From assembly GCA_017483605.1 (NCBI GenBank), contig JAFUWG010000011.1, positions 1 to 49,842 on the forward strand: a stretch of DNA of 49,842 nucleotides. Direction: 5' to 3'. The notes under the pieces were generated by a model. The model was given only the letters and a program-made list of their open reading frames with translations, ran no database searches and was not told the origin of the DNA. The position numbers and the translations under genes were made by a program. The stretch is from Bacteroidaceae bacterium. Lineage in GTDB: Bacteria > Bacteroidota > Bacteroidia > Bacteroidales > Bacteroidaceae. This document shows positions 1 to 49,842 of this stretch, in pieces. The first letter of the stretch is position 1. Each line of letters begins with the position of its first letter.

Positions 1-347
1 AAATTTGGGGTAACAAATCGGGGTGTTTTGAGGGGCAAAATGTACCAAATTGCCTATAAAAATTGGGACGTTTTTGTTACCAGTTTGTTACCCGACAGCC
101 AGCAAACGCCCTAAAAATGCGGCAATTTAATATAACGGCCGCCGCATCTTACGAGGGGTAAACGAGGGGATGATTGGTGGTGAACCAGCAGGGAATCAGT
201 AAGTTGAGTTGAAAAATGAGGTGATTTTTGGGAGGTGTTGAGGAGGAGTGATTTTCCCGTAGTTTTGAGCCCTGAAAAGTACAAATTGACCAAAGAAAAA
301 AGTTACAGTTAACATTATTTTATTAACATTATTAATTTTTAAATCAA
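1..347. other. Non-coding stretch upstream of the BspA-like gene
   Basis: I find no convincing gene here. A short open frame on the minus strand (111-293) has no family features. The first 60 bases carry GGGGCAAAATGTACC and two 'GTTAC' words, and resemble the region at 41045-41070 (GGGGCAAATTGTAAC), about 19 of 23 bases over the best stretch. A small inverted repeat (ATGCGGC at 118-124, GCCGCAT at 141-147) is present. The stretch 300-347 is very AT-rich, as expected for a promoter and leader, but I could not place a TAnnTTTG box with confidence. Confidence 0.5.
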
Positions 348-3300
348 ATGAAAATGAAAAAGACTCTAAAGTTTGCGTTGCTCACTGCTATTGCAGTGCT
401 GAGCAGCACAAGTGCTTGGGCTGTAAAAGTCTCTGGCGACACATTCGCCTATGGCTATTACAACTATCAGGTAGCGGCAAACCCAGATGCTTCCAACAAC
501 TTGAAGGTGAACATTCTGGGCATTAGAACTGGCTATGAAGATCAGGTCAATAAGGCAGGGAATCTTGAGATTCCAACCACATTTGACATGGTTGACCTCG
601 ACATTGAATACCACGTGTCAGTAGTCGCTTTCGCAGCAACCACATTCCAGAATCTTACCGCCGTTACAGGGGTTACAATCCCTGCTACCTTCACCGACAT
701 CCCTGCTAATGCGTTCAAGGGCTGTACCAACATCACCAGCATCACTTTCGCAGCAGGTTCGCAGGTGAGAACGATCGGTGCCAACGCTTTCGGTACAACG
801 AGAATCACCAACTTCGACTTCTCACCTTGTGTGAAGTTGGCAGAACTGGTAGATGAGACTTTCGTAGAGCCAGGTCAGAACAACTCGTTCATTACTACGA
901 TTACTCTCCCTGCACAGCCTTATTTCAAGCACATCAACGGCGCGTTCAAGAACCTGACCAATTTGGCTACTCTCAATGGTCTGGAGAACACCTATGTGAC
1001 TGAGATTATCGACGATGCTTTCACTGGCACAAAACTGAAGAACATTAACCTTCCTGCGACAGTGAAGTACATCGCTTCCAACGCACTCAAAGGTTCTGTT
1101 GTAGAAAGCCTTTCTATCAACGTAAGAGACCTTGAGTACCTCGGTGGTGGTAGCGTAGGTGCATCTCCCACTTATACATGGACTACAACTCCTGCAACAA
1201 AAAACCTCTTTGGTGCTGCTACAAACACAACTCTGAAGAGCCTCTCTCTGACTGGTACATTGAAGGGTCAAATTAGTGCAAATGCTTTCTTGGGTTGCAC
1301 TGCTCTGCAAACTGCAACAGGTCTGAGTGGTGCACTCGACCTCACTACTGTAACCTTTGGTTCTAAGGCTACTATCGAAGGAAGTGCATTTGAAGGCTGT
1401 ACTGGTATCACTTCTCTGACGATTGGCGACATTGCCAACAACGAGACTGGCACATTCACCATCCAGGGTGATGCTTTCAAAGGCTGTACAGGTCTTACAG
1501 CTGTCACTATCGGCAATATCTCGACTGCAAACGCGGTTGAAGATGGAGCTTTTGCTGGCTGTACCAACCTTGCTACTGTGACTCTCGGCAACATCTCTGC
1601 TGCAGGTGCTATCAACGATAACGCATTCGTTGCAGACAAGGTAAATTACACTACTGCTGCCAACAACAAACTCGCAACTGTTACGATTGGTGACATCACC
1701 GCTGCTAATGCTATTGGTGCTGCTTCGTTCGGTAAGTTGCTGAAGGACGTTACTATCGGTTCTGTTGTTGCTAATGGTACTGCTATTCCTGCAGGTGCAT
1801 TCGTGTGGGCAAAGATTAGTGCCGCCACATTGAACCTTGCAGCAACTACAGGCAAGTACATCAGCCAAAGTTCAGCAGATCCTGCTAACCCTGCAATCGG
1901 TGCTGATGCATTCGACATGAGTGCCATCACAGGTCTTGCAGCTACAGAAGTTTATCCAGCCATCACCATTGGTGAAATCCGTTCAAAAGGTGGTGCTTTC
2001 GATACTGATGCCATCACTTCACCTGCATCTATCAAGACTCTCACCTTCGCTGGTGACATCGCTGCCAACGGTATTGACGTAGAACTTCTGAGTGCTGCAG
2101 CATTGACTGCCATCACATTCAATGGCAAGATTGGTGCAGCAGGTCTTGCTACAGGTTCATTTGCTAATCAGACAAACATCGTTACCTTCAACTTTGCCGG
2201 TGAACTGGCTGCTGGTGCTGTTGCCGCAGGTGCATTCGATGCTTCAGGTCTCGGTGCAGCCACTGTTGTCATCAACTACACATGTGCAGATGTGGATGAC
2301 TATACTGTCAATCCATTCGACAACAATGCGTTCAGTGCTTCTGCTGCAGACAATACAACACGTTTCATCTCTATCAACGTAGCAGACGCCGACCTGTTGG
2401 CTGAGTTCAAAGATGCCACTTACGGTATTGGTGATAATGCAGTAACTGGTGCTACAAGCGACGTTTTCGATATCTTCCTCGTGACATTCCCAACAGACCC
2501 TGTTACACCAATGGCCATGACCTTCCCTGCCTACGTAGGCAAGAACGCTTCCAGCGTGGCTTGGGGACGCTATGACGACTTCGGAGCATTCGCTGTTGAC
2601 GCTAACCCAGATTACACAACTGCTCTCACGAACGGCGTGAAGGTACAGCGTTACCAGACTATCGGTACTACTACAAAGGTAAAGGTGACACTCTATGGTG
2701 TATATACTGACGAAGATGATAACGCAAAGGTTTCTACTGTCTATATGGTTCCTCTCAAGGTGAAAGATGGATACTATGAGGTTGCGAATACAAACGCTAA
2801 GACCGTCATTGTGAAGGTTGAAAGCAGAGGCGATGCATTCGCTGCTGGTACAACGCTCCACGTGCCATTCACAGATGTTGCAACAAACAACTCTGTATGG
2901 ACAGACCTGCCTACAAATGAATTCACATATTCTACTCAAGTTAACACTCACCAGCAACTTTGGGATAATGTTACGGGTTATGAGGACATTTGGAATGGTC
3001 TTGCTGCAGGTACTAATGGCCTCGCTCCATACGCTCTCTTCGTGATGAACAATCCTGCAAGTGCTAACTTCACTGGTTTCGACATCAGCCGTATCACTTT
3101 CACAGAGACCAATGCCGCTTACCTTGGCAACGGCTGGTACTACACCATCCTGAAGAGTTACGACAAGGCCGCCAATGAGGCTGAGGCTCACGCACGTATC
3201 GTATGGCTTGACGACGATGAGGCAACTGCCATCTTCGGAGTGAAGGAAGAGACTGTGAAGACTGCTGCAGACAAGTTCAACGGTGCAATCTACAACCTGC

Positions 3301-3371
3301 AGGGTGTTCGCGTTGACGAGTCTTACAAGGGCATCGTCATCAAGAACGGTAAGAAGTACCTTCAGAAGTAA
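348..3371 (+). CDS. Secreted BspA-like leucine-rich repeat surface protein
   Basis: Predicted exported protein of 1007 residues. Residues 1-25 are a classic Sec signal peptide (MKMKKTLKFALL, cleavage after SAWA). From about residue 85 to 700 there are repeats of the LRR_5/BspA type, with recurring 'AFKGCTNL', 'AFEGCTGI' and 'TIGDI' words spaced 22-45 residues apart. About residues 760-960 form a non-repeat domain. The last 40 residues (IYNLQGVRVDESYKG, then NGKKYLQK) match the short C-terminal module common on exported Prevotella and Bacteroides proteins, which resembles type IX sorting tails. BspA-family proteins are surface adhesins; that role is inferred here. The repeat DNA is built from closely similar codons, so repeat-number variation is possible. 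A strong hairpin lies 45 bases after the stop, followed by a small gene on the same strand. Confidence 0.85.
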   Translation: MKMKKTLKFALLTAIAVLSSTSAWAVKVSGDTFAYGYYNYQVAANPDASNNLKVNILGIRTGYEDQVNKAGNLEIPTTFDMVDLDIEYHVSVVAFAATTFQNLTAVTGVTIPATFTDIPANAFKGCTNITSITFAAGSQVRTIGANAFGTTRITNFDFSPCVKLAELVDETFVEPGQNNSFITTITLPAQPYFKHINGAFKNLTNLATLNGLENTYVTEIIDDAFTGTKLKNINLPATVKYIASNALKGSVVESLSINVRDLEYLGGGSVGASPTYTWTTTPATKNLFGAATNTTLKSLSLTGTLKGQISANAFLGCTALQTATGLSGALDLTTVTFGSKATIEGSAFEGCTGITSLTIGDIANNETGTFTIQGDAFKGCTGLTAVTIGNISTANAVEDGAFAGCTNLATVTLGNISAAGAINDNAFVADKVNYTTAANNKLATVTIGDITAANAIGAASFGKLLKDVTIGSVVANGTAIPAGAFVWAKISAATLNLAATTGKYISQSSADPANPAIGADAFDMSAITGLAATEVYPAITIGEIRSKGGAFDTDAITSPASIKTLTFAGDIAANGIDVELLSAAALTAITFNGKIGAAGLATGSFANQTNIVTFNFAGELAAGAVAAGAFDASGLGAATVVINYTCADVDDYTVNPFDNNAFSASAADNTTRFISINVADADLLAEFKDATYGIGDNAVTGATSDVFDIFLVTFPTDPVTPMAMTFPAYVGKNASSVAWGRYDDFGAFAVDANPDYTTALTNGVKVQRYQTIGTTTKVKVTLYGVYTDEDDNAKVSTVYMVPLKVKDGYYEVANTNAKTVIVKVESRGDAFAAGTTLHVPFTDVATNNSVWTDLPTNEFTYSTQVNTHQQLWDNVTGYEDIWNGLAAGTNGLAPYALFVMNNPASANFTGFDISRITFTETNAAYLGNGWYYTILKSYDKAANEAEAHARIVWLDDDEATAIFGVKEETVKTAADKFNGAIYNLQGVRVDESYKGIVIKNGKKYLQK

Positions 3372-3415
3372 TCACTTTGATTCTCAATAAACTTAATTAA
3401 CTCATTCAAAAGACC

Positions 3416-3443
3416 GTGCAGGGAGGTTTATCCCTCCCTGCAC
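3416..3443 (+). terminator. GC-rich hairpin after the BspA-like gene
   Basis: GTGCAGGGAGG pairs perfectly with CCTCCCTGCAC across a 6-base loop. An A-rich rather than T-rich tract follows, so it may act as a partial terminator or as an mRNA-stabilising or processing hairpin between the LRR gene and the small gene that starts 25 bases later. Confidence 0.65.
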
Positions 3444-3467
3444 ACTTCAATCAAAAAAAGTAAAAAG

Positions 3468-3626
3468 ATGGACAAGAAATTGTATTTAGAGCCAGAAATG
3501 GAAATTGTGAACATTGCCTTTGAGGCAAGCATCCTTGTCGGCTCCGATCCTATCGGCGAAGAGGGTGGTGAAATCGGCGGCAAAACTGTTGACACAGAAA
3601 CACCAGGTTGGGACGACCAATTCTAA
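3468..3626 (+). CDS. Small 52-residue acidic protein, unknown function
   Basis: This short gene encodes a 52-residue protein beginning MDKKLYLEPEMEIVNIAF and ending PGWDDQF. The pattern is a 'Y..P.ME.V.I' head, a middle 'ILVGSDP', then a Gly/Glu/Asp-rich tail. I recall many unannotated Bacteroidales small proteins of this shape (K.Y..P...V......LL.GS, then an acidic Gly-rich tail). It lacks a signal peptide and a transmembrane segment. It sits 97 bases after the LRR gene and ends 21 bases before a strong terminator, so it is transcribed as its own unit or as the tail of the LRR transcript. Function unknown. A peptide precursor cut at the Gly-Ser is one idea, but no modifying enzyme is nearby. 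Confidence 0.65.
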   Translation: MDKKLYLEPEMEIVNIAFEASILVGSDPIGEEGGEIGGKTVDTETPGWDDQF

Positions 3627-3647
3627 ACAAGGAACTCACAAGAAACT

Positions 3648-3690
3648 AATCGGGGGCACGGACATCCAAAGTCCATGCCCCGATTCTTTT
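3648..3690 (+). terminator. Rho-independent terminator after the small protein gene
   Basis: AATCGGGG...GGAC pairs with GTCC...CCCCGATT (one bulged G, one mismatch) around a 7-base loop. CTTTT follows. Confidence 0.8.
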
Positions 3691-3771
3691 AATCAAGCAC
3701 CTACTTCCTTCCACAAGAAGTCTTTTGAAATCAAAGAAAAACACTCTTTTTTCAATTTTCCCTTGAAATAT

Positions 3772-3802
3772 TTTGTCTGTTCGGAAAAAGGTTGTACCTT
3801 TG
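3772..3802 (+). promoter_or_regulatory. Bacteroidetes-type promoter of the AbiF RNA/gene unit
   Basis: A -33 TTTG at 3772-3775 is separated by 19 bases from a -7 TACCTTTG at 3795-3802. Both boxes and the spacing fit the Bacteroidetes primary sigma factor. Transcription should start near 3808, just before the structured RNA and 57 bases before the start codon. Confidence 0.85.
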
Positions 3803-3805
3803 CAA

Positions 3806-3856
3806 CACGAGAACCCGCCAAGCCTCTCCACGATGCTTAAATCGGCGGGTCGTTTT
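3806..3856 (+). ncRNA. Structured RNA upstream of the AbiF-family gene (abiF RNA-like)
   Basis: The RNA between the promoter and the gene folds into ACCCGCC (3813-3819) paired with GGCGGGT (3844-3850), enclosing a second stem AAGC/GCTT (3820-3823 with 3835-3838) and an 11-base loop CTCTCCACGAT. The GAG near the 5' end could pair with CTC in that loop as a pseudoknot. CGTTTTATTTT follows, so the outer stem can also act as a terminator that limits read-through into the gene. I recall a conserved 'abiF RNA' motif reported upstream of Abi_2-family genes; the position and fold here fit that, but membership is not tested. Confidence 0.65.
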
Positions 3857-3864
3857 ATTTTGTT

Positions 3865-4758
3865 ATGGCACATTATACAAAGACATACTCGTCACCCAGT
3901 CAATTGGTGACCTTGTTACAATCGCGTGGCCTCCATGTTTCGGATGTTGCACGGACGGAAAACTATCTCCGCCACATCGGGTATTACAGATTCAGTGCAT
4001 ACCTCTATCCTCTTCTGAACACACCGAAAGAGAGCCATGTGTTTAAAACTGGTGCTACGTTTAATCAGGCGTTGGATATGTACCGTTTCGACAGGCATTT
4101 GCGACTGCTGATGTTCAATGAGATTGAAAAGATAGAGATTGCCGCCCGTAGTGCCATTGTCAACATCACAAGCCGAGAGGCAGGGAATCCATTTTGGATG
4201 ACAGACCCGTCGTGCTTTTATGATACAACGACCTTTATGAAGACAAAGCAACTCATCGATGTTGAGTTGGCCAAGTCGCGTGAAGATTTCATCGAGCATT
4301 TCCACAACACTTATTCTGACCCATATCCTCCTGCATGGATGTTGGCGGAGATTCTTCCCTTGGGCGTCTTGACCAAGATATATGACAACATCAAGAGTAA
4401 TCAAATCCGAAAGAAGATAGCACAAGAGTTCTCTTTGAGTGTACCAGTCTTTAACTCATGGATGACAATTATTACTGTTGCCAGAAACAATTGTGGTCAT
4501 CATGCCCGCGTATGGAACCGCACATTTGCATTGAGGGTCCTGACACAGCGACGTATGGTACGTCCTTGGCTAATGATTCCTGTCAATCAGAAGAAAGCCT
4601 ATTTCAGCCTATGCATCATCAAGTATTTCTTGAACATCATTTCTCCAAATAACGACATGAAGGCAAAAATTGATGTACTGTTGTCCACTTACCCATCCAT
4701 TGACATAAACGCCATGGGATTCCCCTGCGGATGGGAAACGGAGCCTTTGTGGCAATAA
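3865..4758 (+). CDS. Abi_2/AbiF-family protein (HEPN-type abortive infection protein)
   Basis: A 297-residue cytoplasmic protein of the Abi_2 family (AbiD/AbiF), linked to phage abortive infection. Family hallmarks are the N-terminal 'LLQSRGL', 'YLRHIGYYRFSAY', the helix 'FDRHLRLLMFNEIEKIEIAAR' region (residues 75-95) and the C-terminal 'VARNNCGHHARVWNR' (206-219). In the last, R207-N-x-x-x-H212 fits the HEPN RX4-6H ribonuclease signature. It has its own promoter (3772-3802), a structured RNA leader and a terminator at 4845-4876, so it is a stand-alone unit between unrelated genes, as expected for a defence or toxin-antitoxin module. RNase activity, and restraint by the upstream RNA, are inferences. 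No partner protein gene is seen. Confidence 0.85.
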   Translation: MAHYTKTYSSPSQLVTLLQSRGLHVSDVARTENYLRHIGYYRFSAYLYPLLNTPKESHVFKTGATFNQALDMYRFDRHLRLLMFNEIEKIEIAARSAIVNITSREAGNPFWMTDPSCFYDTTTFMKTKQLIDVELAKSREDFIEHFHNTYSDPYPPAWMLAEILPLGVLTKIYDNIKSNQIRKKIAQEFSLSVPVFNSWMTIITVARNNCGHHARVWNRTFALRVLTQRRMVRPWLMIPVNQKKAYFSLCIIKYFLNIISPNNDMKAKIDVLLSTYPSIDINAMGFPCGWETEPLWQ

Positions 4759-4844
4759 TTCCCTCTGCAAAATTTGGAGGAGATGAAGGATAAGAAACTT
4801 TTCTGTAAAGGGCATTGCAAGAATAAGAAGAAGAACCAGAATAG

Positions 4845-4876
4845 CACCCGTACACGAGTTAATTTGTGTACGGGTG
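4845..4876 (+). terminator. Terminator after the AbiF-family gene
   Basis: CACCCGTACAC (4845-4855) pairs perfectly with GTGTACGGGTG (4866-4876) across 10 bases; TTGTATGATT follows. The second arm overlaps the start of a dispersed repeat. Confidence 0.7.
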
Positions 4877-4925
4877 TTGTATGATTATAAATCCTCGACA
4901 TGAATTGATACGAAACGAGGGAACG
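4866..4925. repeat. Dispersed repeat of about 60 bp, copy 1
   Basis: Matches 41110-41169 at roughly 49 of 60 positions in the same orientation. The core contains TGAATTGATACG flanked by CCTCG and CGAGG, which can form a small hairpin. A more degenerate inverted partial copy may lie at 38098-38122. Function unknown; both main copies lie in intergenic DNA. Confidence 0.65.
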
Positions 4926-4975
4926 ACAAGGGAGGGGAAGGGGAAAGAGGTGGAGGGATGATTTTGGTGGGAAGA

Positions 4976-5008
4976 TTTGTTTGTTTGGGAGAAAACCGTT
5001 ATCTTTGC
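4976..5008 (+). promoter_or_regulatory. Promoter for the aminopeptidase-ruvA unit
   Basis: TTTG at 4976-4979 and TATCTTTG at 5001-5008 with a 21-base spacer. The promoter lies inside the longest open frame (ATG at 4958), so the true start must be downstream, at 5069 or 5072. Confidence 0.8.
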
Positions 5009-5068
5009 AAGTTGGATGAGGTTGCGGGGTTGGGATTTGGAGAAAAAATAAGGAAAAAACTCTGGAAT

Positions 5069-6898
5069 ATGATGAAGACAACGGAGAAAGTGGAGGCGTT
5101 GAGAAGCCTCATGAGAAGAGAGGGCATCGGTGCGTTCATCACACCGAGCACTGACCCGCACACGGGTGAGTATGTACCGGAACGATGGAAGTCACGCCGA
5201 TGGATTAGCGGCTTCACGGGGTCGGCAGGCACGGCGGTGGTCACACTCGACAAGGCTGCCCTGTGGACGGATTCGCGTTATTTCATTCAGGCAACGGAGC
5301 AGTTGGCCGGTTCGGGCTATGTGCTGATGAAGGAAAAGATTGAGGGAACGCCAAGCATTACGGAGTGGCTGGGCAGCGTGTTGCCGAAGGGCAGCGTTGT
5401 GGCGGTGGACGGATGGGTGAACACGACTGCCGATGTGGAAGACCTGGAGAAAGAACTGCGTGCCTACGGATTGACGTTGCGTACAGACATCGACCCCTAC
5501 GAGGAAATCTGGAACGACCGCCCTGCCCCACCCTTGAGCAAGGCGTTTGTGCAGGAGGTGAAATATGCCGGCGAAAGTGCGGCATCGAAAATTGCCCGCA
5601 TCCGTGAAAAGACGGGACAGAATGCGTTGGTTCTCTCCTCGCTTGAAGAGGTGGCATGGACGCTGAACCTGCGTGCCGACGATGTGGCATATACGCCTTT
5701 CGTGTTGGGCTATGTGGTCATCACGCCGACCGACACATTATTATATACGTATAAGGAGAAGGTGACGGCAGAGGTGGAAGCGTATCTGAAGGCTGAGGGT
5801 GTGGGGTTGAGACCTTACGAAAGCATCGTTGACGACCTCGGAAGGCTGGACATGCCTGTCTGCGTGCAGCCCAACAAGACCAACCATGCCGTATATACTG
5901 CCATCAAGACGCCCGTCCGCAAGGATAGCCCTGTCGGCAAGATGCTGATTTTCAAGAACGAGACGGAAATCAAGTGTTTCCGCAATGCGATGGAAAAGGA
6001 TGGCGTGGCAATGGTGAAGTGGATGAAATGGACGTTGGAGAATGTGCCCAAAGGCGGTCAGACAGAATTGTCGCTGTCGGCAAAGTTGGAGGCTTTCCGT
6101 GCAGAGCAGCCGCTCTTCAAGGGCATCAGTTTCGAGAGCATCATGGGGTATGCCCACCACGGAGCGATTGTCCATTACGACCCGACTCCTGAGACGGACA
6201 TCCCCGTGAAGCCCGAAGGTCTGCTGCTGATAGACTCTGGCGGTCAGTATCTGGACGGAACGACAGACATCACCCGAACGATTCCTCTGGGACCGCTCAC
6301 ATGGGAGATGCGACGCGACTACACGCTGGTGCTGAAAGGCTGGATTCGCCTGGGTTCCGCCGTGTTCCCCAAAGGCACGTGTGGCACTCAACTCGACGCA
6401 TTTGCCCGTGAGGCGATGTGGAAATACGGCATCAACTACCTGCACGGCACGGGGCACGGCGTGGGGCAGTTCATGTCGGTGCATGAAGGCATCGACCTGC
6501 ACCAGTTCCGTATGCAGTGGCGGCCTACCCCACTCTTGCCTGGCATGACCATCACCGACGAGCCAGGCATCTACATCGAGGGCAGCCACGGCGTGCGTCA
6601 TGAAGACACCATGCTGGTGGTGAACGCAGACTTTACGGGCAAGAACGGCGTGGTGAATATGCCAGGTGCAAAGCCCTACGACGGCGGCGAGGCGGCGGGC
6701 ATCACGTTCGGCCCTTACTACACATTCGAGCATTTGACGCTCTGCCCCATCCTCACCAGCCCGATTCTGGTGGAGATGTTGACGGAAGAAGAGCGGAAGT
6801 GGTTCAACCAGTATCAGCAGACGGTGTATGAACGGTTGGCTCCACGATTGGACGAGGAGCACCGAGTGTGGCTAAAGGAAATTTGCAAGGAGATTTAA
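5069..6898 (+). CDS. pepP: Xaa-Pro aminopeptidase (M24B, long three-domain type)
   Basis: Removes N-terminal residues from peptides with proline in second position; cytoplasmic dinuclear metal enzyme. It is 609 residues from the chosen start, the length of the eukaryote-like three-domain aminopeptidase P rather than the 440-residue E. coli form. The N-terminal creatinase-like domain begins at '[17 protein letters not shown]'. Metal ligands are visible as D389 (LIDSGG), D400 (GTTDITR), H463 (GTGHGVG), E498 (TDEPG) and E512 (RHEDT). An open frame extends back to 4958, but a strong promoter at 4976-5008 places transcription start after that codon. ruvA follows 11 bases later and is probably co-transcribed. 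Confidence 0.92.
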
Positions 6899-6909
6899 AA
6901 CGAGAAATC

Positions 6910-7512
6910 ATGATAGAATACGTTAGAGGAATCCTCGACGAGTTGACCCCTACCCAAGCGACGATTGAGTGTCATGGCGTGGGTTATCTGCTCAACATCT
7001 CGCTCAACACCTACACGGCATTGCAGGGCAAGGGCGAGGCACGACTTTTTGTCTATGAAGCCATCCGTGAAGACGCATGGGTGCTGTTCGGCTTTGCCAC
7101 CAAACAGGAGCGTGAACTTTTCCTGCTACTCATCAGCGTGAGCGGTGTGGGCGGCAATACGGCTCGCACGATGCTCAGCAGTTTCTCGGCGCCAGAACTG
7201 GCAGGGCTTATCATGGACGGCAACGAGAAGATGCTCAAGACCGTGAAGGGGCTTGGTGCCAAGACGGCACAACGCATCATCGTGGAACTTCGCGACAAGG
7301 TTGCGACCCTCGGACTTCCCACCACCTCCATGTCCGACAGCGGCAGTGCCCCTGCCGTGCAGAACAGCGAGGTCTATAACGAAGCCTTCGAAGCCCTCAA
7401 GATGTTGGGCTTTCCACCTGCTCCCGTTGCCAAGACGGTCAAAGCCATCCTCAAGGATGAGCCTTCTGCCCCCGTGGAAAAGGTCATCAAATTGGCCCTC
7501 AAGATGCTGTAA
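6910..7512 (+). CDS. ruvA: Holliday junction branch migration protein RuvA
   Basis: Tetrameric Holliday-junction-binding subunit that loads the RuvB helicase. 200 residues, the usual length (E. coli 203). It begins [14 protein letters not shown], the OB-fold domain; two helix-hairpin-helix motifs follow ([12 protein letters not shown] and [12 protein letters not shown]); the C-terminal domain III '[11 protein letters not shown]' contacts RuvB. The frame runs upstream to 6868, but that adds 14 residues absent from the family and overlaps the aminopeptidase gene, so ATG 6910 is preferred. sprA follows 134 bases later; the ruvA-sprA neighbourhood is also known from Flavobacterium. Confidence 0.95.
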
Positions 7513-7646
7513 ACAAACGGTTGCCAGACGAAACTCTTGGCGAAAAAATCGTCTATTCATACAATAATGCGTGACTTTATACGTTTCTTATTGTAGAGAT
7601 ATGTAAGAATAGGCTCTTGAAGCCTCTCAATATATAGACGATTAGT

Positions 7647-10600
7647 TTGAAGCAGATACTTCGAAATATATTATATATCTTATTGATAATGACGAGCATG
7701 AGCACTATTGCAGCAGTAAGCAATAATGCTGTGTCTTCGTCATTTTCCGTGGTGCCTGCCGATACGGTCAAGGTCAAGAAGACAGATTATCCGCAAGGGC
7801 AACACCCCGAGGAGTTCTCGATGGACTTGGAAGACCCCGAAAACCTGAAGCCTGACACCGCCGTATATGATGTAAAATCAGGCTATTACAAAGTGGGCAC
7901 GAAGTTGGGGGATGGATTCTTGAGCCAACCGTGGATGATGACTCCCGAAGAGTATTTGAAGTGGTCGGAGGCAAAAGCGTTCCGAGATTATTTCAAGGTG
8001 CGGAACGACTCGCTGTTTGTCACGAAAGGGAAGGACAAGTTCGACTTCACCAACATGCACTTCGACTTAGGACCTGCAGAGAAGATTTTCGGTCCTGGCG
8101 GCGTACAAATCAAGACGCAGGGAAGTGCGGAACTAAAATTCGGCTACAACTACAAATTTACTGATAATCCGTCACTTGCAGAACGAAGTCGAACGACCAA
8201 ATCCTTTGACTTTGACGAAAAAATCAACATGAGCGTCAATGCCAAGGTGGGTGACAAGATGGACTTCAACATCAATTACAACACGGATGCCACGTTTGAT
8301 TTTGACTCCAAAAATCTGAAACTCGCCTACGAGGGGAAGGAAGATGAAATTGTCAAACTGTTGGAAGCGGGTAACATCACGTTTCCAACCAATTCGAGCC
8401 TGATTAAAGGTTCGAATTCGCTGTTTGGTATTCGCACTGACTTGCAGTTTGGCCGTCTGAGTCTGCAAACCGTGGTCAGCCAAAAGAAATCGAAGTCGAA
8501 GACGGTGAGCAGCAAGGGTGGAAGCCAGATGTCAACCTTTGAGATTCAGGCATATAACTATGACGAGAACCGTCATTTCTTCTTGGCACACTACTTCCAC
8601 GACACCTACGACAGAGCCTGCTCTACCCTGCCCAACATCACCAGCGGCATCACCATCAACCGCATCGAAGTGTGGCAGACCAATACGGGCGGTTCGACGG
8701 AGAACACCCGAAACATCATCGGTTTTGTTGACCTTGCAGAAGGCAGCAAAATCAGCAACTCCATCTGGGCTGGTTCTGGCACCACCCCTGCGAACGCCAG
8801 CAACGACCTGTACTCCACGATGGTAGGTACATACGCCGATGCCCGAAACGTTGACCAAACCAGCAACATTCTGGACGAGTTCCTGCAAGGCGGCGTTGAC
8901 TACGAGAAGGTGGAGAATGCCCGTCTGCTCAGTTCGTCAGAGTACACACTCAACAGCCACCTCGGCTACATCAGCCTCAAATCGACGCTGCAATCCAACC
9001 AAGTGCTGGCTGTGGCATTCGAGTACACCTACAACGGTCAGACCTACCAGGTGGGTGAGTTTTCTGCCGACCAAAAAGACAACGACAAAGCACTGTTTGT
9101 GAAACTGTTGAAGAACACCAGCAACTCTCCCAAGATGGGTAACTGGGACTTGATGATGAAGAACGTGTACAGCCTCAACGCCACATCGGTGCAGAAAGAG
9201 AAGTTCAAACTCGACATCAAGTATCTGAGTGATACGACAGGTGTGAACCTCAGTTATATACCCGAAGAACCATTCAAGCAAACCACGCTGTTGAAGATGC
9301 TCAACCTCGACCGTCTGGACGACAACGACAAGACCAACCCGAACGGCAAGTTCGACTTCTTGGAGGGCTACACCATTCAGGCAAGCACCGGTCGTGTGAT
9401 TTTCCCTGTTGTAGAGCCATTCGGCGACTGGTTGCGTCAGAAGATTGGCGATAATGCCATGGCCGACAAATACTGCTATGACGAACTGTACGACTCCACC
9501 AAAACGACTGCCAAGCAGATTGCTGAAAAGAACAAATTCACCTTGACGGGCGAATACAAGGCATCAGGCGGAAGCATCATCAAGGTGAGCGACGGCTACA
9601 TCCCGCAAGGTTCTGTGAGGGTGACGGCAGGTGGTGTTGACCTGACCGAAGGCAGCGACTATAGCATCGACTATGCCAGCGGTACGGTGACCATCCTCAA
9701 CCAGAGCATCATCGATGCAGGAACGAACGTCAGCGTCAGCCTCGAAAGTCAGGAAGACTTCTCCATGATACGCAAGACCATGATGGGTGTGAACTGGGAA
9801 TACGACTTCTCCAAGAACTTCAACATCGGTGGTACGTTGTTGAAAGTCAGCGAGAAGCCACTCACCTCAAAGGTGGCGATGGGAAGTGAGCCGCTGAACA
9901 ACACCCTTTGGGGACTTCACATGAACTGGAAGCAAAATTCGCAGTGGCTCACCAATATGCTCGACAAACTGCCTTTCCTCCACCTCAGTGCCCCTTCCAG
10001 CATCTCGTTCACGGGAGAGTATGCACAACTCGATGCGGGCGAAGCGAAAGGCACACAGGGCAATGCCTCCTATCTGGACGACTTCGAGCAAACCAAGACC
10101 TCGCTCGACGAAAGCAGTCCCAAGGAATGGGTGCTCTCCTCCACGCCAAGCCACCTGCAGTATGGTACGCTGAGCAACGACGTGAAATACGGTTACAACC
10201 GTGCCCGTCTGGCATGGTACAACATCGACCCGCTCTTCACCCGCCGCTCTTCATCGCTGACCCCCAGCCATATCAAGAGCGACCTTGACCAACTTTCCAA
10301 CCACTATGTGCGAGAGGTCTATGTGCGAGAGGTCTATCCTAACCGCGACACCAACCAAGGCGAGAGCAACACGCTGAGTATCTTGAACTTGGCTTACTAT
10401 CCATCAGAGCGTGGCCCTTACAACCTCGACCCCGACCTTGACCAGAATGGCCGTCTGAACGACCCCAAGAAGCGTTGGGGCGGTATGATGAGAAAGATTG
10501 ACACCAGCGACTTCGAAACCAGCAACGTGCAGTACATCGAATTCTGGATGCTCGACCCCTTCATCTACACAAAGAACGACAGCAAGTTTGGTGGCGACTT

Positions 10601-13600
10601 CTACATCAATCTTGGCGACATCAGCGAAGACGTCCTGAAGGATGGCAAGAAATTCTACGAAAGTGGTATGCCTGTCAGCAACGCCTCCACCTACACCGAA
10701 ACCACGTGGGGACGTGTGCCCAGCGAGAAGTCCGTTGTCTATTCGTTCTCGAACGAGAGCGGTGCCCGCCAGAAGCAAGACATCGGTCTCAACGGCCTTG
10801 CCGATGCTGACGAACGCACTTACGGAGCATACGCCGACTATCTCAATGCCGTCAGGGGAAAAGTGAACGAAGCCGTCTTTGACTCCATCTACGAAGACCC
10901 TGCCGGCGACGACTACCACTACTTCCGCGGCAGCGACTTCGACGCCAATCAGACCTCGATTCTCGACCGTTACAAGCGTATCAACTCACCCGAAGGCAAC
11001 TCGCCCAACACCAGCGAGTCGAGCGAAAGTTATTCCACCGCCTACAAGAGCCAGCCCGACGCAGAAGACACGAACGGCGACTACACGATGAACGAGTACG
11101 AGAACTTCTACGAGTACCACGTCAGCATCCGCCCCAGCGACATGCAGGTGGGCAGGAACTTCATTGTCGATTCTCGTCCCTACACCGCTTCGCTCCGCAA
11201 CGGCGAGAAAGAGACCGTCAACTGGTATCTCTTCCGTATTCCTGTGGATGAGTTCGAGAACAAGGTGGGCAGCATCAGCGACTTCTCCAGCATTCGCTTC
11301 ATGCGTATGTACATGACTGGTTTTGAAGAGCCTATCGTGCTCCGATTTGCCAACCTCGACCTTGTGAGAGGCGAATGGCGAAACTACACGCAGACACTCT
11401 ACACGGGCGACAAGCCCAGCGTGAGCGGAACGCTGGTTCCCTCTGCCGTCAACATCGAAGAGAACAACGACAAGACTCCTGTCAACTACGTGTTGCCGCC
11501 AGGTGTGACCCGTATTCTCGACCCATCACAGCCACAACTCACGCAGGAGAACGAGCAGGCACTTGCCCTCACCGTCGAGAACCTTGCGACAGGCGATGCA
11601 CGTGCCGTGTACAAGACCATGAACATGGACTTCCGCCATTACAAGCACCTCCAGATGTTCGTCCATGCCAATGCCCTTGAAGGCGACACCGAGTTGGAAG
11701 ACAACCAGATGAGCGTGTTTGTCCGCATGGGTAGCGACTACAAGAGCAACTACTACGAGTATGAGATACCTCTCACCCTCACCCCTGCCGGACATTACGA
11801 CACCTACACGACCCAGGGCTGCAAAGCCGTGTGGCCAGAAGAGAACATGCTTGACATCGACTTCGATGTCTTCACCAGCCTTAAGCACGAACGCAACAAG
11901 GCAAAAGCGTCAGGAAGTGCCAGTTACACACAGGTTTTCTATGCCTACGACGAAAACCGCCCCAACAACAAGGTCAGCATCATCGGTAACCCCTCGCTGG
12001 GCGAAGTGAAGACCATGATGATTGGTATACGCAACAATGGCCGCCGCACAGGTAGTGTTGAGGTGTGGGTGAACGAACTCCGTATGCAAGACTACAGCAA
12101 CGAAGGCGGATGGGCTGCACAAGGCAACATGAACGTGCAACTTTCCGACCTCGGCACCGTCAATGTGTCAGGACATGTAGAGACAGCGGGCTTTGGAGGT
12201 CTGGAAGAAGGAGTGAACGAACGCCGTAACGACAACCTCTACGAATGGAGCATCACCACCCAACTCGAACTGGGCAAGTTCTTCCCCGAGAAATGGAAGA
12301 TGCAACTCCCGTTCTACTACTCCTACTCATGGCAGAAAATCTCGCCGAAGTACAATCCCTTCGACACCGACATGCTTCTGAAGGATGCCCTCGACGAATG
12401 CGAGACGGACGCGGCACGCGACTCCCTCAGCAGCCTCACCGAGAGCGTGGTCAAGAACAAGAACTTCTCCCTCAGCAACTGGAAGTCGAAGGTGCAGAGC
12501 CGCAAGCCGATGCCTTACGACCCCGACAACTTCTCGCTCAGTTACAGTTACAGGCAACGCTACAAGACTGGCGAAACCACCGTCTATGAAAACGAGGAGA
12601 ACTGGAACTTCAACCTGGCATACAACTATTCTCCCAAGTACAAGACGTGGGAGCCGTTCAAGAATCTCAAAGGAAAATCCAAGTGGCTCGACATTGTCAA
12701 GGCACAGAACCTCCAATGGCTGCCACAAAACATCTCTTTCAACACCGACCTGACCCGCAGTTACTACGAGTTCCAGGAGCGAGACATCGACGCAGGCACA
12801 CAACTTCCTGTCACCTTCTCCGACCAAATCCTCTGGAACCGCGACCTCGCTGTCCGTTGGGACATTTTCAAGGCGCTCAAACTCTCTTGGACATCAGCCA
12901 CTCACGCCGAGATTGAAGAGCCCTACACCGTCGTCAACAAAAACCTCTACCCCGACGAATACACCGCATGGAAAGACTCTGTTCGTCGCAGCATCGCCTC
13001 CTTCGGACGACCTCTCACCTACAAGAGCACCTTCACGGGGTCTTATCAGGTGCCGCTCAACAAGATACCACTCCTCGACTGGCTTTCTGCAGATGCTTCC
13101 TACACCGCCAACTATGACTGGACACGAGGCACCGAACTGGAAGACGGCACTTCGCTTGGCCACACCGCCACCAGCCACCGCACCGTCAACCTGAACGGCA
13201 AAATCAATCTCGAGACGCTCTACAAGAAGTGGAACTTCCTTGCCGATGCCGACAAACGCTTCTCTGGCACCAGCAACAAGAAGAACAACACGAACACGAA
13301 AAACGCCTCTAAAAATGCCAAGACGCCAGCCAAAGACGCCAACGACAAGTCGGGCAAATCAGGCAAGTCGGGCGAGGAAGAAGAGACTGGAAACGGCAAC
13401 AAAAAGGCAACTGACAAGAAGACCAAGGGCTTCACCAAAGAGTTCACACTCAACGACTCCACCGCCACCGAAGTCAAGCACGGGCAGAACTCCAAGCGGC
13501 TCATCGTCAGAGCCACCACCGCCGAGGGAAAGACCTACAAACTCAAATACAAGAAGGTCGATGCCAACACCATTTCGGTGAAGAACCGCGACTCCATCCC

Positions 13601-15173
13601 TGTCAAAATCAACGTCGTCGCCAAGCAGCCACTTGAAAACCTCACCTGGTACAAGACTGCCCAAGTTGCCGCAAGAGCCCTCATGATGGTACGCAACGCC
13701 AGCATCTCCTACCGCAACACCTATGCCCTCACCCTGCCGGGCTTCAACACCGAAGTGGGCGACGCGTTTGGCCAGAAGAGTGTCAATGGATTGCTCTCGC
13801 CCGGACTTGGTTTCGCCTTCGGAGCCATTGGCGACAGTTACATCGACAAGGCTGCCCAAAACGGCTGGCTCATGCAGAACGACTCCAACATCACCACGCC
13901 AGCCACGACCGCCGCGATGGAAGACTTGCAGTTGAAAGCCACCCTCGAACCCTTCAGGGACTTCAAGATTGACCTCAACGCATCCCGCACGGTCAACAAG
14001 TCCAAGAGCATCCAGTTCATGTACGCCGGTATGCCGACCACCCAGAGCGGTTCTTTCTCCATGACCGTTATCTCCATCGGCTCCGCATTCGACACGGGCG
14101 GCAACATCAACAACAACTACCGTTCCAAGCACTTCGAGAAGTTCCTCGCCAACCTGCCCATCATCCAGCAGCGACTTGAGGGACAGTATGCCAACACGAC
14201 CTACCCTGCCGCCGCTGGCACCGAGTGGGCAGGCAAGGCTTACAACCCCGAGAACGGCGGTGTCAACCTCTATTCTGCCGACGTCATGATACCCGCCTTC
14301 CTCTCTGCCTATTGCGGAGGAAGCCCACTCAGCAAGCCGCTCGACATCTTCCCCACCCTCTCACGCCTCATGCCCAACTGGAGCGTCAAGTATAGCGGCC
14401 TCACGAAACTCTCGCCGTGGTTTGCCGACCACTTCAAGAGTTTCAACATCAATCATGCCTACAAGTCCATCTATGCCGTCGGAGCCTACAACTCCTACTC
14501 CACCTTCATGGAATACATGGGCAACCTCGGTTTCATCACCGATGTCACCACAGGCAACCCCATCCCGTCCTCCATGTACAACATCTCCACCGTCAGCCTC
14601 AACGAGTCCTTCTCGCCACTGCTCGGTGTCGATATGACCTTCAACAGCGGCATGACCGCCAAACTCGAATACAAGAAGACACGCACGCTCAACCTCTCCA
14701 TGACCAGCGTTGCCCTGACCGAAAACTTCTCGAACGACATCGTGGTGGGTCTTGGCTATAAACTCAAAGACATCAACCTCTTCGGAGCCAAGGGCATCCA
14801 GAACCCCGAAACGAAGAAGTCGAAATCGAAGTCGAAGAACAGCAAAAACGCCACCGAGGACACCAAGAGCACCACCAATAGCCGCACCAACTCGCGTACC
14901 CGTGGTGTCAGCCACGACCTCAACCTCCGTTTCGAGTTCTCCTACCGACTGCAGAACGCCCTCAACCGCAACATACAGACAGCCGTCACCACTGCCACCA
15001 ACGGTGCCACCGCCTACCAACTCAAACTCTCGGGCGACTACACCTTCAGCCGTCTGCTCACACTCACAGGCTTTCTCGACTGGCAGAAAAACGTGCCGCT
15101 CGTCTCGCAATCCTCCTACCCCACCACCGCCGCCGACTTTGGCATCAGCATGAAATTCTCACTCACCCGATAG
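7647..15173 (+). CDS. sprA: SprA/Sov, type IX secretion outer-membrane translocon
   Basis: Very large outer-membrane beta-barrel (2508 residues) through which type IX cargo crosses the outer membrane; called Sov in Porphyromonas and SprA in Flavobacterium. Recognisable stretches include 'MTPEEYLKWSEAKAF', 'GVQIKTQGSAELKFGYN', 'LLEAGNITFPTNSSLI', 'FDFLEGYTIQASTGRVIFP' and 'WTSATHAEIEEP'. The start is TTG at 7647: an in-frame TAG lies at 7635 and the first ATG (7689) would delete most of the signal peptide MKQILRNILYILLI. Two lysine-rich low-complexity insertions occur, at about residues 1870-1930 (KSGKSGKSGEEEE) and 2390-2425. A perfect 15-base tandem duplication lies at 10305-10334. Its presence implies type IX secretion in this organism. 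Confidence 0.95.
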   Translation: MKQILRNILYILLIMTSMSTIAAVSNNAVSSSFSVVPADTVKVKKTDYPQGQHPEEFSMDLEDPENLKPDTAVYDVKSGYYKVGTKLGDGFLSQPWMMTPEEYLKWSEAKAFRDYFKVRNDSLFVTKGKDKFDFTNMHFDLGPAEKIFGPGGVQIKTQGSAELKFGYNYKFTDNPSLAERSRTTKSFDFDEKINMSVNAKVGDKMDFNINYNTDATFDFDSKNLKLAYEGKEDEIVKLLEAGNITFPTNSSLIKGSNSLFGIRTDLQFGRLSLQTVVSQKKSKSKTVSSKGGSQMSTFEIQAYNYDENRHFFLAHYFHDTYDRACSTLPNITSGITINRIEVWQTNTGGSTENTRNIIGFVDLAEGSKISNSIWAGSGTTPANASNDLYSTMVGTYADARNVDQTSNILDEFLQGGVDYEKVENARLLSSSEYTLNSHLGYISLKSTLQSNQVLAVAFEYTYNGQTYQVGEFSADQKDNDKALFVKLLKNTSNSPKMGNWDLMMKNVYSLNATSVQKEKFKLDIKYLSDTTGVNLSYIPEEPFKQTTLLKMLNLDRLDDNDKTNPNGKFDFLEGYTIQASTGRVIFPVVEPFGDWLRQKIGDNAMADKYCYDELYDSTKTTAKQIAEKNKFTLTGEYKASGGSIIKVSDGYIPQGSVRVTAGGVDLTEGSDYSIDYASGTVTILNQSIIDAGTNVSVSLESQEDFSMIRKTMMGVNWEYDFSKNFNIGGTLLKVSEKPLTSKVAMGSEPLNNTLWGLHMNWKQNSQWLTNMLDKLPFLHLSAPSSISFTGEYAQLDAGEAKGTQGNASYLDDFEQTKTSLDESSPKEWVLSSTPSHLQYGTLSNDVKYGYNRARLAWYNIDPLFTRRSSSLTPSHIKSDLDQLSNHYVREVYVREVYPNRDTNQGESNTLSILNLAYYPSERGPYNLDPDLDQNGRLNDPKKRWGGMMRKIDTSDFETSNVQYIEFWMLDPFIYTKNDSKFGGDFYINLGDISEDVLKDGKKFYESGMPVSNASTYTETTWGRVPSEKSVVYSFSNESGARQKQDIGLNGLADADERTYGAYADYLNAVRGKVNEAVFDSIYEDPAGDDYHYFRGSDFDANQTSILDRYKRINSPEGNSPNTSESSESYSTAYKSQPDAEDTNGDYTMNEYENFYEYHVSIRPSDMQVGRNFIVDSRPYTASLRNGEKETVNWYLFRIPVDEFENKVGSISDFSSIRFMRMYMTGFEEPIVLRFANLDLVRGEWRNYTQTLYTGDKPSVSGTLVPSAVNIEENNDKTPVNYVLPPGVTRILDPSQPQLTQENEQALALTVENLATGDARAVYKTMNMDFRHYKHLQMFVHANALEGDTELEDNQMSVFVRMGSDYKSNYYEYEIPLTLTPAGHYDTYTTQGCKAVWPEENMLDIDFDVFTSLKHERNKAKASGSASYTQVFYAYDENRPNNKVSIIGNPSLGEVKTMMIGIRNNGRRTGSVEVWVNELRMQDYSNEGGWAAQGNMNVQLSDLGTVNVSGHVETAGFGGLEEGVNERRNDNLYEWSITTQLELGKFFPEKWKMQLPFYYSYSWQKISPKYNPFDTDMLLKDALDECETDAARDSLSSLTESVVKNKNFSLSNWKSKVQSRKPMPYDPDNFSLSYSYRQRYKTGETTVYENEENWNFNLAYNYSPKYKTWEPFKNLKGKSKWLDIVKAQNLQWLPQNISFNTDLTRSYYEFQERDIDAGTQLPVTFSDQILWNRDLAVRWDIFKALKLSWTSATHAEIEEPYTVVNKNLYPDEYTAWKDSVRRSIASFGRPLTYKSTFTGSYQVPLNKIPLLDWLSADASYTANYDWTRGTELEDGTSLGHTATSHRTVNLNGKINLETLYKKWNFLADADKRFSGTSNKKNNTNTKNASKNAKTPAKDANDKSGKSGKSGEEEETGNGNKKATDKKTKGFTKEFTLNDSTATEVKHGQNSKRLIVRATTAEGKTYKLKYKKVDANTISVKNRDSIPVKINVVAKQPLENLTWYKTAQVAARALMMVRNASISYRNTYALTLPGFNTEVGDAFGQKSVNGLLSPGLGFAFGAIGDSYIDKAAQNGWLMQNDSNITTPATTAAMEDLQLKATLEPFRDFKIDLNASRTVNKSKSIQFMYAGMPTTQSGSFSMTVISIGSAFDTGGNINNNYRSKHFEKFLANLPIIQQRLEGQYANTTYPAAAGTEWAGKAYNPENGGVNLYSADVMIPAFLSAYCGGSPLSKPLDIFPTLSRLMPNWSVKYSGLTKLSPWFADHFKSFNINHAYKSIYAVGAYNSYSTFMEYMGNLGFITDVTTGNPIPSSMYNISTVSLNESFSPLLGVDMTFNSGMTAKLEYKKTRTLNLSMTSVALTENFSNDIVVGLGYKLKDINLFGAKGIQNPETKKSKSKSKNSKNATEDTKSTTNSRTNSRTRGVSHDLNLRFEFSYRLQNALNRNIQTAVTTATNGATAYQLKLSGDYTFSRLLTLTGFLDWQKNVPLVSQSSYPTTAADFGISMKFSLTR

Positions 15174-15200
15174 CCCCCACCAAGGGCTTCCCCAAACCCA

Positions 15201-15258
15201 AGAACTTAAAAACTCAAAAACCTAAAAACTTAAGAACTCAAAAACCTAAAAACCTAAC
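15201..15258. repeat. A/C-rich imperfect tandem repeat before the GH43-like gene
   Basis: Words such as ACTCAAAAACCTAAAAAC recur in two copies of about 26 bases with small changes. The stretch fills the 89-base gap after sprA and ends right before the next start codon, so it may serve as an unstructured A-rich leader. No promoter box or hairpin terminator is visible in the gap. Confidence 0.6.
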
Positions 15259-15262
15259 TAAT

Positions 15263-16309
15263 ATGACCTCCAAACAAACTCTTTTGGCAAGCCTCATGCT
15301 CTGCCTTTCAAGCCTCAGCCTCTCGGCACAGAACCTGCAGAAAGGCACGTATGGTTACCTCTATTGCCACATGAGCGACAACGGCGAATTTACGGCGTAT
15401 GCATTGAGTCGCGACGGGCTGCACTACCACGACCTGAACGGCGGCAAGGCCATTATGGACCCCGAAGAGATGGCGGGCATCGAGGGTGGACAGCGAGATG
15501 CCTACGTGTGCCGCAAGTCGGACAGCGGCAAGGGCTATCTGATGGTCACCACCGACATGTGCAACCGCAAGAGCCGTTCGTGGTACAACTATGGCATCAA
15601 TCTCCTCAAGAGTGACGACCTCATCCATTGGACCTCCAAGACCTTCGACTTCCGCAAGGGCAACGAAATTTTCTGCGACCCCGAGAGCCCCGACGTGATT
15701 GCCGACTGGAGCAAAATCAACCGCGTGTGGGCACCGCAAGTGTTCTGGGACCCCGACTACGAGTGGGCGAACGGAGACAAGGGCGGCTATTTCATCTACT
15801 ACTCCATCTGGAGTTTCAACGAGGACGACAAGTACGACCGCATGGTGTACAGTTATGCCGACAAGACGTTCACCAAACTCACCAAACCACGCTTCCTTTT
15901 CGATTGGGGTTATGCCACGATCGATGCCGACATCAACTATCTGGAGAGCGACCACAAGTATCACATGCTCATCAAGAAAGAGGGCGGACACCCCGGCATT
16001 TTCCAGACGAAAGCAGACAAACTCACTGGTCCTTGGCCTGAGCCTGACGAGAACGACTTTGTCAATTTCGAAGGCAAGAAGAAGTGCGAAGGCAGCAGCG
16101 CCTTCCAAATCGTCGGCGAAGAAGGCTGGCGAGTGGCGTACATCCAGTACAGCGACCGTCCTAAGCACTACCGCATCTGTCAAACCGACCAATACCTCAC
16201 CAACTTCCACGACCCTGTCGATATCGAAGGCGTCACAGGCCCTCAGCACGGCAGTTTCATGCGGCTGACGAAGAAAGAGTATAAGAAGTTGGAGAAGTAT
16301 TACAAATAA
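15263..16309 (+). CDS. Secreted glycoside hydrolase family 43-like protein
   Basis: 348 residues with a Sec signal peptide (1-22, cleavage near LSLSAQN). The rest fits a five-bladed beta-propeller of the GH43/GH117 type: 'GYLYCHMS' opens blade 1, 'RDGLHYHDLNGGK' and 'SDDLIHWTSK' are sequential blade strands, 'VWAPQVFWDPDYEW' is the common GH43 'WAPq' blade, and 'TIDADINYLESDHKYHML' and 'CEGSSAFQIVGEEGW' carry likely acidic catalytic residues. The substrate (arabinan- or xylan-type linkage) cannot be told. It has no obvious C-terminal type IX tail and no lipobox. No SusC/SusD pair or other glycan locus genes are nearby, so it is not in a typical utilisation locus. Confidence 0.8.
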   Translation: MTSKQTLLASLMLCLSSLSLSAQNLQKGTYGYLYCHMSDNGEFTAYALSRDGLHYHDLNGGKAIMDPEEMAGIEGGQRDAYVCRKSDSGKGYLMVTTDMCNRKSRSWYNYGINLLKSDDLIHWTSKTFDFRKGNEIFCDPESPDVIADWSKINRVWAPQVFWDPDYEWANGDKGGYFIYYSIWSFNEDDKYDRMVYSYADKTFTKLTKPRFLFDWGYATIDADINYLESDHKYHMLIKKEGGHPGIFQTKADKLTGPWPEPDENDFVNFEGKKKCEGSSAFQIVGEEGWRVAYIQYSDRPKHYRICQTDQYLTNFHDPVDIEGVTGPQHGSFMRLTKKEYKKLEKYYK

Positions 16310-16387
16310 CCGTTCACATCCACGTTAGCCCACTCTTGCCCCCTCCATCAAGTGTGGCATCTTTGCTTGGAGAAGGCAGAAACCTTG

Positions 16388-16486
16388 CCCTCGATGCCTC
16401 AAAAGTGGTCTGAGTCACACCACCTCGGCGGTCTGAGTCACACCGCTTCGGTGGTCTGACTCAGACCACTTTTGAGGTGTCGAGGG
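16388..16486. repeat. Triple-hairpin palindromic element, copy 1
   Basis: A 99-bp inverted repeat in the convergent gap between the GH43-like and MscS genes. Outer arms CCCTCGA/TCGAGGG enclose CCTCAAAA (16397-16404) and TTTTGAGG (16470-16477). Arms 16397-16424 and 16450-16477 match at 27 of 28 positions. Inside are three tandem short palindromes of about 19 bp: GTGGTCTGAGTCACACCAC, GCGGTCTGAGTCACACCGC and GTGGTCTGACTCAGACCAC. A second element of the same plan is at 41235-41315. It could act as a bidirectional terminator or be a mobile palindromic unit. Confidence 0.8.
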
Positions 16487-16551
16487 AAGCATTTGGGGGC
16501 ATTCCTCAGTCGGGATGTCCCTTTCCCTCATGACCGAACGGAGGCCACGTT

Positions 16552-18333
16552 TCATTCTTTGGGTGGAATCTGCACCGGCAGGTCGTTCCGCTGTGCTTCG
16601 ATGTGTGGAGACATGATTTCCACACCTGCCCCGTGCATGGTGTCAAGGATGTTCTGATGCAGGGCGGAATAAACGGCAGAGAGGGTCTTGGCACGTTCGG
16701 TACTACCGTTAATTTCATACTCCACATAGAAGTCGTCCAGCGCAGTGATGCGGACAAAAGGCTTGGGGTGCTTCTTGATGCCCTCCGTCTTGTCGGCTGC
16801 TTCGAGCAGGAGTGCCTCAATCTTCGACCAAGGTTCGTCATAGCCAATGGTGATTTTGGTGTGAACGATGATGCCGAACCGTTGGGCAGCGAAAGTATAA
16901 TTGGAGGTGTCGGAACTCATCATGTTGGAGTTCGGGATGGTGACAATCTCATTTTTTCGGGTGCGGACACGCGTGACCAGCATACTCTTCTCGATGACCT
17001 CGCCCTCTGTCTCGCCAAAACGGATGATGTCACCCACGCGGAACGGCCGCATGTAGGTCATCACCAGCCCTGCCATGATGTTGCCCACCACAGAGGTGGA
17101 ACCCAGCGAAATGATGGCTGCGATGAACACCGAAACGCCCTGGAAAATCTCAGAATCGGAGTTGGGCAGCAAGGGCCATATCATCACGAGCATGAAAGAA
17201 TAGAAGAGCACCCGCAGAATGGTGTAGGTGGGCAGTGCCCAATCGGTGTAAAAGCCGTTGATGCGGAGCCTTCCCGCCGCAATTTCGTTGGCAAAATAGC
17301 GAACGAGTCGCAGCAGATAGTGGAAGCAGACGACGATGACAACGATTTTGAAGAGATTGGGCAGGTAGGCGACGATGCTGCCAAAGATGTCTTTCAGCGG
17401 CCCCCACACATAGCCGAGGATGGTGTAAGTGAAAGTTTTCGTTTCGGGAAAGACGGAGAACAGCAAAGGTACGCTGACCAGCAGGGAAAGAAGGAGGATG
17501 ATGAGCCGCAAGAAGTTGAATGCCACAATGATGAACACGCCCAGACGGTGGGTGTCGAGCAGCGGATAGTTCTTGATGCTGACCGATTTGATGGTACGCA
17601 GCAACTTGCGGGTGACGCTAAACTTCCAACGACGGAACAACCAGACAATGCCCCAAATGACGAGCACCTGTCCCACCAAGATGAGTGCCACCCATCCAAA
17701 GCCCTGCAACTTCTGCTGCAAGCCGTACTTCTCGTGCAGAGCCGCCACTTTCGTCCCGATGGCATCGCGATACAGTTCTGCCAACTGCAACCTGTCGGTA
17801 TTGTTCCACAGGGCATCAAGGTCGGTGACACTGAGGATGACGGTTTCGCCAGCCATCACGTCGGTCGATTCTTCGCTGTCAAACACATACACCGAGTCGG
17901 CAAACATCGTCAGTTTCTTGCCCGTCTCCATGATGCGGCTCTTGGCTGCCTGCACACGTGCCTCGGGCAACATGCCACCCTTTCGGGCATAGATGACCAG
18001 CAGCGTGTCGCCTTCCACCACCAAGGGTGCTCCTTGCGTCACGCTGCGCAGCGAATCGACACGAGCAATGCGTTCAGCCTGCCGCAGCGAGTCTTCGCGG
18101 GCACTCATGCCTGTCCGCTCCAACTGCTCCTGCATCATGATGCTCTGCAATTTCAGTTCCTGCACCTGATTCCGCAGTTCTTCCACGATGGAGTCATTCA
18201 CCGCCTTCAGCGAATCGAGGGCAGACACCGTCTCCGCAATGTCCGTCTCGGCAGGTGCTTCCTGAGCCCAACCGAGCGTTGCCGTCAGCCACACCATGCA
18301 CAGCCACAGCATCTTCATGAACGCATTTCTCAT
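16552..18333 (-). CDS. MscS-family mechanosensitive ion channel
   Basis: 593-residue inner-membrane channel that opens under membrane tension to release solutes. Signal peptide-like MRNAFMKMLWLCMVWLTATLGWAQ region at 1-24, then a periplasmic coiled-coil stretch (about 35-100). Hydrophobic segments begin near residue 212 (GWVALILVGQVLVIWGIVWL), followed by four more. The last is the pore-lining helix 'AAIISLGSTSVVGNIMAGLV', running into the beta domain 'FRVGDIIRFGETEGEVIEK' and 'TIPNSNMMSSDTSNYT', both MscS hallmarks. The frame opens at 18369, but that would overlap the upstream gene by 29 bases and bury the signal peptide, so ATG 18333 (7-base gap) is chosen. Last gene of the probable operon with bcp. 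Confidence 0.88.
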   Translation of the reverse strand: MRNAFMKMLWLCMVWLTATLGWAQEAPAETDIAETVSALDSLKAVNDSIVEELRNQVQELKLQSIMMQEQLERTGMSAREDSLRQAERIARVDSLRSVTQGAPLVVEGDTLLVIYARKGGMLPEARVQAAKSRIMETGKKLTMFADSVYVFDSEESTDVMAGETVILSVTDLDALWNNTDRLQLAELYRDAIGTKVAALHEKYGLQQKLQGFGWVALILVGQVLVIWGIVWLFRRWKFSVTRKLLRTIKSVSIKNYPLLDTHRLGVFIIVAFNFLRLIILLLSLLVSVPLLFSVFPETKTFTYTILGYVWGPLKDIFGSIVAYLPNLFKIVVIVVCFHYLLRLVRYFANEIAAGRLRINGFYTDWALPTYTILRVLFYSFMLVMIWPLLPNSDSEIFQGVSVFIAAIISLGSTSVVGNIMAGLVMTYMRPFRVGDIIRFGETEGEVIEKSMLVTRVRTRKNEIVTIPNSNMMSSDTSNYTFAAQRFGIIVHTKITIGYDEPWSKIEALLLEAADKTEGIKKHPKPFVRITALDDFYVEYEINGSTERAKTLSAVYSALHQNILDTMHGAGVEIMSPHIEAQRNDLPVQIPPKE

Positions 18334-18340
18334 ATCTGAT

Positions 18341-18940
18341 TTACAAATGTGCCGCTCCATCCACGGCATCGAAAAGTTTGCTAAACCGCTTCACCCACGC
18401 CAGATAGTTCTGATAGTGGGAATCGTACTTTGCAGGCACGGTGGCACCTGAGTATTCGTCGGCAAAGGCACCCGCCTCAGCGACCTTTCGGCTCTTCACC
18501 AGCACCTTGACGAGTTTGCCGGCATTGAAATAGAAACGAAACTCATGCATCGTCGCTATGTCCTCATCAGCATCGGGGGTCTGTGCATAGATGAAATGGA
18601 TGCGACCCTTCTCATCGTAAAGATACTCCTCATAGAACTCGCGTGCCGCAAAGTTGTACTTCGTCGTCACCATGTGCAGGTAGTGAGTGGGATAAATCTC
18701 GTCATCGTCCCGCTCGCCCCAATACATCCGTGTGTCCTCAAAGTGAGGACCCGTGCCGGGCAGGTTCTGCCGCACCAGCACCTGGTAGTATTCGGAGGGT
18801 CTTCCCTCCTCTCGCATCATCTCGGCTATATCTGCCTTCAGAGCCGCGTATTCCTTGCGAATGCTCTCCACGGCATCCTGTGCATAGGTCATCTGTGCCC
18901 ATGCAAATGACAAAAATGTGAACAAAACAAATCTTTTCAT
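18341..18940 (-). CDS. Small secreted protein, unknown function
   Basis: 199 residues with a Sec signal peptide (MKRFVLFTFLSFAWAQMTYA, cleavage before QDAV). The mature part is acidic and aromatic-rich (YLHMVTTKYNFAAREFYEEYLYDEKGRIHFIYAQ), the pattern of a small all-beta periplasmic protein reporting sequential strands. I do not recognise the family. It starts 39 bases after bcp and stops 7 bases before the MscS gene, so it is probably made with them; a link to envelope or stress functions is only contextual. Confidence 0.8.
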   Translation of the reverse strand: MKRFVLFTFLSFAWAQMTYAQDAVESIRKEYAALKADIAEMMREEGRPSEYYQVLVRQNLPGTGPHFEDTRMYWGERDDDEIYPTHYLHMVTTKYNFAAREFYEEYLYDEKGRIHFIYAQTPDADEDIATMHEFRFYFNAGKLVKVLVKSRKVAEAGAFADEYSGATVPAKYDSHYQNYLAWVKRFSKLFDAVDGAAHL

Positions 18941-18979
18941 AAGCCTTTAAGTATGAGTTTGTTCTGTATTCATTCCCTT

Positions 18980-19438
18980 TTATTGAACCGCATCAAGAAT
19001 TTGCTCAGCATGAATCTTTGTCTTGATTTCCTTGGGCGTGAAAATCTTCTCGACGACACCCTCCTCATTCACCAGATAAGTGGTACGCAGCGTTCCCTCC
19101 ACCTTTTTGCCATACATGGTCTTTTCGCCCCATGCACCAAGTGCCCGCAAGAGCGTCTTATCCGTGTCGGCAATCAGCGGAAACGGCAATCCATGCTTCT
19201 CAATAAATTTCTGATGGCTTGCCGCCGAGTCCTTGCTCACGCCCACCACAGCATAGCCCGCCTCCTGCAACTCCGCATAATGTTCCTTCAGCGAACATGC
19301 CTCAGCCGTGCATCCACTCGTGTTATCCTTCGGATAGGCATACACAATCAGTTTCTTGCCCCGGAACTGAGCAAGCGTCACTTCTTCGCCCCGCTCGTTC
19401 ACGCCGAGCACCTCCGGCAATTTGTCTCCCACTTTCAT
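18980..19438 (-). CDS. bcp: Thioredoxin-dependent thiol peroxidase (BCP/PrxQ)
   Basis: Reduces hydroperoxides with thioredoxin as donor; cytoplasmic. 152 residues from ATG 19438 (the frame can be pushed to a TTG at 19444, but MKVGDKLPE is the normal family start). Peroxidatic Cys43 and resolving Cys48 sit in 'YPKDNTSGCTAEAC', the PrxQ spacing of four intervening residues; 'VVGVSKDSAASHQKF' and 'FPLIADTD' are further family blocks. A TACCTTTG promoter box lies 40 bases upstream. First gene of a likely three-gene operon with the secreted protein and the MscS channel. Confidence 0.95.
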   Translation of the reverse strand: MKVGDKLPEVLGVNERGEEVTLAQFRGKKLIVYAYPKDNTSGCTAEACSLKEHYAELQEAGYAVVGVSKDSAASHQKFIEKHGLPFPLIADTDKTLLRALGAWGEKTMYGKKVEGTLRTTYLVNEEGVVEKIFTPKEIKTKIHAEQILDAVQ

Positions 19439-19478
19439 TGTCAATACGATGATAAAAGATTGTTATAGTTCTTGTTTG

Positions 19479-19486
19479 CAAAGGTA
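19479..19486 (-). promoter_or_regulatory. -7 box upstream of bcp
   Basis: TACCTTTG on the minus strand, 40 bases before the bcp start. The -33 element is not clear in the A-rich DNA above it. Confidence 0.65.
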
Positions 19487-19707
19487 AGACAAAAAAGCGG
19501 ATAAAACGAAAAAGGCAAAAGGAAAATGCATCTTCACCAGAAAAACAGCCTCAGAAACCCACCCAAACTATTAAGAAAGCCACAAAATTTTGTATCTATG
19601 CATTCGGAAAAGACGATTTGAACACACATCATCCAACCTCACAGCATTTATTTTCCACCTCCACACAAAAAAAAACCACGAATCTTTTTCGGTTCAAAAG
19701 TTTTCGC

Positions 19708-19715
19708 TATCTTTG
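19708..19715 (+). promoter_or_regulatory. -7 box for the glycosylation cassette leader
   Basis: TATCTTTG followed by CACC. It lies about 300 bases upstream of the first start codon, leaving a long untranslated leader. Confidence 0.7.
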
Positions 19716-19719
19716 CACC

Positions 19720-20014
19720 TAATCACTGCCACAAGGCTTCAGCGGAGGTCGGCGGTGTGACTTATGGGTTAAATTTAGCGTTGGCTATTATTCAAAAACG
19801 TTCAGAAACTTGCAGGTGGAAAGAACATAGTATCAGAATAGTGGTGACGCTCACTGTATAGTGGGCGTTTTCCTGTTTTGATATTATAGGTTTCCTGCAA
19901 GTACCTTGAACGTTGGACGGGAATGCGTCCACGTTTTGTGTCTAAAAGCAAGGTGCTTGCAGGGAACTTTTTGGTTTGATGGCTTGACGTATTAGTTATC
20001 TTTCAAAAAAGGAC
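19720..20014 (+). ncRNA. Structured leader with two competing hairpins (putative attenuator)
   Basis: No gene is seen here, but the RNA has strong pairing. Fold 1: AACGTTCA (19797-19804) with TGAACGTT (19907-19914) and ACTTGCAGG (19808-19816) with CCTGCAAGT (19894-19902), enclosing a 9-bp hairpin (19847-19855 with 19860-19868). Fold 2: 19891-19908 with 19949-19966, 18 consecutive pairs including two G-U, enclosing a small hairpin (TGGACG/CGTCCA) and followed by a run of five T at 19968-19972. The two folds share the segment 19891-19914 and exclude each other. Fold 2 looks like a terminator and fold 1 like its antiterminator. The signal is unknown, and the element could be a known RNA family I do not recognise. 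Confidence 0.6.
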
Positions 20015-21634
20015 ATGAATAATAAGAATAAAATTTTACTAACACTACTGATTATCGGTGTGGCATTTTGGATAATTAACACTTTTACTCCAGAATATCT
20101 TGATGATTATTTGTACAAGTTTGCTTTTGAGGTTCAAGGAGTCAACATTAAACATCCTATAACCACCTTGAACGATGTCTTTGTTTCACAATTCAATCAT
20201 TATTTTTGTTTTAATGGTCGTGTGATTGTACACACCATAGTACAGATTTTCACAGGTTTGTTAGGGAAAGACATTTTTAACGTATTCAACGCGTGTATGT
20301 TTATGCTGTTTGTCTTTTTGACAACGAAGCTTACATCACAAATAAATATGTTAAACCTTTTTTTTAGCACAGCGATTATCTTTGTTCTTTTCCCCTCTTT
20401 CAATGATTGTGCTTTATGGATGACCGGAAGTATAAATTACTTGTGGTCATCTACAATTGTATGTCTATTCTTATATTGTTTTGCCCTAATAGAGAAAAAG
20501 GAACTGAAGAAAAAACATATTTTATGGGGTGGACTCTGCATTTTTGCTGGTTGGTCGCACGAAGGTATAACTTTCCCTTTAGCATTAAGCCTACTTATTT
20601 ATTCTACTGCTAATTATAAAACAATATATAATAGAGCCGTTTTTCCCCTAATTGTTGGTTTTATACTCGGAGCTTTCTTATGCGTATTCTCTCCAGCAAC
20701 ACTTAGTAGAGGTGACATAAATGAAGGGCTGAAAGCTTCCATTCTAATATCAAAAATATTTTCAGGGTTAACATTGTGCATGAAACTGAGAGCAATATGG
20801 CTGCTAGTGATGATATTAATTATTTTATCTATAATAAATCGCAAAAAATGGGGTACATGGATTCAGAATTATTATTTTAGGAATCTGATTCTATGTAATG
20901 CCTACATTTTGTCATTAGGTGTTATTTTTCTTTCAGGTTTTACTTCATCAAGAACAGCTATTGCGGAAGAACTTTTGGGGATTGTATTATTACTGAATCT
21001 GTTGGAATATCTCAATATGAAATATATGCACTATATTAAAGTCGCATTTTGTGTTGCATTTCTTTTGATTTATAGCAATATTGTTTATTATTCAATAAAG
21101 AATTATGAAGAATATAACAATCTTCTATCACAAATTCAAGAAAAAAAATCTTCTGTCATTATAACAAACGAGGTACAAGTCTCTAAGGAATTGAAACGAT
21201 ACATTAGGATGCCCTTAGAAAGTACAGATAGTGAATTCTATGAGAGTTTTTGCTACAATAGTGCTTGGAACAATCTAATGAGCATTACATATCATTGCGA
21301 CAGTTTAGTGTTTATTCCTTCTATGGTTTATGAAGACATTGTCGAAAATAATGCACGAATAGGGAACATTAAGAGTCAAAATAAATACCCTTTTTATGTG
21401 ATACCTGTACCGCTCGATTTTAATGGGAATCGCGTTACCTTCTTATTGAAGCCTACAATTTTCTCTAAACTTCCTTTTTACATTCGCCCCATAGCTCATA
21501 GGATGGAGAAATATATGGCGAAGCAACTTCCTGCTAATAAGATAAGCTATATTATCATAAACAATCATCGATATTTGCTGGTTGGCAAGAACCATCTGAT
21601 TGATGATAGACTAAATGATATAATCATAGAATAA
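20015..21634 (+). CDS. Polytopic membrane protein, probable glycosylation function (DUF6056-like)
   Basis: 539 residues with about ten hydrophobic segments. The first membrane helix (ILLTLLIIGVAFWIINTF) is followed by an external loop holding 'EYLDDYLYKF', an Asp-Asp placement that recalls GT-C glycosyltransferases, then 'HYFCFNGRVIVHTIVQ', which resembles the DUF6056 family of Bacteroidota. The C-terminal third is a soluble domain. Function is inferred from neighbours: it is followed 8 bases later by a polyprenyl-phosphate sugar synthase-like GT2 and then GtrA, the three-gene layout of O-antigen or teichoic acid glycosylation cassettes, in which the third protein transfers the lipid-linked sugar. 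The gene is much more AT-rich than the genes around the cassette, which suggests acquisition. Confidence 0.7.
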   Translation: MNNKNKILLTLLIIGVAFWIINTFTPEYLDDYLYKFAFEVQGVNIKHPITTLNDVFVSQFNHYFCFNGRVIVHTIVQIFTGLLGKDIFNVFNACMFMLFVFLTTKLTSQINMLNLFFSTAIIFVLFPSFNDCALWMTGSINYLWSSTIVCLFLYCFALIEKKELKKKHILWGGLCIFAGWSHEGITFPLALSLLIYSTANYKTIYNRAVFPLIVGFILGAFLCVFSPATLSRGDINEGLKASILISKIFSGLTLCMKLRAIWLLVMILIILSIINRKKWGTWIQNYYFRNLILCNAYILSLGVIFLSGFTSSRTAIAEELLGIVLLLNLLEYLNMKYMHYIKVAFCVAFLLIYSNIVYYSIKNYEEYNNLLSQIQEKKSSVIITNEVQVSKELKRYIRMPLESTDSEFYESFCYNSAWNNLMSITYHCDSLVFIPSMVYEDIVENNARIGNIKSQNKYPFYVIPVPLDFNGNRVTFLLKPTIFSKLPFYIRPIAHRMEKYMAKQLPANKISYIIINNHRYLLVGKNHLIDDRLNDIIIE

Positions 21635-21642
21635 AGTGTATT

Positions 21643-22587
21643 ATGAATAAAAAAGTTTCAATTCTCATTCCTTGCTTCAACGAAGAAGAAGGCCTGCCCA
21701 TGTTGTATGATGCACTATGCGGGGATAGTGGCATTTGCAACATTCTAACGAATTATAATTTTGAAGTTCTGCTCATTAACGATGGAAGCAGAGATAATAC
21801 GCTGGAAGCGATTAAACATTACGCTAATCAAGATTCTCGCATTAAGTATATTTCTTTGTCAAGAAACTTTGGAAAAGAATGTGCGATGCTTTCCGGTTTT
21901 GATTATACAAGCGGAGACTGTATGGTCATTATGGATGCGGATTTGCAACATCCTCCCACATTGATACCAGAAATGCTCATGTACTGGGAGCAAGGTTTTC
22001 AAGATGTTTATGCGAAACGGAAATCGAGAGGGAAGGAAAGTTGGCTTAGGAAACAATTCTCCTTGACCTACTATCACTTGTTGCAGAGAACGTCCCGTTT
22101 CGACATCCTTGAGAATGTGGGTGACTTCCGCTTATTGGACAAGGTTTGTATTGATGCTTTACGGCAACTTCGTGAAAAAGAAAGATATACAAAAGGAATG
22201 TTTGCTTGGATAGGCTTTAAGAAAAAAGAGATTCTTTTTGAACAAGGAGATAGGCAAACAGGGGTATCCTCTTGGCGGTTTAAGGATTTGTTGAATTTAG
22301 GTATTGATGGTATCACTTCTTTCACAACAGCACCTTTACGTTTCTCCACCATCGTAGGTTTTTTCATTTCTTTGTTTGCATTTATATATATGTGTTGGGT
22401 GCTGCTCAAAGCGATTGTGTGGGGTGACCCCGTGGCTGGCTTCCCATCCTTGATGGTTGTGATACTGTTTCTGGGTGGCGTGCAACTGTTGAGTTTGGGT
22501 ATTATTGGAGAGTATTTGGGACGTGTCTTTAACGAGACAAAAAGTCGCCCTGTATATTTAGTGAGTGAAACAAATGTTGAAAAATAA
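21643..22587 (+). CDS. Family 2 glycosyltransferase (GtrB / polyprenyl-phosphate sugar synthase type)
   Basis: 314 residues. The N-terminal GT-A domain carries 'VSILIPCFNEEEGLP', 'VLLINDGSRDNT', 'YISLSRNFGKECAMLSGF' and 'MVIMDADLQHPP' (the metal-binding DxD region as DAD). 'DVYAKRKSRGKESWLRK' and 'FRLLDK' are typical of the GtrB/DPMS subgroup. Two C-terminal membrane helices (TIVGFFISLFAFIYMCWVLL and LMVVILFLGGVQLLSLGII) anchor it in the inner membrane. Such enzymes move a sugar from a nucleotide donor to undecaprenyl phosphate. Its stop lies inside the start of the GtrA gene, so the two are translationally coupled. Confidence 0.9.
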   Translation: MNKKVSILIPCFNEEEGLPMLYDALCGDSGICNILTNYNFEVLLINDGSRDNTLEAIKHYANQDSRIKYISLSRNFGKECAMLSGFDYTSGDCMVIMDADLQHPPTLIPEMLMYWEQGFQDVYAKRKSRGKESWLRKQFSLTYYHLLQRTSRFDILENVGDFRLLDKVCIDALRQLREKERYTKGMFAWIGFKKKEILFEQGDRQTGVSSWRFKDLLNLGIDGITSFTTAPLRFSTIVGFFISLFAFIYMCWVLLKAIVWGDPVAGFPSLMVVILFLGGVQLLSLGIIGEYLGRVFNETKSRPVYLVSETNVEK

Positions 22588-22951
22588 ACAGGCCGTCTTT
22601 GAAATAGTCCGTTTTATTATTGTCGGAGTCGTTGCAACCGCAATACACTACGGGGTATATTGGCTATTGATGCAATGGCTCAATGTCACTGTTGCCTATA
22701 GTATAGGATACGCCATCAGTTTCATCTGTAACTTTTTGTTAACAAGCCTTTTCACATTCCGGAAAAAAGCCTCAGTAAAAAGAGGAATAGGATTTGGAAT
22801 GGCACATGGCGTCAACTACTTGCTTCATGTATTGTTCCTCCAATTCTTTTTGTGGCTTGGTATATCCAAACAATTAGTACCAATTCCTGTTTTTGCAATC
22901 GTTATTCCAATTAATTTCTTACTAGTAAGATTTGTTTTTAAGAAATTCTGA
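22574..22951 (+). CDS. GtrA-like flippase
   Basis: 125 residues from ATG 22574 (a GTG at 22565 would add three residues). Four membrane helices, as in the GtrA family (IVRFIIVGVVATAIHYGVYWLL, then AYSIGYAISFICNFLLT). GtrA proteins flip the polyprenyl-linked sugar made by GtrB across the inner membrane. 'RFIIVGVVATAIHYGVYWL' and 'NFLLTSLFTFRKK' are family signatures. The start overlaps the GT2 stop by 14 bases, and the 3' end overlaps the convergent AAA+ gene by 14 bases. Confidence 0.88.
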   Translation: MLKNKQAVFEIVRFIIVGVVATAIHYGVYWLLMQWLNVTVAYSIGYAISFICNFLLTSLFTFRKKASVKRGIGFGMAHGVNYLLHVLFLQFFLWLGISKQLVPIPVFAIVIPINFLLVRFVFKKF

Positions 22952-24092
22952 GTGAATATTCCGACCCGTTCCCCATCCGATTCAACCATAATGCGAAGAA
23001 AGGGTCATACACCATGTAAGTGGATTTGTCTTGGGTGATAAAGTCTTTGTCTAACAAGCCACGGAGGGCGGCTGTCACGACACTGACAGTTTGTAGATGA
23101 TACTTTTTGACAAAGGCTTTGCTGGTGACGCTTTTCGCCCTTCCTTCTTTGGCGATGGCGATGAAGACTTCACGCTGTTTCTCTGGAATCTTATCCAAGA
23201 GGTCAGCGTAGGTTTCGGAGAACATGTCAAGAATGTAGGTGATGGCATCGTCCACCATGTCGCAGGTGCAGCGGCCATTAGGTGGAGTCTTGAGGAAGAG
23301 GACATTCAGCACTCTTTGGATGCAGGAGGTGACAGCATCGAAACGCTCGTAAATATTTGCTACAACGCCAGTGTCAATGGCTTTTCCGTATTTTGTGAAC
23401 TGCATTTGTGCAAACTCATCATATTTCTCTACGGGTATGGGCTTTAGGTTCATGATGAGCACCGACTGATAGAATGGTCGGGAGGGTGAGGTGAAAATTT
23501 CGCCCATCAAATGGCGTTTGCTACCAGCAAAGATGAAGGTGGCATTGATGCACCGCTGGATGTAGGTACGCAGGGTCGCCTCCACATTTGGTGCGTCATT
23601 GTAGCGTGTAATTTGCTGAAACTCATCAATTGCCACGAGGCATGGCTTATCTGCCTCACGAAGATATTGGAAGATTTCATCCAATGTGACAGCAGGATTT
23701 TCGATGTCACCTAATCCGAGACTCCAAGTCGGGATGCTATTGATGTCGAATGTGATTTCAGAACGAATGGAGCGTAACACATTCAAGAACCCTTCCCACA
23801 CAGCACGTCCTTTGGGACGCAGTTCATCAAGGATGGCTCGTCCGAAGACATTGACAAAATCACGCAAACTGTTTGTTGCGTATATGTCTATATGAAAAGT
23901 GTAAAAGTGTTCCCTGATTTCTGGCTGATGGAAACAATGATGTATGAGGTCTGTCTTCCCCACTCGTCGAGGGGAAATCAATGCCATGTTGTTACCATTG
24001 GTGGTCAGTTCCACCAATTGTTTGGTTTCTGTTATTCTATCACAAAAATATTCGGCACCAGCATAGCCTTTGGTTACAAAAGGATTGTCCAT
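22938..24092 (-). CDS. AAA+ ATPase of the archaeal-type ATPase family
   Basis: 384 residues. It opens with 'NPFVTKGYAGAEYFCDRITE', a zone typical of the ATPase_2 / archaeal ATPase family, then Walker A 'SPRRVGKTD' (K46) and Walker B 'LVAIDEFQQI' (D156, E157). 'FIFAGSKRHLM' is the sensor 1 region. The C-terminal third has a winged-helix look ('KQREVFIAIAKEGRAKSVTSKAFVKKYHL'), fitting a DNA- or protein-binding tail. Related to STAND-type regulatory ATPases; the cellular role of this family in Bacteroidota is unknown. It stands alone with its own promoter and a nested palindrome (24131-24172), suggesting regulated expression. Confidence 0.85.
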   Translation of the reverse strand: MDNPFVTKGYAGAEYFCDRITETKQLVELTTNGNNMALISPRRVGKTDLIHHCFHQPEIREHFYTFHIDIYATNSLRDFVNVFGRAILDELRPKGRAVWEGFLNVLRSIRSEITFDINSIPTWSLGLGDIENPAVTLDEIFQYLREADKPCLVAIDEFQQITRYNDAPNVEATLRTYIQRCINATFIFAGSKRHLMGEIFTSPSRPFYQSVLIMNLKPIPVEKYDEFAQMQFTKYGKAIDTGVVANIYERFDAVTSCIQRVLNVLFLKTPPNGRCTCDMVDDAITYILDMFSETYADLLDKIPEKQREVFIAIAKEGRAKSVTSKAFVKKYHLQTVSVVTAALRGLLDKDFITQDKSTYMVYDPFFALWLNRMGNGSEYSLRIS

Positions 24093-24111
24093 ATCTCGCT
24101 CATTTTGAGCA

Positions 24112-24119
24112 CAAAGATA
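24112..24119 (-). promoter_or_regulatory. -7 box of the AAA+ ATPase gene
   Basis: TATCTTTG on the minus strand, 20 bases before the start codon. The expected -33 region falls within the nested palindrome beside it. Confidence 0.65.
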
Positions 24120-24130
24120 AATACTTTTTG

Positions 24131-24172
24131 CAAATTATCCTAATTAGGATTATCCTTTTTAGGATAATTTGT
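24131..24172. promoter_or_regulatory. Nested palindrome, candidate operator of the AAA+ gene
   Basis: AATTATCCT, AATT, AGGATTATCCT, TTTT, AGGATAATT: three half-site pairs arranged so that ATCCT/AGGAT repeats give two overlapping palindromes (ATCCTAATTAGGAT and ATTATCCTTTTTAGGATAAT). It overlaps the -33 position of the AAA+ promoter, the expected place for repressor binding. It may instead help end recG transcription. Confidence 0.55.
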
Positions 24173-24260
24173 ATGATTTTTACTTTTGAATGTAAAAAAA
24201 TGAAGAAAAAGTAACATTGGGATGTAAAAAAATCATCAGCCGAAAAGTTTGTTCATGCTT

Positions 24261-26441
24261 TCAACTGATAGCACCCCAGTTGATATTCGTCTTGCGAAGT
24301 TGGCGGAGGCGTGTCCAGAGGATGTTGTTTTGTTGGTTGCGTTCTTCGGGGTCGGAGGTGATGACGGCTTGGGCGGTGTCGCGAGCAAGCGTGAGGATTT
24401 GACCGTCACGAGCGAGGTTGGCAATCTTGAGGTCGAATGCCATGCCTGACTGCTGGGTACCTTCGAGGTCGCCAGGGCCACGGAGTTTGAGGTCTTGTTC
24501 GGCAATCTCGAAACCATCGGTCGTGTCAACCATCACTTGGATGCGGCGACGGGTGGTTTCGCCAATTTCATATTTGGAAACAAGAACACAATAACTCTGG
24601 TCGGCACCTCTACCGACACGCCCACGAAGTTGATGCAGTTGACTGAGTCCGAAACGTTCGGCATTCTCGATAATCATGACGGAAGCATTGGGCACGTTAA
24701 CACCCACTTCGATAACCGTAGTAGAAACAAGAATATGAGTTTCGTGGTTGGCAAAATGCTGCATCTCACGGTCCTTATCGGCTGCCTTCATCTTACCATG
24801 CACCTTGCTGACCTTGTAATCGGGAAAGGCACGACTGATTTCCTCGAAACCTGCCTCGAGGTCTTTCAAGTCCATCTTCTCGGTCTCTTTGATGAGCGGA
24901 TAGACAATGTAAATCTGCCTGCCCTGCTGGAGTTCTCGATGCATGAGTTGATAGATGCGAGGACGGTGAGCATCGAACATGTGGATGGTACGGATGGGCT
25001 TTCGTCCTGGAGGAAGTTCGTCGATGACACTGACATCAAGGTCGCCATAAAGGGTCATGGCAAGGGTGCGTGGAATGGGGGTGGCAGTCATGACGAGAAC
25101 ATGAGGCGGAACAGAGTTTTTCATCCAAAGTTTGGCACGCTGAGCCACACCAAATCGGTGCTGCTCATCAATGACGACTAAACCGAGTTGATGAAAAAGT
25201 ACGTTGTCCTCTATGACCGCGTGCGTGCCAACAAGGATGTGGACACTACCTGTGACCAGACCTTCGAGCACTTCTGTGCGACGTTTCCCTTTCACAGAGC
25301 CTGTCAGCAGTTCCACACGCACAGGCATGTCACCCAAAAAGGCACGAAGAGTGTCAAGATGCTGCTCTGCCAAGATCTCGGTAGGTGCCATGATGCAAGC
25401 CTGACAGCCGTTATCGATGGCTATGAGGGCTACCATCAGTGCCACAAGGGTTTTTCCGCTGCCAACATCACCTTGAAGAAGACGATTCATCTGTCGTCCC
25501 GATTTCATGTCGGCTCGAATTTCCTTGATAACTCGCTTCTGTGCTCCTGTCAGTTCGAAGGGCAAATGATGATAAAAGAAACTGTTGAAATTCTCACCGA
25601 TGGTGTTAAAGACGATGCCTTTGTAACGAAGTTGGCGGTCTTTCACATACCGCAGGATGTTCAATTGCACATAGAAAAGTTCCTCAAATTTGAGGCGAAG
25701 TTGTGCATGGCGAAGGGCTTCGGGAGAAGAGGGATAATGGATATTGTGAACAGCCTCATCGTAAGACATGAGGTGATGCTGTGCCACGATGTAGGAAGGC
25801 AAAGTTTCTTGCAACGGCTCTTTCAAGAGTTTGAACATGTTGGCAGTCAATTTTGCCATACCTGCAGAGGTAAGTCCACCTCGCTTCATCTTCTCGGAGG
25901 TGTTGTAAGAAGGACAAAGGCCCTTGTAAAAAGTAGGTTGTGCTTCAAAATCCGACTCTTGAAGATTGGGGTTAATGGTTTCCTCCTCAAAGAGATTTCC
26001 CGTGGTGCGAGCCTTTGCCTTGAGGTCTTCAGGAGCATTCTCTATCTCAGGATGGGCTATCTGGATGTGGCCATTGAAGACCGTCGGCTTGCCAAAAACA
26101 ATGTAAGGCTTGCGGCAGTCGTAATTCTTTGCCGCATACTTGATACCTTGGAACCACACGAGGTCTATGCTGCCTGTTCCGTCGGCAAAGTGGGCAATCA
26201 AGCGTTTGCCACGTCCTTCTCCAATGCTCTCGAAAGAAAAAATTTGCCCACAAAGTTGTACGTATGGCATGTTGCCGTCTATATCCCGAATTTTGTAGAT
26301 GCGGCTACGGTCAACGTATTTGTAGGGGTAGTACGTAAGAAGGTCGCCAACGGTGGTGATGCCGAGTTCGTTGGCAAGCAGAGTGGCACGCTGGGGCCCT
26401 ACTCCTTGCAGGTACTTGATATCTTGAGCAAGAATGTTCAT
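24261..26441 (-). CDS. recG: ATP-dependent DNA helicase RecG
   Basis: 726 residues. RecG remodels stalled replication forks and branched DNA. An N-terminal wedge (OB-fold) domain is followed by helicase motifs: 'LLQGDVGSGKTLVALM' (motif I), 'ILVGTHAVIEDNV' (Ia/Ic zone), 'LVVIDEQHRFGVAQR' (motif II, DEQH), 'VLVMTATPIPRTLAMTLYGDLDVS' region (motif III), and 'STTVIEVGVNVPNAS' and 'QLRGRVGRG' (V and VI). The C-terminal 'LKLRGPGDLEGTQQSG' is a RecG signature. The ATG overlaps the dnaG stop as ATGA, so the two are coupled. Last gene of the long minus-strand run. Confidence 0.96.
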   Translation of the reverse strand: MNILAQDIKYLQGVGPQRATLLANELGITTVGDLLTYYPYKYVDRSRIYKIRDIDGNMPYVQLCGQIFSFESIGEGRGKRLIAHFADGTGSIDLVWFQGIKYAAKNYDCRKPYIVFGKPTVFNGHIQIAHPEIENAPEDLKAKARTTGNLFEEETINPNLQESDFEAQPTFYKGLCPSYNTSEKMKRGGLTSAGMAKLTANMFKLLKEPLQETLPSYIVAQHHLMSYDEAVHNIHYPSSPEALRHAQLRLKFEELFYVQLNILRYVKDRQLRYKGIVFNTIGENFNSFFYHHLPFELTGAQKRVIKEIRADMKSGRQMNRLLQGDVGSGKTLVALMVALIAIDNGCQACIMAPTEILAEQHLDTLRAFLGDMPVRVELLTGSVKGKRRTEVLEGLVTGSVHILVGTHAVIEDNVLFHQLGLVVIDEQHRFGVAQRAKLWMKNSVPPHVLVMTATPIPRTLAMTLYGDLDVSVIDELPPGRKPIRTIHMFDAHRPRIYQLMHRELQQGRQIYIVYPLIKETEKMDLKDLEAGFEEISRAFPDYKVSKVHGKMKAADKDREMQHFANHETHILVSTTVIEVGVNVPNASVMIIENAERFGLSQLHQLRGRVGRGADQSYCVLVSKYEIGETTRRRIQVMVDTTDGFEIAEQDLKLRGPGDLEGTQQSGMAFDLKIANLARDGQILTLARDTAQAVITSDPEERNQQNNILWTRLRQLRKTNINWGAIS

Positions 26442-28543
26442 TTCACTACCACTCTGTCGCCCAGATATTTAGCCAATTCACGCTGAATTTCTCCAAGTTC
26501 CTTGATGCGTCGCATGATAGCCATCATCTGGGGTATATCGCTTTTGATTTCGGGGCGTGTGAGGTCGGCATTGCACTGCTTCAGTTCTTCTTCAACAATG
26601 GCATTCTTATAGTCAAGCAGAAGGCGTGAAACATAGGTGGATTTCAGTTCCTCTTCACTTTGTGTCATTTGATTGCCTTTGCTGAGTTGATAGCGGTCGC
26701 TGATGAGATCAGCCGCTTCACGACTCACATCTTCATCCTGATTGTTGAGCAGAAACTTGCTGGCAACGAAACCATCATCATGTATATGGGCACAGGTGAG
26801 TTGCAGCATCTTGGTGTAAAGGGGCGAACGAAGGGTTATGCCGTCGTAGGTGAGGTCACCTTGCACATACTCGGCAAGAGTGGTTTGTGTCTGTTCGCCA
26901 TTGGCATTTTCTCCATCGATGGGTAACTCTCCATAGCGAGTGACAAGGGTCATAATCATCCGCTCAATGCCAATAAAACGTTGGTCTGCCTCATTCTTCT
27001 TCGTGATGAGTGGCTGTATATCAGCGGTTTGCTGAGCAGGAGCCTCATCGACAGAGGTAATGGCGGCAAAAGAATCGTCAGCATCAGGAGGGGTTTCTGA
27101 GAATGACGGGGCAGATGCCTGTGCATCCGCAGCAGCAGGTGTTTCCTTGCCCTTTTCTGCCTCTTGTCCCATATTCAGCAAACGGTCTTGCCGTTCACGT
27201 TCTCGCTGTGCCTCCTTCTTCATGTTTTCGAGAATAGCAGCACGATTCTTGTTGGCACCACGCATCAAGACGGCCTCGTCCATCCCAAGAATTTCAGCAC
27301 ATTCATGGACATAGGTAGAACGGATGATTTCGTCTGGAATAACGGCAATGCTTCTTACAATGTCTTCGGTCAGTTTGGCACGTTTGATGGGGTCACGCTG
27401 AGCATCTTTCAAGAGAAGATTGCTTTTGAAGAGAATGAAGTCAGTTTGATGAGCCGCCACATACTCCTTAAACTCTTGGGCATTATGCTTACGGGCAAAA
27501 CTATCGGGGTCGTCACCATCAGGCAAGAGCAGGATCTTCACGTTCATACCTTCAGCAAGAAGCATGTCGGTGCTGCGTGTTGCAGCATGAATGCCCGCTT
27601 CATCGCCATCGTAAAGCAGGGTGATATTGTTCGTGAAACGATGCAACAAGTGAATTTGTGCCTCATTGAGTGCCGTACCTGAGTTGGCAACCACATTCTC
27701 AATGCCGCACTGGTGCATGGCAAGGACATCGGTGTAACCTTCGACCATGTACACCATATCTTCCTTGGCAATCTGTTTCTTTGCCTGATAGATACCGTAG
27801 AGTTCATTCGCCTTGTGATAAATGATAGAATCAGGCGAATTGACATATTTCTGGCTGACTCCCTTGGTACGTGCATCAAGCACACGGCCACCAAATGCGA
27901 CCACCTTGCCATTGACGGCTATCCAAGGGAACATGGCACGTCCACGGAAACGATCGTAAATAGAGCCGTTATCTCGCTTCACACAGAGTCCCGTATCGAC
28001 AAGATACTTTTCCTTATACCCTTTCGCCTTCGCCTCGTTGGACATGGCATTGGGAGTATCAAGACAGAAACCAAGACGGAACTTGGCGATGATGTCATCA
28101 CGGAAACCACGACTACGAAAATAAGCAAGTCCGATAGCACGACCATCCTGATTGTTTTGCATGGTTTGGCTGAAATACTTGGCAGCCCACTCGTTGACAG
28201 CAAACATGCTCTCTCGTTCGTTGAGATGCTGTCGCTGTTCGTCGGTCATCTGCTCTTCTTCAACAGGAATACCGTATTTCTTTGCCAAATGTTTCAGGGC
28301 CTCCACATAGGTCATCTGCTCCATCTCCATGATGAAATGGACAGAGTTGCCGCCCTTGCCACAACTGAAGCATTTGCACACACCACGGGCAGGAGAGACA
28401 GAGAACGAAGGGGTTTTATCGTCGTGAAAGGGACACAATCCTTTGTAGCTTGCACCGGCTCGGCGAAGCGTGACGTAATCAGAAACGACATCAACGATGT
28501 TGGCGGCGTCAATGATGCGGTCAATGGTGGACTGTGGTATCAA
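26438..28543 (-). CDS. dnaG: DNA primase DnaG
   Basis: Makes RNA primers at the replication fork. 701 residues. The N-terminal CHC2 zinc ribbon is visible as '[16 protein letters not shown]' and '[10 protein letters not shown]' (C37/H40/C58/C61 by rough count). The RNA polymerase domain carries '[10 protein letters not shown]', and TOPRIM has '[15 protein letters not shown]' and '[13 protein letters not shown]'. A low-complexity Ala/Glu/Pro linker (about 465-520) separates the helicase-binding C-terminal domain. Shares four bases with folE upstream and with recG downstream. Confidence 0.96.
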
Positions 28544-29106
28544 TGATGGATAAGATTTAAGAACTCTTTTCTTTTTTCAATATTTTCGAAGACACCTGTG
28601 TAATACATCGTTGTGGTGCTAGAACCTTGCTTCTCCACACCTCTCATCTGCATACAAAGATGCTGTGCCTCAACCACCACAATGGCTCCCAGCGGGTTGA
28701 GTGCCTGCTGAAGACATTCACAAATCTGACGGGTCAAGTGCTCTTGCACCTGCAAGCGATGGGAGAAAATATCAATCATGCGCGGAATTTTGCTAAGTCC
28801 CACGATGTGTCCGTTAGGGATGTACGCCACATGAACCTTGCCAAAGAACGGCAGAATATGATGCTCACAAAGAGAATAGAACTCAATGTCCTTCACAGCA
28901 ACCATCTGGTCATAATCCTCTGGGAACATCGCCGACTGAAGGGTTGCGACAGGGTCCATAGAGTAGCCTTTGGTCAGTTCGAGGAACGACCTCGCCATTC
29001 GTTCTGGGGTTTTGATCAACCCTTCACGCTGCGTATCTTCCCCTATGGCTTCAAGCGTTTTTAGACATGTGTTTTTGAGTAGTTCTATCTGTTCTTCCTT
29101 GTCCAT
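28540..29106 (-). CDS. folE: GTP cyclohydrolase I
   Basis: First enzyme of tetrahydrofolate synthesis: GTP to 7,8-dihydroneopterin triphosphate. 188 residues, normal for FolE. Zinc ligands are C80 and H83 in '[10 protein letters not shown]' and C151 in 'HLCMQMRG'. '[20 protein letters not shown]' and 'KQGSSTTTM' are active-site blocks. It follows the SPOR gene by 14 bases and overlaps dnaG by four. Confidence 0.97.
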
Positions 29107-29120
29107 TTCTTCTGAATATA

Positions 29121-29609
29121 TTATTGATATATGTATATCTCGCTTTTCACGATAATGGCATCTCGCGAGATTTTAGCCTCCTTGAGTTTGCAGAGATAAT
29201 CGCTTGCCTCTTGGCGGGTAACAAAATCCCCCACACGGCATCGCCAATTGGGTGATTCGAAGGTCGTGTAGGCCTGCAGTTCGGGGAACAACGTGGTGAC
29301 TTTCGTGCCAGCACGCTGGGCGTTAGTTTGATCGGCACGAGCACTGCCACCCCAATACACCTGGATGCGGTAGCCACGAGCCTTCATCCGCTTTCCCGTC
29401 TGTATGCCCGGCAGATCCTTCTTCTCTTCCTTCTTCTCAGGAACGAACTGCTTCTTCCCGTTCACGATATCATCGAGCAGGGAATCTTGATGTACTGTCA
29501 CTGTGCCTTGTCCTGCAGCCTTGCTGGTCAAGTGGTCAATAAACTCTTGTGCAGACATGGTGATAGTACACAATTGGATGGAAATGGCAAACGCAAGAAG
29601 TCTTTTCAT
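29121..29609 (-). CDS. SPOR-domain protein, exported
   Basis: 162 residues from ATG 29609. Signal peptide [21 protein letters not shown]; the longer frame to 29720 would put 37 non-signal residues in front. A Lys/Glu linker ([13 protein letters not shown]) leads to a C-terminal SPOR domain ([20 protein letters not shown], then [18 protein letters not shown]). SPOR domains bind denuded peptidoglycan glycan strands at division sites, so a septal periplasmic role is likely. The SPOR gene lies between tpiA and folE. Confidence 0.88.
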
Positions 29610-29655
29610 TGTTGAGTGAATGGATTGAGAGTTTTTAGTGAATTGTTCATTTAGA

Positions 29656-29735
29656 ATTGACAATTGATAATTGCCTTTCGGCTTGTTTGTCGATAGATGC
29701 ATCGCGTAAGCCTCATTCAATTATCAATTGTCAAT
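29656..29735. repeat. 18-bp perfect inverted repeat between tpiA and the SPOR gene
   Basis: ATTGACAATTGATAATTG (29656-29673) and its exact complement (29718-29735) flank 44 bases. The AT-only arms are of the CAATTGTCAATT type that I recall as scattered intergenic repeats in this phylum. It could slow or partly stop transcription inside the operon. Confidence 0.75.
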
Positions 29736-29749
29736 CGTCTATTTGTTGA

Positions 29750-30508
29750 TTATTTCCAAGCGTCGATAATGCCCTTGAAGTCAGCAACCTTGAGTGATGC
29801 ACCACCAATGAGGCCACCGTCAATGTCGGGCTTAGCGAAGAGTTCAGGAGCGTTAGAAGCCTTGCAAGAACCACCATAGAGGATAGAAGTGTCAGCAGCC
29901 ACCTGTGCACCGTACTTTTCAGCAATCACTGAACGGATGTAAGCGTGGATTTCCTCTGCCTGGTCAGCCGTAGCAGTCTTGCCAGTACCGATTGCCCAGA
30001 TAGGTTCGTAAGCAATCACGATGTTCTTGAACTGCTCAGGAGCAAGGTGGAATACACTGCCTTCCAACTCAGCCTTCACAACGGCATTCTGCTCATTAGC
30101 CTCACGCTGTGCCAAAGACTCACCGATGCAGAAAATCACCTTCAAACCATTAGCCAGAGCCAACTCAACCTTCTCTTTCAGAATTTCGGGAGTCTCATTG
30201 TAGTACTCACGACGCTCTGAGTGACCGAGAATTACATACTCAGCACCTGTTGACTTAACCATCTCGGCAGAAACTTCACCAGTGTATGCACCAGAAGCCT
30301 TGTCTGCACAGTTCTCTGCACCAAGACCAATCACCTTGTGGTCGATGATTTCAGACACCTTTGCCAAGTGGATGAAAGGAGTACAGATAATCACATCGCA
30401 GTTTGGTTTGTCAGCAGCAAGAGCCTCGTTGAGACCCTTTGCCAGTTCGATACCTTCCTGGAGATTCTTGTTCATCTTCCAGTTGCCAGCAACAATTTTC
30501 TTTGCCAT
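29750..30508 (-). CDS. tpiA: Triosephosphate isomerase
   Basis: Interconverts glyceraldehyde-3-phosphate and dihydroxyacetone phosphate in glycolysis. 252 residues, full length. Catalytic K11 (GNWKMN), H96 (ILGHSERR) and E168 ([11 protein letters not shown]) are all present, as is the phosphate loop '[11 protein letters not shown]' and '[10 protein letters not shown]'. It lies between the DoxX-like gene (52-base gap) and the SPOR gene. A/C-rich codon use fits high expression. Confidence 0.98.
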
Positions 30509-30560
30509 AATAATACTTGTTTTTATAAGTTAAACTTGATATGAATGTTTGTATCGTATA

Positions 30561-31709
30561 TTATTCTTTGAACAGATAGAGGTATTTGTTCGCCAGTTCC
30601 TCTTCACCTGGCATGTTGTAATTACTCCATTTTTTGACGATGATGCCATCTCGCAGCAAGACCAATCCAGGTTTCGCACGAACCACCGTCTTCAGCATCC
30701 GTTTGTCAGCAATGGAATACTCGTATTCTGCTCCTGTGTGGTCGCTCCAATACGTCTGAGAACGCCGGTCTGCAGAAGCGGTCAGACAATAGAAACCCAT
30801 GTCATGTTCCTTCGCATAGTCATACAGTTCATTCACCTTGTCTATACACCCTTCATCAGCATCCATCAGGTTGGGAATTATCAGCAGGAACGTGTATCCA
30901 TCCGCAAAAAGGATGTCCTCCGTAATGTCCTCGTCGTCCGCATTCGTCACGTAGAAATCGGCAGTGGCAAGATTCTGTTTGCCAACTGGTGTTCTACGTG
31001 TCTCCACGTATGTCCACGTGGAGTCAGGGTCATCATCTTCAGCGGTCAATTCCAGCGTCTTTCCGTCTTTCTCGTAGATAATCTTCACGTCAAACAACTG
31101 TTCCGATGCACCTGCGACCGACTTTTGCAGATTCACCCCCACTTGATAAGGGCGGAAATCAAACACAGGCAGGTTGATGATGCAGTACACCGCATACCCG
31201 ATAATGAAGCAGAGTGTCAGCAACGAAATCAACCACTTGATGCCTGAGCCAACAAAGTTGACCTGCAAGCGATAATAGCGACAAATGAGAATCGCCGCCG
31301 CCAGAAGCACGATGTTCTTCGCCAATGTCGCTTCATTGCTCAAGATGATGACATCACCAAAGCACCCACAGTCAGACACAGGGTTGGCTATTGCTATATA
31401 AACCGTCAACAGCGTCATCAGCACCATAAAGGCAACCGTGATACGTGACGTGGTTTTCCTGCTGATAGCGAACAACGTGTACACACCCAGTGTGAACTCG
31501 AAGAAAGCAAGAATGACGGCACATCCCAGCAGAAACGTCTCTGGCAGAGTGAACCAAGCCATCGCACTGACATAATCTTCCAGTTTATACACCGTGCCGA
31601 GCGGGTCGTTGGCCTTCACAAAACCGCTGAAAATAAATGTCGCTGCCAGCAGCAAACGGCATGTATTGACAGCAACCGATAGCACTATCGACTTAGTCTT
31701 CTGAGTCAT
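30561..31709 (-). CDS. DoxX/MauE-like membrane protein (BT_3928 family)
   Basis: 382 residues from ATG 31709 (a TTG at 31724 would add five). About five membrane helices in the first 220 residues; the first is 'CRLLLAATFIFSGFVKANDP', the DoxX-family opening. 'NPVSDCGCFGDVIILSN' holds a conserved Cys-Gly-Cys typical of the MauE/DoxX-like group. The C-terminal 160 residues are a soluble, thioredoxin-like domain ('FADGYTFLLIIPNLMDADEGCIDKVNEL'). This pairing suggests a role in periplasmic redox, but the function is unknown. Its start overlaps the DUF1599 gene by 17 bases. Confidence 0.85.
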   Translation of the reverse strand: MTQKTKSIVLSVAVNTCRLLLAATFIFSGFVKANDPLGTVYKLEDYVSAMAWFTLPETFLLGCAVILAFFEFTLGVYTLFAISRKTTSRITVAFMVLMTLLTVYIAIANPVSDCGCFGDVIILSNEATLAKNIVLLAAAILICRYYRLQVNFVGSGIKWLISLLTLCFIIGYAVYCIINLPVFDFRPYQVGVNLQKSVAGASEQLFDVKIIYEKDGKTLELTAEDDDPDSTWTYVETRRTPVGKQNLATADFYVTNADDEDITEDILFADGYTFLLIIPNLMDADEGCIDKVNELYDYAKEHDMGFYCLTASADRRSQTYWSDHTGAEYEYSIADKRMLKTVVRAKPGLVLLRDGIIVKKWSNYNMPGEEELANKYLYLFKE

Positions 31710-32247
31710 TCCCTGCTTCAGCAAGTTTAATAAGCCCGAACACGGAGTAGTTAATCATGTCAAGATAGTTGGCATCAATGCCTTCTGAGATGAGCGTCTG
31801 CCCGTCATGCCCTTCAATCTGCTTAGTACGGTTCAACTTCATCAGGATGAAGTCGGTGTAACTGCTCACTCGCATGGAACGCCAAGCCTCATCGTAGTCG
31901 TGATTCTTACGAAGCATCAGTTCGAGAGCCGTCTGAGCATACTTGTCATAATACTCCATCGCCTTCTCCGCACTGATGTCTTCGGTCTCTGCATAGCCCA
32001 GTTCCAACTGAATGAGCCCCACGATGCCATAGTTGACAATCGCCTGAAACTCTGGGTAAATGCCTTCACCCACCAATGACACACCCTTCACCTCCAAACT
32101 GCGGATGCGGTTTGCCTTGATGAAGATTTGGTCCGTCACTGACGATGGTCGCATGATACGCCACGCTGCTCCATAATCGTGCAGTTTCTTCTTGAAGATG
32201 TCGCGGCAGCCAGCCATCGCTTGTTTGAATTGTTGCTGAGTATCCAT
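31693..32247 (-). CDS. DUF1599 (NMAD1-like) domain protein, internally duplicated
   Basis: 184 residues made of two copies of one module: 'LHDYGAAWRIMRPSSVTDQIFIKANR' at about 22-47 corresponds to 'NHDYDEAWRSMRVSSYTDFILMKLNR' at about 113-138, and 'GEGIYPEFQAIVNYGIVGLIQL' to 'SEGIDANYLDMINYSVFGLIKL'. The family is a nucleotide-modification-associated domain by name, but its biochemistry is not established. First gene of the minus-strand run through recG, with a promoter at 32303-32310. Confidence 0.88.
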   Translation of the reverse strand: MDTQQQFKQAMAGCRDIFKKKLHDYGAAWRIMRPSSVTDQIFIKANRIRSLEVKGVSLVGEGIYPEFQAIVNYGIVGLIQLELGYAETEDISAEKAMEYYDKYAQTALELMLRKNHDYDEAWRSMRVSSYTDFILMKLNRTKQIEGHDGQTLISEGIDANYLDMINYSVFGLIKLAEAGNDSED

Positions 32248-32302
32248 AAGTCAATCACATTCCTCGGGAGCATTGCCCCAAGTTCTTTGTTCTAATTAGA
32301 TG

Positions 32303-32310
32303 CAAAGGTA
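32303..32310 (-). promoter_or_regulatory. -7 box for the DUF1599-to-recG run
   Basis: TACCTTTG on the minus strand, 55 bases before the DUF1599 start. It is the only clear promoter box ahead of seven closely spaced genes. Confidence 0.7.
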
Positions 32311-32344
32311 GTGTTTTTTATCGAATTATAAAGAAAAAAGACCA

Positions 32345-32387
32345 TGAAAAAACAATGTGCCAAGCATTCCTGATTGCTTGGCACATT
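32345..32387 (-). terminator. Terminator after the M23/LysM gene
   Basis: A 13-bp perfect stem (AATGTGCCAAGCA, 32354-32366, with 32375-32387) and 8-base loop; reading the minus strand it is followed by TTTTTT. Confidence 0.88.
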
Positions 32388-32409
32388 ATATTGTATTTCT
32401 GATTTTCTA

Positions 32410-33396
32410 TTATGAGCAACGAATAACTTGTCCCTGCTTCAGCACCGCATTCGCCTTGAGCCCGTTCAGTTGGCGAAGTTTCTCTACCGTTGTGCCATGC
32501 TTGCGAGCAATGGAGAAGAGGGTGTCGCCAGCCTTTACTGAGTAAGAGATGGGCTCTTCTTTCACAGGCTGCGCAGAGCCATCCTGCTTGGTTGTCGTTG
32601 TTTCTGCAGGTGCAGGAATTCTCTCGTTATTGGCAGATGCTACAACCGTTTCCTTCTTGGCGTTGTTTGCTGCCATACGATTGGTGGTACGTGAAGAAGC
32701 AGAAGCCAACTTCTCTTTTGAGATAGATTCGTTCAGCACGAAATAATCCCCTGTGACATCTTGATTGACAAAGTCAAAGATCAAGGCAGGATTAATCGGC
32801 TTACCCAACATTCGAGTTTCAAAGTGAAGGTGAGAACCAGTTGACTTACCTGTGTTACCACCCAGTCCAATAGGTTCTCCTGCACGTACAATCTGGTCTT
32901 TCTTCACAATCTGCTTGCTCAAGTGACCATAAAGCGTCTCCAAACCATTGGGGTGACGAATCACGATATAGTAGCCATAGCCACCACCGTTGTACTTGCA
33001 GAGACGTACCTTTCCGTCAAATGCAGCACGAATCGTATCACCGATATAGACCTTGATGTCCATACCCTCATGCTGGCGTCCCCAACGAGGACCGAAAGGA
33101 GAGTTGATTTTACGGCTGGGGGTTGGCATACAGAAACCACGGAGATCAACCCTGTAGTTGGAAGGCACAGAGCCGCTGCAACTTCTCAGATTATCTGTCC
33201 AGTCCGTATATATATTTGCCGCAGGATTGTTGAGGTCTGCAGAAATAGCGGCAGTATTGTTCAGTTTCACGTTGTGGATATCCTTCATTCGCTTGTCAGA
33301 AGGAGCCTGTCTTGCAATAAGGTCCTGAGCGAAACCGCCCACAGCAGCCATCGACAGGAATGCGATACCAAGAGTTTTCTTAATTGTTGAATTCAC
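32410..33396 (-). CDS. M23 metallopeptidase with C-terminal LysM domain
   Basis: 328 residues, exported (signal peptide MNSTIKKTLGIAFLSMAAVGGFAQ region). The peptidase domain (about 95-210) has the zinc ligands H109 and D113 in 'HEGMDIKV' and H191 in 'HLHFE', with H158 in 'LYGHLSK', so it looks catalytically intact. A Ser/Ala/Thr-rich linker leads to a LysM domain (about 283-327: YSVKAGDTLFSIARKHGTT). Such enzymes cut peptidoglycan cross-links or stem peptides. It sits 45 bases behind ndk and ends at a strong terminator, so the two are probably one transcript. Confidence 0.94.
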   Translation of the reverse strand: MNSTIKKTLGIAFLSMAAVGGFAQDLIARQAPSDKRMKDIHNVKLNNTAAISADLNNPAANIYTDWTDNLRSCSGSVPSNYRVDLRGFCMPTPSRKINSPFGPRWGRQHEGMDIKVYIGDTIRAAFDGKVRLCKYNGGGYGYYIVIRHPNGLETLYGHLSKQIVKKDQIVRAGEPIGLGGNTGKSTGSHLHFETRMLGKPINPALIFDFVNQDVTGDYFVLNESISKEKLASASSRTTNRMAANNAKKETVVASANNERIPAPAETTTTKQDGSAQPVKEEPISYSVKAGDTLFSIARKHGTTVEKLRQLNGLKANAVLKQGQVIRCS

Positions 33397-33441
33397 AGGT
33401 TTTTTGTTTTTTAGGTAGGTTTGGAAATAGAAAACTGTTCC

Positions 33442-33903
33442 TTAATACTCGTCGTTTGCGTAGAGATACTGGAACACGCCAGGAGTGTAATCGAAAATTT
33501 CCTCTGGCTTGAAGAATCGGTTCAACTCGATAATGGCATTCTCCGGAGAATCCGACGTATGGATGATGTTCTCTTGGAAACTCATACCAAAATCGCCACG
33601 GATGGTACCAGGAGCAGCCTTACGCGAGTTGGTGCTACCCGTCATGGAACGGACAGTTTCAACAGCGTCAACACCCTCATAGCAACAGCATACAACTGGA
33701 GATGCCATCATGGAATTTTTGATACGCTGGAAGAACGGCTTGCCTGCCAGGTGAGAGTAGTGCTCGTTGAGCAATTCATCCGTAAGTTGCATCATTTTCA
33801 TGCCTGCAAGACGCAAGCCTTTACGCTCAAAACGTGCAGTTACTTCGCCAACCAGTGCACGCTGCACTGCTCCAGGCTTCAATATTACAAGAGTTTTCTC
33901 CAT
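33442..33903 (-). CDS. ndk: Nucleoside diphosphate kinase
   Basis: Transfers the gamma phosphate between nucleoside triphosphates and diphosphates through a phosphohistidine. 153 residues. The active-site His115 is in 'NIIHTSDSPE', with 'TLVILKPGAVQR' at the start and 'RSMTGSTNSRKAAPGTIRGD' before the histidine. The 'CCCYEG' cysteine run at 72-77 is unusual to the eye but lies in a variable strand. Promoter TACCTTTG at 33992-33999. Confidence 0.97.
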   Translation of the reverse strand: MEKTLVILKPGAVQRALVGEVTARFERKGLRLAGMKMMQLTDELLNEHYSHLAGKPFFQRIKNSMMASPVVCCCYEGVDAVETVRSMTGSTNSRKAAPGTIRGDFGMSFQENIIHTSDSPENAIIELNRFFKPEEIFDYTPGVFQYLYANDEY

Positions 33904-33991
33904 TTGTAAGTTAGTTTATCTCCGTTATTCAAATTCGCCATATCTGCCCACTTTTTATCAGCAGAACGAACCGATAATTCAATTCTCGTTA

Positions 33992-33999
33992 CAAAGGTA
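33992..33999 (-). promoter_or_regulatory. -7 box upstream of ndk
   Basis: TACCTTTG on the minus strand, 88 bases before the ndk start. Confidence 0.65.
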
Positions 34000-34049
34000 A
34001 GGAATATTTTCGGGTCTGACAAGTAACTGAATGATAAATTACGGATTTT

Positions 34050-34238
34050 TCACAAATCGAGACATTTTTTCACTTCAGCCTCAACGGTTGTCAACTTCTC
34101 TTTACAATATTCCACCAAAGTTTTGGCTTCCTTCAGATTCTTGGCAAGGGAGTCAATATCCATCTCTCCGCTTTCAATTTTTTCCACAATCTGTTCAAGA
34201 CGTTTCATCGCCTTCTCGTAAGTCATTTCTTTTTCCAT
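34050..34238 (-). CDS. xseB: Exodeoxyribonuclease VII small subunit
   Basis: 62 residues, the usual size. 'MTYEKAMKRLEQIVEKIESGEMDIDSLAKNLKEA' zone matches XseB, a helical hairpin that binds the XseA coiled coil. The start overlaps the end of xseA by 16 bases; an internal ATG (34226) is an equally plausible start and would lie beside the xseA stop. Confidence 0.93.
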   Translation of the reverse strand: MEKEMTYEKAMKRLEQIVEKIESGEMDIDSLAKNLKEAKTLVEYCKEKLTTVEAEVKKCLDL

Positions 34239-35524
34239 GTCACAGTTGATTTTAGAGTTCCTGACGCCAAAGTCGTCACCATTTCATCACCTTCCTGCAC
34301 ATCATCCGCATTTCTGACCGCCTTTCCGCCAATGCGGGTAATGCTGAATCCCAATCGCAAAATCCGCTCCGGGCTTGCACTATCCAATTTGTTTTCAATC
34401 AGTTCCACACGTTGCTGTGCTCGTCTCAACACTTGGGGCGAGTACAGCAAGAGCCGCTTTTCCAGCATCGCCACCCCACCCTTTTCCTGCTCGATGCGCT
34501 GCAGGCTTTGATGGCTGGCAGCCGACGCCAACTGATGCAGACGCACCTCTTCCTTCGCCTTGACCGAGGCAAACAGCATCGGAATCTTGCTTGCCAACAG
34601 TTTCAGACGGGTCGATTCACTCAGCAGCCAATCGCCCACCATCTCCGTCAACTGAGCCGCCAATCCCTCCAGCATGTCCAGTTCCGCCTCCTGATGATGA
34701 ATCAGCAATTCTGCCGCCGCCGTCGGAGTCTTCACGCGAATGTGAGAGATGAGGTCCAACACCGTATCGTCCCGTTCATGCCCAATGCCCGTGATGATGG
34801 GCAAAGGGAATTGCGCCACATTTTCAGCCAGTTCCAGCGAGTCAAAGCCGCTGAGGTCGGAAGTCGCCCCACCCCCTCGGATGATGACCACCACATCCCA
34901 CTCGTCCATCCGTGCCGCAATGCGGTTCAGAGCCGCAATCACGCTCTTCTCCACGTCATTGCCCTGCATCGTGGCTTGAAACAGTTCCGTTTTGAACGCC
35001 AAACCTCGCTGATTGCTGTACAACTGATGGCAAAAGTCGCCATAGCCAGCCGCCGTTGCCGACGAAATGACGGCGATGCGTTGCAGCAGCCGAGGCAAAG
35101 GCAGTTCCTTGTTCATGGTGTCCACGCCCTCCTCCCGCAACTGGCGAAGAATCTCCTGCCGACGCTTGGCAATGTCGCCCAACGTATAAGTCGGGTCAAT
35201 GTCCGTCACATTGAGCGAATAGCCATACAGTTCGTGGAAAGTCACCTGCACCCTCACCAGCACCTGCATCCCAGCCGAAAGCGTCTGACCCGTCGTCTGT
35301 TCAAACATCGGCTTCAGCAGCAGCCACTTGTTCGCCCACACCTGTGCCCGTGCCTTTGCCACAATGCCATTGCCTCGGCTGTCCTTCTGCACAAACTCCA
35401 TGTAGCAGTGACGGTTCACGTGCAACTCACTGATTTCCGCACGAATCCAGTATTCCTTATCCAGTGTCAGTTCCAGCGTCTGCCTCACCAGATTGTTCAG
35501 TTCATATAGTGTCAGAGCATTCAT
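34223..35524 (-). CDS. xseA: Exodeoxyribonuclease VII large subunit
   Basis: Catalytic subunit of the single-strand DNA exonuclease XseAB. 433 residues. N-terminal OB-fold ('LTLYELNNLVRQTLE', 'WIRAEISEL'), catalytic domain with 'AVISSATAAGYGDFCHQL', 'VVIIRGGGATSDLSGFDS' and 'FPLPIITGIGHERDDTVLD', then a long helical region and the short C-terminal barrel 'ILRLGFSITRIGGKAV'. Overlaps the upstream gene by four bases and xseB by 16. Confidence 0.96.
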   Translation of the reverse strand: MNALTLYELNNLVRQTLELTLDKEYWIRAEISELHVNRHCYMEFVQKDSRGNGIVAKARAQVWANKWLLLKPMFEQTTGQTLSAGMQVLVRVQVTFHELYGYSLNVTDIDPTYTLGDIAKRRQEILRQLREEGVDTMNKELPLPRLLQRIAVISSATAAGYGDFCHQLYSNQRGLAFKTELFQATMQGNDVEKSVIAALNRIAARMDEWDVVVIIRGGGATSDLSGFDSLELAENVAQFPLPIITGIGHERDDTVLDLISHIRVKTPTAAAELLIHHQEAELDMLEGLAAQLTEMVGDWLLSESTRLKLLASKIPMLFASVKAKEEVRLHQLASAASHQSLQRIEQEKGGVAMLEKRLLLYSPQVLRRAQQRVELIENKLDSASPERILRLGFSITRIGGKAVRNADDVQEGDEMVTTLASGTLKSTVTWKKK

Positions 35525-36213
35525 ATCTTCGGGCGTTTTCCGTTCAGCACATGCAGGAAGTTGTCAAAATCACGGTCGATATGGCTCAATTCGTAGGGTT
35601 CCACATTCAGCGAGAACCGTGCAGGCAGATCGTCCAGCCCGAAATACGCCTTGATGAGACTCACCGCATTAAACGCCATATCGTGATGCCGCTTCACCAT
35701 TGCCATGCAGCACTTCCTCGCAATCACCTTATCCTCCACCAGTTTCAGCGTCTTGAATATCAAGTAATAAGACAAGGGAGAATCCACCTTCAGCAGCATC
35801 GAGAGCCGCGTCACCTCATTTTCCACATGGAACGCCGCAAACATCCCTTCCACCTGACCTGTCGTCTTCAACTTGGGCAGCATCATGTTACACAACTTCA
35901 CAATCGCCCCCTCGTCCGCCTCTTTCAAGTGTTCGTACAGCCTTTCCACGTGCTCACACGTCCAATCCAGCGTCCCATCCTTTGCCAGATGCTCCACAGC
36001 CACGATACCGCTCAAGAACGCAGCCCGTTTAAATATAATAATGTGTAACAGCGTTTCCCAAAACACATCATTCGCCAACGTCACCAGCACCTCTTCCCTC
36101 ATCACACGCTCCATCCGCCTGAACTCCATATTGCTCAGGCTTCTCAACACCCGCTCCATGCCCATCCAATCACGAGCATCGATGCACCGCACCATCCACT
36201 CCTTGTTTGTCAT
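35521..36213 (-). CDS. Conserved-looking cytoplasmic protein, unknown
   Basis: 230 residues, no signal peptide or membrane segment, predicted almost wholly helical and rich in Met, Leu, Glu and Arg ('RSLSNMEFRRMERVMREEVLV' zone). I do not recognise the family. The helical-repeat look (pairs of amphipathic helices of about 35 residues) resembles HEAT- or TPR-like scaffolds, but that is only an impression. Its stop overlaps the xseA start by four bases, so a link to DNA processing is possible. Confidence 0.75.
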   Translation of the reverse strand: MTNKEWMVRCIDARDWMGMERVLRSLSNMEFRRMERVMREEVLVTLANDVFWETLLHIIIFKRAAFLSGIVAVEHLAKDGTLDWTCEHVERLYEHLKEADEGAIVKLCNMMLPKLKTTGQVEGMFAAFHVENEVTRLSMLLKVDSPLSYYLIFKTLKLVEDKVIARKCCMAMVKRHHDMAFNAVSLIKAYFGLDDLPARFSLNVEPYELSHIDRDFDNFLHVLNGKRPKI

Positions 36214-36258
36214 AATCCGTCAACGCCTGCCCGTGCAGGCTCCGTCCCTTGCGAGAGG

Positions 36259-36987
36259 TTAAGCCTTCTCCTGCTCATCAAACTGCTTATGCATCAGTCG
36301 GTTGTCAGCCTCCAAGAGCCGCTTCATGTGACGGTTCACATACACCGCCATGAGGATGAACAGAGCCACGAATACCACCATGGCAAGCAGCATATAGAGA
36401 ACGCCCAACTCGAACGTCAGCAAAGCACAGTCAAACAAGCCGTGCAGCAACGTCGGCACAAGCAGAGAGCACAACAGCATCAGGCGGCGATGGCGGCGAG
36501 GTCCATACACCGACAGGGAGTAATAATAGCCCATGAAGACCGCAAAGAAGAAGTGTCCTGGCACACTGATGAGCGCCCGAGCCGCACCAAGCATTGCCAA
36601 GTTCGTCACATCCGTCATCAGGTAGCCGATATTCTCCAACCCGGCAAAACCCATGCCGATGCAAGCGGCATACACGATGCCGTCCATCCGCTCGTCAAAA
36701 TGCGGATTGTGACGCACCAGCAGCCAGAAGAACAGGAACTTCATCGCCTCTTCCGTCAAGGCAATCACCACAAAACTATAGTAAATCGATGTGCCCAACT
36801 CGCCCAGATAGCACTCAGGCCAAAAAGCCTCAATCAAAGCGGCTGGCACACACGCCATCGCACCATACCAGAACGACTTCAATATCCACGAAATCGGTTC
36901 ATGCTGGTACTTGTCCTTCCAATAGATGAAAGCAACCAGCAGCAAAGCCGGCAAGATGCCAGAGAGGATTGCAAGAAAATACAACAT
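36259..36987 (-). CDS. PrsW-family intramembrane metalloprotease
   Basis: 242 residues with about seven membrane helices. The three PrsW signatures are present: 'LTEEAMKFLFFWLL' (EExxK), 'SVPGHFFFAVFMGYYYS' (HxxF zone) and 'LLHGLFDC' (HxxxD zone), plus 'DGIVYAACIGMGFAGLEN'. PrsW of Bacillus cleaves an anti-sigma factor by regulated intramembrane proteolysis. No sigma or anti-sigma gene is nearby, so the substrate is unknown. The ATG overlaps the MORN gene stop by one base. Confidence 0.9.
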   Translation of the reverse strand: MLYFLAILSGILPALLLVAFIYWKDKYQHEPISWILKSFWYGAMACVPAALIEAFWPECYLGELGTSIYYSFVVIALTEEAMKFLFFWLLVRHNPHFDERMDGIVYAACIGMGFAGLENIGYLMTDVTNLAMLGAARALISVPGHFFFAVFMGYYYSLSVYGPRRHRRLMLLCSLLVPTLLHGLFDCALLTFELGVLYMLLAMVVFVALFILMAVYVNRHMKRLLEADNRLMHKQFDEQEKA

Positions 36988-37913
36988 TAGGCTTTCTTAG
37001 GTTTGATTTGTCTGAACACGAGCCAACACAACGACAAGAAGGCAAGACCAATCAGGACATAGCCAAACGGCGTCACCGCACCATTCGCAATGATGGCAGT
37101 CTTCAGCGATGTCATGATGCCCTTGACCGAAGGAGAAGCACCCACATACTTGTTATTATCCCAGTTTCCAGCCAATTCCGTGCCGCCAGCCGTGGTATAA
37201 ACGCCATAGCCATGACGGCGGTCGTTGTGGAAATTGCCCACATAGACAGAACCGTTCTTCGAGGTGTACTTGCCCTCACCTTCAAACTTCGAGAGCACAA
37301 AACTTCCCTCGTAGGTGGCGCCATTGGCAAAGGTATAGACGCCCTCGCCCTCTTTCTCGCCGTTCACCCAGTTGCCCACGTAAACGTCACCATTCTCATA
37401 CTTATAGGTGCCCACGCCGTTGCGTTCGTTATGCACATAATGCCCCATGTACTCGTCACCACAGGCAGCCACAAACGTGCCCTCGCCCGTGCGGTCATCG
37501 TCCACCCAGTCACCCTCATACGTGTCACCGTTCGACCACTTCAGTTTACCCTTCCCGTTACGCTTGCCAGCCTTCCAGTTGCCTTCGTACAGGTTATTCT
37601 TCTCCGCATAGTAGGCAGTGCCTTCGCCCTCCTGCTTGCCATCCTTGAAGTAGCCCTGATAGACATCGCCATCAGCCCATTTGTAGATGCCAAAACCATC
37701 GATTTTGCCATCCTTGAAACTACCCTCATAGACATCGCCGTTATCCCAAGTGTAAACGCCCTGTCCATGAATCACACCTTTCTTCTTCTGGCCCTTATAG
37801 GTACCAGCATTCCTTTTGTCTACCAATGACTTGACAGCGGGAGAGGCATCCTGGGCAGATGCGATACCTGCCATCAAGAAGAATGCCAACATCAAAATAC
37901 CAAACTTTTTCAA
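36987..37913 (-). CDS. MORN-repeat protein with N-terminal signal and C-terminal anchor
   Basis: 308 residues from TTG 37913, giving MKKFGILMLAFFLMAGIASAQ, a textbook signal peptide; there is no upstream ATG in frame and the first internal ATG would remove the basic part. About nine MORN repeats of 23 residues follow (GQGVYTWDNGDVYEGSFKDG and relatives) between roughly 50 and 250, then a membrane helix near the end (GYVLIGLAFLSLCWLVF) and a basic tail. MORN repeats are beta-hairpin ladders. It is coupled by a one-base overlap to the PrsW gene and has a TACTTTTG box at 37975-37982, so it heads a five-gene unit ending in xseB. Confidence 0.88.
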   Translation of the reverse strand: MKKFGILMLAFFLMAGIASAQDASPAVKSLVDKRNAGTYKGQKKKGVIHGQGVYTWDNGDVYEGSFKDGKIDGFGIYKWADGDVYQGYFKDGKQEGEGTAYYAEKNNLYEGNWKAGKRNGKGKLKWSNGDTYEGDWVDDDRTGEGTFVAACGDEYMGHYVHNERNGVGTYKYENGDVYVGNWVNGEKEGEGVYTFANGATYEGSFVLSKFEGEGKYTSKNGSVYVGNFHNDRRHGYGVYTTAGGTELAGNWDNNKYVGASPSVKGIMTSLKTAIIANGAVTPFGYVLIGLAFLSLCWLVFRQIKPKKA

Positions 37914-37974
37914 TGTCAAATTAGTTTTTAATGTAAAAGAATAAGAAATAAGTAGTTACAAAATTTTTCCGTTG

Positions 37975-37982
37975 CAAAAGTA
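37975..37982 (-). promoter_or_regulatory. -7 box of the MORN-PrsW-xseAB unit
   Basis: TACTTTTG on the minus strand, 62 bases before the TTG start. Confidence 0.55.
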
Positions 37983-38097
37983 TCGAGTTTTCCCCACCCC
38001 ACAAAATCTTTCCCCCTAAAAACGCATTTTCCCCCCGAATATTTACCAATTCCTGCTCCTTTTGTCCTCAAAAGCCCCCAAAACCACCCTCCAAACA

Positions 38098-38122
38098 CGT
38101 CACTCCTCGATGCGATTCATTG
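38098..38122. repeat. Possible degenerate partial copy of the dispersed hairpin repeat
   Basis: CACTCCTCGATGCGATTCATTGG resembles the reverse complement of the 3' half of the repeat at 41110-41169 (CCTCGATGCGTATCAATTCG), with a gap. It lies just past the end of the MG2-like gene. Confidence 0.35.
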
Positions 38123-38133
38123 GCTACACCGTG

Positions 38134-40923
38134 TTAAAAGTTCACGACAAATTTTCCATCTTTTGTGACACCTTCAACCTCCACATTTAAGTCAGTGCAT
38201 ACGTCATTATTATAAAATTCCACATGGGCACGTCCTTCCGCATCCGTCGTCACAGACGGATTCCAATAGAGCGTGTGGCGAACGTCTGGCACTTCGGGCA
38301 GCGGGATTTGGGAGTAATCGGGGGAATAGAACTCGGCAGGACGGTTGAAGCCCTTAAAGTGATACTCTCTCCCGTCACGGATAGGGCGATTGTCTTCGGG
38401 ATATGTGACAACATTGATGAACTTGGACGAGGCATAAGAGCCCGCCGTGAATTGTGTGAGGATGTCGGGGTTGCGATTCACCTTCCTGTCCAGATGGTAA
38501 ATCTGGTAAGGGACGGGACGCAACGGGTCGTCCGTCACCACGTCTATACGTTTCAGGAACGTAAAGAAGCGATTCCGCCATGGCAGCATCGTGTTGACCT
38601 CGACCATTGTCCAGTTGAAGCAGAGTATCGCCTCTTCGTTTAAGTCTGGCACGTATCGTCCGAAAGTGCTGTTGACCAGATAGTAGTAAAACTGCCTAAA
38701 ATCGAACTCGCCGTTGTCAAACTTATAGTCTGTGTCATAATACCCCATGTCCCACATCCAGTTCTCGTAGTCGAGGGCATCGATGCTGAACACGGGCTTG
38801 TCCCTCAGCCGTCTCTGGTGTGCCCTGCGTTTGGATTTCACCAGGACTTCGGGCAGGGTTGTCCCATAGTAAGAATCTTTGTCGTAAGACCTCCCGACAA
38901 GTGACTTGTCGAAGGTGTACTCCGGCTGGTTGATTTCGTACCAGTCATAGCCTCGCACATAGTTGGGGAAGAAATACTCCTTGCGGATGAAGATGCTGGG
39001 GTCATGCAGAAGATGCTCATAGTCGGACTTTTTGAACTTGTTCACATACTTCCCCCGCAGAATCAGTTGTGCCTCCCCGTAGAAAGGCTGATACTCTATG
39101 TTGAAGCGTCCGTCCGCCCCTGCCAAAATCTTCCCCTGATAGAGTGTCACGGAGTCGTTGCTGCTCAACGGCATCCGGAGCGAGCAGAAGACCTGTATGG
39201 GGCCAGGGGCTTTCTGGAAGACGGCCTTCCGGATGGTGTACGCCTTGCCGTGAATGACCATGTTCCGCTCGGGCTGGTAGTCGATGGTGAGCGAGTCGGG
39301 ATGTAAGGCGTCCTTCCATTCGTACCGCCTCCATCCCTGCACCAGCATCAGGTCGTCAAGGGCACGCCACGCATGATTGACGAAGTACCAGTCGGGATTT
39401 TCGACGAATCCCTTCAGGTCGCTTTGCAGGAGCAGTTCCGTCATGATGCTGCCCGTGTTGAAGGTCTCGTCAAGCCGTCCTTCATCACGCACGGAGAGGG
39501 AGAACGTCTGCCGGGCGAGGGGGCTTCCGTCTGGACGGGTGGCTTTGAGGTCAATCGAGATCTTTTCGTAGGGCTTGAGCGACGTGCCTTTTGTTTTCAC
39601 GGCGACATTATTACATAGGGCATCCTCGGTATCCGCCACGAAGAAGAGGCGGTCGCTGTAAATCCGCTCCGCCTCGTCGAAGAGCGTCACCTGGTTCACT
39701 CCTGCGGGGAAGAGTGACTTGGGCAGTTTGACACGCGTCTTTCCGTCAGCCATGTCCAGCGACAGGAGTTCCGTCATCCGCCCTCTGCACAGGAACGAAA
39801 GGTACAGGCGGCTGATGCCGGGGAGTGTCTTATAGACGGTGAAAGTGACGCTGTCCGCTCCTTGCCCGACAGACACGCTACACCCTTCGTCCTCTATCTT
39901 CGGCAGGGAGGGGGAGAAAGTCTTGTCGCCACAGAAGATTTTCACCTTGTACGAGTGCCCCCGCTGAGGATTGAACCAGAAATCGCCCCTGCCTGCATGG
40001 ACGGGCTTGATGCTGTCAATGACGGCACCGTCCTGAAGCAACACGCCAGACACATTCATGCGTCTGCCCTCGATGTCTCGTGCCTCCCACGCCACACGGA
40101 ACTTGTGCCCGTACACCAGGTGGCCGCCCTCCGGATAGAATTCCATATTGAAGTCCTTGCCCGTATAGACCTTCTTGAAGTCGCCCATCGTGATTTTCAC
40201 AGGCATCACCTTGCTGTTGTACAGGGAAGGCTTGGCGGGCTTCTGATAGACGGGGATGACTCTGGAAAACAGACCGCTGTAACTGCGAAAACGCAGCCGC
40301 TCAGCATCCTCTTCCACCGTCAGTCCGTTCTCGTAATCGCTGACGGTTCCATCTGAATCATAATAAGCAAGTTCCTCCCCGAATTTGATCTCCCTCATAT
40401 TGATTTTCCCCATTTCTGCTTCAACCGAACCCACCGCCGTTTCATGAGAAATTACTTCTGAAACGCCCAGTTTTCCATATTCGGGACGTGTCCTGCCATC
40501 TCTCAAAAGGCTTCTGCGTTCTCCTGCCCACCTTTTTGTCTTTTCATGCCCGAAGTTCATCATCCACTTCGTGTACGCCCTCACCTCGTAATACCCAGCC
40601 CACGCACTGTCGTTCAAGGCGAACTGCCCATTTGCCTGCCCGTCATAATCCACCACCAACTGCTGACGTTCCACCAGATAGCCCTGCTCGTTCAGCAGTT
40701 CCACATACAGCACACGACTTATGTCGGTAGGGCGATGATTATCCGCCCTCACGACATAAGCCTTATACCAGATGGTATCGCCTGCAAAGTAGCAATTATT
40801 ATCTATATGCAAATAGACTTTCTCCTGCACAATTGTTTGGTTGAACAGTTCGCCTGTCTGCTGAGCATAACTTGTCAGCGAACAGAGGCTAAGCCATACG
40901 AGGATAAAAGTTTTATGTAACAT
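38134..40923 (-). CDS. Large secreted MG2/alpha-2-macroglobulin-like protein
   Basis: 929 residues from ATG 40923, which gives signal peptide MLHKTFILVWLSLCSLTSYAQ; the open frame continues to 41016 but without family-like sequence and across a TAACTTTG promoter box. 'QEKVYLHIDNNCYFAGDTIWYKAYV' zone (about 30-60) is the MG2-type domain found in Bacteroidota proteins related to alpha-2-macroglobulin and TonB plug proteins. Further beta domains follow. The last part has 'TLPEVLVKSKRR' (plug-like) and 'YWNPSVTTDAEGRAHVEFYNND', a frequent ending of this group. Probably outer-membrane-associated or periplasmic. Function not known. Confidence 0.85.
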   Translation of the reverse strand: MLHKTFILVWLSLCSLTSYAQQTGELFNQTIVQEKVYLHIDNNCYFAGDTIWYKAYVVRADNHRPTDISRVLYVELLNEQGYLVERQQLVVDYDGQANGQFALNDSAWAGYYEVRAYTKWMMNFGHEKTKRWAGERRSLLRDGRTRPEYGKLGVSEVISHETAVGSVEAEMGKINMREIKFGEELAYYDSDGTVSDYENGLTVEEDAERLRFRSYSGLFSRVIPVYQKPAKPSLYNSKVMPVKITMGDFKKVYTGKDFNMEFYPEGGHLVYGHKFRVAWEARDIEGRRMNVSGVLLQDGAVIDSIKPVHAGRGDFWFNPQRGHSYKVKIFCGDKTFSPSLPKIEDEGCSVSVGQGADSVTFTVYKTLPGISRLYLSFLCRGRMTELLSLDMADGKTRVKLPKSLFPAGVNQVTLFDEAERIYSDRLFFVADTEDALCNNVAVKTKGTSLKPYEKISIDLKATRPDGSPLARQTFSLSVRDEGRLDETFNTGSIMTELLLQSDLKGFVENPDWYFVNHAWRALDDLMLVQGWRRYEWKDALHPDSLTIDYQPERNMVIHGKAYTIRKAVFQKAPGPIQVFCSLRMPLSSNDSVTLYQGKILAGADGRFNIEYQPFYGEAQLILRGKYVNKFKKSDYEHLLHDPSIFIRKEYFFPNYVRGYDWYEINQPEYTFDKSLVGRSYDKDSYYGTTLPEVLVKSKRRAHQRRLRDKPVFSIDALDYENWMWDMGYYDTDYKFDNGEFDFRQFYYYLVNSTFGRYVPDLNEEAILCFNWTMVEVNTMLPWRNRFFTFLKRIDVVTDDPLRPVPYQIYHLDRKVNRNPDILTQFTAGSYASSKFINVVTYPEDNRPIRDGREYHFKGFNRPAEFYSPDYSQIPLPEVPDVRHTLYWNPSVTTDAEGRAHVEFYNNDVCTDLNVEVEGVTKDGKFVVNF

Positions 40924-40955
40924 ACGCTTGAAGTGAGGGGTTATGAAACTGGCCA

Positions 40956-40963
40956 CAAAGTTA
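40956..40963 (-). promoter_or_regulatory. -7 box of the MG2-like gene
   Basis: TAACTTTG on the minus strand, 32 bases before ATG 40923; it supports the shorter start. Confidence 0.65.
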
Positions 40964-41109
40964 GGCACTTTTAGGAAATCTTGCAATAGGTTGTTACAGG
41001 TAAAAATTTCAACCAACTGATTTTCAACAAGAAAATTTTGATTTTAGGGGCAAATTGTAACAAAACGCCCCTCCCTCCCCCACGTCGTTTCCTCGTCTCG
41101 TATCAATTC

Positions 41110-41169
41110 ATGCACGGGTATTATATGATTACAACACCTCGACACGAATTGATACGCATCGAGGTAACG
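41110..41169. repeat. Dispersed repeat of about 60 bp, copy 2
   Basis: Matches 4866-4925 at about 49 of 60 positions. Here the left flank also pairs with it: CCTCG and CGTATCAATTC (41091-41108) are complementary to GAATTGATACG and CGAGG (41145-41163), making a long hairpin with a 3-base internal loop. Confidence 0.65.
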
Positions 41170-41234
41170 CAAGTTGAAGGTATGAGGGGAAAAGACCTAT
41201 AGAGAATAATTTGCAAAAATGCGTGCTTCAGCAC

Positions 41235-41315
41235 CCTCAAAACCGACCACGTCGTGGTCGATTGACCGACTACGTCGTCATCGGCTCGCCGACCACGACG
41301 TGGTCGGTTTTGAGG
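41235..41315. repeat. Triple-hairpin palindromic element, copy 2
   Basis: An 81-bp inverted repeat with perfect 26-bp arms (41235-41260 and 41290-41315), starting CCTCAAAA and ending TTTTGAGG. Three tandem near-palindromes lie inside: CCGACCACGTCGTGGTCG, CCGACTACGTCGTCATCGG and CCGACCACGACGTGGTCGG. Same ends and same three-part plan as 16388-16486 but different inner sequence. It lies in the 417-base gene-free stretch between the lipoprotein and the MG2-like gene (40924-41340), which also holds the dispersed repeat and the MG2 promoter. Confidence 0.8.
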
Positions 41316-41340
41316 AGTCGGGCTTATGCTATAGGGGCAC

Positions 41341-41460
41341 TTATTCGATTATTTCATCAGGGCTTCGGCGATGGTCGAACACCTCCAGCACGCCCTTGTC
41401 GTCAGCACAGGCGGACAACAGGAGCAACAACACAACGGACAAATACAGCAGTTTCTTCAC
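41341..41460 (-). CDS. Tiny 39-residue lipoprotein with a tail copied from the ispD 3' end
   Basis: Starts at GTG 41460, one base after the RelE stop, and reads MKKLLYLSVVLLLLLSACAD, a lipoprotein signal with lipobox LSAC (Cys18), then ends [12 protein letters not shown]. The last 11 codons lie in a 29-base stretch identical to the 3' end of ispD (42269-42297) but read in a different frame. A remnant of a longer lipoprotein gene cut by recombination is as likely as a real short lipoprotein. Two aspartates follow Cys-Ala, a sequence often linked to surface export of Bacteroidota lipoproteins. Confidence 0.55.
   Translation of the reverse strand: MKKLLYLSVVLLLLLSACADDKGVLEVFDHRRSPDEIIE
41344..41376. 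repeat. Direct repeat of the ispD 3' end, distal copy
   Basis: 33 bases matching 42265-42297 with one mismatch (29 bases from 41348 are identical), same orientation, 921 bases apart. The pair brackets the toxin-antitoxin locus. Confidence 0.85.
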
Positions 41461-41461
41461 T

Positions 41462-41761
41462 TTATTTCTTCTGATACACTTTCAGCGGTTGACGTGCAGA
41501 TGAACGGATGCTGAGAACCACTAATCTGCGAGAGTCGTAGCGAAAGATGATGGTAAATCCCATCAAAAAAAAGAAACGAACATCATTGCGAGTCGAAGGG
41601 CTACTGGCTGTAGGCATCAGTGCCAACCGCTCAAGGTCTTTCATCAGATTCCTCAAAAAGCGACGGCTATACTCATCCGACCCATTACGTTCATCGTAGA
41701 AAGTCAGTATTTTCTGCAACTGCATGGCAGAACGCCGGCCAAAGACAATCAGTCGAGCCAT
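41462..41761 (-). CDS. RelE/ParE-type toxin
   Basis: 99 residues, basic. 'LTFYDERNGSDEYSRRFLRNLMKDLERLALMP' zone and 'DVRFFFLMGFTIIFRYDSRRLVVLSIRSSAR' zone are the helix pair and C-terminal strands of the RelE/ParE fold. RelE toxins cut mRNA in the ribosome and ParE toxins act on gyrase; which applies cannot be told. The start overlaps the upstream small acidic gene by 13 bases, the usual antitoxin-toxin arrangement. Confidence 0.85.
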   Translation of the reverse strand: MARLIVFGRRSAMQLQKILTFYDERNGSDEYSRRFLRNLMKDLERLALMPTASSPSTRNDVRFFFLMGFTIIFRYDSRRLVVLSIRSSARQPLKVYQKK

Positions 41762-42000
41762 CGCGAAAACATTATTTTGAATTCATCCATCGAAACGACC
41801 TCGCCACGTTCCACTTCAGCCATCTCCTCCTCCAAATCAGGAGTGACCTGCAACACACCATCTACTACGTGGGCGTATGCCACATCGTTGGGGATACATA
41901 CATTCTCGTAGGCGTATGCCGCATTCATGGCAGGTTCTTGTGCTGTCATGCAACTGCCATCTTCTTCGTCCATCAAAGGATAGGATTTGCTTTCTTCCAT
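41749..42000 (-). CDS. Antitoxin partner of the RelE/ParE toxin
   Basis: 83 residues, strongly acidic. The C-terminal 'LEEEMAEVERGEVVSMDEFKIMFSRWLD' zone has the 'GEVVSMDEF' helix typical of antitoxins that wrap RelE-type toxins. The N-terminal half shows no clear ribbon-helix-helix or helix-turn-helix. Its ATG is 35 bases after a TATCTTTG box (42036-42043). Confidence 0.78.
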   Translation of the reverse strand: MEESKSYPLMDEEDGSCMTAQEPAMNAAYAYENVCIPNDVAYAHVVDGVLQVTPDLEEEMAEVERGEVVSMDEFKIMFSRWLD

Positions 42001-42035
42001 CGTTCTTCAATTTTATCTATATTCCTTTTCGCCCA

Positions 42036-42043
42036 CAAAGATA
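42036..42043 (-). promoter_or_regulatory. -7 box of the toxin-antitoxin operon
   Basis: TATCTTTG on the minus strand, 35 bases before the antitoxin start. A palindrome ACACGAGGCTCGTGT (42103-42117) lies 60 bases further upstream and could be an operator, though it is distant. Confidence 0.65.
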
Positions 42044-42264
42044 CGAAGTTTTTTCCATCCGCACAACAAGAAAAGGATAAAAAGAGGCGAATAAAGGCTG
42101 AAACACGAGGCTCGTGTATGTTGACCCGTGTAGCGGATGTAAACGAGGCACTTTGGCGGGTCGAGACCAGACAGCATAGCCCGTGTAGATGCGGATATTG
42201 ACGAACGACAACAACATGCACTCAGCATGTAGCCGTTGTTTCTGCCGCCTTCGGGGGTACTCTC

Positions 42265-42297
42265 TTCAATTATTTCATCAGGGCTTCGGCGATGGTC
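42265..42297. repeat. Direct repeat of the ispD 3' end, native copy
   Basis: Covers the last codons of ispD (TIAEALMK and stop) and a few bases beyond. See 41344-41376 for the copy. Confidence 0.85.
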
Positions 42298-42947
42298 AGG
42301 TCGAAAGGGGTGGTGATTTTGATGTTCTCTCGATTGCCTGGCACGAGTGTGACAGGGTGGCCATAACGTTCGACGACGGAGGCATCATCGGTGAAAAAGT
42401 CAATGTAGGGTTGATGATATGCCGAACGCAAAAGGGCGGCAGAGAACACTTGGGGGGTCTGCACGAGTTTGTATTCGCTGCGAGGGACGGTGATGGAGGG
42501 TTCTCCTTGGAGCGGGTTGATATGCCGCACGGTTTCGACCACATCGGTGACGGGCACAACGGCTTCGCTGCGAGCCGCCTCGTCGTAGCAAGCACGGATG
42601 GTGTCGAGAGAAACGAAGGGACGCACACCATCGTGTACACCTATCAGCCCTACTCCATCGGCGACTTGAGCAAGCCCGTTCTTGACGGAATGGAAGCGTG
42701 TCTCACCTCCGTCGGCAAGGGTGTAGGGCTGGGTGAAACGGTACTGCACACAAAGGTCGCGCCAATAGTCTTGCTGACTCCGGGGCAAGACAAGCACCAC
42801 CTGCATGTCGGGGTCGTATTGAAGGAAACGGTTGATGGTGTGCATGAGGATGGGCTTCCCTCCGACGGGAAGGAACTGCTTGGGGATGTCGCCCCCCATG
42901 CGGAGTCCTTTGCCTCCAGCGACGATGATGACGGCTTTAGAGGTCAT
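42270..42947 (-). CDS. ispD: 2-C-methyl-D-erythritol 4-phosphate cytidylyltransferase
   Basis: Third step of the non-mevalonate isoprenoid pathway: couples CTP to methylerythritol phosphate. 225 residues, full length. '[20 protein letters not shown]' is the nucleotide-binding loop; '[14 protein letters not shown]', '[11 protein letters not shown]' and '[11 protein letters not shown]' are family blocks. Overlaps the DJ-1 gene by 11 bases. Its last 29 bases are duplicated at 41348-41376. Confidence 0.96.
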
Positions 42948-43485
42948 TGTACATCATGCCTTGTTTGAGCCCATCGGCGGTGTCGGCTCCACAGAAATGC
43001 TCGACAATGGCATAGCCAAGGGCGAGGGCTGCGGCAGGGCCTTTGCCTGTGAACATGAGACCATCACGCTCGACAAGGGCGGCGGTGTAGGTGCCTCCGG
43101 TCAGATACTGCTCAAAGCCGGGATAGCAGGTCATCTTCTTGCCCTGTGCCAAACCAAGGTTGCCATAGACAAGGGGGGCTGCACAAATGGCGGCAAGAGG
43201 TTTGCCTGCATCGTTGTGGGCAAGAATCGCCTTGCGAAGCCCTTCGTGTGCATCGAGGTTGGTGGCTCCGGGCATTCCACCCGGAAGGAAAAGAAGGGTG
43301 GCATCGGAGTAGTCGTTGTCGGCAAAGAGGGTGTCGGCAACAACGGGGATGCCATGGACACCAAGCACGGTGGTGGAGTTGGTGATGGAAACGGTCTTCA
43401 CGTCGAGACCTGCACGACGACACACGTCAATGGGTGCGATGGCTTCCACTTCTTCGAAGCCTGGGGCGAGAAATGCGTAAATCAT
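42937..43485 (-). CDS. DJ-1/PfpI family protein
   Basis: 182 residues, DJ-1 subgroup size. The nucleophile-elbow cysteine is C101 in '[12 protein letters not shown]', with E14 from '[18 protein letters not shown]'. '[14 protein letters not shown]' is a further signature. DJ-1/YajL proteins are reported as chaperones, deglycases or glyoxalases; the activity here is not determined. Lies between tonB and ispD in the same direction; the start is 20 bases before the tonB stop's end, so they are probably co-transcribed. Confidence 0.93.
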
Positions 43486-43504
43486 CTTTTAAGGTATCAT
43501 TAAA

Positions 43505-44551
43505 TTACTGAAGTTTGAATCGGTAGGTGATGGTTCCGTTCTCCGTCTTTGTTCCTTCGGAGAAACGGGACTTCTTGGCAGCGGTGATGGCAGCGTTCTT
43601 CAGGGCGGCAGACGAGGTGGTGCTGCTGGTGACGGTGGCACTGGTCACGGTGCCCGTAGGGCTGACCTGAATGGAGACCAACACGGTGCCCTCGCTGCTG
43701 GGGTCGGCATAGTCAGGTTTGGCAAGATAGACAACGGTGCGGTCGCCGACTTTGGCTGACGAGCCTGTGCCAAGACCTCCTATGCCTTTGGTGGCACCCA
43801 CATTGCTGTTGCCTGTGGGCGAGCCTTGACTGCCATTACCTGTGGTGTTGCCACTGCTACCTTTGTTGCCTGCGTTGCCAAAGGCACCTGCCACACGATT
43901 GTTGGCTGCGGCGGCTGCGGCTTTCTCGGCGGCTGCCTTCTTGCGTGCCTCTTCCTCGGCTTTTCTTCGAGCAGCATCTTCGGCTGCCTTTTTGCGAGCG
44001 GCTTCCTCGGCTGCACGCTTGCGGGCTTCTTCCTCAGCGGCTTTCTTGCGAGCCTCTTCTGCGGCTTTCTTCTTGGCAGCCTCCTCTGCCGCCTTTTTGC
44101 GAGCGGCTTCTTCGGCTGCACGCTTGCGGGCTTCTTCCTCGGCGGCTTTCTTACGAGCCTCTTCAGCGGCAATGGACTTCTCCTGATCTTGTGTGATGAG
44201 CGGTTTGGCAGCAGGCTGAGGAGTTGGCTTCACGACAGGCTTTGGCTCGGGTTTAGGAACGGGAGCCGGCTGCGGTTTGGGGGCTGGTGCAAGGGGGACT
44301 TCTTCGACTTCTGGTTCTGCCGAAGTCTCAGGTTCAGATGCGGCCTCTTCGCCAGCCTCGGCAGGCAATCCACCGAGGTCTTCGCCTCCTGCATCCTCCA
44401 CCATGCCGAGCAGCACGGGCACACCGTCTTCCTTGTCCTTGTCGGGCTTGGCAACCGAGAGGGTCAAGATGGCAAGGAGCAAGACGATGAGACCATGCAC
44501 CACAAAGGTGGTGACGCCCGCCTTGATATTTTTCTTCTTATTTTCACTCAT
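43505..44551 (-). CDS. tonB: TonB-type energy transducer with Lys/Ala/Glu repeat rod
   Basis: 348 codons from ATG 44551, which overlaps exbD by eight bases; an earlier start at 44575 would run 32 bases into exbD. One N-terminal membrane helix (AGVTTFVVHGLIVLLLAILTL), an acidic stretch, a Pro/Lys section (KPQPAPVPKPEPKP) and a long 'EEARKRAAEEAARKKAAEEA' helical rod (about 125-215), a Gly/Asn/Ser linker and a C-terminal TonB-like domain ('VLVSIQVSPTGTVTSATVTSS', 'AAKKSRFSEG'). Couples the ExbBD proton-driven motor to outer-membrane receptors; TolA-like function is an alternative because of the helical rod. The rod is coded by a 76-base direct repeat (43986-44061 and 44091-44166). Confidence 0.88.
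   Translation of the reverse strand: MSENKKKNIKAGVTTFVVHGLIVLLLAILTLSVAKPDKDKEDGVPVLLGMVEDAGGEDLGGLPAEAGEEAASEPETSAEPEVEEVPLAPAPKPQPAPVPKPEPKPVVKPTPQPAAKPLITQDQEKSIAAEEARKKAAEEEARKRAAEEAARKKAAEEAAKKKAAEEARKKAAEEEARKRAAEEAARKKAAEDAARRKAEEEARKKAAAEKAAAAAANNRVAGAFGNAGNKGSSGNTTGNGSQGSPTGNSNVGATKGIGGLGTGSSAKVGDRTVVYLAKPDYADPSSEGTVLVSIQVSPTGTVTSATVTSSTTSSAALKNAAITAAKKSRFSEGTKTENGTITYRFKLQ
43986..44166. repeat. Direct repeat in the tonB rod region
   Basis: A unit of about 76 bases recurs at an offset of 105 bases (35 codons) with few changes, plus shorter related units around it. Reading frame is kept, so gain or loss of units would change rod length only. Confidence 0.75.
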
Positions 44552-44960
44552 GGGCAGAAGGTGGACGTGTGGCAAGAACCATCTTGAAGTGGTTCTCGTT
44601 GGCTATACTCAGAATCTCGACAATATTGCGATAGGGAACTGCCTCGTCGGCATAGAGCGAGACGAAAAGTTCGGTAGAGTCATTCACCTGTGCATTCAAC
44701 ACCTGCGGCAATTCTTCGAGCGTGACAAGTTGCTCCTGCTCATTGCCAGCAGCGGCATAGAGGTTCAGTTCTTTGTCGATAACCACCCGTGCCGTCGCCT
44801 TCACGGTGGTTTGCTTCTTGCCTTGTGGCAACAAGACCTTGATGGCATTGGGCGACACCATCGTGCTGGTAATCATGAAGAAGATGAGCAGTAGGAAGAT
44901 GATGTCGGTCATGGACGCCATGTTGAACGTCGGGGTGACTTTGGTTCTTCTCTTAAACAT
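44544..44960 (-). CDS. exbD: ExbD/TolR-family protein
   Basis: 138 residues. One N-terminal membrane helix with the functional aspartate in 'MASMTDIIFLLLIFFMITS' (D18-equivalent), followed by a periplasmic ExbD domain ('RVVIDKELNLYAAAG', 'LFVSLYADEAVPYRNIVEIL'). Partner of ExbB in the proton channel that powers TonB. 3 bases after exbB, overlapping tonB. Confidence 0.94.
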   Translation of the reverse strand: MFKRRTKVTPTFNMASMTDIIFLLLIFFMITSTMVSPNAIKVLLPQGKKQTTVKATARVVIDKELNLYAAAGNEQEQLVTLEELPQVLNAQVNDSTELFVSLYADEAVPYRNIVEILSIANENHFKMVLATRPPSAHE

Positions 44961-44963
44961 AGG

Positions 44964-45587
44964 CTACTTCTCTTCGCTAACGATGTCCATAAATGTGAGC
45001 GACTTGGCTTCGATTTCGTTGACCACGCCGTCAATCTTTGCCACCAGATAGTTGTAGGCAAACAGGGCGACGATGCCCACAGCAAGACCTCCGACGGTGG
45101 TAATCATGGCTTGATAGATGCCGCCAGAGAGGAGGCTGATGTCGATATTACCACCTGCGTTGCTCATCTGCCAAAAGGCTTCGACCATACCGATGACGGT
45201 GCCCAGGAAGCCAATCATAGGGGCACCACCTACAATGGTCGCCAAGACAGGAAGACGTTTCTCCATCGTGGCAATCTCGAGGTTGGCTGTGTTTTCGATG
45301 GCTGTCTGAATCTCTGCGGCAGGTTTGCCCATGCGGCTGATACCACGCTCCAAGATGCGTGCGGCAGCGGTGTTGGTGGTGCGGCAGAAGTTGACGGCAG
45401 AGCGTACATCATCGTTCTTGATGTAGTCACGGATTCTGTCCATAAAGAGTTTATCGTCCTTGCCAGCATGACGGATGGCAATGAAACGCTCCACGAAAAT
45501 GTAAACGGCAATGAGAGAAAGGATAGCAAGGACAATCATAATCCATCCACCTTTCGACGCAAGTTCAAGAATGCTGAGTTCTTCCAT
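44964..45587 (-). CDS. exbB: ExbB/TolQ/MotA-family proton channel protein
   Basis: 207 residues with three membrane helices (GWIMIVLAILSLIAVYIFVERF, then PVLATIVGGAPMIGFLGTVIGMVEAF and MITTVGGLAVGIVALFAYNYLV zones). 'APMIGFLGTVIGMVEAF' and 'TTVGGLAVGIVA' are the family hallmark segments lining the proton path. First gene of exbB-exbD-tonB-DJ-1-ispD. Confidence 0.95.
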   Translation of the reverse strand: MEELSILELASKGGWIMIVLAILSLIAVYIFVERFIAIRHAGKDDKLFMDRIRDYIKNDDVRSAVNFCRTTNTAAARILERGISRMGKPAAEIQTAIENTANLEIATMEKRLPVLATIVGGAPMIGFLGTVIGMVEAFWQMSNAGGNIDISLLSGGIYQAMITTVGGLAVGIVALFAYNYLVAKIDGVVNEIEAKSLTFMDIVSEEK

Positions 45588-45690
45588 TATGAGTTAAGAT
45601 TTTGTATAAATGAGCAATTAGAAGTTACTTTTTCTGCTTTCTGCCCACCAATTTATCGGTGAGGAATAGGCATTTATCAATTATATTCTG

Positions 45691-45698
45691 TATCTTTG
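45691..45698 (+). promoter_or_regulatory. -7 box of the NAD kinase gene
   Basis: TATCTTTG, 63 bases before ATG 45762. It lies inside the longest possible frame's upstream region and supports the later start. Confidence 0.7.
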
Positions 45699-45714
45699 CA
45701 AAAAGATTTCTTTG

Positions 45715-45722
45715 CAAAAGTA
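45715..45722 (-). promoter_or_regulatory. Possible -7 box of the exbB operon
   Basis: TACTTTTG on the minus strand, 127 bases before exbB. It would make the exbB and NAD kinase transcription units overlap head to head. Confidence 0.45.
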
Positions 45723-45761
45723 CGCTTTTTTCGTAACTATCACAAACAAAAACTCTTAAAT

Positions 45762-46646
45762 ATGACTAAAATGCTCAAGTTTGCCCTCTTTGGCAACATT
45801 TATCAGGAGCGAAAGAGTGCTGCCGTGCAGAAGTTCTTCGCCATTGCCACGGAGAAGAAAGCCGCCATCGCCATTCCAGAAACCTTCTATCAATTTCTGA
45901 AGGAGAACCTGAAAATACACGTGCCAAAGTGTGAAATCATTAAGGACAATGACTTCACCGCCGACTTTGTGGTGTGCATGGGTGGCGACGGCACGTTCCT
46001 TGATGTGGCAAGCCGAGTGGGTGGCAAAGAAATCCCCATCATTGGTATCAATACGGGCAGATTGGGCTTTTTGGCAAGTTTCTCGCCTGACTATATCGAA
46101 GAGACCATCGCTGACATCTACGATGGTAACTATAATGTGGAACAGCACAGCGTGCTGAATATCTCTTGCGACGAGATGGAACTGAAGGACTATCCTTTTG
46201 CCTTGAACGAAATCGCGATTCTGAAACATGACATCTCGTCGATGATATCCATTCACACGGACATCAACGACGAATACTTGACGACCTATCAGGCGGACGG
46301 TCTCATTGTGGGCACACCAACCGGCAGTACGGCATATTCGCTCAGCGTGGGTGGCCCTATCATTGTGCCCCAGAGCGATACCATCAGCCTCACGTCTGTG
46401 GCTCCTCACAGTTTGAACATGCGACCGATTGTGCTGTGCGACAACAGCGAAATCAGTCTCAGGGTAGAAAGTCGCAGCCACAGTTTCCTCATCTCGCTTG
46501 ACGGACGCAGCCAGAGTTATCCCGACAACATCCACCTCCGCATCCGCAAAGCCCCCTACGTCGTCAACGTCATCACACGCCCAGGACAAAGTTTCTTCTC
46601 CACCCTCCGCCGAAAAATGATGTGGGGTGCAGACAGTAGAGGATAA
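45762..46646 (+). CDS. nadK: NAD kinase
   Basis: Phosphorylates NAD to NADP. 294 residues from ATG 45762; a longer frame from 45696 adds 22 residues and begins within the promoter box. 'CMGGDGTFLDVASRV' (GGDGT at 74-78) is the catalytic motif, with 'FALNEIAILK', 'GLIVGTPTGSTAYSLSVGGP' and 'SLDGRSQSY' further on. Divergent from exbB. A 7-bp inverted repeat (GGATAAG 46641-46647, CTTATCC 46659-46665) overlaps the stop and may end both this and the convergent gene. Confidence 0.96.
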   Translation: MTKMLKFALFGNIYQERKSAAVQKFFAIATEKKAAIAIPETFYQFLKENLKIHVPKCEIIKDNDFTADFVVCMGGDGTFLDVASRVGGKEIPIIGINTGRLGFLASFSPDYIEETIADIYDGNYNVEQHSVLNISCDEMELKDYPFALNEIAILKHDISSMISIHTDINDEYLTTYQADGLIVGTPTGSTAYSLSVGGPIIVPQSDTISLTSVAPHSLNMRPIVLCDNSEISLRVESRSHSFLISLDGRSQSYPDNIHLRIRKAPYVVNVITRPGQSFFSTLRRKMMWGADSRG

Positions 46647-46675
46647 GGAAGAGGATCACTTATCCGAAATCTGTC

Positions 46676-49663
46676 CTATGGGCAAGCAGGCATCAACACC
46701 ACACCTTCTTTCTTCATGCCATCAATCTTGATGACAATCGGACTTGGGAAGCGAACGTGGCGGACATGTTCGGTCTCTTCAACTGTTGGAAGGGAGTTGA
46801 GGACGGATTGATTGTAAATGCCGTCGTCGAGGTAGTCATTGACAGTGAAATAGCCAACACCCATGGAGGTCAAGTTCTGGAAGAAATGGGTGCCTTGACT
46901 CGGCTCAACCCGGAAGTTGCGAAGCCCTGCCTCTACGATGACTTTTGCCCCTGAAATATTAGGCCACTTGACAGGCACACCCAACCACGAATCGCTGGAC
47001 CCCCAACGTCCTGGACCAACGAGAACATAGTTTTCCCCTCGTTCCAAGAAACCACGATTGATGCGTTGAATCTCTTCTGCAATAGCCGGATTGTTGGCCG
47101 CCGTGTAATCTTCCGTCTTGATATAAACCACATCATAAACATCGTTGATGATTCCATGTCCAATGGCATTATGGCTACGGATAAGACATTCTGCATCAGG
47201 AATTTCGCAAAGGTCTTCATCCAATTGCATCTGGTTATCTACCATCGGACGAATCTGCAAAAGATAGAACTCGCCAGTCTTGTCCTCATGGAGATTCACG
47301 GCAAACTCAATCTCAACGGGTCTTCCCATCTCCTTCTGCCCATACTTCAAGACCTTTTGCAACAACTCTGGCAATGGGAATACGCCGTTCTGAAGAACGC
47401 CCGAGAATGAGATGATTTTGCGGTTCTTCCCCTCATAATATCCTTCATAGATACATTGGTCATAAGGGTCGTATGTCGAAACAATCCATTGGAGTGAGCC
47501 ATCTTTGTCAGCATCACGCACGGTGACTTTCTTCAGATTGAAAGCATCGTCCACTTGAAACTGCATAGGTTCTCCCTTGCCATCAGTTCCGTCAACATCA
47601 ACATCCAATGCATAGAAACGTGTCTGTGTCTCCCGAAGAGCAATCTCCATTTCGCTGGTTTGCAGCACCTTGTCTGCATGATATGGACAGACTCTAAGAC
47701 AAAGACCGCCGTCAACAATATACTTGCCAAGACCTAACGCCAGTTCCACAATGCCCTCTTCTGCCTTCTCATCACCTATAGGATAATAGTTGATGCTGCG
47801 TCCCACACCCGAAATGGTAGGATAGAAGCCACTGCCATACTCCTGCCCGACAACCTCCTGAAGGATAACTGCCATTTTCTCTTGGTCGATAACATTAGAT
47901 GTGGCAACCATATAGTCCTTGGATGCCCTGTAGAAGACACTTGCATAGACACTCTTGATGGCATTCGAGAGCATTTCGAGACGGGTGTATTTGTCACCCA
48001 CACAAGGAATCATGTATGTAGAATAGATTCCCGCAAACGGCTGATAATGGCTATCTTCCAACAGAGAAGAAGAACGTATTGCCACAGGACCATTCACCAC
48101 CTCCATGAATGACATGAGGTCGTCCGCCAAGTTCTCTGGTAAGCGTCCATGCAGAAAGTATTGAAGAATCTCCTCATCTGGAATGTCAGAAAGAGCGATT
48201 TCGTAAAGCCCATTCGTATCCATGAACTGGTCGAAAATATCAGTACAAAGCACCACGGTCTTGGGAATCATCACACTGGCATTCTCATACTCGTTCAGGT
48301 CTATACGCCGCTTGATGATGTTGTCAAGGAATGCCAGGCCTCTACCCTTCCCACCCAGTGAGCCTTCACCAATGCGGGCAAACTGACTATAACTGTCGTA
48401 ACGGTCACGATGGAAGATGGCAACCACACCTTGATTCTTCATGCGGCGATAACTGACGATGGCATCAAAAATATACTGACGATGGGCATCCACATCAGTC
48501 TCCACATTCCAAGTAATCTTCTTCAAGAATTCAGCCACAGGGAAGATGGCACGAGAAGCCAACCAACGGGAAACGTTGTTGTGACGGAGGTGATAACTCA
48601 AAGAACCCGCCGGAAGCGTAAAGATGTTATCTTGCAACTCTTTCAAGTTATGAACACGAGCAATCTCCTGCATCGTGTCAGGGTTACGGAAGATAAAATC
48701 GCCAAATCCAAAATAACGAGTCAGCACATCCTTCACGTCTTGATTAAGTTTCTTGGAGTTTTTATCGATGAAGGCCGCCCGACACAAGTCCGCATATTGC
48801 TGTTTGTCGGTTTCGCTGGAATCGAGAACCAACGGCACATATTCGTCCACTTCACGAATGGCTTTGAGCAATTTGAAACCAGCCAGTTCATCTTTCTCCG
48901 TGCTATCTGCCGAAAGCGGATAACGACAATCGCTGATAACGCCCAACACATTGTCGCTATATTTGGAATAAAGAGCCCACGCTTCCTCATAAGTACGTGC
49001 CAGCACAATCTTAGAACGGCCACGCATACGCAGCATCTCCAGTTGCGAGTTCAATGCCTCTGTCGCAAATTCCAGACTTTGCTGAAGCACAAACTGATAT
49101 AGGTTGGGCAGCAACGAAGAATAAAAGCGTATGCTGTCCTCCACCACCAATATCATCTGCACACCTGCCGCCAAATCATTCTCCAAATTCATCTTATCCT
49201 CTATCAACTTGATGATAGACAGCAACAATTCCGTATTGCCCAACCAACAAAACACATACTCGAAGATGCTCAAATCTTCGTTCTCCATGCGGCGAGTAAT
49301 GCCATGCGAAAAGGGAGTGAGCACAACGATTGGCAAGGAAGGGAATGTAGTCTTGATGCCTCGGGCAATGTCAAACACATCATTATTGTCCGTTCCTGGC
49401 ATACAAATCACCAAATCAAACGAATTTTTCTCAATCAGCCCAGCCGCATCATCCTTTGACGCCGCCCTAAAGAAACGTGGAGGGTAACGAAGACCCAATT
49501 TCGCATACTCATCAAAAATCTTCTCATCGACACGTCCATCATCCTCCAACATGAACGCATCATACGGATTTGCAATAATCAGCACGTTAAACACACGCTT
49601 CTGCATCAAATCCACAAACTTCGTTTCCCTCAACGTAGGGTATCGATTATCGGTATAAGACAT
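46676..49663 (-). CDS. Receiver-like/PPDK_N fusion (PEP/pyruvate-binding domain protein)
   Basis: 995 residues, cytoplasmic. N-terminal: two receiver-like folds, about 25-150 ('FNVLIIANPYDAFML', 'LPIVVLTPF') and 165-335 ('QMILVVEDSIRFYSSLLPNLY'). About 410-800 is a PPDK_N ATP-grasp domain like PEP synthase and rifampin phosphotransferase: 'GEGSLGGKGRGLAFLDNII', 'VNGPVAIRSSSLLED', 'FAGIYSTY', 'EIEFAV...FYLLQIRPM'. The swivelling phosphohistidine domain (GGxTSHA type) and the PEP-binding barrel are not found. A distinct C-terminal block has 'VLVGPGRWGSSDSWLGVPV' and 'PSQGTHFFQNLTSMGVGYF'. It is therefore not a normal PEP synthase. Annotations calling it that would be misleading. Alone, with a TAACTTTG box upstream. 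Confidence 0.82.
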   Translation of the reverse strand: MSYTDNRYPTLRETKFVDLMQKRVFNVLIIANPYDAFMLEDDGRVDEKIFDEYAKLGLRYPPRFFRAASKDDAAGLIEKNSFDLVICMPGTDNNDVFDIARGIKTTFPSLPIVVLTPFSHGITRRMENEDLSIFEYVFCWLGNTELLLSIIKLIEDKMNLENDLAAGVQMILVVEDSIRFYSSLLPNLYQFVLQQSLEFATEALNSQLEMLRMRGRSKIVLARTYEEAWALYSKYSDNVLGVISDCRYPLSADSTEKDELAGFKLLKAIREVDEYVPLVLDSSETDKQQYADLCRAAFIDKNSKKLNQDVKDVLTRYFGFGDFIFRNPDTMQEIARVHNLKELQDNIFTLPAGSLSYHLRHNNVSRWLASRAIFPVAEFLKKITWNVETDVDAHRQYIFDAIVSYRRMKNQGVVAIFHRDRYDSYSQFARIGEGSLGGKGRGLAFLDNIIKRRIDLNEYENASVMIPKTVVLCTDIFDQFMDTNGLYEIALSDIPDEEILQYFLHGRLPENLADDLMSFMEVVNGPVAIRSSSLLEDSHYQPFAGIYSTYMIPCVGDKYTRLEMLSNAIKSVYASVFYRASKDYMVATSNVIDQEKMAVILQEVVGQEYGSGFYPTISGVGRSINYYPIGDEKAEEGIVELALGLGKYIVDGGLCLRVCPYHADKVLQTSEMEIALRETQTRFYALDVDVDGTDGKGEPMQFQVDDAFNLKKVTVRDADKDGSLQWIVSTYDPYDQCIYEGYYEGKNRKIISFSGVLQNGVFPLPELLQKVLKYGQKEMGRPVEIEFAVNLHEDKTGEFYLLQIRPMVDNQMQLDEDLCEIPDAECLIRSHNAIGHGIINDVYDVVYIKTEDYTAANNPAIAEEIQRINRGFLERGENYVLVGPGRWGSSDSWLGVPVKWPNISGAKVIVEAGLRNFRVEPSQGTHFFQNLTSMGVGYFTVNDYLDDGIYNQSVLNSLPTVEETEHVRHVRFPSPIVIKIDGMKKEGVVLMPACP

Positions 49664-49691
49664 TTTCTAAAGGCTATTTTGATTTTCTATG

Positions 49692-49699
49692 CAAAGTTA
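49692..49699 (-). promoter_or_regulatory. -7 box of the PPDK_N fusion gene
   Basis: TAACTTTG on the minus strand, 28 bases before the ATG. Confidence 0.65.
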
Positions 49700-49773
49700 A
49701 TCAAAATATTCCAACACAGAAAAAATATCAGGACAAACGCACAAAATGGCACGGCAATTTCACGCCGGCAGAT

Positions 49774-49812
49774 AAAAAAAGGAGTCCCCGCGACACCTGT
49801 CACGGGGACTCC
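49774..49812 (-). terminator. Terminator of the rRNA operon
   Basis: Minus strand: GGAGTCCCCG pairs perfectly with CGGGGACTCC, then TTTTTTT. It follows the 5S rRNA end by about ten bases. Confidence 0.9.
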
Positions 49813-49821
49813 CACTTGAAA

Positions 49822-49842
49822 GAAGGCGGCGACCTACTCTCC
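49822..49842 (-). rRNA. rrf: 5S rRNA, 3' end only (cut by the window edge)
   Basis: The minus strand reads GGAGAGTAGGTCGCCGCC then TTC, the universal 3' end of 5S rRNA. The rest lies beyond the window. The strong terminator right after it supports the call. Confidence 0.85.

Follow-up and report, generated by a model that had tools for sequence, protein, structure and literature searches.

A probable AbiF-family toxin gene behind a single-hairpin abiF RNA in a rumen-type Bacteroidaceae bacterium, and free-standing abiF RNAs as possible decoys in phages

PbAbiF-AbiFr, an AbiF protein paired with an RNA antitoxin, was reportedly described by Zilberzwige-Tal et al. in Cell in 2025. Experiments in PMC12373285 show that the C. 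difficile AbiF is toxic and that its RNA, RCd22, acts in two ways, cutting read-through in cis and neutralising AbiF in trans by binding the protein. Residues R202 and H207 of the C. difficile protein are needed and align with R210 and H215 of PbAbiF, a pair that is needed as well (PMC12373285). The complex of the Prevotellaceae AbiF is described as a dimer with one RNA per monomer (PMC12737573, PMC12373285), and the review PMC12737573 identifies PDB entry 8VZ6 as this complex of PbAbiF and its ncRNA. Passages in PMC12165695 and PMC12737573 trace the presumed ancestry of Cas13 to the family of AbiF. AbiF with an RNA antitoxin is already a published kind of system, and the locus described here adds a further member.

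The window that we analysed is a stretch of 49,842 nucleotides from a Bacteroidaceae bacterium. An earlier sequence-only reading had noticed an RNA and an AbiF gene within 3772-4876, and our analysis confirms this observation: in this rumen-type bacterium, a small gene that likely encodes an RNA-cutting toxin is preceded by a tiny RNA that probably restrains the toxin. We consider it very probable that the locus is a toxin-antitoxin unit of the AbiF kind, in which the short RNA would hold AbiF until infection frees it and growth is arrested. All features of the unit lie on the forward strand. The elements TTTG (3772-3775) and TACCTTTG (3795-3802), which together we take to be a promoter of the Bacteroidota type, bear out the promoter that had been read upstream of the RNA. 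The corresponding TAnnTTTG box keeps a near-fixed distance from the RNA core across the 42 RF03085 loci in 101 genomes, at 19 nt in 32 of them and at 18 or 20 nt in two; it was not found in the other eight. The RNA core ends at 3850 and the abiF reading frame starts at 3865, which gives the 14-nt gap claimed earlier and places both behind one promoter.

Between the putative antitoxin RNA and the toxin gene, the outer stem of the RNA is followed by a T-rich tract (3853-3861), the likely end of the short RNA; all 42 RF03085 loci have 8-13 T within the 18 nt 3' of the core. Downstream of abiF, a 3' flank (4758-4876) is 91% common to another unit of the genome, at C7. The terminator that had been assigned to the gene finds a counterpart there in an inverted repeat (4845-4876), but the repeat lacks a T-run, and a simple terminator scan, which takes loops of 3-8 only, calls neither it nor the RNA hairpin. 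From their sequence, both elements may serve as terminators. Ahead of the abiF unit, a small ORF (3470-3626, beginning MDKKLYLEPEMEIVNI) separates it from a gene of the BspA-type leucine-rich repeat kind.

The RNA belongs to the 'abiF RNA' family that the earlier reading had named. The covariance-model search proposed at that stage places RF03085 at 3814-3850 on the forward strand, scoring 58.5 bits where the gathering score is 37 and covering 37 of 37 model positions, as the sole Rfam match at gathering score within the window. Our own model, R1, scores 59.3 bits at 3810-3854, and the single match to each model agrees with a single hairpin without repeats. Folding 3814-3850 recovers the two stacked stems of the earlier description (-15.1 kcal/mol, z -2.97; one of 200 shuffles was equally good). 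An outer stem (3814-3819 with 3844-3849) continues into an inner stem (3820-3823 with 3835-3838) that carries the terminal loop (3824-3834), and an AAATC bulge (3839-3843) lies on the 3' side between the two.

Covariation, whose absence among homologues was to speak against the unit, is present in both stems, with changes on both sides in 8 of 11 pairs. The alignment was made from sequence alone (MAFFT) with 33 of 36 distinct RNAs; the three set aside have an insert, a duplication and a very divergent sequence, respectively. It includes a second site in locus L141 and RNAs whose gene runs off the contig. The covariation score is 0.322, against 0.127 when shuffled and at most 0.085 with partners slid; where the inner stem begins, at its base, pair 11-35 is unpaired in 21 of the 33 RNAs. 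A possible pseudoknot between loop and 5' end did not hold up, since the pairing is no better than with shuffled partners (mean run 3.38 vs 3.21 over 24 units, with 253 of 2000 shuffles as high). An extra outer pairing between the leader and the T-tract side appears in the fold of the window RNA and is absent by eye in most relatives.

Dimerisation, RNase action, direct binding, growth arrest and read-through control are all taken here from homologues, and the activity of the locus is presumed. Transcription from the promoter at 3772-3802 would yield a short RNA of about 3808-3861, most transcripts stopping at the T-tract behind its outer stem and a minority continuing into abiF. The AbiF dimer would cut RNA through R207 and H212, and one abiF RNA per monomer would keep it inactive. 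Infection, the presumed trigger, would stop the supply of RNA, so that the toxin would be freed and growth would halt. By analogy with these homologues, the earlier proposal that the RNA may bind and restrain the toxin while limiting read-through is supported, and a single RNA unit without repeats fits the solved complex with its one RNA per monomer.

It could instead be argued that the RNA is only a cis-acting attenuator, a riboswitch-like leader that sets read-through into abiF without binding the toxin. A hairpin and T-tract 14 nt ahead of the start codon would suit such a role, and a cis effect of that sort is described in C. difficile (PMC12373285). However, homologous RNAs bind the protein and act in trans (PMC12373285, PMC12737573), the loop and bulge of the core are conserved among the aligned RNAs far beyond what termination requires, and in phages abiF RNAs occur by themselves, with no abiF gene that they could attenuate. 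Attenuation without toxin binding is therefore very unlikely in our view.

The protein encoded at 3865-4758 (297 aa) agrees with an RNA-restrained toxin. It matches Pfam Abi_2 with 180.1 bits and PADLOC AbiD with 210.5 bits; a search of NCBIfam gave no match. The one PDB sequence that it matches is 8vz6_A, over residues 4-297 (E 4.6e-124). The RNxxxH motif of HEPN ribonucleases, noted earlier from R207 to H212, is present as RNNCGH at residues 207-212 (codons at 4483-4500), and a motif of this form occurs in all 63 Abi_2 proteins compared.

A tree of these 63 proteins shows a 100/100 split between seven rows that lack an RNA and 56 rows; an RNA stands ahead of the gene in 55 of the 56 and in none of the seven. 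Tree labels were assigned by regular expression, with four unlabelled rows (L111, L121, L127, L143) judged by eye; the 55 include two RNAs split by an insert (L127, L142), one hairpin seen by eye only (L082) and one that scores 24.7 bits with R1 (L083). The RNA-bearing clade is also marked by a C-terminal tail, GFPCGWETEPLWQ in the window protein (4717-4755). A GFPxxW..PLW-like tail is found by regular expression in 50 of the 55 RNA-bearing rows and as a close variant in the other five, and is missing from all seven RNA-less rows. The 40 rows whose RNA has an AAAU bulge, the type found in the window, form one protein clade (100/100): RNA type follows protein clade.

The pairing has exceptions. 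Locus L052, on a long branch within the RNA-bearing clade, has the tail and no RNA that we could find, which counts against the toxin-antitoxin reading. The full-length AbiF of L127 and of L142 behind a split RNA likewise counts against an obligatory antitoxin, which does not predict it unless the RNA still folds or the gene is silent. An insert also splits the hairpin upstream of AbiF in L132, whose ORF ends at 232 aa; L132 and L142 encode different AbiF proteins, yet their inserts are almost alike and interrupt the RNA at one and the same position. R1, built partly from the same RNAs that it then finds, reports 63 places in 42 of 101 genomes, and RF03085 searches report 42 places in 35 of 101. 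According to a citation in PMC12804078, the Cell 2025 work already includes other models of AbiF RNA, and we do not claim this wider set as new.

Four RNA units with three intact toxins occur in this one genome, in the window, at C10:36068, at C25 and at C7; the C10 toxin is broken by a stop at codon 19, and the RNAs at C25 and C7 are unreported by the RF03085 genome search. A fifth Abi_2 gene (C10:34811-35377), about 1.2 kb before the broken unit, has no RNA and belongs to the RNA-less clade. The four units share a 93-bp promoter cassette (3712-3804 in the window), with copies 98, 97 and 91% identical at C7:492-584, C25:12526-12616 and C10:35981-36056, respectively; five further matches to the cassette are short (34-60 nt, 75-85%). 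The window AbiF is 36-37% identical to the C7 and C25 proteins and 65% identical to the C10 protein, and the end of the abiF gene and its 3' flank are likewise partly common to units of the genome. The upstream stretches are 0.84-0.98 identical in the six pairs within this genome. Between genomes (1921 pairs, promoterless orphan loci included) the mean is 0.43 and the 95th centile 0.65; 26 further within-genome pairs, from other genomes, range from 0.01 to 0.91 and are mostly less alike. This suggests that RNA-toxin cores may have been exchanged between kept flanks in this genome, or the flanks gene-converted.

A match to pepP is present in 19 other genomes, and among the 16 congeners compared none has anything similar to the abiF stretch upstream of pepP (in two of them only 406-534 nt could be compared); the unit is accessory. 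It might have lost its function in this strain and be in decay, as the broken copies in many relatives and the C10 copy could indicate. The window copy, however, retains a full ORF, the catalytic motif, and a promoter and RNA as in relatives of at most 90% protein identity, and we give decay even less credence than attenuation alone.

RNAs without an intact toxin are common in relatives. The 63 places found with R1 comprise 24 with an intact AbiF, nine with a broken one, nine with a remnant, 16 with none and five cut by a contig end. This frequency counts for an antitoxin role, since an antitoxin RNA should often be met where no intact toxin is left; target size accounts for part of the excess, a gene of 900 nt being damaged far more often than an RNA of 45 nt. 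Some of the toxin-less bacterial loci have lost the promoter, and the bacterial orphan RNAs gave us no evidence of selection: the two orphan pairs shared across two species (L031/L073 and L242/L243) lack a promoter box, and their flanks are just as conserved, as judged by eye, and no common other gene was seen downstream in 17 loci inspected by eye. In two loci (L069, L241) all that is left of AbiF is its last codons, no more than 34 nt after the orphan RNA; these appear to be deletions of the toxin gene body with the RNA kept.

The abiF RNAs of phages are mostly free-standing. The window's RNA type has a 23-nt core, AAGCCTCTYNACRATGCTYAAAT, that occurs in 91 IMG/VR stretches (L244-L334), against no match for a reversed-pattern control. 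AbiF stands behind it in two of these; the other 89 are orphans, although 15 of them have less than 1000 nt of downstream sequence available and two (L286, L326) have a tblastn match elsewhere in the stretch. Abi_2 is absent from 48 of 50 whole contigs chosen from the 91 and searched, the L286 contig being among the 48. A second core occurs in 67 IMG/VR stretches (L385-L451), with AbiF behind it in three, and seven further loci are from named phages (L335, L336, L343, L344, L346-L348). An AbiF peptide-pattern search of the viral contigs, which reaches close relatives only, found none. A third RNA type was set aside and stands outside the phage count: its 36 pattern matches, over 17 fixed bases with a gap, are likely to include chance matches, R1 supports 10 of them, and its stem mean is 1.72 pairs against 1.89 shuffled, at an offset that does not suit it.

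These phage RNAs keep their outer stem by compensation, because mean pair numbers exceed those obtained when flanks are shuffled among loci. For the 80 unique sites of first-core orphans, with 53 different 5' arms, the mean is 5.51 pairs against 2.84 (maximum of 1000 shuffles, 3.46), and nine sites have three pairs or fewer; for the second core, it is 6.23 against 3.72. Only 23 of the 80 have TTTT soon after. RF03085 scores above its cut-off in 15 of the 20 phage loci given to it, comprising 8 of 12 IMG/VR loci and all named phages but Mimi (7 of 8), namely Acinetobacter phage Acj61, Roseobacter phage CRP-143, Aeromonas phage T7-Ah, Synechococcus phage S-SZBM1 and mycobacteriophages LittleE, Lolly9 and Aziz. 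Several of these carriers presumably belong to lytic families. S-CREM1 also carries an abiF RNA (PMC9964418), and the passages on it there and in the review PMC12197685 name the RNA and leave its role open.

A BLAST search with the core CTCTCAACGAT (E up to 10) returned 61 INPHARED records, 51 of them Mycobacterium phages; the 61 include RefSeq/GenBank doubles, and the weakest could be chance. They share no first name with the 53 INPHARED records in which tblastn finds AbiF, save the catch-all 'Bacteriophage'. The RNA adjoins tRNA genes in Aziz, S-SZBM1, Lolly9 and Mimi. With near-identical contigs included, the first core lies within 300 nt of a tRNA in 31 of 89 orphans against 10.0 expected from random positions in the same stretches, and the second core lies near one in 16 of 67 against 5.3 expected. 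In two phage contigs (L247 7826-8219, L297 2255-2648) ARAGORN calls a permuted tmRNA whose start overlaps the core. Two others (L304, L312) contain two tandem abiF-like hairpins, the first core and one just before it, an arrangement that resembles the two-motif RCd22 of C. difficile.

On balance, we lean towards reading the free-standing phage abiF RNAs as decoy antitoxins that would disarm host AbiF, a widespread RNA-based counter-defence. Phage phiTE sets a precedent: its pseudo-ToxI RNA disarms a system with an RNA antitoxin (PMC3475682). The RNA may instead serve a role inside the phage, or AbiF may use it to sense infection. Among the open-licence papers searched, we found no account of abiF RNA without a toxin serving as counter-defence. 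Should the phage RNAs be decoys, this would explain why phages retain abiF RNA, would point to AbiF as a defence that is strongly selected, and would supply natural inhibitors of it. A specialist may find the phage RNAs unexpected, the kind of unit itself being known. The window unit offers a clear single-hairpin case close to an AbiF with a solved RNA complex, and with four RNA units of different types and three intact toxins in one genome, the specificity of the pairs is directly testable.

Compared with known systems, the phage RNAs resemble the phiTE pseudo-ToxI (PMC3475682) in being antitoxin-like RNAs without a toxin; that RNA is of another family and experimentally shown, whereas the phage abiF RNAs are known from sequence only. 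The unit itself resembles type III toxin-antitoxin systems (ToxIN, AbiQ, TenpIN, CptIN) in placing an RNA antitoxin ahead of the toxin gene, and probably in securing an excess of RNA through limited read-through (PMC12373285). It differs from them in its HEPN toxin, as opposed to the ToxN fold, and in its single hairpin without tandem repeats, a pseudoknot between loop and leader being unsupported. Like C. difficile AbiF-RCd22 as described in PMC12373285, it has an abiF RNA motif before an RNxxxH toxin gene and one promoter shared by both, and the C. difficile RNA acts in cis and in trans. RCd22, in contrast, consists of two abiF motifs and a separate terminator hairpin, where the window has one motif whose outer stem is followed by the T-tract, and the C. 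difficile system is prophage-borne, where the window unit lies between chromosomal genes. PbAbiF-AbiFr of Prevotellaceae (PDB 8VZ6) has another sequence, and the window pair is known from its genome sequence alone; as far as the accounts of that complex go, the two share a homologous full-length toxin, the same HEPN residues and one RNA unit per toxin gene.
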